DNA of 40,047 nt from Acidobacteriota bacterium (GTDB lineage Bacteria > Acidobacteriota > UBA4820 > DSQY01): the NCBI GenBank assembly GCA_021787565.1, contig JAJYLT010000033.1, forward strand, positions 1 to 40,047, in the 5' to 3' direction. The notes beneath the pieces were generated by a model, which saw only the letters and a list, made by a program, of their open reading frames with translations, searched no databases and was not told where the DNA came from. A program made the position numbers and the translations under genes. This document shows, in pieces, positions 1 to 40,047 of the stretch (position 1 is the first letter of the stretch; every line of letters begins with the position of its first letter).

Positions 1-208
1 GGGCGGAGAGCATCTGCTGAAGCTGCTCGAAGGCGCTGGTTTGGGCCAAGGCGGCGCGCTGTTCCTGGGTGTGGCAAAGGGAGAGGAGCTTCCCCTTGGG
101 CCCGAAGAAATGCGCCGAGAACTCCGTGGCGGTGGTGCCTCTCTTGAGGAGCGCTTCCGCCTCGCGGAGAAGGGCCTGTTCCGCCTGGCCAAGAGATGTT
201 CCCTTCAT
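1..208 (-). CDS. Hypothetical protein, 3' end cut by window edge
   Basis: The frame opens with ATG at 208 and stays open to the window edge, about 69 codons. The visible protein is mostly helical and charged, with the start MKGTSLGQAEQALLREAEAL. I do not recognise a family. A GAGGTGA ribosome binding site lies just upstream of the ATG, and the gene starts 8 bases after the stop of the next upstream gene, so the two are almost certainly co-transcribed. Together with the XRE remnant upstream it looks like an accessory or former mobile segment. No function can be assigned from this fragment. Confidence 0.6.
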   Translation of the reverse strand, partial: MKGTSLGQAEQALLREAEALLKRGTTATEFSAHFFGPKGKLLSLCHTQEQRAALAQTSAFEQLQQMLSA

Positions 209-216
209 AGGTCACC

Positions 217-531
217 TCATAGGAATCGAACATCCACGTGGTGCTCGATTTCCAAGTAGATCGCTTCCTGGTTGGCCCGGGCCTTGAAATGCCGGAGGAT
301 TCGTTCGAGCTCGGGCAGTTTCTTCTCGTCCATGACGACCCAGTAGAGGGCGCTGGTATCCTGTTGCCGCTCGCCGGTTTCCATCCTCCAGGTCCCCTTG
401 ACGTACCCGGAAAAGGTGAAGGCCCCCAAGGCGATGAAGCACGCCGCCTCGGCCTCGCCGATCTCTTCCGCCAAGTCCCGGCCCTCGTTGTCCTTGAGCG
501 GAAGCAGAAAGGTCGCCTTGATCTGGGCCAC
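217..531 (-). CDS. Hypothetical protein, 104 aa
   Basis: This is a small soluble alpha/beta protein of about 104 residues that I do not recognise. The start is chosen at GTG 531 because an AGGAGG sits at 537-542 with 5-base spacing. The frame also has a GTG at 537, but that overlaps the ribosome binding site. The sequence looks like a real protein: alternating hydrophobic and charged stretches, a Trp-containing strand (GTWRMETGE) and a C-terminal helix rich in Glu, Arg and Lys. There is no signal peptide, membrane segment or Cys motif. A TTGACT/TACATT promoter lies immediately upstream, giving a very short leader, so this is the first gene of a leftward unit that continues off the window. Confidence 0.6.
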   Translation of the reverse strand: MAQIKATFLLPLKDNEGRDLAEEIGEAEAACFIALGAFTFSGYVKGTWRMETGERQQDTSALYWVVMDEKKLPELERILRHFKARANQEAIYLEIEHHVDVRFL

Positions 532-549
532 GCGCACCTCCTACCATTC

Positions 550-578
550 AATGTAATGGCTTATGTGATGGCAGTCAA
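550..578 (-). promoter_or_regulatory. Sigma-70-type promoter for the left-end operon
   Basis: On the minus strand TTGACT (573-578) and TACATT (550-555) are separated by 17 bases. The expected transcription start falls a few bases before the AGGAGG at 537-542, so the 5' leader would be only about 10 bases. It drives the two leftward small genes. Confidence 0.6.
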
Positions 579-604
579 GCAGAAAGGAGGGCTCTTCAGC
601 CGGT

Positions 605-799
605 TCAAGCTATGGCCTCTTTCCCATTCTTCTCAGCTGCGAGGGTGTTGATGATGCGCTTGAGGGCCATCCTGGCGCTTGGGTCCATCTGGTCCACCAG
701 CTTGAACTGTTCCACCAGCTCGGCCTCCTTGAAGCCCACGAGCGGCCTTGGCGGCGCCTCTTCAAAGAGAAGGCAGTCCACTGAGACGTCGCATTGCAT
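605..799 (-). pseudogene. C-terminal remnant of an XRE-type helix-turn-helix regulator
   Basis: The 64-codon frame reads like the tail of a cI/XRE-family repressor. The SVDCLLFEE stretch corresponds to the usual 'xSLDxLLFGE' after the helix-turn-helix, followed by a helix of the form ELVEQFKLVDQMDPSARMAL and KRIINTL. The N-terminal DNA-binding helices are missing: upstream in frame there is a TGA about seven codons before the ATG, and the sequence changes abruptly at about 800 to non-coding palindromic DNA. I read it as a 5'-truncated regulator gene, probably cut by insertion or deletion at about position 800. An alternative is a short stand-alone ORF, but its resemblance to regulator tails makes that less likely. 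Confidence 0.5.
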
Positions 800-1073
800 T
801 TGGGGGACACAATACCGAATTCATGGTCAGGGAGACCGCCGCCCCGCCCGTATGCACCGGCGGTGCGGGAACGGGCCTTCGAAGGCCCCCGCCCCAACCG
901 TCCTGGTGCTCGTCCCGTTGGCGGCCGGCCAATCTCCGGCGGGGCCTTCGAAGGTCGCGAGGCCGTTTGCGGCGGGGGCGAGAAGACGCTCCGCCCTAGC
1001 CTTCCGGCGGGCCACCTTCCTCGCCTTTCTAAAGTTTTCGAGTACTCTTTCGGAGGGGCAAGCCGAGGGCCAC
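800..1073. other. Non-coding, palindrome-rich junction region
   Basis: No convincing gene is present; the frames that stay open here are GC-driven and lack family features. The stretch GGGGACACAATACCGAATTC lies at 803-822, exactly where the truncated regulator ends. A perfect 16-bp palindrome GGGCCTTCGAAGGCCC lies at 873-888, and a second copy of its core GGGGCCTTCGAAGG is at 941-954. A small hairpin GCACCG/CGGTGC lies at 854-866. This looks like mobile-element debris and hairpin repeats rather than a gene. Confidence 0.5.
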
Positions 1074-1226
1074 CCCCAATTCCGCGATAGCGGCTCAACG
1101 CCTGCGCAGGAGCGGCGCCTCGCCGCGAACCGGGTGACCCCCGCGACCAGGATGCGGTGCCCGCGTACGGTCCGTCGCGCCGGGGGCGGCGCTCCTGCGA
1201 GTGCAATTCCATCGCGGAATTTGGGG
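1074..1226 (+). repeat. Inverted-repeat (MITE-like) element, copy A
   Basis: A 153-bp copy of the element also found at 17894-18044 and 34035-34185. It starts CCCCAATTCCGCGAT and ends with the near-inverse of that sequence. Inside are two REP-like palindromic blocks in opposite orientation, 1106-1130 and 1174-1198. This copy is the most diverged: it has two extra bases, no matching flanking 5-mers, and carries GCAG instead of GTAG at the head of both internal blocks. It lies 73 bases upstream of the first gene of the ABC exporter operon. Confidence 0.85.
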
Positions 1227-1299
1227 CCGCCGGGCCGCCGGGCCACTCGCGTCCCGGCGGCGGTGGGTGTATGCTGAGCACCTTCACGGAGGATGCCGC

Positions 1300-1644
1300 A
1301 TGGCGAGTGCCAGATTCCCCCTGACGGTAGCCGAGAAGCACAAGATCCTCTTCACCAACCCGGAGCCTCCAGCCGAACTCAGCGCCTGGGGGAGCACGTA
1401 TGAAAAGGCGGGCAATCTCCACGACGCCCTGGAGTTCTACCAAGCCGCCCAGGACAGGCCGGCCTTGGAGAGACTCCTGAATGGGGCGGTGGAGACCGCC
1501 GACCTCCTGCTTCTTCTGAACACCTGCAAGGCCCTGGGCCTCCCGCCCAACAGGGGCCATTTGCAGGCCCTGCAAGACCGCGCCCACTCCGCCGGCAAAG
1601 CGGAAACCGCCCGTAAGGTTTCGTTGTTGCTCGTCTCTGCCTAA
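1300..1644 (+). CDS. Small TPR-like helical protein
   Basis: A 114-aa protein. The start at ATG 1300 is supported by ACGGAGGA six bases upstream. Residues about 20-45 (AWGSTYEKAGNLHDALEFYQ) have the spacing of a tetratricopeptide helix pair, and the rest is predicted helical with Leu-rich stretches. No signal peptide or membrane segment is seen. It precedes the ABC ATPase by 18 bases and is probably the first gene of the exporter operon, perhaps as a cytoplasmic adaptor. The family is not recognised beyond TPR-like helices, and the role is inference from position. Confidence 0.7.
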   Translation: MASARFPLTVAEKHKILFTNPEPPAELSAWGSTYEKAGNLHDALEFYQAAQDRPALERLLNGAVETADLLLLLNTCKALGLPPNRGHLQALQDRAHSAGKAETARKVSLLLVSA

Positions 1645-1662
1645 CACAATCTGGAGGTCCGG

Positions 1663-2619
1663 ATGATCGAAGTGAAGGACCTGGTCAAGCGGTACGGCGA
1701 CACCGCGGCCGTCAATCACGTCTCCTTCCAAATCCACCCCGGCGAAATCGTGGGCTTTCTCGGGCCCAACGGGGCTGGCAAGTCCACCACCCTGCGGATT
1801 ATGACCGGTTTTCTCCCCCCGACTGCCGGCGAAGTCTTCGTCGGCGACCATTCGGCCCAGGAGGACACCAAGGCGGTGCGCCGCCTCATCGGCTACCTGC
1901 CGGAGAACAACCCCCTCTACGAGGACCTGCGCGTCAGAGAGTATCTGGCCTTCAGGGCAACCCTCAAGGGCATTCCCAGAAAGGCTCGCAAGGGACGCAT
2001 TCAGGAGGTCCTGGAAGCCTGCGAAGTGACCGAAGTGAAGGATCGGATCATCGGCGCCTGCTCGAAGGGGTTTCGCCAGAGGATAGGCTTGGCGGACGCG
2101 CTCCTGGCCAATCCGCCCGTGCTGATCCTGGACGAGCCCACCGTGGGCCTGGATCCGGTCCAGATCGTGCATACGCGATCACTGATCAAGACCCTGAGCG
2201 CAGACCATACGGTGATTCTCTCCACGCACATCCTTCCCGAGGTGGAAGCCATCTGCTCCCGAGCACTGATCCTCCACCACGGGGCGCTGCTCTACGACGG
2301 CCCTGTCTCCGAGCTCCGCCAGGGGCTCGGCGGCGAGGCGGGCGGGCTGCTGTGCACCGTCTCGGCGGATGCGGAGGCGGCGAGGCGGTGCCTGGAAGGA
2401 GTGGAGGGGGTGGAGCGAGTGGAGCGCCTGGCGACAGCCGAAGGCCCGCCCCGCTTCCACATCCTGACCGCCCAGGGCAAGGACGCGCGGGAGGGCATCT
2501 TCAGGGCCTGCGCCGCGGCCGGGCTCCCGCTTCTGGAGCTGAGCGTCCAGCAGGTCTCGCTGGAGGAAGCCTTCCTCTCCATCATGACCCAGGAGAACAG
2601 CTCGGAGGTGCTCTCATGA
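1663..2619 (+). CDS. ABC transporter ATP-binding protein, GldA/CcmA-like
   Basis: A 318-aa ATPase that would power the membrane permease encoded next. Visible motifs are Walker A GPNGAGKST (residues 34-42), a Q-loop region with PENNPLYEDL, the variant signature CSKGFRQR, Walker B LILDEPTVGLDP and the H-loop STHIL. The SKGFRQR signature and the PLYEDL segment are typical of the drug/export and gliding-associated (GldA) ATPases that pair with ABC-2 permeases. The C-terminal ~90 residues form the usual accessory domain of this class. GGAGG at 1653-1657 supports ATG 1663. The stop overlaps the start of the permease by four bases, implying translational coupling. The substrate cannot be told from sequence. 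Confidence 0.9.
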   Translation: MIEVKDLVKRYGDTAAVNHVSFQIHPGEIVGFLGPNGAGKSTTLRIMTGFLPPTAGEVFVGDHSAQEDTKAVRRLIGYLPENNPLYEDLRVREYLAFRATLKGIPRKARKGRIQEVLEACEVTEVKDRIIGACSKGFRQRIGLADALLANPPVLILDEPTVGLDPVQIVHTRSLIKTLSADHTVILSTHILPEVEAICSRALILHHGALLYDGPVSELRQGLGGEAGGLLCTVSADAEAARRCLEGVEGVERVERLATAEGPPRFHILTAQGKDAREGIFRACAAAGLPLLELSVQQVSLEEAFLSIMTQENSSEVLS

Positions 2620-3356
2620 GAGCGGTGATGGCCATCGCCCGTAAGGAATTGACGAGCTACTTCTTCGCCCCCATGGCCTACATCGTGATCGCCGCCTTTC
2701 TCCTCATGAACGGATTCATCTTCTCCGTGATCCTGGCGGCCCTGAGCCAGCCCGGGGCCTTCTCGGCCCAGCCCATGCTCCTCTTCTTCGGCGGGACGAC
2801 CTTCTTCTGGATCTTCATGATCGTCATGACGCCCGTCATCACCATGAAGCTGGGCGCCGAGGAGCGAAAGACTGGGACCATCGAGACCCTCATGACGGCT
2901 CCCGTCTCCGACCTGGAGGTGGTGCTCGGCAAGTACCTGGGTGCCATGGCCCTCTACGTGGCGGCCTGGCTGCCCACGGTTCTCTATGCATGGGTGCTCA
3001 CGGCCTATTCCAAGGTAGACGTGGGCCCCGTGATATCGGGCTACTTGGGCGTGCTGCTGGTGGGCCTGTTCTTCATCGCCATCGGCCTGTTTACTAGCCT
3101 GGTCTCCAAGAACCAGGTGGTGGCGGCCATGTTGTGCTTCGCCATCCTTCTGGTGCTGATCCTGATCTCCATCCTCACCTTCCTGGTGACCGACCCGTTC
3201 TGGAAGCCCATCCTGCAGTACGTGGACCTCTGGTCGATCATGCAGGGCTTCGCCAAGGGGGTGGTGGACAGCCGCTCGGTGGTCTACTGCCTGTCGGGAA
3301 CCGCCCTTTTCCTGGCCCTCGGGTACCAGGCCATGCAGACTCGGCGTTGGAGATAG
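2616..3356 (+). CDS. ABC-2 type permease, GldF-like
   Basis: A 246-aa membrane protein with about six hydrophobic segments. It begins MRAVMAIARKELTSYF, the characteristic N-terminal amphipathic helix of ABC-2/GldF permeases, and has the conserved EERKTGTIETLMTAPVSD loop typical of the family. ATG 2616 overlaps the ATPase stop (ATGA) and has GGAGG at 2604-2608. It should form the transmembrane half of the exporter, with the ATPase upstream and the GldG-like protein downstream (3 bases away). Gld names come from gliding bacteria, but this operon type is widespread in non-gliding organisms, so the name does not imply motility. Confidence 0.88.
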   Translation: MRAVMAIARKELTSYFFAPMAYIVIAAFLLMNGFIFSVILAALSQPGAFSAQPMLLFFGGTTFFWIFMIVMTPVITMKLGAEERKTGTIETLMTAPVSDLEVVLGKYLGAMALYVAAWLPTVLYAWVLTAYSKVDVGPVISGYLGVLLVGLFFIAIGLFTSLVSKNQVVAAMLCFAILLVLILISILTFLVTDPFWKPILQYVDLWSIMQGFAKGVVDSRSVVYCLSGTALFLALGYQAMQTRRWR

Positions 3357-3359
3357 CCC

Positions 3360-4808
3360 ATGAAGAAAAGACTCCTGCAAGAGACCAACTGGAGCGTCTT
3401 CCTGGTGCTCCTGGCCGCCCTCTTCCTGATCGTGAATTACCTGGCCTTCCGCCACTATCACCGGTGGGACCTCACCGCCAGCCGCTCCTTCACCATTTCC
3501 CAGGAGACCAAGAAGGTCCTCGGAGAACTCAAGGAACCGCTCAAGGTGGTGGTCTTTCTGGCCCCCAACGACCCCCTATACGAAAGGGTGAAGGATCTGC
3601 TCGACGGCTACGCCGCCGCCAGCTCCCGGGTGCAGGTGGAGACCATCGATCCCGACCGGCAGCGTGCCAGGATGGAGGCCCTCGCCCAGCAGTACAAGGT
3701 CTCCATGGCCAACGTGGTGGTCTTCGCCCTCGGAGGCAACAGCAAGTACGTCGAGAAGGACCAGATGGTGGACTACGATTTCTCCAGCGCGGGCCTCGGC
3801 GGCCAGCCCGCCATCAAGAGCTTCAAGGCTGAAGCGGCTTTCACCAACGCCATCTTCAGCCTCGAGCATCCGCAGACGCCGGTGATCTACTTCACGACGG
3901 GTCACGGCGAACGCGACAGAGGCGGGCAGGGGCAGGGGATCACCCTCCTCAAGGAACGCCTGGAGAAGGAGGGTGCCAAGGTCCTGGAATGGGCCAGCCT
4001 GGGCAAGACCGAAGTGCCCGCGGACGCCAGCATGCTGGTCATCGCGGGGCCGAAGAGCCCCTTCCTTCCTCAGGAGGCCCAGGTCATCGACCAGTACCTC
4101 CAAAAGGGGGGGAAGGCCCTCTTCCTTCTTGACCCCATCATCGTGAGCGGAAAGCCGCCGACCTTCGGCTCCACGGGTCTCGGGGCGACCCTCCAGGAAT
4201 GGGGGATCACGCTCGGGCGCGACATCGCGGTGGATCCTGCCGCGTCGGTGCCCTACCTCGGAGCGCAGACCTTCTTCGCCCGGGCCGTGGGGCGGGAGCC
4301 CGTGGTGAAGGACCTGGTCCAGAACAAGCTGCCCGTGCTCCTCAGCCTGGCCGAGTCCCTCACCCTCGGCACTCCCCATAACAAGGCCTATCACTGCGAG
4401 GCTCTCCTGCAGTCCTCGCCCCAGTCGTGGGGCATGCGGGATCTGGCTAATATCGACAAGGGCGTCGAAAAGAAGCCGACGGACGCGCGGGGGCCCCTGA
4501 CCATGGCCGCTGCGGTGAGCTCCCCAAACACCGCCGACCCGTGCCGGTTGGTGGTGGTAGGCGACTCCGACCTGGCGAGCGACGGGCTCCTGCAGACGGG
4601 GGCCGGAAACCTCCTCTTCTGCCTCAACTCCATTCACTGGTTGCTCTCTCAGGCCAGCCGGCTGGCCATTCCGCCCAAGACCGAGGTGGAGACGCACCTG
4701 AGCCTGACCGCCTCGCAGTCCAACTTCCTCTTCATCCTCTTCGTCGTGATCCTTCCCGGACTGGTCGTAGCGGCGGGGGTATTCGCCTACCTGCGCCGAC
4801 GGAGGTGA
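3360..4808 (+). CDS. GldG-like ABC exporter auxiliary protein
   Basis: A 482-aa protein with one N-terminal membrane segment (residues ~14-30), a large extracytoplasmic region and one C-terminal membrane helix followed by RRRR. This is the layout of the ABC_transp_aux / GldG family. Recognisable family stretches are VVVFLAPNDPLYERVKDLL, the VIYFTTGHGERD segment and LVIAGPKSPFLPQEAQVIDQ followed by a Gly-Gly and LFLLDP. The fold is related to substrate-binding, flavodoxin-like domains. It starts 3 bases after the permease and ends 6 bases before the DUF4340 gene. Its partner is probably the permease, holding a periplasmic substrate or cell-wall component; the substrate is unknown. Confidence 0.88.
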   Translation: MKKRLLQETNWSVFLVLLAALFLIVNYLAFRHYHRWDLTASRSFTISQETKKVLGELKEPLKVVVFLAPNDPLYERVKDLLDGYAAASSRVQVETIDPDRQRARMEALAQQYKVSMANVVVFALGGNSKYVEKDQMVDYDFSSAGLGGQPAIKSFKAEAAFTNAIFSLEHPQTPVIYFTTGHGERDRGGQGQGITLLKERLEKEGAKVLEWASLGKTEVPADASMLVIAGPKSPFLPQEAQVIDQYLQKGGKALFLLDPIIVSGKPPTFGSTGLGATLQEWGITLGRDIAVDPAASVPYLGAQTFFARAVGREPVVKDLVQNKLPVLLSLAESLTLGTPHNKAYHCEALLQSSPQSWGMRDLANIDKGVEKKPTDARGPLTMAAAVSSPNTADPCRLVVVGDSDLASDGLLQTGAGNLLFCLNSIHWLLSQASRLAIPPKTEVETHLSLTASQSNFLFILFVVILPGLVVAAGVFAYLRRRR

Positions 4809-4814
4809 GGAGCC

Positions 4815-6155
4815 ATGAAGAGATCCACGTGGATCCTGCTGGCCGTGGTGGCGCTGTTGGCCTCCTTCATTGCGCTCTGGGAACGGAAGCAGCCCAGCAC
4901 GGAAGAGATCGCCGAGCGGCGCAACCGGCTCGTGGACTTCAAGCCCGACCAGGTCACCCAGTTGAGCCGCAGCGGACAGGGGGCGGTTTCCCTGGTGAAA
5001 GAAAAGGGAGGTGGCTGGCGGGTGAGCCAGCCCGTTGACGACGCCGCCGACCGGTACGGCGTGGAGGGTTTTCTGGACCGGATCTCCAAGGCGACGGTCT
5101 TGCGCTGGGTAGAGTCCACCGCATCCGAGGCGCAACTCGGCCTCTCACCGCCCAGGGCCGTCTGGACCCTGAAGGGGCCGACGATGCCGGTGGTTCTTGA
5201 CGTGGGGGCCAAGGCGCCCCTGAACGAAGGGCTCTACGTGCGGATCGGCGGCCGGACCGCCCTGGTGGCGCCGGACCTCGAAAGCCTACTCCTCGAGCCC
5301 GTGTCCAGCTTCCGCTCCAAGGACCTCCTCACCGTCGGAACGGCCGACATCCAGTCCCTGAAGGTCGTGCGCGGCGGAGCCGAGACCCTCGCCCTCTCCC
5401 GTAACCCCACGGGAGGATGGACCGTCACCGCCCCCTTCAGCGACCGCGGGGACAGCAACCAGATCGAGAATCTCCTCGACGACATTTCCCTCTGCCCCGT
5501 GGACCAATACGTTTCGGACAAGCCGGCCGACCTGTCGAGCTACGGCCTCGATCCGCCCTCCACGGACATCCTGCTGACGGCCAAGGGCCAGAGCATCGAG
5601 GCCAAGCTCGGGAAAGCGGTCCCCGGTGGCGCGCCCGAGAAGCGCCTGGTGTACGCCTGGGTCTCCAACCGCCCTTCGGTCATGGCCGTCTCCCTCAACT
5701 CGCTGAAGTCCTTGGACCAGGATCCGGAGAAGCTGCGCTCCATGAGCCTCATCTCGCATGACTTCTACGACGTCCAGGAGATCGGCGTCTCGGGCCTCTA
5801 CGCCCTCGCGTTGAAGCGGGACGAGAAGCTGGGCTGGGTGTTCACCCAGCCGAAGGTCCAGCCCAAGGGGGCCCAGGCCAGCATCCTGGCGGATGGCCTC
5901 TCCTCCCTTCGGGGGGAGCGCGCCGTGCCTCTCACCGAACCCGGTGCACTCGGGCTCTCCCCTCCCGCCCTGACGATCACCTTTCAGGGCAAGGGGTTCT
6001 CGGACCGGGTGGATCTGGGCCGGGATTCGTCGGGCACCTGGTACGCCCACCCCGCCAAGCGCAGCGTGGCCCTTGTTCTGCCCGAGCGAGCCTGGGGCAA
6101 GATCGTGGCCTCCTTCACCCTGGTCAAGGGGGCTCCGAAGGCGGGGCCGAAGTGA
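4815..6155 (+). CDS. DUF4340 membrane-anchored repeat protein
   Basis: A 446-aa protein with an N-terminal signal anchor (residues 5-22) and a periplasmic region built from three similar units. Each unit has a Trp followed by a strand and Pro (WRVSQP near 68, WTVTAP near 202, WVFTQP near 340) and then a helix with 'xxLLxxISxL' spacing. This is the DUF4340 pattern. Such proteins commonly follow GldG in this operon type and probably form an extracytoplasmic part of the exporter. SD GAGGAG lies just before ATG 4815. The stop overlaps the DUF2752 start by four bases. The biochemical role is unknown in the family. Confidence 0.85.
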   Translation: MKRSTWILLAVVALLASFIALWERKQPSTEEIAERRNRLVDFKPDQVTQLSRSGQGAVSLVKEKGGGWRVSQPVDDAADRYGVEGFLDRISKATVLRWVESTASEAQLGLSPPRAVWTLKGPTMPVVLDVGAKAPLNEGLYVRIGGRTALVAPDLESLLLEPVSSFRSKDLLTVGTADIQSLKVVRGGAETLALSRNPTGGWTVTAPFSDRGDSNQIENLLDDISLCPVDQYVSDKPADLSSYGLDPPSTDILLTAKGQSIEAKLGKAVPGGAPEKRLVYAWVSNRPSVMAVSLNSLKSLDQDPEKLRSMSLISHDFYDVQEIGVSGLYALALKRDEKLGWVFTQPKVQPKGAQASILADGLSSLRGERAVPLTEPGALGLSPPALTITFQGKGFSDRVDLGRDSSGTWYAHPAKRSVALVLPERAWGKIVASFTLVKGAPKAGPK

Positions 6156-6568
6156 GGCTCCAGTGGGCTCCGCACCGGAAAGAGAACCTCACTCCCGCAT
6201 GGGTCGGCGTGGGGCTGGGGCTGCTGGTGCTGGGCGCGGCCGGGCTGGTGGCGGAACGGCTCCCGGCGCGGTTCCTTCCGCCCTGCGGCTTCCACCTGAT
6301 CACCGGCCACCCCTGTCCCACCTGCGGGACCACGAGGATGGTGCTGGACCTGCTGCACGGGAGGTTGGCCGCCTCCTTCCACAGCAATCCGCTCCTGCTC
6401 CTCGTCCTGGCTGCCCTGGTTCTCTGGGCTCTCGCCGGGCTGGTCGCCCGGTTCGGAGGGCGCGATCTCACGATCGAACTATCGCCGAGGGAGGAGAAGT
6501 GGTTCTGGCTCGGCCTGCTCGTGGCATTTCTGCTGAACTGGTGGTATTTGTGGGAAGCCGGCATATGA
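6152..6568 (+). CDS. DUF2752 small membrane protein
   Basis: A 138-aa protein with three hydrophobic segments. The diagnostic DUF2752 motif is visible: CGFHLITGHPCPTCGTTRM, with a Cys, then a CPxCG pair and TR. Start is GTG 6152, overlapping the DUF4340 stop (GTGA). The Cys residues lie at the membrane interface and could bind metal or form a disulfide, but no function is established for the family. Its coupling to the exporter genes suggests a shared function or co-localisation in the envelope. Confidence 0.82.
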   Translation: MRLQWAPHRKENLTPAWVGVGLGLLVLGAAGLVAERLPARFLPPCGFHLITGHPCPTCGTTRMVLDLLHGRLAASFHSNPLLLLVLAALVLWALAGLVARFGGRDLTIELSPREEKWFWLGLLVAFLLNWWYLWEAGI

Positions 6569-6587
6569 CCGACGGGCGGGGGGAGGC

Positions 6588-7553
6588 ATGAGGGGCGAAC
6601 TGCCAGACTGGCGAGGAGTGAGGATCCTGGTGGCCGGGGACTTGATCCTCGACCGCTTCGTCTACGGGACCGTCCGCCGCATCTCGCCCGAGGCTCCCAT
6701 CCCGGTGGTGGAAGTGGCCAGCGAGCGGGCCCTGCCCGGTGGGGCGGCGAACGTGGCCCACAACATCGCGGCCCTCGGAGGGGCGGTGACCCTGGTGGGT
6801 GCGATCGGGGACGATCCCATCGGGAGGCAGTTCCGCCAAGTGCTGGCGGGCGCCGGACTCTCCACCGACGCGCTGGTCGAAATTCCCGGCCGCACCACCA
6901 CCGTGAAGACCCGGATCGTCGCCCACCACCAGCAGGTGGTTCGGGTCGATCGCGAGGTGAAGGATCCCCTGGACGAGCCGGCGCGCCAAAGATTCCTGGA
7001 CTCCATAGAGACAGCCTTGCGCGGGTGCGCGGCACTCGTGGTCTCGGACTACGCCAAGGGGCTTTTTGACCCCACCAGCCTGGCGGCCATCGGCCAGATG
7101 GCCAAGGCCGCCGGCATTCCCTACGTCGTGGATCCCAAACCCTCCCACTTTCCCTATCCGGGGGCCACGGTCCTCACGCCGAACCGTGCCGAGGCCACGG
7201 GCCTCTGCGGCCACGCCTTCTCCGTGGAGCGGGCGGGCGCCGCGGCCGAGGGTCTTTTTTCCCGCACCGACTGGGCGGCGATCCTCTTCACGGTGGGGGA
7301 GGAGGGCATGGTCCTGGCGCGGCGGAAGGGGGACGTGGAGCACATCCCCGCCCGGGTCCGAGAGGTCTACGACGTGACCGGGGCGGGGGACACCGTGGTG
7401 GCCGTGCTGAGCTTGGCGCTGGCCTCGGGCGTTCCCCTGTCGGAGGCGGCGCACATGGCCAACGCCGCGGCCGGCGTTGTGGTGGGCAAGGTGGGCACGG
7501 CCACCTGCAACCCCGAGGAGCTGACCAGGGCGCTGGCGGACGAGCTGCCATGA
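6588..7553 (+). CDS. hldE1 (rfaE1): D-glycero-beta-D-manno-heptose-7-phosphate kinase (kinase domain only)
   Basis: A 321-aa PfkB/ribokinase-fold sugar kinase. It phosphorylates D-glycero-D-manno-heptose 7-phosphate at O1 on the way to ADP-heptose for LPS core. Visible motifs are GGAANVAHN (residues 51-59), TTTVKTRIVAHHQQVVRVD, the VVDPKPSHF segment, LTPNRAEA and VTGAGDT (263-269) with the catalytic Asp268. The HldE start pattern ILVAGDLILDRFVYG and RISPEAPIPV fits RfaE domain I rather than ribokinase. The cytidylyl/adenylyltransferase domain of bifunctional HldE is absent, so that activity must be encoded elsewhere. The stop overlaps the menG start by four bases. Confidence 0.85.
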   Translation: MRGELPDWRGVRILVAGDLILDRFVYGTVRRISPEAPIPVVEVASERALPGGAANVAHNIAALGGAVTLVGAIGDDPIGRQFRQVLAGAGLSTDALVEIPGRTTTVKTRIVAHHQQVVRVDREVKDPLDEPARQRFLDSIETALRGCAALVVSDYAKGLFDPTSLAAIGQMAKAAGIPYVVDPKPSHFPYPGATVLTPNRAEATGLCGHAFSVERAGAAAEGLFSRTDWAAILFTVGEEGMVLARRKGDVEHIPARVREVYDVTGAGDTVVAVLSLALASGVPLSEAAHMANAAAGVVVGKVGTATCNPEELTRALADELP

Positions 7554-8359
7554 CCCGGGCCGTTCGGCGGGTGGCTCCGGACCCTCGGCGGAAAGAGGCC
7601 GGGGAGGTGGCCCGCATGTTCGGGGCCATCGCCCCCACCTACGATTTCCTGAACCACGCCCTGTCCCTGAACGTGGACCGCTATTGGAGACGGATGGCCG
7701 TCCGGGCCATGGAGCCCAAGCCTCGGGGCCTCTACCTGGATCTCTGCACGGGCACGGGAGACCTCGCCTGCGCGCTGGCGAGGCGTTCGGGCGCCAGGGT
7801 GATGGGCCTTGATTTCACGGGACCCATGCTGGACATCGCGCTGAAGAAGGCGCGCCGCCGGCGGAGGGAAATCTGGTGGGTGCAGGCGGACGCGTTGCGA
7901 CTGCCCCTGCGCGACGACTGCGTGGATGGCATTACGGTGGCCTTCGGGGTGCGCAATTTCGAGGATCTGGAGCGGGGGCTCACGGAGGCCGCCCGGGTGC
8001 TCAAGCCCGGTGGGAGGCTCGTGGTTCTGGAGTTTTCGGAGCCGCAGGGCCAGCTCTTCGGTCCCATCTACCGCCTCTATTTCCGTCGCCTGCTGCCCCG
8101 GATCGGGGCGCTTTTCAGCCGCGTCAGGGGACCCTACGGTTACCTCGCGGCTACCGTCCAGGGCTTTCCAGAGGCCGCGCAATTCGCCATGACCATGCGG
8201 CGAAATGGCTTCGCTGAAGTTCGACAGCGTCCGCTGACGGGCGGCATCGCCACGCTTCACGTGGCCGAGAGGGACCAGAGAAAGGCGTCGATCGCGGGTT
8301 CCGGTGAGAGGGAGAAATCCGCCGCAGCTATACAGAGCGGCATAAGTGAAGGCGCATAA
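7550..8359 (+). CDS. menG (ubiE): Demethylmenaquinone/ubiquinone C-methyltransferase
   Basis: A 269-aa class I SAM methyltransferase that adds the ring methyl in the last step of menaquinone (or C-methylation in ubiquinone) synthesis. The UbiE/MenG pattern is clear: FGAIAPTYDFLNHALSL, SAM-binding LDLCTGTGD (63-71), FGVRNFED, VLKPGGRLVVLEFSEP and GGIATLHV. Start ATG 7550 overlaps the kinase stop. The family normally ends shortly after LHV; here 28 extra residues follow LHVAER. The last of them are encoded inside a palindromic repeat (8330-8344), so the tail looks like read-through into inserted repeat DNA and probably has no function. Confidence 0.9.
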   Translation: MTRAVRRVAPDPRRKEAGEVARMFGAIAPTYDFLNHALSLNVDRYWRRMAVRAMEPKPRGLYLDLCTGTGDLACALARRSGARVMGLDFTGPMLDIALKKARRRRREIWWVQADALRLPLRDDCVDGITVAFGVRNFEDLERGLTEAARVLKPGGRLVVLEFSEPQGQLFGPIYRLYFRRLLPRIGALFSRVRGPYGYLAATVQGFPEAAQFAMTMRRNGFAEVRQRPLTGGIATLHVAERDQRKASIAGSGEREKSAAAIQSGISEGA

Positions 8360-8543
8360 GGTGGTGGGGCTTGGGGAGTATGCCGCTCTGTATTCGCGGG
8401 GAAGGCCCCAGCCCTTGCGAGTGCGGCCCTGCGGGCCGCGCAAGGGCTGAGCCCTCCCCGCGGGCCCTACCGGGAGAGGCGCAGCGGCGCCTCCCCCGGA
8501 CCCCCACCCGCATACAGCGCGCCGGACTTCCGTCGCGCTGTAT
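8330..8543. repeat. Palindrome cluster between menG and ruvX
   Basis: A nested set of perfect inverted repeats. ATACAGAGCGGCATA (8330-8344) pairs with TATGCCGCTCTGTAT (8379-8393). CGCGGGGA (8395-8402) pairs with TCCCCGCG (8455-8462) and encloses an 11-bp stem CAGCCCTTGCG/CGCAAGGGCTG (8409-8419 with 8439-8449), itself holding GCGGCCC/GGGCCGC. GAGGCGC/GCGCCTC (8476-8482 with 8487-8493) follows. ATACAGCGCG (8512-8521) pairs with CGCGCTGTAT (8534-8543). The first stem overlaps the last codons of menG. There is no T-run, so it is not a classical terminator. It is probably a mobile palindromic repeat or an RNA-processing/stability element. Confidence 0.7.
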
Positions 8544-8582
8544 AGAGGCCCGGTGGCCTAGTTCACGTTGTAGGATGGCACC

Positions 8583-9002
8583 ATGGGAAGAGTGATGGCG
8601 GTGGACTGGGGAAAGCGGCGGGTCGGGATGGCCGTCTCGGACGAGACGAGGACCATCGCCCGGCCCCTTCCCACACTGGAGATCACATCCCGCCGCGAAG
8701 CGCTCAGGCGAGTGATCGCGGTCGCGGTCGAGCACGGAGCCAGCACCATCCTCATCGGGCACCCCCTTCACATGGAGGGAGGCGAAGGTGAGAGCGCCCG
8801 GGAAGCGCGAGCGATGGCCGAGGAGATCGCCGCCCGCCTGCCGGAGGTGGCGGTTCGGCTCGCCGACGAACGGCTCACCAGCCGAGAGGCCTCCAGGGTG
8901 CTTCAGGAGCACGGCGAGCGGCGGCGCCGGGGGAAGGGACGCTTGGACCAGGTCGCCGCCGCCATCCTGCTCCAGAGTTATCTGGACGCCGGTGCCCCAT
9001 GA
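8583..9002 (+). CDS. ruvX (yqgF): Putative pre-16S rRNA nuclease / Holliday junction resolvase homologue YqgF
   Basis: A 139-aa RNase H-fold protein of the YqgF family. The N-terminal AVDWGKRRVGMAVSDE carries the first catalytic Asp. HPLHMEGGEGE, DERLTSREA and the C-terminal DQVAAAILLQSYLD supply the remaining conserved acidic residues. Family members take part in 16S rRNA 5' maturation and have been described as Holliday-junction resolvases. Start ATG 8583 has AGGATGG at 8572-8578. The stop overlaps mltG by four bases, a pairing that is common in bacteria. Confidence 0.9.
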   Translation: MGRVMAVDWGKRRVGMAVSDETRTIARPLPTLEITSRREALRRVIAVAVEHGASTILIGHPLHMEGGEGESAREARAMAEEIAARLPEVAVRLADERLTSREASRVLQEHGERRRRGKGRLDQVAAAILLQSYLDAGAP

Positions 9003-10027
9003 AGGTCTGGGCGCGAAGGGTGGCTCTGGGGGCCGGGCTGGTTGCGGCCGTGGCCTGTGCCGTATTCGCCGCTTGGCTGGCCTGGGACTGGCACGAACCC
9101 TACCCCTCCCAGCCAAGAGTCGTCCTCGTGCACGTGCCCAGGGGCATGAGCGCCGGACAGGTCCTGGAGCGGATGGCGGGGGAAGGCGTCGTCCGGAGCC
9201 GGTTCTCGCTGAAACTGGCCTTCTCCCTGTTCGGCCATCCCAAGACTCTTAAGGCCGGAACCTACCGATTTGAAAGGCCCATGACGCCCCTTCAGGTGGT
9301 GCAGGTGTTGAACAAGGGCGAGATCCTGCTCACGAAGGTGACCATCCCCGAAGGACTCCGCCGCAACGAGGTGGCCCACCTGCTGGCGGCGGCCGGCCTG
9401 GGCCGCGAAAAGACGTTCCTGAGACTCACCTCCGATCCGGCCCTGATCCGGGACCTCGACCCCGCGGCCACCACGCTGGAGGGGTATCTCTTCCCGGAGA
9501 CCTATCTGATGGATCCGGATCTGCGGGAGGAGGCCGTTCTGAAGGTGCTCGTGACGAGTTTCCGATCGTGGTGGGAGAAGACCGGACTGCCGAATTCGGG
9601 CGGCATGCCGATCCGCGAGGTGGTCACCCTGGCTTCCCTGGTGGAGAAGGAGACGGCCGCGCCCCAGGAGCGTCCCCTGGTGGCGGGCGTCTTCTTGAAC
9701 CGGTTGCGCATCGGCATGCCGCTCCAGACCGACCCGACCATCGTGTACGCCGAAACCCTCGGCGGCGCGTACCGGGGGTACCTCACCCGGCAGGATTGGG
9801 AATACCCGAGTCTCTACAACACGTATCTTCACGCGGGCCTCCCGCCGGGTCCCATCTGCAGCCCCGGCAAGGCCTCCCTTGAGGCGGTGCTCCACCCGAC
9901 CCCATCCGACTACCTCTACTTCGTGAGCCGGAACGACGGGACGCACTATTTCTCCCGAACGCTCGCCGAGCACGACCGGGCCGTGGAGCGGTTCCAGCGG
10001 CGCGCGGGCGCGGCCGGGATCCGGTGA
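8999..10027 (+). CDS. mltG: Endolytic murein transglycosylase MltG
   Basis: A 342-aa inner-membrane protein with one N-terminal membrane helix (residues ~8-24), then a LysM-like/YceG fold in the periplasm. It cleaves nascent peptidoglycan strands and so sets glycan chain length. Diagnostic features are YLFPETYLMDPDL, the catalytic-site segment SLVEKETA with Glu216/Glu218, AGVFLNRLRIGMPLQTDPTI, and the GLPPGPICSPGKASLEAVL motif. The end of the domain, YFVSRNDGTHYFSRTLAEH, is also typical. ATG 8999 overlaps the ruvX stop. Its stop overlaps or abuts trmJ, so ruvX-mltG-trmJ form one translationally coupled unit. Confidence 0.92.
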   Translation: MKVWARRVALGAGLVAAVACAVFAAWLAWDWHEPYPSQPRVVLVHVPRGMSAGQVLERMAGEGVVRSRFSLKLAFSLFGHPKTLKAGTYRFERPMTPLQVVQVLNKGEILLTKVTIPEGLRRNEVAHLLAAAGLGREKTFLRLTSDPALIRDLDPAATTLEGYLFPETYLMDPDLREEAVLKVLVTSFRSWWEKTGLPNSGGMPIREVVTLASLVEKETAAPQERPLVAGVFLNRLRIGMPLQTDPTIVYAETLGGAYRGYLTRQDWEYPSLYNTYLHAGLPPGPICSPGKASLEAVLHPTPSDYLYFVSRNDGTHYFSRTLAEHDRAVERFQRRAGAAGIR

Positions 10028-10764
10028 TGGCCCCGCTTCGGTTCATCCTGGTCCGCCCCAGGACCCCCGCCAACGTCGGCTCCGTGGCCCGGGCCATGAA
10101 GAACTTCGGCTTCCGGGATCTCGTCCTGGTGGATCCCCGCCTTCACCGTTCGCAGGACCTCCCGGGTTCTCCGCCCCTCTTCGAGACCGAGTCCCGGCGC
10201 ACGGCGTGGGGAGCCGCAGACGTTCTCGGCGCCGCCCGGGCCGTCGGCTCTCTCGAAGAGGCCGTGGCGGGGTGCCAGGTGGTGCTGGCTACCGCTCCGA
10301 ACGCCCACGCCCATCTGCCCACGCTGGCGCCCGAGGCGGCGGCGGATCTCGTCGGCCGGCCCGGCGTGGAGGCGGCGCTCGTCTTCGGCTCCGAGTCGTC
10401 GGGGCTTACCCTGCGGGAACTGTCGATGTGCGGGCGGGTCGTGGTGATTCCCACGGACCCGGCCTACCGGGACCTGAACGTGGCGCAGTCCGCTGTCTTG
10501 CTGGCCTATCTGGTCTTTCGGGCCGGAGGAGGGAGGCCGCCGGCGGCCGCGCCGGAGCCGGCGGCCCACGAGCAGGTGGAGGCGGCCGCGCGGGATCTGC
10601 TCGACGTGGCGGAGCGGGTCCGCTTCATCCGGGACCCCGGCGCCCCCGTGGGTCGAGAGCTCCGCTCCATGCTGCACCGGGTCGGATTGTCCAAACGCGA
10701 GGCCGGGCTGCTCAGGAGCTTGGTCCGCCGCCTCAAGCCCCACCTGTCCCAGGCCTCCGAATAG
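10027..10764 (+). CDS. trmJ: tRNA (cytidine/uridine-2'-O-)-methyltransferase TrmJ-like
   Basis: A 245-aa SpoU-class (SPOUT) RNA 2'-O-methyltransferase, most like TrmJ, which methylates ribose 32 of tRNA. Family motifs are RPRTPANVGSVARAMKNFGF at the N-terminus, VFGSESSGLT in the knot and NVAQSAVLLAY. The C-terminal helical segment RELRSMLHRVGLSKREAGLL matches the TrmJ extension, which TrmL and TrmH lack in this form. ATG 10027 is preferred; a GTG at 10024 is in frame. It converges on tldE with a 13-base gap, and no terminator hairpin is visible there. The exact RNA substrate is inferred. Confidence 0.82.
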   Translation: MAPLRFILVRPRTPANVGSVARAMKNFGFRDLVLVDPRLHRSQDLPGSPPLFETESRRTAWGAADVLGAARAVGSLEEAVAGCQVVLATAPNAHAHLPTLAPEAAADLVGRPGVEAALVFGSESSGLTLRELSMCGRVVVIPTDPAYRDLNVAQSAVLLAYLVFRAGGGRPPAAAPEPAAHEQVEAAARDLLDVAERVRFIRDPGAPVGRELRSMLHRVGLSKREAGLLRSLVRRLKPHLSQASE

Positions 10765-10777
10765 CCCAGGCTTCAAA

Positions 10778-12082
10778 TCACCCGGCTATCCGAACGTCCT
10801 CAAAGAGGGCCGTCGTTCCAGCGGTTCCGCCGGGAAAGGTGAGCGGCTGGCCGGCCACTCGGGCGAGCTTGAGAAGGAGGTCCGGCAGGGCGTCGGCCAG
10901 GCAAACCGGCCCCACCGGCTCCGCCGGCTCGCCGTCCCGAACCGCCCATCCCCACCCCGTGAGAAGGCGGTCGTATCCGGCGTGGAAAGGGGGCGAACCG
11001 GCCAGTTCTTCCAGGTAGAGACAGGTACGGGCCTTTTCGAGCAGCGCCTCGGGTGTGACACCCGGCTCTCCAGCCAGATAGAGGTTGTGAAAGCCGATCC
11101 CGGGCAAGTGGGCGAAGCCCCGGCGGAGGCCGTGTCCCGTGCTGGCACGCCCGGCCTTGGCGGCGGAGGAGCAATGGTGGGCCAGGGCCTGAAGGATGCC
11201 CTTCGCCGCCAGGCAGAGAGGTTCTGCCGGCACTCCTTCATCGTCGAAGGGCGAGCTTCCGGCGCCGCCGGGCAGCCGGGGGTCATCGACGAGCGTGACG
11301 GCCCCCGAGCCGACCGCCTCACCGAGGATCGGCATCCAGGATCGCTCGCCCTCGTCCGCGAGGCAGGGGGTGAGGCGCTGGAGAAGGGAGGCCGTCGCCC
11401 AGGGGCCCAGTACCACGGTGGCCTTGGCCGGAAGTCGAGCCTTGCGGGCCGCCAGAGCGGCCGTCCGCATGGCGGCCCGGCGGCCTGCGGAGGCGGGCTC
11501 CAGGTCCCTGACCGTGGCCCCGAACTGGGAGAAACGGCCCGAGTGGTCACCTCCGTCGGCCCTGCACGCCACGGACAGGGAAGAGCCGCGCCGCTCGAAG
11601 GCCACGGCGAGGCCACGGCTGTTGCGGATGCTGATGCTGTCCTCGGCTTGGCGCAGGCGGCACTCCCCGGCCGCCAGGCCGGGCCCGCGGGCGGACGACG
11701 CGGCTTCCCTGACCATGGATTCCGCTTCCCGCCAATCGAGCGGTGCCGCCGGCGAGGTTGTTTGGAGGCCGCCCGCGGCGCCTGGATGCTCCGCCAAAGG
11801 CCACGGCGCTTCGCGATCGGCGGACCGGACCACCGCATCGAGCCGGTCCAGGAGCCCCGAGAGTCCCTGCGGGTCCAGGTTCGTGGAGGAAACAAAGCCC
11901 CGCCTGTCTCCGCGGCAGGCCCGAATCCCGAGTCCGGCCTCATCGATCGCGAGCAGTTTGAGATCGGAATCCCCGGTGAGCAGGGCGGTCCGCGCGGTGC
12001 GTCGAAGCTGGTAAGCCTCCCACGCGTCGAATCCGGCGGCGGACAACAAGGCGACGCCCCGGCTCAGGTCGGAGTCGGTCAT
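10778..12082 (-). CDS. pmbA (tldE): TldD/PmbA family protein, TldE (PmbA) type
   Basis: A 434-aa member of the TldD/TldE modulator family. TldD/TldE heterodimers are metalloproteases that trim modified peptides and degrade unfolded peptides; TldE is the partner without the zinc-binding HExxxH. No HExxxH is seen here, and the TldE-like C-terminal pattern is present: TLVDDPRLPGGAGSSPFDDE with EGVP, STGHGLRRG, a FHNLYLAGEPGVTPEALLEK stretch and the GWGWAVRDGEP segment. TldD is not in this window. It is the last gene of the long rplU operon, 22 bases after the LapA/LapB fusion. No strong ribosome binding site precedes ATG 12082. Confidence 0.78.
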   Translation of the reverse strand: MTDSDLSRGVALLSAAGFDAWEAYQLRRTARTALLTGDSDLKLLAIDEAGLGIRACRGDRRGFVSSTNLDPQGLSGLLDRLDAVVRSADREAPWPLAEHPGAAGGLQTTSPAAPLDWREAESMVREAASSARGPGLAAGECRLRQAEDSISIRNSRGLAVAFERRGSSLSVACRADGGDHSGRFSQFGATVRDLEPASAGRRAAMRTAALAARKARLPAKATVVLGPWATASLLQRLTPCLADEGERSWMPILGEAVGSGAVTLVDDPRLPGGAGSSPFDDEGVPAEPLCLAAKGILQALAHHCSSAAKAGRASTGHGLRRGFAHLPGIGFHNLYLAGEPGVTPEALLEKARTCLYLEELAGSPPFHAGYDRLLTGWGWAVRDGEPAEPVGPVCLADALPDLLLKLARVAGQPLTFPGGTAGTTALFEDVRIAG

Positions 12083-12104
12083 GGCGAAGGGGGGGGTGAT
12101 GGCC

Positions 12105-13481
12105 TCATCGGGGCTTCCACTGGATCTCTTGGTAGAAGACCGGGCTGGGTTCGTGGATCTCCTGCATCAGCTCGTCGCGGAACGTGGGGAGGAAGGTGTC
12201 CCACCGCTGGCACTGGGTGCAGTAGTCCTTCCACTCGGGAGAGGGCTGGTGGCAGGAGGTGCACTCGTAGCTGAATTCGAAGGGATCCAGAATGCGTATG
12301 ACCTCCCGGTAGTGGTCGCAGGCCTTGGCAAGGTCTCCGCGCCTCTCCCTCACGCGTCCCAGGTAATACTGGAGAAGGCCCGACTGACCGACGTTGCCCT
12401 CGACCTCTCTGAGGATGTGCTCGGCCCGGTCGAGGATCTCCAGCCGGTAGAAAAACCGCCCGAGCAGGAACTTGGGCAGGACCTTCCGGTCCGTGGACGC
12501 AATGAGGGTTTGGTACTGCTGGATGGCGCCCTCCGGGTCCCCCTTCTCCAGATAGAGCTGCTCCATGGCCAGAAGGCAGGTGGGGAATGCGTTCTTGCGG
12601 TATCCGTCGATGTAGGTCTCCACCGCCTTTTGTTCCTCGCCGTTCAAGAGGTAGGCTTCGGCGAGCTTCAGGTAGGTGGCCTGAAACGCCGGATACTTCT
12701 TTCTAACCTTTTCCATCTGGGCGATGGCCTCGCCGTGCTTGTCCTGGAGCAGGAGGTCCACCCCGATCTGGTACAGCAGGCCGGGCTTGAACGGAGCGTC
12801 CGCGGCTCGTTCCTCCTCCAGAACCCTCGCCTCTCCGATGTGGTCCTGGATTTCGAGCGCCCGGCGCCAATTGCCCTCCTTGATGTAGAGGTCCCTCAGC
12901 ATCCGCATGCCCTTGAGGGCCCGGCGGGGCTGGATGCGGATGATCTCCAGCAGGTACCGCTTGGCCTCCTCGTGGTCCTGGAGCGCCAGGGCATCTTCGG
13001 TGAGCGCATAGAGCGTCGGGACGTCCTCCGGGTGTTCGTTGAGAGCCTCCCGGTGGTAGGTCAGCGCCTCTTGCGGACGGTCGGCGGAGCGGAGGGCATC
13101 GCCCAGCTTGAGGAGCGCGGGCAGATAGTTGGGCTGGGACTCCAGGGCGTGCTGGAAGTGGTTGATGGCCTCCAGCGGCCGGCTGCCGAGGACGGCGTCG
13201 AGGCCCTTGAGGTAGTGCTCCTCGGCCGCCCTCTCGCTCTGGCGCCTCAGGTCCGTCAGCCAACGCCGCACCACCTGGGCCAGCCCGCTGGCCGCGATCC
13301 AGACGGCGAAGCTGAGGAAGCCGGCCAGGAGGGCGACCGTCAGCACCCACGCCATGGGGACTCGAAGCCCGAAGAAGATGAAGGGCTCTCTCAGGACCTC
13401 CACGTTCCTGGAGACGAGTCCAAGAAGGAGGGCCATCAACAGGATCAGCGTCCCGGTGATGAGGGCGGTCTTCAGGCGCAT
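12105..13481 (-). CDS. lapB: LapA-LapB fusion: membrane-anchored TPR protein with C-terminal rubredoxin-like zinc site
   Basis: A 458-aa protein. Residues 1-80 contain two membrane helices (~5-24 and ~44-66) with SRNVEVLREPFIFFGLRVPM between them and a basic helix after, which is the LapA (DUF1049) pattern. From about residue 88 to 395 there are serial TPR repeats. The end has YECTSCHQ...YCTQCQRW with Cys407, 410, 421 and 424, the rubredoxin-like knuckle of LapB (YciM). In E. coli LapA and LapB are separate neighbouring proteins that control LpxC turnover and LPS assembly. ATG 13481 is chosen because the LapA fold begins there, although the frame is open further upstream into dksA. The assignment rests on layout and Cys spacing. 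Confidence 0.82.
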   Translation of the reverse strand: MRLKTALITGTLILLMALLLGLVSRNVEVLREPFIFFGLRVPMAWVLTVALLAGFLSFAVWIAASGLAQVVRRWLTDLRRQSERAAEEHYLKGLDAVLGSRPLEAINHFQHALESQPNYLPALLKLGDALRSADRPQEALTYHREALNEHPEDVPTLYALTEDALALQDHEEAKRYLLEIIRIQPRRALKGMRMLRDLYIKEGNWRRALEIQDHIGEARVLEEERAADAPFKPGLLYQIGVDLLLQDKHGEAIAQMEKVRKKYPAFQATYLKLAEAYLLNGEEQKAVETYIDGYRKNAFPTCLLAMEQLYLEKGDPEGAIQQYQTLIASTDRKVLPKFLLGRFFYRLEILDRAEHILREVEGNVGQSGLLQYYLGRVRERRGDLAKACDHYREVIRILDPFEFSYECTSCHQPSPEWKDYCTQCQRWDTFLPTFRDELMQEIHEPSPVFYQEIQWKPR

Positions 13482-13491
13482 GTCGATTCGG

Positions 13492-13851
13492 TCACTCGAT
13501 GAGCCCGCGTTCCTGCAAATCCTGGCACTCGAGGCAGTGGCGGGCCCAGGGAACGGCCTCGAGCCGCTTTCGTTGGATGGGCTTGCCGCAGTGGACGCAC
13601 TCCCCGTAGCCTCCCTCCGTTGCGATGACCCGGAGCGCCTCGTCAATCCGCCGCATGACCTTCCGGTCCGCGTCCGAGAGGGAGTACCAGAACTCCTTGT
13701 TGTAGTTGGCGGAGGCCTCGTCGGCCGAGTCCAGCGCTCCGTCCGCCCCCGCGTCCCCGCTCCTGGAGAGCTTATCGCGGTAGGCGCTCTGGAGTTCCGC
13801 CCTCTTGTCCAGGAGCAGCTTCTCGAAGTGCTTCAGGGTCTTCTTGTCCAT
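13492..13851 (-). CDS. dksA: DksA/TraR family C4 zinc-finger RNA polymerase regulator
   Basis: A 119-aa protein, shorter than E. coli DksA (151). It has an N-terminal coiled coil, a tip carrying D41-S-A-D44-E-A46 that matches the DxxDxA motif needed for DksA activity in the RNA polymerase secondary channel, and a zinc finger with Cys85, Cys88, Cys106 and Cys109 (ECVHCGK, HCLECQ). With ppGpp, DksA lowers rRNA transcription and raises amino acid promoters. Its place in a ribosome-biogenesis operon fits. It lies 17 bases after rlmH and 10 bases before lapB. Because the tip motif is conserved, it is probably a functional DksA rather than a TraR-like paralogue. Confidence 0.88.
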   Translation of the reverse strand: MDKKTLKHFEKLLLDKRAELQSAYRDKLSRSGDAGADGALDSADEASANYNKEFWYSLSDADRKVMRRIDEALRVIATEGGYGECVHCGKPIQRKRLEAVPWARHCLECQDLQERGLIE

Positions 13852-13868
13852 GGAGACTCCTCTTCACG

Positions 13869-14330
13869 CTATTTGGCGTAGGCTCTTCCCGTGCAGTGGG
13901 CGAAGGCTCGATAGACCTGTTCGGCGAGGACCAGCGTGGCCATGTCGTGGGTGAGGGTCATGGGAGAGAGGCTCAGCCGGATTTCGGCGAGCTCGAGTGC
14001 CTCACGGCCCAGGCCGTGGGGACCGCCCACGAGAAAGGCCACGCGCTTGCCGGCGTCCTTCTGGCGCTGGAGGAGGCCGGCGAAGCCTCCGCTGTCCATC
14101 GTCCGGCCTCCGGGGTCCAGGGCCACGGCCAAGCAGCCCCTGGGAATCCGCCGGGTCAGGAAGCTCGCCTCCTCCGTCTTGCACGCCTGCGGCTCCTTCT
14201 TGCGGGAGGCCCGAACGGGCTCGACGCGGAAGCTCCACTCCCCTCCGACCATCTTCACGTAACGTTCCACGGCGCGCCCGATCCCCTCGTCCGAGATCCT
14301 TCCCACGTGCAACAGCAAGATCTCCCACAT
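13869..14330 (-). CDS. rlmH: 23S rRNA (pseudouridine1915-N3)-methyltransferase RlmH
   Basis: A 153-aa SPOUT methyltransferase that methylates pseudouridine 1915 in helix 69 of 23S rRNA. Family features are RYVKMVGGEW near residue 25, LAVALDPGGRTMDSGGFA, the SAM-pocket loop VAFLVGGPHGLG and the segment LSLSPMTLTHDMATLVLAEQ, ending YRAF. The conserved end of the family is G-x-x-Y-H-K/R. Here it is GRAYAK, so the terminal His is replaced by Ala although the frame is intact. The stop follows immediately. The gene lies 22 bases after the degenerate AAA gene. Confidence 0.88.
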   Translation of the reverse strand: MWEILLLHVGRISDEGIGRAVERYVKMVGGEWSFRVEPVRASRKKEPQACKTEEASFLTRRIPRGCLAVALDPGGRTMDSGGFAGLLQRQKDAGKRVAFLVGGPHGLGREALELAEIRLSLSPMTLTHDMATLVLAEQVYRAFAHCTGRAYAK

Positions 14331-14352
14331 CCGATTGGCCTCACACTATACC

Positions 14353-15276
14353 CTATCTGGCTTCGCCCCTCAAATGACTCCAGAGGGCCTTGCGGCTGAT
14401 TCCCAGCCACTTCGCGGCCTGGGTCCGGTTGCCGCCTACGCGGGCCAGGACTTCGTGCATGTAAGCGTCGCGAAGTTCCGACAGCGTGAGACGCTGGCGG
14501 ATCGCGGTCTCCAGGCGCTCCCCTCCGCCCCAGAAGGCCGGCGGGAGATCCGCCGGGGTGAGGGGGTCCGCCCCCACCAGGGCCAGGTGTTCCATCCGAT
14601 GGGCGAGCTCCCGGCAGTTCCCCGGCCAGGCGTGGCTCTTCAGGGCGTCCATGAGCTCCTGGGACATGCGGGGTTTCTCGCGGTGGATCCGGCGGCAGCA
14701 TTGGCCGAGGAAGAAGTCGGCGAGGATCGGGACGTCTTCAGGGCGCTGGGCCAGGGGCGGGATCTCGATCCGGATGACGTCCAACCGGTAGAGCAGGTCC
14801 GGCCGGAGGGCTCCTCGCTGGACGAGGAGCTCGGGGGAGTCCAGGAAGGTCGCGCACAGGCGGGCCAGGACCTGGATGGGACGGCCTCCACCCACGCGTT
14901 CCACCTGGCGGGTTTCGAGGACTCGCAGCAGGGCGGCCTGCTGATGGCTCGGCAGCGCCTCCATGCCTCCCATGCAGAGCGTCCCCTGGCCGGCCCTCTC
15001 AAAGAGGCCAGGCCTCTCCGCCACATCCGTTGCGGTTCCCGAATGGACGCCGAAGAGTTCGGCCTCCAGCAGGGTCTCGGGCGCGGCCCCGGTGTGCCAT
15101 TCCAGGAAGGGCCCCCGACGGGGCCCCCAGTGATGGATCCATTGGGCCAGGTGGCTCTTCCCGCAACCCGTGGGTCCCACGAGGAGCACGGGGCTGGACT
15201 CGCGCGCCACCCGCCGGGCCAACTGCATCACCGCCCGGAAGGCCGGGTCCCGGCCCACCGTTCGGGGAGGGGTCAC
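14353..15276 (-). CDS. Degenerate sigma-54-activator-type AAA+ protein with Fis-type HTH
   Basis: A 307-aa protein with the core of a bacterial enhancer-binding protein and no receiver domain. Walker A GPTGCGKS is at 34-41, LEAELFGVHSG at 70-80, the arginine-finger region RPDLLYRLDVIRIEIPPLAQR starts near 158, HAWPGNCREL is at 215-224 and a Fis-type HTH lies at 281-303 (GGNRTQAAKWLGIS). Two essential parts are lost: the GAFTGA loop reads GTATDV, and the Walker B 'LFLDE' reads LCMGGME, so both acidic residues are missing. It should neither contact sigma-54 nor hydrolyse ATP normally, yet the frame is intact. The start at GTG 15276 overlaps the rsfS stop. It may act as a DNA-binding regulator. 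Confidence 0.75.
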   Translation of the reverse strand: MTPPRTVGRDPAFRAVMQLARRVARESSPVLLVGPTGCGKSHLAQWIHHWGPRRGPFLEWHTGAAPETLLEAELFGVHSGTATDVAERPGLFERAGQGTLCMGGMEALPSHQQAALLRVLETRQVERVGGGRPIQVLARLCATFLDSPELLVQRGALRPDLLYRLDVIRIEIPPLAQRPEDVPILADFFLGQCCRRIHREKPRMSQELMDALKSHAWPGNCRELAHRMEHLALVGADPLTPADLPPAFWGGGERLETAIRQRLTLSELRDAYMHEVLARVGGNRTQAAKWLGISRKALWSHLRGEAR

Positions 15277-15620
15277 GGCGCTACCCGAGGGGCGTCCATC
15301 CAGATGCGTTCCAGGCTGTAGAATTCGCGTTTGTCCTCCAGCATCAGGTGAATGATGAAGGAGCCGTAGTCGAGGAGGACCCATTGGCCGTGGGAGAGGC
15401 CTTCCACGTGGTGGGGCCGGAGTTGGAACTCTTCCCGTAGGGCATCCTGGAGGTCCCGGGCCAGGGCCTGGACCTGCCGGGTATTGGTGCCATGGGCTAT
15501 GGCGAAGTAGTCGGTCATGCTCGTCAACTGGCGAAGATCCAGAATGACGGGGTCCAGAGCCTTCCCATCCTCAAGGATCCTCACGATGCCCGCCAGGATC
15601 TCTCTCTCATCAGCCTTCAC
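15273..15620 (-). CDS. rsfS: Ribosome silencing factor RsfS
   Basis: A 115-aa member of the RsfS/Iojap family, which binds ribosomal protein uL14 and blocks subunit joining in starvation. Family features are KALDPVILDLRQLTSMTDYF, IAHGTNTRQVQALA, HVEGLSHGQWVLLDYGSFII and the end REFYSLERIW. The start is placed at GTG 15620 because GGGGAGGAGG lies 6-7 bases upstream. The frame could begin at GTG 15659, overlapping nadD, but that start has no good ribosome binding site. nadD-rsfS-rlmH adjacency is a common bacterial arrangement; here the AAA gene interrupts it. Confidence 0.88.
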   Translation of the reverse strand: MKADEREILAGIVRILEDGKALDPVILDLRQLTSMTDYFAIAHGTNTRQVQALARDLQDALREEFQLRPHHVEGLSHGQWVLLDYGSFIIHLMLEDKREFYSLERIWMDAPRVAP

Positions 15621-15651
15621 CGGTTCCTCCTCCCCGACGGGGCGCCTCGGT

Positions 15652-16236
15652 TCATTCACGGTAGAGCCCTTCCTTCCGAATATAAGCCGCCACGCAGCGG
15701 GGCGTCATGTGCCCCGCGGTTCGTCCGGCAGCAACGGTTTGCCGTATGAGAGTGGAACTCACCGTGAGGGGTTCCCCCTTCAAGAGGTGAACGCGCGAGG
15801 AGGGCAGGCTTCTGGGGACGGGCGCCGATTCGACCCCTCCCCTCGGTGCGACGGCGAGATCGGCCGCCGCCAGGATGTCTCGAAAACGGTGCCAGCGGGG
15901 GAAGGCAGCCAGCGCGTCGGCGCCCACCAAGAGGACGAGGCGGGCGCCGGGGAAACGCGTGCCCAGCGCCTCGACCGTATCGGCGGTGTAGGAGACCTCC
16001 CCCCTCTCCAGCTCGAGGTTTTCGAGTAGCCACCGGCGATGGCCCGAGAGCGCCAGCGCGACCATGGCGGCGCGATGGAATCCGGAGGCATGGGGCGCCT
16101 CGGTCTTGAGAGGCTGCCGGTAGCAGGGGATGAACAGGATCGAATCCAGATCGAGGGCTTGGGAGGCGATTCGGGCCAGGTGCAGATGGCCGTTATGCGG
16201 GGGGTCAAAGCTGCCCCCCAGCAGGCCGATCCTCAT
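15652..16236 (-). CDS. nadD: Nicotinate-nucleotide adenylyltransferase NadD
   Basis: A 194-aa nucleotidyltransferase that makes deamido-NAD from nicotinate mononucleotide and ATP. The N-terminal MRIGLLGGSFDPPHNGHLHL has the GSFDPPHxGH signature, and VSSTLIR corresponds to the ISSTxIR motif. LLVGADALAAFPRWHRF and the end VAAYIRKEGLY are typical. ATG 16236 overlaps the obgE stop (ATGA) with GGAGGAGG directly upstream, so it is translationally coupled. Length and motifs are normal for the family. Confidence 0.93.
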   Translation of the reverse strand: MRIGLLGGSFDPPHNGHLHLARIASQALDLDSILFIPCYRQPLKTEAPHASGFHRAAMVALALSGHRRWLLENLELERGEVSYTADTVEALGTRFPGARLVLLVGADALAAFPRWHRFRDILAAADLAVAPRGGVESAPVPRSLPSSRVHLLKGEPLTVSSTLIRQTVAAGRTAGHMTPRCVAAYIRKEGLYRE

Positions 16237-17237
16237 GCCTCCTCCTCGTCGGACAGGTATCCCCAGGCCTCCGCCAGGAGCCCGTGCAACCCCTTGTGGG
16301 CCGCGGCCGAGACCCGGTGGTAGGGGACGCCGCGGCGGGCGGCGTATTCCCGGAGGGCTCCCTCCTTCTCCGGGTCGAAGGGGATGTCGTCCTTGGTGCC
16401 CACGATGACGACGGGCTTCTGGTCCAGACCCGCTCCATAGGCCGTGAGCTCGTGCTCCACCGTCATCACCCGTTCGAGCGGGTCGGACGCCTGATCGGAA
16501 AGGTCCACCAGGTGAAGGAGAACCCGGGTGCGCTCCACGTGCTTGAGAAACTGATCCCCCAGCCCCACGCCGTGATGGGCCCCCTCGATGAGGCCGGGAA
16601 TGTCGGCGATCACGAAGGAGCGACGGCGGGTCCACTCCACGACTCCCAGGATGGGCCGCAGGGTGGTGAAGGGGTAGGGGGCTATCTTCGGTTTGGCGTT
16701 GGTGACGGCGGCCAGGAGGGTGGACTTGCCGGCGTTGGGGAGCCCCACCAGTCCGACGTCAGCGAGGAGCTTCAGCTCCAGGCGGATCCATCGGGACAGG
16801 CCCTCCTCGCCGGGATCGAACTCTCTGGGAGCCTGGTGGGTGGCGCTCTTGAACCGCGCGTTGCCCCGGCCGCCCCGTCCCCCTTGGGCCACGACGAAGC
16901 GCTGGCGGGACTCCACCAGGTCCGCCAGGACCTCGTCCCCTTCTTCGGCGAGGACGACCGTGCCGGGCGGCACGGGCACCAGCAGGTCTCGCCCGGAGGC
17001 TCCCGTACGCAGGCTACCTTCGCCCGGCTTCCCGCTGGGGGCGATGAAGCTCTTCTTGTAACGGAACGCGACCAACGTCCGGACCTGGGACCTGGCGACG
17101 AGGACGACACTCCCGCCCCTGCCACCATCTCCGCCGTTAGGGCCGCCCTTAGGGACGAATTTTTCCCGGCGAAAACTCACGCATCCCGACCCGCCGCGGC
17201 CCGCCTTGACGAAGATCCGTGCCGAGTCGAGGAACAT
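16233..17237 (-). CDS. obgE: GTPase ObgE/CgtA
   Basis: A 334-aa Obg-family GTPase involved in 50S maturation and the stringent response. The glycine-rich Obg fold occupies residues 1-158 (KAGRGGSGCVSFRREKFVP, then GGPNGGDGGRGG). The G domain has GLPNAGKST, the switch region FTTLRPILG, DIPGLIEGAHHGVGLGDQFL and the GTKDDIPF base-recognition motif. No separate OCT domain follows the G domain, and the protein ends in an acidic EEEA. The order rplU-rpmA-obgE is conserved in many bacteria. The gene starts 6 bases after rpmA. Confidence 0.95.
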   Translation of the reverse strand: MFLDSARIFVKAGRGGSGCVSFRREKFVPKGGPNGGDGGRGGSVVLVARSQVRTLVAFRYKKSFIAPSGKPGEGSLRTGASGRDLLVPVPPGTVVLAEEGDEVLADLVESRQRFVVAQGGRGGRGNARFKSATHQAPREFDPGEEGLSRWIRLELKLLADVGLVGLPNAGKSTLLAAVTNAKPKIAPYPFTTLRPILGVVEWTRRRSFVIADIPGLIEGAHHGVGLGDQFLKHVERTRVLLHLVDLSDQASDPLERVMTVEHELTAYGAGLDQKPVVIVGTKDDIPFDPEKEGALREYAARRGVPYHRVSAAAHKGLHGLLAEAWGYLSDEEEA

Positions 17238-17243
17238 TCGCCG

Positions 17244-17501
17244 CTACTGCGGGGAGACGACGTCGACGTAGAGCCCCAGCTTGCCTCGGTGACGGAAGGA
17301 CACGACGCCGTCCGCGAGCGCGTAGAGGGTATCGTCGCTGCCGCGCCCCACCTGGATGCCGGCTTTGTATGGAGTCCCGCGCTGCCGGACCAGTATGGTC
17401 CCCGCCTTCACGACCTGGCCGCCGAAACGCTTCATGCCCAGCCGCTGCGAGTTGCTGTCGCGGCCGTTGCGGGAACTGCCTTGACCTTTCTTGTGTGCCA
17501 T
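17244..17501 (-). CDS. rpmA: 50S ribosomal protein L27 (bL27)
   Basis: An 85-aa ribosomal protein. [32 protein letters not shown] and the stretch [13 protein letters not shown] are the conserved bL27 core. The N-terminus starts directly at MAHKK, so there is no cleavable extension of the kind found in Firmicutes. GAGAGGACC upstream of the ATG gives a ribosome binding site. The gene lies 13 bases after rplU. Confidence 0.96.
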
Positions 17502-17514
17502 GGTCCTCTCCGAA

Positions 17515-17823
17515 TCAACCCTTGGCGATGCTCAGGATTTCCACCTGGGTGTAGGGCTGGCGATGGCCGTAGATCTTCTTGTACTGCTTGCGGCGCTTCT
17601 TGTGGAACACGAGGATCTTGCGCAGCTTGCCCTCGCCCACCACCTTGCCCGTCACCGTGAAGGCCCCGGAATCCCCCGTCGCCCACACCTTGTCTCCGTC
17701 CACCACGAGAAGCGGGGCCCAACTCACCTCGCTGCCGTCCTCCTGGTGCAAGAGCTCGACCTTGATTTTGTCCCCGGCGGTCACCCGGTGCTGCTTGCCG
17801 CCACTTTCGATGATCGCGTACAT
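17515..17823 (-). CDS. rplU: 50S ribosomal protein L21 (bL21)
   Basis: A 102-aa ribosomal protein. [20 protein letters not shown] at the start and [20 protein letters not shown] near the end are diagnostic of bL21. ATG 17823 has GGAGGTG five bases upstream; the frame is open further upstream through the repeat element but that part is not coding. It is the first gene of the ten-gene leftward operon and lies under a perfect-consensus promoter. Confidence 0.96.
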
Positions 17824-17850
17824 AGACACCTCCGGACCGTACGAACCTGC

Positions 17851-17880
17851 ATTATATGAGCTATTTGCGCGGCCTGTCAA
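17851..17880 (-). promoter_or_regulatory. Perfect-consensus sigma-70 promoter for the rplU operon
   Basis: On the minus strand TTGACA (17875-17880) and TATAAT (17851-17856) are exact consensus hexamers with an 18-base spacer. The expected start is about 17844, giving a ~20-base leader before the rplU ATG. The next genes downstream follow with overlaps or gaps of at most about 30 bases as far as tldE, so this promoter could serve all ten. Confidence 0.85.
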
Positions 17881-17893
17881 TAGCGCAGCGGGC

Positions 17894-18044
17894 CCCCGAT
17901 TCCGCGACAGCGGCTCAACGCCTGCGTAGGAGCGGCGCCTCGCCGCGAACCGGGTGCCCCTGCGCCCAGGATGCGGTGCCCGCGTACGGTCCGTCGCGCC
18001 GGGGGCGGCGCTCCTACGAGTGCGATTCCATCGCGGAATTGGGG
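17894..18044 (+). repeat. Inverted-repeat (MITE-like) element, copy B
   Basis: A 151-bp copy with ends CCCCGATTCCGCGAC and the inverse of CCCCAATTCCGCGAT. It is flanked by an exact 5-base duplication CGGGC at 17889-17893 and 18045-18049, which fixes the element boundaries and indicates transposition. Internally it has two opposed REP-like blocks headed GTAGGAGC. It sits between the divergent rplU and 18121 genes, 8 bases (before the duplication) upstream of the rplU -35 hexamer. Confidence 0.9.
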
Positions 18045-18093
18045 CGGGCCCGGCCCCTGGCAGGCCGGTGATCGTGCCCGCGGCGTACGGCTC

Positions 18094-18102
18094 TGGTACA
18101 AT
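18094..18102 (+). promoter_or_regulatory. Extended -10 promoter element for the 608-aa gene
   Basis: TGG-TACAAT is an extended -10 (TGnTACAAT) ending 18 bases before ATG 18121. No good -35 hexamer is visible at the normal distance, which is acceptable for extended -10 promoters. The leader would be about 12 bases. Confidence 0.45.
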
Positions 18103-18120
18103 CCGGAGCCGGGAGTGCTT

Positions 18121-19947
18121 ATGCTGAAGGACATCCGCGTTCACGGGAGCATCACCCGCGAGATAGACTATTACGCCAATCTGGCCGGGGAAAAACTGCT
18201 GACGGCCCCCTTTTACGAGATGAAGGAGGGGACGGATGGGTCGGAGGCTTCCTTCTTCCTCGCCGGCATGTATCTTCGGCTGGATGGGAAGGGAATCACC
18301 TTCTCGGGGACGGGCGGGGTGGTTTCGGAGTACATGTTCGGCTCCCCCATGCCGTTGCAGGATCTCAGCCACAAGGAGGTCAAGAATAGGCTGGTCATGT
18401 TCGGAGCCGTGGCCGGTGAAGGCGGATTGACCTTCACGTCGCAGCTTTCCGGCTTCCAGAGCTACGAGAGCCTCTTTCTGGACGGCAACGCCGTCGGCAA
18501 CTATTATTTCCTAATCAAAGTCCCATGGCCCTTTTCGGCCCGCCGGACCCAAGAGACGCTCCTGAGGACCTTGGGACGGGTACTCAAACGGAGCCCCTTT
18601 CCCGGCGAAGGTGCGGACAGCGACCTGGTAGGGGAGATTCTCAGAGAGCTGGCCGATCCGGATGCCACGCTCCTTCTCCTGCGCCTGGTCCACAAGCCCT
18701 ACCAGCGGTTTTACCAGTTCGTCCGGGACTACTATCGGCGGGTCGGCATGTGGGGGAGCCAGGAGGAGCGGTTCGTCATCCCCTTCGCCGAGGAGACGGG
18801 GGTCGAGGAGTACCAGCGGGAGCGCATCGCCATCGACATCCTTTACAAGGAGGAGAGCAACCGCCAACTGGTAGACGAATACAAGGACCTGCTCCTGGGG
18901 GTCATGTCCGGCCAGATGGACCCCTCCGCCCTGCCCCGGCTGAACTCCCTGCGAAGGCTGGCCATGCGCCACAACCTTCCGAGCAGCCTTTTTGACACCC
19001 TGGACGGACTGATCCCGGCCGCCTCCGTGGCCAGGGACAATGAGCCGGACTACCTCAGGCAGACCCGAGAAATCTTCGAAAGCCTCTTCATCGCCAGCAA
19101 GCCCGCGGCCGAGATCATAGGGCCGGCCGAAGTCGCCAGGCTGCTCGGCTACAAGCAGCAATCCGTTCAGCACCGGGACAACGGCTTTGAGAAGATCCTT
19201 CTGGACACGGGCAGGATGCTGGATGAGCGCGTGGCCCAGGGGGGAGATTTGGCCCCCCTTGAGGTGTTCTCGGAGGTCATCACCTTCTTCGACCGGCTGG
19301 ACAACGCCGAGGCCGTCATCAACCAACTGGCCTTCATGGAGCAGGCCACGGTGAGCGAGAGCAAGGTGCGTTCCCTGGTCGGCAACCAGAGGGCCCTCGA
19401 TGCCGTGGAGGCCGGGCTCTTTCGCTTGCTCGTGCTCGAGCCCGTCCTGAACAACCCCTACGTTCTAAGGTTCGGACGCGAGAAGGTTCTGGTTCTCGTG
19501 GAGGGATTGGGGCGGCTGGAGCGCGGCGAGGCCACGCTGGGGGACCTGGTGCGCCAGGTGGAGGCCATCGCGCAGGTCGAGGTGGCGGAGCGGCGTCTCT
19601 GCGAGGGCATTCGCACCCGACTGAAACGGTCGTACTTCAACCTCTCGAATCCGGTGCACGTCCGCCTTCTCCAACGGGAGGTGGAGGGGGAAATGGCCAA
19701 GCGCGAGGGGCGGCCCTTCTCCGTGCCGCCGGGGACCTTCGCCTCGGCGCTGGAGGCGGTGACGCGGGAGAGCGAATATCTCAACCACATCCTTCCGAGG
19801 GTTCTCGAGTCGCGCCAGACGGAGCTGCGGGAACGGTTCCTCAAGGAGACGGGGATGGACCGATACCGTCTCGAGGAACTGGAGCGGGAGTATCAACAGA
19901 CGCATGGTCTGGGGAATGGCGAGGAAGAGAGGAAACTCGGAAGCTAG
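18121..19947 (+). CDS. Uncharacterised 608-aa protein, TIGR04442-like
   Basis: A soluble 608-aa protein with no signal peptide, membrane helix or recognisable catalytic motif. The start MLKDIRVHGSITREIDYYAN and the length remind me of the TIGR04442 family, a set of conserved proteins without known function; this is from memory and is tentative. Residues 1-130 look beta-rich (SGFQSYESLFLDGNAVGNYY). The rest is almost wholly alpha-helical with many Leu, Glu and Arg, ending in a charged helix (YRLEELEREYQQTHGLG). ATG 18121 has GGGAG six bases upstream; the frame is open far upstream but that part is the repeat element. It is monocistronic and divergent from the ribosomal operon. A helical scaffold or regulatory role is possible, without direct evidence. 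Confidence 0.8.
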   Translation: MLKDIRVHGSITREIDYYANLAGEKLLTAPFYEMKEGTDGSEASFFLAGMYLRLDGKGITFSGTGGVVSEYMFGSPMPLQDLSHKEVKNRLVMFGAVAGEGGLTFTSQLSGFQSYESLFLDGNAVGNYYFLIKVPWPFSARRTQETLLRTLGRVLKRSPFPGEGADSDLVGEILRELADPDATLLLLRLVHKPYQRFYQFVRDYYRRVGMWGSQEERFVIPFAEETGVEEYQRERIAIDILYKEESNRQLVDEYKDLLLGVMSGQMDPSALPRLNSLRRLAMRHNLPSSLFDTLDGLIPAASVARDNEPDYLRQTREIFESLFIASKPAAEIIGPAEVARLLGYKQQSVQHRDNGFEKILLDTGRMLDERVAQGGDLAPLEVFSEVITFFDRLDNAEAVINQLAFMEQATVSESKVRSLVGNQRALDAVEAGLFRLLVLEPVLNNPYVLRFGREKVLVLVEGLGRLERGEATLGDLVRQVEAIAQVEVAERRLCEGIRTRLKRSYFNLSNPVHVRLLQREVEGEMAKREGRPFSVPPGTFASALEAVTRESEYLNHILPRVLESRQTELRERFLKETGMDRYRLEELEREYQQTHGLGNGEEERKLGS

Positions 19948-20006
19948 AGCGCGGGGAAGCGAGGACGGGAACGGCGCCCCCTCCTCCTCTCAGTCACGCC
20001 TGCATC

Positions 20007-20555
20007 CTACCGGCCGAAGGTCCCCATCAGTTCCCCCAGGGCCAACACGTGGTCTCTCATGGCGGCCAGGACCTGAGTCTTGGAAGCCCCCGGACCGAGC
20101 GCGAGCGGCGCATCCAGCGCGTAGACCTTGAAGAAGTAGCGGTGCGGCTTCCCGGGGGGCGGGCAGGGGCCCCCGTAACCGGGTTTATTCCAGCTGTTCA
20201 TCCCCTGCAAGGCGCCGCCCGGCAGTGGAGAATGGGGAAGGACGCCGGCGGGCAGTCCCCTTTCCGTAGCGGGAAGGTCGTAGAGCACCCAATGGCCCCA
20301 GGTCCCCCCGGGAGCGTCGGGGTCATCGCAAATCACCACGATGGACCGGGCCTCCGGGGGCAGCCCCGACCACGTGAGGGCGGGCGAAAGATCCTCCCCC
20401 GTACAGGTGCACTTGCGTGGGATGGTCCCTCCGTTGGAAAAGTCCGGCGAGGTCACGCTAAGCCGGGCCGGCAGTTTCCCGGTTTGGACCGCGAAGGCGA
20501 CCGCGGCCCAGAGCGCCGCACCGGCCGCCATCCAAAACCAAGCTTGTCGCATCAT
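20007..20555 (-). CDS. YbhB/YbcL (PEBP / Raf kinase inhibitor-like) family protein, exported
   Basis: A 182-aa protein with an N-terminal hydrophobic segment (residues ~5-22, WFWMAAGAALWAAVAFAVQT) acting as signal peptide or anchor. The PEBP fold follows: SPDFSNGGTIPRKCTCTGED, LSPALTWSGLPPEARSIVVI and DDPDAPGGTWGHWVLYDLP, the ligand-pocket DPDAP and GxxxHW motifs. Then come GYGGPCPPPGKPHRYFFKVYAL and the closing helix. Family members bind phosphate-like anions, but the role of bacterial YbhB is unknown. It follows dsbD by 14 bases, so co-transcription is likely, and the Cys residues (CTCTG, GPC) could be DsbD-pathway substrates. Confidence 0.88.
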   Translation of the reverse strand: MMRQAWFWMAAGAALWAAVAFAVQTGKLPARLSVTSPDFSNGGTIPRKCTCTGEDLSPALTWSGLPPEARSIVVICDDPDAPGGTWGHWVLYDLPATERGLPAGVLPHSPLPGGALQGMNSWNKPGYGGPCPPPGKPHRYFFKVYALDAPLALGPGASKTQVLAAMRDHVLALGELMGTFGR

Positions 20556-20569
20556 CGAGCCACCTCATC

Positions 20570-22498
20570 TCATCGGCCAAGAGCAGGACGGGTCGCCATC
20601 AGGTCATCAAACCAGGCCAGAAACTCTACGGGGTCCTTGTAGCCCGTGAATCGTCCAAGCTCACGTCCGTCGGGGGCCAGCAGGATGACGGTGGGAAGGC
20701 CGAGGATGCCGTATCGCTCCTGAAGGGATTGGTTGGCCCGGGTGCTTGAGGTCATGTCCAGCCGGACGGGGATGACCTCGTTCAGGGCCGGACGCAGCTT
20801 CGGGGAGGGCCAGGTCGTTCGTTCCAGTTCCATGCAGGCCACGCACCAATCGGCGCGAAAGTCCAGGAGAAGGGGGCGGTTCTCGGCCCTTCCCTGGGCC
20901 TGGGCGCTCTCCAGGTCCGTGGACCAGCCGGCCGGCGACGGGCGGCCCGCGGAGAGCCCGCGCGCGGGAAGGAGCCAGACGACGGCGAGAAGCGCCGCAC
21001 AGGCGAGAACGATGCCGGAGATCCGCATGGGTACCGCGAAGAAGTGGCGGCCGCCACCGAAGACAAGAAAGCCGGACAAGAACCCCAGCGTCAGCCCGGC
21101 GACCAGCCAGAACAGGAAGGGCGTCAGATAGAGGCCGGCGAAGTAGAAGCCGGCGGCCAGGATCAGGACGCCAAAAACGACGCGCACTCCGTCCATCCAT
21201 GCGCCGGATTTGGGCAGGGAGGCGATGACCCCCGAGAAGGTCCCGATGACCACGAAGAGCAGGCCCATGCCAAGGGCGAAGGAGAAGAGGTAGAGGAATC
21301 CCAGGAGGACGGAGCCGGTGGCTGCCACGGCCACCAAGATGGCCAGGATGAGCGGCCCGACGCAGGGGCTGGCCACGAGACCGGAGAGCGCGCCGATGGC
21401 GAAGGCGCCGACAAACCCCTTGCCCCTTCCCCTCTGCTTGGTCTGCTCGATGCGGTTGGTCAAGAAGGCGGGGGTCTTGAATTCGAAGAGGTTGAACATG
21501 GAGAAGGCCAGGAGGAAGAAGAGGAGCGCGATGGGGACTCCCACCCACGGCGTCTGCGTCAGCGTCCCGAAGGTCTGGCCGGCCTTCGCGGAGACCGCGC
21601 CGAGCGTGGCGTACACCACGGCCAGGCCCAGCACGAAGGCAAGCGAGAGGAGGAAGCCGTGGCTCTTGCCGCGGCCTTCGGAGCGGGAGCCGATGTAGGC
21701 CACCGTGATTGGGATCACGGGATAGACGCAGGGCGTGAGGCTAGAGAGGATCCCGAACAGGAAGGCCAGGAGCAGGGCGAAGGGGATGTTGTGCTGCGCG
21801 ATGGAGGTGAAGCGCTGCTGATAGGACTTCTCGGCGGGTGCCTCTCGCGCTTGGGCGGCCAGGGGAGGGGGCGCCGCTTTGCCCGAGACGGCGGCGTTGG
21901 CCTGGGATGGGGGCGCCTGAGTCTTGGGGGGCTCGGGTCTTCCAGGGAGACCGATCTCCCCCTGCCCGTTGGCTCGTGTGGCTTCCTCTGCAGAAGATGG
22001 AGGGGAGGCCTTTGAGAGAGCCACGGGGAGCGAGAAGGGCACATTGTCCTTGGTCGGAAGGAAGCAGACCTTCTCGCCGTAATCCTGGCAACCCTGCCAG
22101 TGCAACGTGAGCGAGCCCTCCAGTCGCTTTGCTGGAAGGGGGCCCAGCGTCACCGGAAGGGTCACCGTCGAGGTGCCCCGTAGGACGGCCCCGCCCTCTT
22201 CCGGTGTGCCTTTGGGGTAAACGGGCGTGCCGAAGGTAACTCCCGGCAGGCTGGGAAGGCTGACCAGAAGATCCTTTCCCGCGAAGATGTGGTAGCCGGC
22301 AGGCACCGAAACGGTCAAGACGAGGGAGCCGCTGCCCGGAACGGGCAGAGGCGAGGGGCTCGCCGAAACGCTGGTCTGGAGTTCGGGGGGGACTGGCCGG
22401 GAGTCTCCGAGGGGGCCCGAGGAGGCGAAGGCGGGGATAGCCAGCAGCAGGGCTCCGCTCAGGGCGGTCAGCCCCCGCCGGATGGCGGCATGGATCAT
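20570..22498 (-). CDS. dsbD: Thiol:disulfide interchange protein DsbD
   Basis: A 642-aa inner-membrane reductase that passes electrons from cytoplasmic thioredoxin to periplasmic thiols. In order: signal peptide (~1-26); periplasmic alpha domain with Cys137 and Cys145 (WQGCQDYGEKVC); a Pro/Ala-rich linker; and about eight membrane helices from ~235 holding the redox pair in LTPCVYPVIPITVAYIG and ASPCVGPLILAIL. A C-terminal thioredoxin-like gamma domain with C552-V-A-C555 (DFRADWCVACMELE) follows. All six redox Cys are present, so it should be active. The ATG overlaps the stop of the aminotransferase remnant by four bases. Likely tasks are cytochrome c maturation and disulfide repair. Confidence 0.92.
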   Translation of the reverse strand: MIHAAIRRGLTALSGALLLAIPAFASSGPLGDSRPVPPELQTSVSASPSPLPVPGSGSLVLTVSVPAGYHIFAGKDLLVSLPSLPGVTFGTPVYPKGTPEEGGAVLRGTSTVTLPVTLGPLPAKRLEGSLTLHWQGCQDYGEKVCFLPTKDNVPFSLPVALSKASPPSSAEEATRANGQGEIGLPGRPEPPKTQAPPSQANAAVSGKAAPPPLAAQAREAPAEKSYQQRFTSIAQHNIPFALLLAFLFGILSSLTPCVYPVIPITVAYIGSRSEGRGKSHGFLLSLAFVLGLAVVYATLGAVSAKAGQTFGTLTQTPWVGVPIALLFFLLAFSMFNLFEFKTPAFLTNRIEQTKQRGRGKGFVGAFAIGALSGLVASPCVGPLILAILVAVAATGSVLLGFLYLFSFALGMGLLFVVIGTFSGVIASLPKSGAWMDGVRVVFGVLILAAGFYFAGLYLTPFLFWLVAGLTLGFLSGFLVFGGGRHFFAVPMRISGIVLACAALLAVVWLLPARGLSAGRPSPAGWSTDLESAQAQGRAENRPLLLDFRADWCVACMELERTTWPSPKLRPALNEVIPVRLDMTSSTRANQSLQERYGILGLPTVILLAPDGRELGRFTGYKDPVEFLAWFDDLMATRPALGR

Positions 22499-23016
22499 GG
22501 CAGGTCTCCTGTGGTGTCGTTGGCGGTCAACTCCCGATACAAGCTCAGCAGGCGGTTGGTGATGGGGCCGGGCAGCCCCCCTCCGATGACGCGGCCTTCG
22601 ATTTGGACGACGGGCATGATCTCCTTCAGCGTCGAGGCGAGAAAGGCCTCCTCGGCCTCCTGGGTCTCTTCCGGGCGAAGAGGCCGCTCCGCGCGGGGCA
22701 GGCCCGATCGAGAGGCGAGCACCAGAAGCAAGGAACGCGTCACGCCGTCCAAAATGCCGGCCTCGATGGGGGGTGTCACCTCCTGCACCGGGAGTGGTTC
22801 CGGGTCACCCTGCGCCCACGTCCAACTCTGCTCGTCTCTCATGACCTGTCCCGGGGCCAAGTCCCCGCCTCCATCATACTCTTCCCGGCGGATGGCTTCC
22901 CAGGAGGAGACCGTTGAGAGAGGCCAGATAGATATGTGCCTACATGCATCACCATGTGCGGCCAGCGGGAGGGGGACGTAGCGCTCTTTCCGGCTTGGGT
23001 CTGGGGAAGAACGCAT
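22495..23016 (-). pseudogene. Decayed class IV aminotransferase (C-terminal part only)
   Basis: A 173-codon frame. From residue 81 it follows the C-terminal half of class IV PLP aminotransferases (IlvE / D-amino acid / PabC type): TPPIEAGILDGVTR, EEAFLASTLKEIMPV and IGGGLPGPITNRLLSLYREL. The whole N-terminal domain is missing. The stretch PLSTVSS at 32-38 sits where the family has 'PxKTxSY', so the PLP-binding Lys appears to be Ser. It should have no aminotransferase activity. It could be a pseudogene kept because its end is translationally coupled to dsbD, or a diverged protein with another role. A GGGGAGG lies only two bases before ATG 23016. Confidence 0.55.
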
Positions 23017-23120
23017 AACCTCCCCGAGGCGGGACTACAATGCCAGGCTGATGCGCCCGATGCGACCGGCGGAAAGGCGCGGGATCTGGCGGGCTGCGTC
23101 CGGGTTCAGGGAGGAAGACG

Positions 23121-24116
23121 ATGCACGTCATGGAGAAGATCAAGGCGAAGGCGCGCTCGAATCGAAAGCGGATCGTCTTGTCGGAGGGAATGGACCAGCG
23201 CATGGTTCTGGCGTCCGTGCAGGCAGCCAGGGAGGGGTTGGCGGAGGTGACTCTGCTCGCCACGGATGCCCAGGTGAAGGCGGCGACCAGCGGGGAGCTG
23301 GGGGTGTTGGCTGGAGTCGAGGTGCTGGATCACACCGCTTCGCCCCTCCTGCCCGAGTTCATCCAGGAGTACCACGCATTGCGCAAGGGCAAGGGCATGA
23401 CCGAGGAAGAGGCCGCCAAGACCATGCGGGACAATGTCTTCTTCGGGGATATGCTGGTGCGGAGGGGGCTGGCGGACGGGTGCGTGAGCGGGGCTTACAA
23501 CACGACGGCCCTGGTGACCAGGGCGGCCCTCCATCTGTTGGGCACGGCTCCGGGGATCAAGACCCTTTCGAGCTGCTTCATCATGGTCCACCCGGATCGG
23601 CAGTTCGGCGAAGGGGGGCTCATGATCTTCGCGGACTGCGCGGTTCTTCCCTTCCCCGACGAAAACCAGCTCGCCGATATTGCCATCGCCTCGGCGGCCA
23701 GCGCCAGGGCCTTTTGCGACATGGAACCGCGCATCGCCATGCTCAGTTTCTCCACCAAAGGGAGCGCCAAACACGAAAACCTGGACAGGATCCTGCGCGC
23801 CCTGGCCATCGTTCGCGAGCGCCGCCCCGACCTGCTCATCGATGGAGAATTGCAGCTCGATGCGGCCCTCGTTCCATTGGTGGGAAGCCGCAAGGCGCCC
23901 ACGAGCGCCGTGGCCGGCAGGGCCAACGTGCTCATCTTCCCCGATTTGAACGCGGGCAACATCGTCTACAAGGCGGTGGAGCGCCTGGGCCGGGCGGAAG
24001 CCATAGGGCCCGTGCTCCAGGGACTCGCCAAGCCCGCCAACGACCTCTCTCGAGGCTGTTCCGTGCAGGATATCGTGAATGTGGCCGCCATCACGGCAGC
24101 CCAGGCCATCGGATAG
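23121..24116 (+). CDS. pta: Phosphate acetyltransferase (short form)
   Basis: A 331-aa PTA/PTB-family enzyme interconverting acetyl-CoA plus phosphate with acetyl phosphate plus CoA. Family features are [20 protein letters not shown], the [19 protein letters not shown] segment, [37 protein letters not shown] and [18 protein letters not shown]. It has only the catalytic domain, without the N-terminal DRTGG/P-loop part of the long E. coli form. GGGAGGA at 23109-23115 selects ATG 23121 over the later ATG 23130. With ackA it forms the acetate overflow/ATP-generating pathway. A TACAAT at 23036-23041 could be its -10, but no good -35 is seen. Confidence 0.93.
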
Positions 24117-24137
24117 GCGCCCGAACGCACAGGAAAG

Positions 24138-24173
24138 GAGGCCGGGGCGTGCGCCACGGTGCGCACCGGCCTC
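24138..24173. other. Stem-loop between pta and ackA
   Basis: GAGGCCGG (24138-24145) pairs with CCGGCCTC (24166-24173), and TGCGC (24150-24154) pairs with GCGCA (24161-24165) inside it. No T-run follows, so it is unlikely to be an intrinsic terminator. It may affect mRNA stability or the relative expression of the two enzymes. Confidence 0.5.
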
Positions 24174-24250
24174 GGTGGCCGCGGTCGGCGGCCGTGATCT
24201 GGGAGGCTCCATCCCGGACGGGAATCTGGAGTCTCCCTCTGGAGGAATCC

Positions 24251-25483
24251 ATGAATACGCTGGTCGTCAACTGCGGCAGTTCGTCCCTCAAGTACCAGCT
24301 CTTCGATATGGCCCATGAGACGCTGGTGGCCAAGGGCCTGGTGGAACGCATCGGATCGGACAACGCCACCTTGAAACACGACTCTCTCGGCGTCGGCAAG
24401 ATCACGATTCGGTCCGGCATCCCCAATCACGCCGTGGCCGTGCACGACATGTTCGACGCCCTTACCGACGGAGAGTACGGCGTGATCAAGGACGTCAAGG
24501 AGATCAGCGCCATCGGTCACCGAGTGGTCCATGGCGGGGAGAAGTTCCACGACTCAGCGCTGTTGCGGGGCGAGGTCGTGGAGGCCATCCGGGACTGCAT
24601 CCGCTTCGCCCCCCTCCATAACCCCCTGAACCTCATGGGCATTGAGGCCTGCCAGAAGTTCAGCCCCACGGTCCCGCAGGTGGCGGTTTTCGACACGGCC
24701 TTTCACCAGACCATGCCCAAGCACGTTTACCTGTACGCCATTCCCTACGAGTACTACCAGAAACACGGGGTCCGGCGGTACGGCTTCCACGGGACCTCCC
24801 ACCAGTTCGTGGCCAATCGGGCCGCCGAGATCCTGGGCCGGCCCCTGGCCTCCCTGAAGATGATCACGGCCCACCTGGGCAACGGCTGCAGCATGACGGC
24901 CATCCAGGACGGGAAGTCCCTCGAAACCTCCATGGGGCTCACTCCGCTCAACGGGCTCATGATGGGCCAGCGCTCGGGCGATATCGACCCGGCCCTCATC
25001 CCCTATATGGCAGAAGTGGAAAAGACGGATGCCGAGGGAGTCGTGGCGATCCTCAACAAGAAAAGCGGACTCCTTGGAGTTTCCGGAGTCAGCTCCGACA
25101 TGCGGGACATCCACAAAGCCAGGAAGGAGGGCGACGAGCGGGCCGCCATGGCTTTCCAGATGTTCTGCTACCGCGTCCGCAAGTACATCGGCACCTATGC
25201 CTCCTCCATGAACGGGCTGGACGTCATCGTCTTCACGGCCGGCATCGGTGAAAATGACGCCGCTGTCCGGGAGACCGCCTGCTCCAACCTGGACTACCTC
25301 GGCGTCGAGATCGACCCGGCGCTCAACGAGTCAGCGGAGCGCGAGAAGATCATCAGCTCGGACAAGAGCCGGGTGATCGTCATGGTGGTGCCCACCAACG
25401 AGGAGCTCATGATCGCCAGGGAGACGGTCCGCCTGGTGGGCGGAGCCCAGGAGGCACCTCGCCCGAACAAGAGGAAGCACTGA
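24251..25483 (+). CDS. ackA: Acetate kinase
   Basis: A 410-aa ASKHA-fold kinase that makes acetate and ATP from acetyl phosphate and ADP. MNTLVVNCGSSSLKYQLFD is the signature start. HRVVHGGEKF, VFDTAFHQTMP (with the catalytic Asp), RRYGFHGTSHQFV, the ITAHLGNGCSMTAI phosphate loop, METSMGLTPLNGLMMGQRSG-like ETSMGLTPLNGLMMGQRSG and IVFTAGIGEND are all present. GGAGG five bases before ATG 24251 fixes the start; the frame is open upstream, but that part overlaps pta. It ends 5 bases before the converging activator gene, and no terminator is seen between them. Confidence 0.95.
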   Translation: MNTLVVNCGSSSLKYQLFDMAHETLVAKGLVERIGSDNATLKHDSLGVGKITIRSGIPNHAVAVHDMFDALTDGEYGVIKDVKEISAIGHRVVHGGEKFHDSALLRGEVVEAIRDCIRFAPLHNPLNLMGIEACQKFSPTVPQVAVFDTAFHQTMPKHVYLYAIPYEYYQKHGVRRYGFHGTSHQFVANRAAEILGRPLASLKMITAHLGNGCSMTAIQDGKSLETSMGLTPLNGLMMGQRSGDIDPALIPYMAEVEKTDAEGVVAILNKKSGLLGVSGVSSDMRDIHKARKEGDERAAMAFQMFCYRVRKYIGTYASSMNGLDVIVFTAGIGENDAAVRETACSNLDYLGVEIDPALNESAEREKIISSDKSRVIVMVVPTNEELMIARETVRLVGGAQEAPRPNKRKH

Positions 25484-25488
25484 CTCCC

Positions 25489-28400
25489 TCAATGCCTGGA
25501 TAGCCCCAGGCGCTTCATCTTCTGAAGCAGGCTCTGGCGGCTGATGGCCAGGGACCGGGCCGCGGCCGAGAGGTTGCCGCCCGAATCCTGGATGGCCTGG
25601 GCGATGGCCTTCCGCTCCGCTTCCTCCAGGATGGCTGGCAGGCTTCGGCCTCCCGGCCCGTCGCGAGGACCCTCCTTGAGGCGCCGGGGCAAGTGCTCCT
25701 CCCGCAGCTCGGGGGCGCCCGCGGAGGCGACGAGCATGGCTCGGGCCGTGTTCTGGAGTTCCCGGACGTTGCCGGGCCAGGGGTAGGTTCCAAGGCGCGT
25801 CAGAACGGGCGGCGTGACTCGTGGGGACGGAAAGCCCTCGGCGGCCGCGGCCTCCTCCAGAAAGTGCGCAAAGAGCAGGGGGATATCTTCGGGACGCCGC
25901 CGCAACGGGGGCACTTCGATTTCGATGACGCGAAGCCTGTGCAGCAGGTCCTGACGGAACAGCCCTTCGGACGCCGCCATCTCCAGGTCCCGGTTGGTGG
26001 CGGCCACGATGCGGGCATCGGATTCGCGACCGCGCACTTCACCCAGCGGAAGGAAGGTGCCGTCCTGAAGATACCGGAGGAGGTGCGCCTGGACCTCCTG
26101 GGACAGCTCGCCCACCTCGTCCAGGAACAGGGTGCTGCCCCGGGCGGCCTCCACGAGCCCCGTCTGATCCCGATCGGCCCCCGTGAAGGCCCCCCGCCGA
26201 TGACCGAAGAGGAGGCTCGCGGCCAGCGTCGGGGTCAGGTTGGCGCAGTTGGCCGCCACCCAGTTCTTGGGTGCGCGGGGGGAGGCGGCGTGGAGAGCTT
26301 TGGCGCAGGCCTCCTTGCCGACACCGGGTTCGCCGGTGAAGAGGACCGGGAAGTGAAAGATCGACGCCCTTTGGATGGCCTCGATCACGGCCCGCATGGC
26401 CGATGAGGCGGAGAGGAGGTGGCGGCCGATGGCGGGATGGATGTCGCGGCCGGGTGGAGGTGGAGTCTGGACCGGGGCCGCGGGTAACTGCCGGATCCAA
26501 ATCGCGGCCAGCCGTCTCTGATCGGCGTCAAAGGAGATGGGGCCCGCCTTGAAAAGGCCGCACCAGAGGCCGGATTCGGTGGCAAGGCCGAGGACGAATC
26601 CCCCCGCCACGACTTTCTCTCCCCGGCTCCCGGCGGCCTGTAGCAGGGAGCGGCGCTGTTCCTCGGTCCCTTCGCCCCACCAGTGAGGGGGTGATCCGGG
26701 ACGCAGGAGATAGCCCGCCGCGGCTCCCGTCCGCTCCAGGATGCCGGCCATGGTCTCTTCGGGAGTGGACTCCGCCGCGGCCAGGAAGGCGAGGGGGCTT
26801 GCTTCGGCGCGTGTTGCGGGGCCGGCGGCAGGTGGGGCCTCGGTCAAGAGTCCGAGAAGGCCACGCTCGGGGCCTCGCACGTGGTTCTTGGCGAGAAAGT
26901 CGCAGATCCACTGCCGGTCCTCGGGAGAAAGGGGTGGCAGCGCCCCCAGGCAGGCCAGCTCCCATAAGGCCCTCGCCGCCAGGTAGGGACTCCGTGCGTG
27001 GCCGGCTTCGGTCCAGGCCCGGAGGAGTGCGGATTCGGCGACCTCTCCCGTCTCTCCTGCCGCCAGGAGATGCCAGAAGGCCCGGAAATAGGGTGTGGCC
27101 TGGCCGAGCAATCCGACCGCCACGTGGTGATCCTCGGCCGAAAAGGAGCCCGCGCCCCTGCGGGCAGCGGCGCACCGGAGGGCCGAAATGGCCAATCGGT
27201 CATCCGCATCGACGTCGGGGTGGACCTGGTTTGAGATCTCCTTCACCAAGCGCCGAAGCTTCTGGATCTGCCGGGTCTGCAGGAGCAGCTCGCCCCTGAG
27301 GTACTGGAGGGGCAACCGGACCTCGGGGTCCGTGCCCGGAAGGGAGGAGAGCCCCTTCTCCGTCCATTCCAGCGCCGCGGGATAGTCGCCGAGCTGCTGG
27401 TGAATGGAGCCGAGCCAGAAGCAGTCGACGGCCAGGTACTGTGGATTCTGGGGGCTTCCCTTTCTGGCCGCGGAATTCTCGAATTGCCGGAGGGCCGGCA
27501 ACAGGTTGCCGGCCTCGGCCGTGCACGCCGCGAGGTCGGTCCGCGCCACCTCCTCGAGGGTTGGAAGGCCCAGGGCGATGGCTCCTTCCAGACCGCGCCG
27601 GAGGCGTCGAGAAGCCTCGTCGAAGCGAAGCAGGCGTCGAAGGACGTTCGCGCAGTCGCACTCGCATCCCGATTCCAGGCTCCTGAAGCCGAAGCTTGAG
27701 GCCAGGCTCCGGGCCTCCTCGAATCCGGAGAGCGCGGCCGCGTGCTCGCCGAGCTTCTGGTGGAGCATGGCACGCCGGTGGGTAAGCAGGAAGCGCGTGA
27801 TCGGCTGCGCGGATGGGGGAGTCACCGCGCCTGCCCTCTCCAGAAGCGCGAGTGCTTGCTCCGGCCGGTCGTCGTGCAGCACCGCCGTGGCCCAGTGGCA
27901 GAGGGCCTGCACGCGAAGGTCCGGGTCGTTCGTCGTCGTGGCCACCCCCTCCAGGCACGATTCCGCCTCGGGAAACCTCCCCAGCAACCAGTGGAACTGT
28001 CCCTTCAGGAGGTGGATGGCGTCTCGCTCGGCGGCCGGAATCGAACGGGCCAGTGCCTCGTCCGCTTGCCGATCGGCGGCGCGGTAGTCCTGAAGCCTCT
28101 CCAGGGCCTTGATCCGCTGGAAGGCCAGGCCGTGACTCCACCTGCCCTCCTCGGAGAGTCCCTCCCACATCCGCATCGCCAGAAGGGGCTGGCCCACGTG
28201 AAGGAGAACCACGCCCTCCCAGTATCGTCCTGCCTCCGCATCCTTCGGATGCGCCTCCCTCGCCCCGTGGAGAAGGGCCGCCAAATGGCCCTCGGCGGCC
28301 AACAGGGCGGGCTGTGAGGTCGGCGCGGCCGGCGGGATGGCTTGTGGTCCCCATGAGCCCAAGACTGAGCGGGCGGGAGACGGCATCGGGACCGGCGTCG

Positions 28401-29556
28401 GCGGAAGGAGGGAGTCTCCGCACCGAGGGTGATCGCCGGGACAACTGGAGAGCGCGACCAGCAGAAGTTCAGGGTCATCCCCGAGCAGCGCCCGAGCGTG
28501 GTCCATGTACCAACCTTCGGCGGTCTCGGAGAACCAGAGCAGCCGCGGTGAGCTGATCTGTCCACAGGGTCCCCCTTGGGTCTCGTGGAGGATGACCAGC
28601 GGGACGGAGGCGCTCGCGGCGGCCTGATCGAGAACGGCCCGGCTGTCGGGGTCGAGGGCCTCGCCGGGCCAAAGAAGCCAGCCCACCCCGCGAGGGGGAA
28701 GGGCGAGCAGCGGGGTGAGCCTTTCCGTGAACTGGCGGGCTTCACCGATCAGGCCCTCACGCATCCAGGCCTCGGCCTCATGTTTTCCCCCCAAGACCTG
28801 CCGAACCAGGGGTTCCAGCGCGGCGAATGGGTAGGGAGGAGGGTGCCCCAAGGGGACGGGGTCGAGGGCCAGTCCTCCGCGGTCGATGGGAAGCGCGAGT
28901 CCGAACAAGGCCTCAAGGAGCACTGAACGGGGCGCCGTGCGAACCCCATGGACGCCGGGCGAAGAGAATTGCCCCGGTGGCGCCCACCGAAACCCCAGGC
29001 CCCACCCAGGAGAAAGGCCAGGAGGGGGCCCATCTCCGGCCAGACTCCAGAGGCCCAGCAGCCGGCTCCGAAAAGGAGCGATGTCTCCTCCGTTGCCGGC
29101 CAGGGTGGAGGCTAGCCATCGGTTCCAGGCGGCGAACCGGCGGTGTCTGCGGGGGATGCTGGGCCAGGGGCCCTGTGGGGGAGGGTGGCGTCCGGAGAGG
29201 AGGCGGAAGAGCAGGGCGGCGTACCCCGCCAACTGGGAGTCGTCCGGCAGAGGTGCTGCCGCCGCTCGAAAAAGCGGGAGCCCATCGGGCGTCAGCACCC
29301 AATCCCGAGGCCCCGGTCGCAGGGGCCATCCCTCCGCCTCCAGGAAGGCCAGAGAGGAGAAGAGGCCCAGGCCGAAACGAAGGATCTCTTCCTCGCCGCG
29401 CAGGTTGAGGGGTGAACGCGAAACGCCGGCGGCCGAAGGGTCGCTCCCCCAGGAGAGCCCCGGACCCAAAGCAGGATGCACGAGTATCCAAGAAGACGGG
29501 CTGAGCGATACAGCGCCTGCCTGAACGCCGCCTTTCGGCTGATGGGAGCGGCTCAA
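25489..29556 (-). CDS. Giant sigma-54-dependent activator with TPR sensor region
   Basis: A ~1355-aa protein. The N-terminal ~180 residues hold a weak kinase-C-lobe-like pattern (WVLTPDGLPLFR, GYAALLFRLLSG) without catalytic motifs. Residues ~200-400 are unassigned and partly resemble a decayed ATPase domain. About 430-890 form TPR-type helix pairs, and ~920-1030 resemble a degenerate GAF domain. The C-terminus is a complete enhancer-binding module: Walker A GEPGVGK (1075-1081), GAFTGA (1122-1127), LFLDEVGEL (1143-), YPWPGNVREL and a Fis-type HTH (1324-1355). It should activate sigma-54 promoters in response to a TPR-sensed partner or ligand. The frame opens at TTG 29586; TTG 29556 is preferred because AGGGGGA precedes it and the predicted promoter lies too close to 29586. 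Confidence 0.85.
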   Translation of the reverse strand: MSRSHQPKGGVQAGAVSLSPSSWILVHPALGPGLSWGSDPSAAGVSRSPLNLRGEEEILRFGLGLFSSLAFLEAEGWPLRPGPRDWVLTPDGLPLFRAAAAPLPDDSQLAGYAALLFRLLSGRHPPPQGPWPSIPRRHRRFAAWNRWLASTLAGNGGDIAPFRSRLLGLWSLAGDGPPPGLSPGWGLGFRWAPPGQFSSPGVHGVRTAPRSVLLEALFGLALPIDRGGLALDPVPLGHPPPYPFAALEPLVRQVLGGKHEAEAWMREGLIGEARQFTERLTPLLALPPRGVGWLLWPGEALDPDSRAVLDQAAASASVPLVILHETQGGPCGQISSPRLLWFSETAEGWYMDHARALLGDDPELLLVALSSCPGDHPRCGDSLLPPTPVPMPSPARSVLGSWGPQAIPPAAPTSQPALLAAEGHLAALLHGAREAHPKDAEAGRYWEGVVLLHVGQPLLAMRMWEGLSEEGRWSHGLAFQRIKALERLQDYRAADRQADEALARSIPAAERDAIHLLKGQFHWLLGRFPEAESCLEGVATTTNDPDLRVQALCHWATAVLHDDRPEQALALLERAGAVTPPSAQPITRFLLTHRRAMLHQKLGEHAAALSGFEEARSLASSFGFRSLESGCECDCANVLRRLLRFDEASRRLRRGLEGAIALGLPTLEEVARTDLAACTAEAGNLLPALRQFENSAARKGSPQNPQYLAVDCFWLGSIHQQLGDYPAALEWTEKGLSSLPGTDPEVRLPLQYLRGELLLQTRQIQKLRRLVKEISNQVHPDVDADDRLAISALRCAAARRGAGSFSAEDHHVAVGLLGQATPYFRAFWHLLAAGETGEVAESALLRAWTEAGHARSPYLAARALWELACLGALPPLSPEDRQWICDFLAKNHVRGPERGLLGLLTEAPPAAGPATRAEASPLAFLAAAESTPEETMAGILERTGAAAGYLLRPGSPPHWWGEGTEEQRRSLLQAAGSRGEKVVAGGFVLGLATESGLWCGLFKAGPISFDADQRRLAAIWIRQLPAAPVQTPPPPGRDIHPAIGRHLLSASSAMRAVIEAIQRASIFHFPVLFTGEPGVGKEACAKALHAASPRAPKNWVAANCANLTPTLAASLLFGHRRGAFTGADRDQTGLVEAARGSTLFLDEVGELSQEVQAHLLRYLQDGTFLPLGEVRGRESDARIVAATNRDLEMAASEGLFRQDLLHRLRVIEIEVPPLRRRPEDIPLLFAHFLEEAAAAEGFPSPRVTPPVLTRLGTYPWPGNVRELQNTARAMLVASAGAPELREEHLPRRLKEGPRDGPGGRSLPAILEEAERKAIAQAIQDSGGNLSAAARSLAISRQSLLQKMKRLGLSRH

Positions 29557-29588
29557 CGATCCCCCTACCAAAGAAGATAAGAGCAATC

Positions 29589-29617
29589 AGTCTATCGTGA
29601 TCGCAGTGGGAGCTCAA
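29589..29617 (-). promoter_or_regulatory. Candidate promoter for the giant activator gene
   Basis: On the minus strand TTGAGC (29612-29617) and TAGACT (29589-29594) are 17 bases apart. The expected start is about 29582, which would place TTG 29586 outside the mRNA and supports TTG 29556 as start codon. Hexamer matches are moderate (4 of 6 each). Confidence 0.4.
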
Positions 29618-29619
29618 CT

Positions 29620-29654
29620 GTGAACTGGATTCTCATGCGCGTTCCGTGAACTGG
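29620..29654. repeat. Two direct copies of GTGAACTGG, 26 bp apart
   Basis: GTGAACTGG occurs at 29620-29628 and again at 29646-29654 (CCAGTTCAC on the minus strand). The proximal copy abuts the candidate -35 of the giant activator gene, centred near -42 from its predicted start, with the second near -68. This spacing is what tandem activator sites would show. It is in the 226-bp intergenic region shared with the EAL gene. Confidence 0.5.
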
Positions 29655-29676
29655 CGCCTTGGGAGATGGGAAACGC

Positions 29677-29696
29677 CTTGATATATCTTGATATAT
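29677..29696. repeat. Tandem duplication of CTTGATATAT
   Basis: The 10-mer CTTGATATAT is repeated head to tail, the only AT-rich patch in this part of the window. It lies between the divergent promoters of the giant activator and the EAL gene and could be a binding site or a promoter melting region. Confidence 0.5.
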
Positions 29697-29731
29697 AAAG
29701 AATAGGCGTGGGTTGGGCTTTCTGCTGATCC

Positions 29732-29761
29732 TTGCCTGGCTCTGTCGACTGAGGCTATACT
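29732..29761 (+). promoter_or_regulatory. Candidate sigma-70 promoter for the EAL gene
   Basis: TTGCCT (29732-29737) and TATACT (29756-29761) are separated by 18 bases. The expected start lies about 15 bases before the TTG start codon, with GGAGGAGGG at 29771-29779 in between. Confidence 0.5.
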
Positions 29762-29782
29762 ACTGGACAAGGAGGAGGGAGC

Positions 29783-31075
29783 TTGGAGCCACCCATCAAG
29801 GATCTCCACAACGAGTTGCTGGCTCTGCGCGCCTCTCTCTACGACGGCAACACTCGACTGCCGGCCTACACCGCCTGTTTCGAGCCCCTCAAGAGGATGG
29901 CCGAGAATCAGTTCCTCGGCGCGATCTTCATCCAATTTTCTGACCTGGAGCGGGTGGAGGGGATCTTCGGTTTTGAGCGTTATGAAGCCATCCTCCGCCA
30001 AGCAGCCTTCCAGATCGAGGACGTCAACCACCGTGAGTTCGATGGGGCCCTGCTCACCACCCAGAGGGGAGTCTACGACGATCAGTTCTGCATTTTTGTG
30101 CCCTGCAGCTTCTTGCGTGATGGCAACGCCCGGGCGTTGGAGAAGGTGGCGAACAGGCTCTATCTGGTGCTGGACGAGGAATTATCGGCGCGGGACCTGC
30201 CCGGCCTTTCCCTCCATATGGGCTACTCGGTGCTCCACAACAACCCGTTTCTCCGCTTCGAACGGCTGGTGCACCGGGCCGTCGAAGAGGCCGCTTCGGT
30301 AGCTCACCACCAGAAGGAGGCCGAGGTCGTCTTCCACGAGCTGGAGCTCAGACAGATTCTCGCTCGTCAGTCCCTCAGCACGGTATTTCATCCCATCGTC
30401 CGTCTGGAGGGGTACGAGATCGTGGGGTATGAGGCCTTGACGCGGGGTCCCGCGGGAACCCAGTACGAATCCCCGGAATCCCTCTTCTCCTCCGCGAGGC
30501 AGTCCAACCTGAGCCGGCAGCTCGACCATCAATGCAAGCTCACCGCCATCGCCTCCGCCAAGCCCAAGCCGAAAGGGGCCAAGCTGTTCATCAACACGCT
30601 TCCCACCACGCTGGATGACCCCGACCTGATGGGCGATGGGGCGGTGAAGATGTTGGAAGACTCGGGGCTCCATCCCGAAGACGTGGTTTGGGAGCTGACG
30701 GAGCGTCTGCCGATCGATGACTACGCCGCCTTCGCGACCACCATGAAGGGGTATCTGGAGATGGGCTACAGCGTAGCCATCGACGACGTGGGCACGGGCT
30801 ACTCTTCCATTCAGACCATTACCCACGTTCGACCCTCCTACCTGAAAATCGACCTCTCCCTCGTGAAGGATATCCAGGCCAATTTGCTGAAGCAGGAGCT
30901 GGTGTCGTCGCTGGCCCTGCTCGCCAAAAACATCGGCGCGCTCATCATCGCGGAGGGCGTTGGCACGATCGGGGAGATGGAGGTGCTCAAGGAGCTCGGC
31001 GTGCCCCTGGCCCAGGGCTACCTCTTCGGTATGCCCTCCAGGAAGTTCGCCGAGACGGCCCGTCCGGAGTCCTGA
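29783..31075 (+). CDS. Degenerate GGDEF + EAL domain protein (c-di-GMP phosphodiesterase)
   Basis: A 430-aa cytoplasmic protein. Residues ~30-180 have the GGDEF-domain layout, but the active-site loop reads GVYDDQF (96-102), so it should not synthesise c-di-GMP. Residues ~195-425 form an EAL domain with E217-A-L, Asn271, ExTER at 304-308, DDVGTGYSS (334-342), Lys355, Glu391 and Gln411, the residues for metal and c-di-GMP binding. The usual EGVE is EGVG here. It probably hydrolyses c-di-GMP to pGpG, with the N-domain as a regulatory or GTP-sensing part. Start is TTG 29783 with GGAGGAGGG upstream; an ATG start would be much farther downstream. It is divergent from the giant activator. Confidence 0.87.
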   Translation: MEPPIKDLHNELLALRASLYDGNTRLPAYTACFEPLKRMAENQFLGAIFIQFSDLERVEGIFGFERYEAILRQAAFQIEDVNHREFDGALLTTQRGVYDDQFCIFVPCSFLRDGNARALEKVANRLYLVLDEELSARDLPGLSLHMGYSVLHNNPFLRFERLVHRAVEEAASVAHHQKEAEVVFHELELRQILARQSLSTVFHPIVRLEGYEIVGYEALTRGPAGTQYESPESLFSSARQSNLSRQLDHQCKLTAIASAKPKPKGAKLFINTLPTTLDDPDLMGDGAVKMLEDSGLHPEDVVWELTERLPIDDYAAFATTMKGYLEMGYSVAIDDVGTGYSSIQTITHVRPSYLKIDLSLVKDIQANLLKQELVSSLALLAKNIGALIIAEGVGTIGEMEVLKELGVPLAQGYLFGMPSRKFAETARPES

Positions 31076-31091
31076 CGGGAAGTACCGCGGC

Positions 31092-31508
31092 TCAGTCGTC
31101 CGGCACCGTGAAGGCAAAAGCGCGCTTGATCCTCGGCGGGGGCATCTCGGGCGGAAACCCCTCATGAAGCCACCGGCACCACGTCTGTACTTCGGCGGTA
31201 TCCAACCGACTCTCCTCCACGATCACGGCGCCGTAGGCGAAGCGGTCCCGGCTGAAGGGAACCTGGCTTCGTTTGTAGAAGAACGCGGCGAAGCGTCTCG
31301 GTCCGATAGGGAAGAGCTTCATCAACGCCCGGTTGGGTCGGCCCGCCACGGGTTCGGTTCCGCCCAGTTCAAGGCCGCTGGCAGCGGGACTGAGCCTGAG
31401 AGGATAGGGGGAGGCCTGGGCGACTTCGAACACCGCGCCGTAGAGGGCCGTAGTAGCCAGTTCCTTCCTCTTTCCCAGAACCTCTGGATCGGAGCCGTTG
31501 ACGATCAC
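31092..31508 (-). CDS. Hypothetical protein, ~138 aa
   Basis: A small soluble protein that I do not recognise. It starts VIVNGSDPEVLGKRKELATT and includes ASGLELGGTEPVAG, RPNRALMKLFPIGPRRFAAF and a C-terminal basic/aromatic end. There are no Cys or His clusters, signal peptide or membrane segment. GTG 31508 is preferred because GGGAGG lies five bases upstream; GTG 31511 is also in frame. It lies 52 bases downstream of cysS in the same direction, so it may be co-transcribed, and converges with the EAL gene with a 16-base gap. The continuous, protein-like composition argues that it is real. Confidence 0.6.
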   Translation of the reverse strand: MIVNGSDPEVLGKRKELATTALYGAVFEVAQASPYPLRLSPAASGLELGGTEPVAGRPNRALMKLFPIGPRRFAAFFYKRSQVPFSRDRFAYGAVIVEESRLDTAEVQTWCRWLHEGFPPEMPPPRIKRAFAFTVPDD

Positions 31509-31560
31509 CACCCCCTCCCTGAGAGGAAGGCAAAGGCCGAGAGAGCTTTGCTCGACCCCC

Positions 31561-32949
31561 TCAGGCCCTCTTCCAGCGCACGCCCTGGGGTGTGTCCTCC
31601 AGCAGGATGCCCCGGGCCTTCAACTCCCCCCGGATTCGGTCCGCCTCGGCGAAGTTCCTGGCCTTCCTGGCCTCCTGACGTGCCTGGATGAGGGCCTCCA
31701 CCTCGGCGTTCAGCATCTCGCCGCGTTCGAGACCGATGCCGAAGACCCGTTCGAAGTCTTCCAGAAGCAGCCCCGCTTCCTGTCTCGCACCAAGGCCCCA
31801 GCTCCCTCTGTCCATGGCCGCATTGCTGGCCCGGATCGCCTCGAAGAGGGCCGATAGGGCGATGGCGGTGTTCAGGTCCTCCTCGAGGGCCGCTGAGAAG
31901 GCGCTCCGGTGCCCCCGGATGGTCTGCGCCACCGCGGGTGGCTCCTCCGGACCGGCTGCCGCTTCGAGCCACCGGGCTCGGAAATCGCGGAGCCGCGCGA
32001 GCGCGGCTTTGGCCGCCTCCAGGCCCTCGAAGGTGAAGTTCATCTGCTTGCGGTACGGCACCGAGAGGAGGAGGTAGCGGATGGCCATCGGGTCGGCGCC
32101 CCGGTCGAGGAGGTCCCTCAGGGTGTAGAAGTTCCCCAGGGACTTGCTCATCTTCTCGCCGTTCACGAGCAGGTGCTCGGCGTGCAGCCACAGCTTGACC
32201 GGAGCCTTGCCCGTGGCCCCACGGCTCTGGGCGATCTCGTTTTCGTGGTGGGGGAAGACGAGATCGATCCCGCCCGTGTGGATGTCGAAGACCTCCCCGA
32301 GGTACTTGGCGCTCATGGCCGAGCACTCCAGGTGCCAGCCCGGCCGACCCGGTCCCCAGGGGCTTTCCCAGGAGGGTTCGCCGGGGCGCGCGGCCTTCCA
32401 GAGCACGAAATCGCGGGCCGATTCCTTGTCGTACTGGTCGCCGTCCACCCTGGCCCCATCCAGATTGCCGGCCAGATCCATGGGGCACAGGGCGCCGTAT
32501 CCGGGGAGGCTCGCGATGCGGAAGTAGACCGACCCCTGGCTCACATAGACGTGTCCGTTCTTCTCCATGGCCTGGATCAGGGCTATCATCTCCGGGATGT
32601 GTTCCGTTGCCCGCGGGTAGACGTCGGCGGGAAGGCATCCCAGCGTGGCCATGTCCTCGAAGAACAGCGCCGCGAATTTGTCGGTCAGCGTCCGCAACGG
32701 GGTCCCGGCCTGGTTCGCGCGCGCGATGGTCTTGTCGTCGATGTCCGTGAGGTTCTTCACGTGGAGGACCGAATAGCCCTTCCAGATCAGGAAGCGCTTG
32801 AGGAGGTCCTCGAACAGGAAGGTCCTGAAGTTCCCTATGTGGGCCACGTCGTAGACCGTGGGGCCGCACGTATAGAGGCGCACGCGGCCGGGCTCGAGCG
32901 GATCGAAGGGCTCCATCTGCCTGGTCAGGGAGTTGGTGAACCGGATCAT
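31561..32949 (-). CDS. cysS: Cysteinyl-tRNA synthetase
   Basis: A 462-aa class I synthetase that charges tRNA-Cys. LYTCGPTVYDVAHIGNFRTF holds the zinc Cys28 and the HIGH-type motif HIGN (37-40). The segment WHLECSAMSAKYLG and HTGGIDLVFPHHENEIAQS give the other zinc ligands. KMSKS appears in EKMSKSLGNFYTLR. The C-terminal DALR-like and anticodon-binding parts are present, with length normal for the family. The start codon overlaps the aroF stop by four bases. Confidence 0.95.
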   Translation of the reverse strand: MIRFTNSLTRQMEPFDPLEPGRVRLYTCGPTVYDVAHIGNFRTFLFEDLLKRFLIWKGYSVLHVKNLTDIDDKTIARANQAGTPLRTLTDKFAALFFEDMATLGCLPADVYPRATEHIPEMIALIQAMEKNGHVYVSQGSVYFRIASLPGYGALCPMDLAGNLDGARVDGDQYDKESARDFVLWKAARPGEPSWESPWGPGRPGWHLECSAMSAKYLGEVFDIHTGGIDLVFPHHENEIAQSRGATGKAPVKLWLHAEHLLVNGEKMSKSLGNFYTLRDLLDRGADPMAIRYLLLSVPYRKQMNFTFEGLEAAKAALARLRDFRARWLEAAAGPEEPPAVAQTIRGHRSAFSAALEEDLNTAIALSALFEAIRASNAAMDRGSWGLGARQEAGLLLEDFERVFGIGLERGEMLNAEVEALIQARQEARKARNFAEADRIRGELKARGILLEDTPQGVRWKRA

Positions 32950-33971
32950 GCGGGCCTCGGAAATCGTCTGCCCACGACGGGTGCCAGATCGGCGAGCTCC
33001 CCAGCCAAGCGCAGCAGGTCCTCCGGCAGGAGCGCCTGAGGGCCGTCCGAGAGCGCCGATTCGGGCGAGGGATGGATCTCCACCAGGAGGCCGTCCGCCC
33101 CGACCGCGGCGGCCGCCCTCGCCATGGGAGCCACGAGCCGCCGGCGGCCCGTCGCGTGGGAGGGATCCACGAACACCGGAAGGTGGGTCATCTCCTTGAG
33201 CAGGACGACCGAGGCGAGATCCAGGGAGTTTCGAAGGGCCGGGTCGAAAGAGCGGATTCCCCGCTCACAGAGGATCACCCTTTCGTTGCCTCCGGCGAGG
33301 ATGTATTCCGCAGCCAGAAGGAACTCCTCCCGCGTGGCGGCCAGGCCGCGCTTCAGGAGGACGGGCCTCTTCAGCCGCCCGATTGCCTTCAGCAAGGGAA
33401 AGTTCTGCATGTTCCGGCTGCCCACCTGGAGGATATCGGCCAACTCGGCCACCGCCGGCAGGTCCTCCCGATCCAGGACCTCGCTCATCATCAGGAGGCC
33501 GTGGCGGTCGGCCACCTCCCGGTGAAGGCGGAGGCCTTCGCGGCCGAGGCCCTGAAAGGTGTAGGGGCTGGTCCGAGGCTTGAAGGATCCTCCGCGGAAG
33601 AGGACGCCTCCAGCCCGTCTCGTGGCCAGGGCGCAGGCCTCCATTTGCTCTGGGGTTTCGACGGCGCACGGCCCGGCGGCCAGCACGAAGTCCCGGCCCC
33701 CGATATCGAGCGGACCGCACCGGATCACGGAGGGGCGGCCCCGAAGCGCCAGAGAAGCCAGCGGGAACCCCGCGTCGATCGGAAGAACGGCGGCGACACC
33801 GGCGATCGCCGCCAGGCGCTCGGCCGGCGGCTCGCCGCCGTCGGACCTGATCACCCAGATCGGGCGGACCCCGGCTGCGGCCTTCTCCACGCGGACCTCC
33901 AGCTCGCGCAGGCGATCCTCGATCTGCTGAAGTTGATCGGCGGTGAGGTCCGGCTCAAGGGTGAGAAGCAT
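32946..33971 (-). CDS. aroF: 3-deoxy-7-phosphoheptulonate synthase (DAHP synthase, type I-beta)
   Basis: A 341-aa enzyme for the first step of the shikimate pathway, condensing PEP and erythrose 4-phosphate. Residues 1-65 form the ferredoxin-like/ACT-type regulatory domain of the Thermotoga-type enzyme (MLLTLEPDLTADQLQQIEDR). The catalytic barrel follows: LAAGPCAVETPEQM (metal-binding Cys), FRGGSFKPRTSPYTFQGLG, LQVGSRNMQNFPLLKAIG, LLKRG, VILCERGIRSFD and FVDPSHATGRR, with the metal His. GGAGG four bases before ATG 33971 fixes the start; ATG 33989 has none. The N-terminal domain suggests feedback control by an aromatic amino acid. It is coupled to cysS. Confidence 0.93.
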   Translation of the reverse strand: MLLTLEPDLTADQLQQIEDRLRELEVRVEKAAAGVRPIWVIRSDGGEPPAERLAAIAGVAAVLPIDAGFPLASLALRGRPSVIRCGPLDIGGRDFVLAAGPCAVETPEQMEACALATRRAGGVLFRGGSFKPRTSPYTFQGLGREGLRLHREVADRHGLLMMSEVLDREDLPAVAELADILQVGSRNMQNFPLLKAIGRLKRPVLLKRGLAATREEFLLAAEYILAGGNERVILCERGIRSFDPALRNSLDLASVVLLKEMTHLPVFVDPSHATGRRRLVAPMARAAAAVGADGLLVEIHPSPESALSDGPQALLPEDLLRLAGELADLAPVVGRRFPRPA

Positions 33972-33992
33972 GCCGCCTCCATTAAACATCCT

Positions 33993-34021
33993 ATGCTAGT
34001 ATGTCCCATCCTTCACTTCAA
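33993..34021 (-). promoter_or_regulatory. Candidate promoter for aroF-cysS
   Basis: On the minus strand TTGAAG (34016-34021) and TAGCAT (33993-33998) are 17 bases apart, with the -10 ending 22 bases before the aroF ATG. Matches to consensus are moderate. The repeat element's flanking duplication begins 8 bases upstream of the -35. Confidence 0.4.
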
Positions 34022-34034
34022 TACAGCCACGGTC

Positions 34035-34185
34035 CCCCAATTCCGCGATGGAATTGCACTCGTAGGAGCGCCGCCCCCGGCGCGACGGACCGTACGCGGG
34101 CACCGCATCCGGATCGCTGGGTCACCCGGTTCGCGGCGAGGCGCCGCTCCTACGCAGGCGTTGAGCCGCTATCGCGGAATCGGGG
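34035..34185 (-). repeat. Inverted-repeat (MITE-like) element, copy C
   Basis: A 151-bp copy in the opposite orientation to copies A and B, nearly identical to copy B. It is flanked by an exact 5-base duplication CGGTC (34030-34034 and 34186-34190). Ends are CCCCAATTCCGCGAT and the inverse of CCCCGATTCCGCGAT, with two internal GTAGGAGC-headed palindromic blocks. It lies between the divergent aroF and FHA genes. Confidence 0.9.
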
Positions 34186-34244
34186 CGGTCGCAGGGCGCC
34201 AGAATCCACGCTCTCAGGCGCGCCACGTCGTGCGGACCCCGCCG

Positions 34245-34274
34245 TTGACAACAATCGGCGGGGGCGGATACACT
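34245..34274 (+). promoter_or_regulatory. Sigma-70-type promoter for the FHA/mnmA/hem run
   Basis: TTGACA (34245-34250, perfect) and TACACT (34269-34274) are separated by 18 bases. The expected start is about 34281, just before GGGAGG (34281-34286) and GTG 34293, so the leader is very short. Confidence 0.6.
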
Positions 34275-34292
34275 CGGCCTGGGAGGCATGCC

Positions 34293-34853
34293 GTGATCGT
34301 CACCTGCCCCTCGTGCCAGAAGCGCTATCGCCTCGAAGAGAAACACTTCCTGGGAGGGGAGAGGTTTCGCTTCACCTGCCCCAACTGCGGCCAGGCCATC
34401 GAGGCCGTCCGAGAGGTGGCTTCGTCGCAGGCCTCCGGAGATGCTCCCTCCAGCAAGGTTCAGCAGCCTTCCACCGAGAAGGTCCACAAGCTGGAAAAAA
34501 CGTGGGCGGAAGCCGAGGTGCCGGAGTCCGAGCTGCTGGCCATGCCCGAGGGCAAACGGGTTTCGCTGGCCGTGTTGCAGGGTAATGACGCGGGGACCAT
34601 CATCCCCATCGATAAGCCCGTCATGCTCATAGGCCGGGCCGGAGCCGACGTGAACCTGAACGACAGCGAAGTTTCCCGGCGGCACGCCCAGATCGAGATC
34701 AAGGGGAAAACCATCCTCCTGAGAGACCTCAGGAGCACCAACGGCACCTATATCAACGAGCAGCGCATCACGGTGACTCAGGTCGATCACCAGTGTGAGT
34801 TCCGCGTGGGCACCAGCACCCTCATGCTGATCGTCACCGACGAACAGCCGTAG
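34293..34853 (+). CDS. Zinc-ribbon plus FHA domain protein
   Basis: A 186-aa protein. The N-terminus has a MJ0042-type zinc ribbon with Cys5, Cys8, Cys29 and Cys32 (CPSCQKRYRL...CPNCGQ), then a ~45-residue flexible linker. A C-terminal FHA domain follows (GRAGADVNLNDSEVSRRHAQ and LRSTNGTYINEQRI) with the phosphothreonine-binding Arg, Ser and Asn. FHA domains bind phosphothreonine peptides, so it should read out Ser/Thr kinase signalling, but no complete kinase gene is in the window. Start GTG 34293 is supported by GGGAGG six bases upstream; the ATG at 34288 is out of frame. It is 5 bases before mnmA. Confidence 0.88.
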   Translation: MIVTCPSCQKRYRLEEKHFLGGERFRFTCPNCGQAIEAVREVASSQASGDAPSSKVQQPSTEKVHKLEKTWAEAEVPESELLAMPEGKRVSLAVLQGNDAGTIIPIDKPVMLIGRAGADVNLNDSEVSRRHAQIEIKGKTILLRDLRSTNGTYINEQRITVTQVDHQCEFRVGTSTLMLIVTDEQP

Positions 34854-34858
34854 GCCCC

Positions 34859-35923
34859 ATGTCCCATACCGTTCTCGTCGCCATGTCCGGGGGGGTGGAC
34901 TCCTCCGTCGCCGCCCTTCTGCTGCTCGAACAGGGATACAGGGTCGTCGGCGTGACCCTGCGCCTGCACGATTCCTGCGGAAGCCCTGGGGCCAAGCGGT
35001 GCTGCGGCCTGGAGGACACCTTCGACGCGCGAGAGGTGGCGAGGGCGCTGGGGATCGAGCACAGGGTTCTGGAGCACCAGGAGGCCTTTCGGCGTCTGGT
35101 GGTCAAGCCCTTCGTGGAGGCCTACGCCCGCGGAGAGACCCCTAACCCCTGCATCCTCTGCAACGAGCGGGTGAAGTTCGGCACGCTCTGGGAGTACGCG
35201 CGCGAGCTGGGCGCGACGTGGGTGGCTACGGGCCACCACGCGCGCATGGTTCACCAGGATGGACTCAGCCGCCTCAGGCGCGGCAGGGACCCCGCCAAGG
35301 ACCAGTCCTACGTGCTCTTCCCGCTCACCGAGCAGCAGCGCGGCCGGACCCTTCTGCCCGTAGGGGAGTGGACCAAGGAGGAGATCCGGGCGAAGGCCCG
35401 GGGACTCGGCCTCGCCACGGCCGACAAGCCCGAGAGCCAGGATATCTGTTTCGTAGGGCCGGGGGGCTACGCCGAGGTCGTCGAACGGGAGTTGGAGACG
35501 TTTCGGCCGGGCCTCGTGCGGCATTTGGACGGCCGGCCGTTGGGCACCCACGCGGGCATCCACCGGTTCACCGTGGGACAGCGTCACGGCCTGGCCATCC
35601 CTTGGGGTGAGGCGCTCTACGTGACCGCCATCGATGCGGAGGCAGCGGAGGTGACGGTCGGGCCGAGGGAGGCTCTGGGTGTTCCAAAGTTCGAGGTCGG
35701 GGATTGGATCTGGCACGTGGCGGAGGGTAATCGGCCGACGGAGGCCTGGGTTCAAGTCCGATACCACCAGCCTCCGCTGCGCGCGCGCCTCGTTGAGGCC
35801 GGTGAAGCCGTGATGATAGAATGGCTAGACGGGGTCAGGGCCGTGACCCCCGGGCAAGCGGCCGTGGCCTACCTGGGCGACACGGTCGTGGGCGGCGGCT
35901 GGATCAGCGGGAGAGCCGAATGA
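34859..35923 (+). CDS. mnmA: tRNA-specific 2-thiouridylase MnmA
   Basis: A 354-aa enzyme that installs 2-thiouridine at wobble position 34 of Lys, Glu and Gln tRNAs. The ATP-binding P-loop SGGVDSS is at residues 10-16. The catalytic Cys98 (NPCILCN) and the second Cys197 (SQDICFVG) are present, as are ATGHHARMV, KDQSYVLFPL and the C-terminal beta-barrel segment FTVGQRHGLAIPWGEALYV. No deletion is seen. The stop overlaps the HemX-like gene start (ATGA). Confidence 0.94.
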   Translation: MSHTVLVAMSGGVDSSVAALLLLEQGYRVVGVTLRLHDSCGSPGAKRCCGLEDTFDAREVARALGIEHRVLEHQEAFRRLVVKPFVEAYARGETPNPCILCNERVKFGTLWEYARELGATWVATGHHARMVHQDGLSRLRRGRDPAKDQSYVLFPLTEQQRGRTLLPVGEWTKEEIRAKARGLGLATADKPESQDICFVGPGGYAEVVERELETFRPGLVRHLDGRPLGTHAGIHRFTVGQRHGLAIPWGEALYVTAIDAEAAEVTVGPREALGVPKFEVGDWIWHVAEGNRPTEAWVQVRYHQPPLRARLVEAGEAVMIEWLDGVRAVTPGQAAVAYLGDTVVGGGWISGRAE

Positions 35924-36705
35924 ACCCCCAGAACTTCACCCTGTTCCTCTACACGGCAGCCCTGGCTTTCGCCCTGATCTACGGGGGATTCCAGAAGCGG
36001 CCCCTCTTCTGGTTGACCCTAGCCTTCGCCTCGGCCGGATTCCTGATCCAGACCGCCCGGATCGGGTGGTTGTGGGGGAAGCTGGGCTACCCCCCCGCCA
36101 CCAACCTGCACCAACTCTTCGAGATCAGCGCATGGGCCATCCTGGCCCTGTACTTGTGCCTCTACCCGCTGACTCGGAGCAAGATCCTGACCTTCTTCCT
36201 CATGCCTCTGGTGATGCTGATCTTCCTTCTGGGCTTCATGGTCCCGGATCTCGTGGCGGAGCCCAAATCCTTCTACTTCACCCCCTGGTTCACCATCCAC
36301 ATTTTCCTGCTCGTTTTCGGGATGGCCTTCTTCTTCCTCTCCTTCCTCTACGCCGCCATCTTCATCATGCAGGACCACAGCCTGCGCCACCACCACCACC
36401 CATCGGAGCTTCCCATCCCGTCCCTGGAAGAGGCGGAAAAGTGGTCCTCCAAACTACTGCTCACCGGCTATCCCCTCTTTACGGTGGGCCTCGCCTCCGC
36501 CATTTTCTACGGCATCCTCTACGGCGACCGGAGGGACTGGAAGCCGGGCCTTCTCGAAGGTGCCAGCGTTCTCGCCTGGTTGGTCCTCGGCGTGGCCATC
36601 TACGGGTTGATCTCCGCCAAGGTCCATCCCCGGCGGCGCTCCTGGCTCGTGGTGGCGGGGGCGGCCTTCTCCGTTCTCATCATCATAGGGATCATGTGGC
36701 ATTGA
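35920..36705 (+). CDS. hemX: HemX/CcsA-type cytochrome c assembly membrane protein
   Basis: A 261-aa protein with about eight membrane helices. It belongs to the CcsA/ResC/HemX superfamily; TNLHQLFEISAWAI and WFTIHIFLLVFGMAFFFLSF carry the conserved His residues. Position directly before hemA matches the hemA-X-C-D arrangement, where HemX limits the amount of glutamyl-tRNA reductase; a role in heme handling for cytochrome c is the alternative. A loop contains RHHHHPSELP, an unusual His cluster that could bind heme or metal. ATG 35920 overlaps the mnmA stop, and the end overlaps hemA by a few bases. Confidence 0.85.
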   Translation: MNPQNFTLFLYTAALAFALIYGGFQKRPLFWLTLAFASAGFLIQTARIGWLWGKLGYPPATNLHQLFEISAWAILALYLCLYPLTRSKILTFFLMPLVMLIFLLGFMVPDLVAEPKSFYFTPWFTIHIFLLVFGMAFFFLSFLYAAIFIMQDHSLRHHHHPSELPIPSLEEAEKWSSKLLLTGYPLFTVGLASAIFYGILYGDRRDWKPGLLEGASVLAWLVLGVAIYGLISAKVHPRRRSWLVVAGAAFSVLIIIGIMWH

Positions 36706-37991
36706 GCGAACTCATCCTGGTGGGCCTCAACCACAAGCAGGCGCCCGTGGAGGTGCGGGAGCGGGCGGCTTTCGAGGAAGGGGAGAGGCTCCCCTTTCTG
36801 GAAGGCCTCAGGGGTTCGGGCCTGGCCGAAGGGGCGGTCCTGCTCTGCACGTGCAACCGGGTGGAGCTGTACGCCGACTCGGCGAGTGACGACGGAGGGA
36901 AGGGGCTCGTCTCGACCCTCATGGCGGGCCGTCAACTGGACCCGGCTCACCGCGACCTCTTCTACGTCCGCCGCGGGAAGGACGCGGTGCGCCACCTGTT
37001 CCGCGTGGCGGCCGGTCTGGACAGCATGATCCTCGGGGAGCCGCAGATCCTGGGCCAGGTCAAGGACGCCTATTTCCAGGCGCGGGACGGCGGGACCCTC
37101 TCCACGCCGCTCAACCTCCTCTTCCAGAAGGCCTTCCACGTGGCCAAGGTGGTGCGGACGCAGACGGGTATCGGCCAGCGTCCGGTCACCGTCTCCTACG
37201 CCGCCTACAACCTGGCCAGGGGCATCTTCGCCGATCTCTCCACCAAGCGGATCCTGCTCCTGGGGGCCGGGGAAATGAGCCGGATCGTGGCCACCCACTT
37301 CGTGGAGAACGGAGTCGGCCGGGTCCGGGTGGCCAATCGCACCTACGAGCACGCCGTGGAGTTCGCCAAGCCCTTCGGCGCCGAGGTGGTTCCCTGGGAG
37401 GAGTTCCCCAAGGCCCTGATCCAGAGCGACATCGTGGTCACCTCCACGGGCTCGCAGCGCCCCATCATCCTCAGGCCCATGATGGAGACCGTGATGAAGA
37501 TCCGCCGCTGGGCCAGCCTGTTCATCATCGACATCGCCGTGCCCAGGGACGTGGAGGAGTCGGCCGGCAAGCTCGACGGCCTCTACCTCTACGACATCGA
37601 CGACCTGCAGGAGGTGGCCGACGAGGGGCTGGCCGAGCGCCAGCAGAAGGCCGCCGACGCGGAGGCCATGATCCAGTCCGAGCTGGACCTCTACGCCCGC
37701 TTCATCGGCCACCAGGACCTCTCGGAGCTGATCGGTTCCCTCATGGGCTGGGCGGGGCAGATCCAGGATTCGGAGCTCGAAGAGGCCCTCCGGCGCCTGC
37801 CGGAGCTGAGCCCCAAGCAGCGGGAGATCGTCCGGAACACGGTCCGGCGGGTGGTCCACAAGATCCTCCACGCACCCATCGCTCAGGTCAAGCGCCTGGT
37901 CATCGAGGAGGACTCGCCCCAGGCTCTGGATCTCTTTCGACAGCTTTTCCCCCAGAACCAGGAGGGAAGGGAACGCGGGGAGGGGCAATGA
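36696..37991 (+). CDS. hemA: Glutamyl-tRNA reductase
   Basis: A ~431-aa NADPH-dependent enzyme that reduces Glu-tRNA to glutamate-1-semialdehyde, the first step of the C5 heme pathway. VGLNHKQAPVEVRERAAF, CTCNRVELYA (the catalytic Cys), the GEPQILGQVKDAYFQA segment, TQTGIGQRPVTVSYAAYNLA and the NADPH site LLLGAGEMSRIVATHF are all present, followed by the C-terminal dimerisation helices. The start is ambiguous: GTG 36696 has AGGG at 36687-36690 with five-base spacing, while TTG 36702 overlaps the hemX stop. Its stop overlaps hemC (ATGA). Confidence 0.94.
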   Translation: MALSELILVGLNHKQAPVEVRERAAFEEGERLPFLEGLRGSGLAEGAVLLCTCNRVELYADSASDDGGKGLVSTLMAGRQLDPAHRDLFYVRRGKDAVRHLFRVAAGLDSMILGEPQILGQVKDAYFQARDGGTLSTPLNLLFQKAFHVAKVVRTQTGIGQRPVTVSYAAYNLARGIFADLSTKRILLLGAGEMSRIVATHFVENGVGRVRVANRTYEHAVEFAKPFGAEVVPWEEFPKALIQSDIVVTSTGSQRPIILRPMMETVMKIRRWASLFIIDIAVPRDVEESAGKLDGLYLYDIDDLQEVADEGLAERQQKAADAEAMIQSELDLYARFIGHQDLSELIGSLMGWAGQIQDSELEEALRRLPELSPKQREIVRNTVRRVVHKILHAPIAQVKRLVIEEDSPQALDLFRQLFPQNQEGRERGEGQ

Positions 37992-38902
37992 AGAGGGCTC
38001 CCTATCGCATCGGGACGCGCGGCAGCGCACTGGCCCTCTGGCAGGCCCGATACGTGCAGAGGCGGATCGAAGAGGCCGGCGGCGGGCGGCCGGAGATCGT
38101 GGTCATCCGGACGAGCGGAGACCGGATCCAGGACCGGGCGCTCCTGGAGGTCGGAGGCAAGGGGCTCTTCGTGAAGGAGATCCAGTCGGCGCTCCTCGAT
38201 GGAGAGGTGGACCTGGCGGTCCACAGCCTGAAGGACTATCCCGCCGAGAATCCGGAGGCCCTGACCCTGGCCTGCATTCCGGAGCGCCAGGACCCGCGCG
38301 ACGCGCTGGTTCTCCCGGTGGGCCGCGGGGTGGAAGATCTCCCCCCCTCGCCGCGGGTCGGAACCGGGAGCCTGCGGCGCCATTTCCAGCTCCTCGACCT
38401 GCACCCCTCCTGGGCCATCCAGGGTCTGCGGGGGAACGTGGATACCCGTCTGCGCAAGGTGGATGAGGGGGAGCTGGATGGCGTCGTGCTGGCTGCGGCC
38501 GGGCTCGCGCGCCTCGGCCACGCCGACCGCATCACGCGGCGTTTCGAGAGGGACGAGATGATCCCGGCCGTGGGGCAGGGAGCCATCGCCGTGGAGACCC
38601 GCCGGGACGACGACGGACTGATCGCCCTCCTATCCGCGCTTCAGGACCCGAGGGCCAGGCTGGAAATCGAAGCGGAGCGGAGGTTCCTGAGGGGACTGGG
38701 CGGCTCTTGCACCACCCCCCTGGGCATCCACGCCCAGATCCAGGAGGAGCGCGTGGTGCTCCGCGCCTTCCTGGCCAGCGTGGATGGTTCACGGCGCATC
38801 CGGGACAGGATCGAGGGCGCGGCCTCCGAGGCTTCGGAGCTTGCCGCGAGCCTTCTCGACCGCTTCTGGGCGAAGGGGGCACGCGGGCTCGTGGAGGGCT
38901 GA
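37988..38902 (+). CDS. hemC: Porphobilinogen deaminase (hydroxymethylbilane synthase)
   Basis: A 304-aa enzyme that polymerises four porphobilinogens into hydroxymethylbilane. IGTRGSALALWQARYV, the catalytic Asp in DLAVHSLKDYPAE, VGTGSLRR, LQGLRGNVDTRLRKVDEGE-type GLRGNVDTRLRKVDEGELDG and GQGAIAVETR are conserved. The dipyrromethane cofactor Cys lies in LGGSCTTPLGIHA. Length is normal. It is translationally coupled to hemA and directly followed by hemD. Confidence 0.95.
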   Translation: MKRAPYRIGTRGSALALWQARYVQRRIEEAGGGRPEIVVIRTSGDRIQDRALLEVGGKGLFVKEIQSALLDGEVDLAVHSLKDYPAENPEALTLACIPERQDPRDALVLPVGRGVEDLPPSPRVGTGSLRRHFQLLDLHPSWAIQGLRGNVDTRLRKVDEGELDGVVLAAAGLARLGHADRITRRFERDEMIPAVGQGAIAVETRRDDDGLIALLSALQDPRARLEIEAERRFLRGLGGSCTTPLGIHAQIQEERVVLRAFLASVDGSRRIRDRIEGAASEASELAASLLDRFWAKGARGLVEG

Positions 38903-38903
38903 G

Positions 38904-39665
38904 GTGATCCACACGCTCATGGGGCAGAGGATCCTCATCACTCGCCCGAGGGACCAGGGGGAGGGGCTGCGCCGAGCCATCATCGCCCTGGGGGGGGACG
39001 TGCTCTGGATTCCCGCCATCGAGACGGCGCCCTGCCCTCTGTCCGACGGGAATCGCTCCCACGTGCAGGAATTGGGCACCTTCGCCTGGCTGGCCTTTGC
39101 GAGCGCCAATGCGGTGCGCTACTTTCTGGCCGCTACGGAAAGCGAGGGGGTCAAGCTGCCGGCGCACCTTCGCGTGGCGGCCGTGGGAACGGGCACGGCC
39201 AAGGCGCTGGAGGCCAAGGGGCTGACGGTCCACGCGCGCCCTGAGCGGGCGACCGGCCTCGCCCTCGCGGAGTACCTGGCCTCCTCGCACCGGCCGGCCC
39301 GGCTGTTGCTTCCGCGAGGGGAGTCGGCGAGGGAGGAGCTGGTCGAGCGGTTGGCCGCCGCGGGATGGGACGTGGTGCCGCTGGTCTGCTACCGGACGCG
39401 CCCCGCCCCCCTCCGCCCGGACCAGATCTTCGCCATCGAACAGGGCGTCCACGCCTCGGTTTTCGCTAGCCCATCCGCCGTCAGGGCGCTCTGGGAGAAC
39501 CTGCCCGAAACGGGTCGGGAGGCGATCCGGCGCAGCCGCTGCCTCCCCATCGGGCCGACCACGGCTGCGGCCCTTCTCGAGATCGGCCTGAAGCCGGCCG
39601 CCGTTCCCGAAGACCACTCCGTCGAGGGCATCGTGGCGGCCCTCGAGAAGCTGGCTGTTCCCTGA
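38904..39665 (+). CDS. hemD: Uroporphyrinogen-III synthase
   Basis: A 253-aa enzyme that cyclises hydroxymethylbilane with ring D inversion. The family is poorly conserved, but the two-domain pattern is visible: ILITRPRDQGEGLRRAI, FASANAVRYFLAATES, VAAVGTGTAKALEAKG, LLPRGESAREELVERL, VPLVCYRTRP, FASPSAVRALWENLP and IGPTTAAALLEIGL. GTG 38904 is chosen because GGAGGG lies five bases upstream and it starts one base after hemC; ATG 38919 has no ribosome binding site. The order hemX-hemA-hemC-hemD supports the call. Confidence 0.88.
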   Translation: MIHTLMGQRILITRPRDQGEGLRRAIIALGGDVLWIPAIETAPCPLSDGNRSHVQELGTFAWLAFASANAVRYFLAATESEGVKLPAHLRVAAVGTGTAKALEAKGLTVHARPERATGLALAEYLASSHRPARLLLPRGESAREELVERLAAAGWDVVPLVCYRTRPAPLRPDQIFAIEQGVHASVFASPSAVRALWENLPETGREAIRRSRCLPIGPTTAAALLEIGLKPAAVPEDHSVEGIVAALEKLAVP

Positions 39666-39744
39666 ACGGGGCCGCCGCGCCCCGAGGCGATGAGCTCGAC
39701 GCCCGCCGCCGGGGCTTCCGGCGGGGCCGCGGGCTCCAGCCGAC

Positions 39745-39759
39745 CCCCAATTCCGCGAT
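39745..39759 (+). repeat. Solo end of the MITE-like element
   Basis: CCCCAATTCCGCGAT is identical to the terminal repeat of copies A and C, but the sequence after it matches neither internal side of the element. It is a relic end or a chance preserved target. Confidence 0.5.
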
Positions 39760-39801
39760 CGCATGGTCCTTCCTTCGGTGGTGCAGGTGGCTCACGGGGG
39801 A

Positions 39802-39838
39802 AAGGCTTTGTCTCCTGAACGGGGAGGGCCTTCTTTTT
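39802..39838 (+). terminator. Weak candidate terminator for the hem operon
   Basis: AAGGC (39802-39806) with CTCC (39812-39815) can pair with GGAG (39823-39826) and GCCTT (39828-39832), followed by CTTTTTC. The stem has a 5-base bulge, so it is a weak candidate. It is the only stem plus T-run seen after the hem genes. Confidence 0.3.
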
Positions 39839-40047
39839 CGCGCTCCGCTGGCAGAGCCAGACGGAGCGCTCGGTTTGCCCTTCGGGGCCCTCCCCGCTCC
39901 GCGGGCAAAGCCCGCGGAGCCCTCGTGTTTGGCCTTTTCAATCGACGAATTCCCTGTGCAAGACAAGGCCTGTCAATGGGGCTGGGCATAGAAGAGGGTG
40001 GAGGACAGGCAGGGGATGAAATTCTCCGGCTTCGGTGAGGGGGGATG

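Follow-up and report, generated by a model that had tools for sequence, protein, structure and literature searches.

A sigma-54-type AAA protein without its Walker B acids, conserved beside rsfS in an order of Acidobacteriota, is probably an ATP-binding DNA regulator

Why would a bacterium keep, within a ribosome-biogenesis operon, a sigma-54-type AAA protein from which the hallmark motifs of the class are gone? The question is raised by a 40,047-nucleotide stretch of an Acidobacteriota genome (contig JAJYLT010000033.1 of assembly GCA_021787565.1; hereafter, the window), the minus strand of which carries, in this order, rplU, rpmA, obgE, nadD, rsfS, the AAA gene, rlmH, a DksA/TraR-type zinc-finger gene and a TPR gene (Table 1). 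The AAA frame is open, as the first-pass annotation of the DNA had stated, with no break between the GTG at 15276 and the stop at 14353 of the minus strand. This GTG overlaps the rsfS stop codon by four bases (GTGA), and an ATGA or GTGA overlap of the two genes is present in most members of the order. The recurrent overlap fits the translational coupling to rsfS that had been proposed, although an overlap does not prove coupling. A promoter-like sequence, TTGAGG-17-TATAGT (9 of 12 matches), lies at the 3' end of the AAA gene, directly before rlmH (14345-14373, minus strand). The TPR protein (12105-13589, minus strand), downstream of the DksA-like gene and also adjoining in relatives, has a C-terminal CxxC...CxxC stretch and presumably resembles LapB in layout. 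Elsewhere in the window, a 1365-residue frame (25489-29586, minus strand) combines TPR repeats, a sigma-54 activation domain with GAFTGA and DE, and a C-terminal Fis HTH, and an 810-residue frame (23051-25483, plus strand) is an acetate kinase in its C-terminal half, its first 400 residues being without a Pfam match. No Rfam match was found in the window.

The 307-residue AAA protein matches the Pfam families Sigma54_activat (PF00158; E = 2e-39), AAA_lid_14 and HTH_8, and is devoid of an N-terminal sensor domain. We aligned it with its orthologues and with 114 other bacterial enhancer-binding proteins (EBPs, the sigma-54 activators), 22 of these from the window's own genome. The alignment bore out the two substitutions first read from the sequence, GTATDV for GAFTGA and LCMGGME for LFLDE, as well as the intact state of Walker A (GPTGCGKS), of the arginine fingers (R158 and R164) and of the Fis HTH. 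Because the LFLDEIG position reads LCMGGME, both Walker B acids are gone. Two further losses were absent from the earlier list: Phe-Leu stands in place of the sensor I Thr-Asn, and His in place of the switch Asn. By comparison, the Walker B Asp is present in 114/114 of the other EBPs and is followed by Glu (110) or Asp (4). Set against these proteins, the motif losses in the window protein are real and beyond chance.

Table 1. Features of the AAA gene and its operon in the window.
Feature	Position	Strand	Basis
rplU, first cluster gene	17515..17823	minus	
Sigma-70 promoter before rplU, TTGACA-18-TATAAT, perfect	17851..17880	minus	
rpmA	17244-17501	minus	
obgE, upstream operon gene	16233..17237	minus	ORF, synteny
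nadD	15652-16236	minus	
rsfS, ribosome silencing factor	15273..15659	minus	PF02410 match at 15300-15587
Degenerate sigma-54-type AAA+/Fis-HTH protein, 307 aa, GTG start	14353..15276	minus	ORF, Pfam, orthologues
Walker A GPTGCGKS, residues 34-41	15154..15177	minus	motif alignment
L1 loop GTATDV where EBPs have GAFTGA, residues 80-85	15022..15039	minus	alignment
Walker B region LCMGGME for LFLDEIG, residues 100-106, D103 and E104 lost	14959..14979	minus	
Sensor I, Thr-Asn replaced by Phe-Leu, residues 144-145	14842..14847	minus	alignment
Arginine fingers R158 and R164, intact	14785..14805	minus	alignment
Sensor II GNxRE with R222, intact	14608..14622	minus	alignment
Fis-type HTH, recognition helix with invariant S294, R295 and K296	14371..14427	minus	HTH_8, conservation
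rlmH, 23S rRNA methyltransferase	13869..14330	minus	ORF, synteny; named from sequence and context

In all 13 genomes available for the order, which represent 6 genera and 2 families, an orthologue occupies the same place, with identities to the window protein as low as 39%. The first-pass annotation had named an alignment of orthologues as the way to separate a conserved change from a private one, and every order copy covering the sites shares the losses (the counts of 12 or 13 that follow take in only the rows covering each motif). The L1 loop reads G[VAIT]AT[GD]V in the order, with an aromatic residue in 0/12 readable members. The canonical Walker B Asp at 103 and Glu at 104 are each found in 0/13, residue 103 being S, A, E, G, V or T. 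Sensor I has Phe in 13/13 members and Thr or Ser in none (0/13), the pair reading Phe-Gln or similar. The order members do keep K40 (12/12), R158 and R164 (13/13) and R222 (12/12). Residues A82, V85, G104, E106, F144 and P148 are invariant across the order, in an alignment in which only 63 of 296 columns are. Estimates of dN/dS were 0.113 for the window and its congener and 0.171 and 0.053 in other order pairs; a fourth comparison yielded zero amino-acid changes over 191 codons. The AAA gene is under purifying selection in the order.

The order's copy also belongs to a wider family in Acidobacteriota whose genes follow rsfS. In a survey of 98 rsfS neighbourhoods and four further loci, an EBP-like gene came after rsfS at 40 loci outside the order, representing 36 genera and 26 families by a hand count. 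Some family members are canonical, with both GAFTGA and DE (L041, L046, L051, L151 and L152). The Walker B Glu is kept in 17 of the 38 aligned members outside the order and missing in 21, and the Walker B variants found there comprise DG, DR, DL, DM, DQ, DA, DH, DD, NQ and EN. Common in the L1 loop of these members is GAFTDA, which is listed among the variants expected to retain activation (PMC4641369). In three members from family f5 with 1.9 Mb genomes (L172, L212 and L231), the arginine fingers are missing along with the Walker B Glu, but Walker A and the HTH are retained, and these genomes still contain rpoN. At locus L226 (genome G121; frame 1800-2756), an in-frame deletion begins just after the Walker B Asp and extends beyond the arginine fingers, leaving the HTH untouched; the copy in its congener L045 is of full length, and the deletion may be either real or an assembly collapse. 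At L236 (G096) the gene is in two frames, through a frameshift or an assembly error, and in one long frame in the congener L189. We did not find rsfS, rlmH or nadD beside 79 EBP loci outside Acidobacteriota, a weak test of the cluster's distribution because those loci were selected for EBP similarity. No relative was found among viral contigs, and an EBP family beside rsfS is apparently undescribed in the open-licence literature that we searched.

Phylogenetic analyses separated this family from other EBPs. In a 96-row tree, 47 comparison EBPs fall on one side of a branch with SH-aLRT support of 100%; thus, the rsfS-linked genes, the order's included, sit together on the other side. A 58-row tree built without the motif columns gave the same split (100/98) and recovered the order as one clade (100/99). 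The changes needed on the latter tree are two for the Walker B Asp, two for the L1 aromatic and at least eight for the Walker B Glu, the eight being a rough figure because several deep forks are not resolved. The motif GVATGV also occurs in some comparison EBPs with an intact Walker B, and we rejected descent of the order's copy from such DE-keeping proteins because they fall among the comparison EBPs. GxATGV alone is weak evidence, given the prediction that an EBP of Desulfovibrio with GVATGV functions with sigma-54 (PMC4641369); the losses at Walker B and sensor I should be given more weight.

In 12/12 readable order members, the GK of Walker A is followed by Ser or Thr; the same holds for 3/114 other EBPs, in most of which Glu follows. 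A Ser or Thr at this position is the usual Mg ligand in P-loop proteins; hence, it could compensate for the missing Walker B Asp and may aid the binding of Mg-nucleotide. AlphaFold2 returned a confident AAA-HTH model (pLDDT 93, pTM 0.79), in which the altered pocket is poorly informed because the underlying alignment is almost all ordinary EBPs. The top PDB matches of the model were Brucella NtrX (both nucleotide-free and with ATP or ADP), FlrC, ZraR, PspF and FleQ. Mutants of PspF illustrate the effects of altering the catalytic site: E108Q has less than 1% of the ATPase activity, about 30-fold tighter ATP binding and forms a constitutive hexamer, and with E108A a reduced activity remained on pre-opened DNA (PMC4132715). 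The NtrC protein of R. capsulatus, which acts with sigma-70, needs ATP binding but not hydrolysis (PMC10274813).

Of all parts of the protein, the recognition helix varies least within the family. Arg295-Lys296 is present in 49/49 readable members, canonical and degenerate alike, and Lys296 in 14 of 107 other EBPs (13%). Such family-wide retention suggests that a shared DNA site was kept despite the change in mechanism. Upstream of rplU, the TTGACA of the sigma-70 promoter is at the same place in 7/7 of the other order sequences with full coverage of this region. The -35 element in the window coincides in part with a 6-bp dyad (GCTATT-N13-AATAGC); the other order sequences do not share this dyad, nor did we find a shared palindromic operator before rplU among 8 order sequences. 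No excess of -24/-12 promoters was detected near the sampled loci (19 found versus 25 expected). We also considered whether the motifs were lost because sigma-54 itself had been lost from these genomes, and rejected this explanation: rpoN is present in 75/78 of all genomes tested and in 11/13 of the order, which makes the loss particular to the AAA protein. One order genome of family f2 (G009; 95% complete) contains the degenerate EBP as well as other EBP matches, yet no RpoN DNA-binding domain was found in it.

The persistence of rpoN in 11 of the 13 order genomes also makes possible an indirect role in sigma-54 transcription, whereby the protein would form mixed rings with intact EBPs or hold the sigma-54 polymerase without hydrolysis and so tune another activator. 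The window's genome supplies the components (rpoN plus some 22 EBPs that keep the Walker B acids), the intact arginine fingers would complete a neighbour's site, and linked dimers of wild-type and E108Q PspF are functional (PMC4132715). Further, the NtrC of Caulobacter, which is without GAFTGA, influences some sigma-54 genes (PMC12421884). We nevertheless regard such a role as unlikely, for the L1 aromatic is gone in addition to catalysis, sigma-54 promoters are not in excess at the locus and the copy found in the order is distantly paralogous to the other EBPs.

Less probable still is an active ATPase with a relocated acid, in which the invariant E106, two residues past the lost Glu, takes over catalysis. 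Glu at this position in 13/13 order members, against Gly in 70% of other EBPs, is what this explanation would predict, and Walker A, the arginine fingers and sensor II are retained; yet D103 has also given way to an assortment of residues, sensor I reads Phe-Gln or similar, and the family members outside the order that are without E104 have no common Glu at 106. Equally improbable, in our view, is that the protein works primarily as a protein-level partner of ribosome biogenesis, through RsfS or ObgE, with DNA a secondary matter. Its constant neighbours rsfS, rlmH and obgE and the overlap with rsfS would suit such a partner, but a shared operon requires no physical contact, and the most family-specific conserved part of the protein is the recognition helix (K296 in 49/49), which points to DNA binding. 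Finally, a decaying gene without function in this lineage, suggested by the several catalytic motifs lost and by the broken relatives in other families (the frameshift at L236 and the large internal deletion at L226), is a reading that we reject for the order, where the orthologues share the loss of GAFTGA and DE in frames that are all open, with dN/dS of 0.05-0.17, invariant replacement residues and an intact HTH.

The shared losses, the intact HTH and the purifying selection argue that the gene is not simply decaying and that its product is probably an ATP-binding DNA regulator. The fuller reading, to which we give somewhat better than even confidence, is that a stand-alone EBP of the nadD-rsfS-rlmH cluster, spread across Acidobacteriota, became a pseudo-ATPase and now serves as an ATP-binding, non-hydrolysing DNA regulator that does not remodel sigma-54. 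From the residues lost and kept, we judge it very likely that the protein does not hydrolyse ATP, at least not at a normal rate, and highly likely that it delivers no sigma-54 power stroke and is not a canonical sigma-54 activator. Binding of DNA is, in our judgement, just as likely, and binding of ATP reasonably likely. Bound ATP would set or stabilise the oligomeric state, and the oligomer could then bind DNA via the Fis HTH and regulate sigma-70 promoters, as a repressor or an activator, much as R. capsulatus NtrC does. The first-pass annotation had envisioned an ATP-binding repressor or sigma-70-dependent regulator of the ribosome-biogenesis operon that perhaps senses nucleotide level; the data indeed point best to a protein that binds ATP and DNA without being a canonical sigma-54 activator. 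That the operon is among its targets, with cellular ATP as the signal, would be a guess, and we consider action on its own operon rather unlikely. Somewhat more doubtful is the broadest version, in which a phylum-wide regulator of ribosome biogenesis was repeatedly turned into a nucleotide-bound, sigma-70 type that reads ATP without spending it, the ATPase having been lost on at least several independent occasions and the DNA site kept.

EBPs without a sigma-54 partnership have so far been known singly. The rsfS-linked family spans, at one fixed genomic place, the full range from canonical to dead, and with this range in one family the path from activator to passive regulator is testable via relatives. 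If the operon were the target, nucleotide state would be tied to ribosome-biogenesis genes in a phylum with little-studied gene regulation.

Among known systems, PspF shares with the AAA protein the AAA+ and Fis HTH layout without an N-terminal domain and about 34% identity over the AAA domain, and differs in having GAFTGA and the Walker B DE of a true sigma-54 activator. The best fold match over both AAA and HTH is NtrX of Brucella abortus (5m7n, 5m7o and 5m7p; about 30% identity), which was solved with ATP and ADP and differs as a response regulator with a receiver domain. VpsR (7v2b), a c-di-GMP-responsive protein with a receiver domain, is a weaker sequence match (E = 7e-25), and TyrR, DhaR and HupR carry regulatory domains. 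Vibrio cholerae VpsR is an atypical EBP without GAFTGA that works at sigma-70 promoters, reportedly independently of ATP (PMC10274813), and E. coli TyrR and DhaR and R. capsulatus HupR are EBP homologues with a non-functional GAFTGA and sigma-70 partners (PMC3162934). The AAA protein resembles the sigma-70-dependent TyrR and R. capsulatus NtrC type in its defective GAFTGA and intact Fis HTH, and is unlike TyrR, DhaR and HupR in being AAA-HTH only and in residing in a ribosome-biogenesis operon. The NtrC proteins of R. capsulatus and Caulobacter, which work at sigma-70 promoters, have likewise lost the L1 sigma-54 motif and kept Walker A and the Fis HTH. In both, however, L1 is deleted and a receiver domain is present, and the Caulobacter protein needs its Walker B Asp, whereas the AAA protein has a substituted L1, has lost both Walker B and sensor I, and carries no N-terminal sensor domain.
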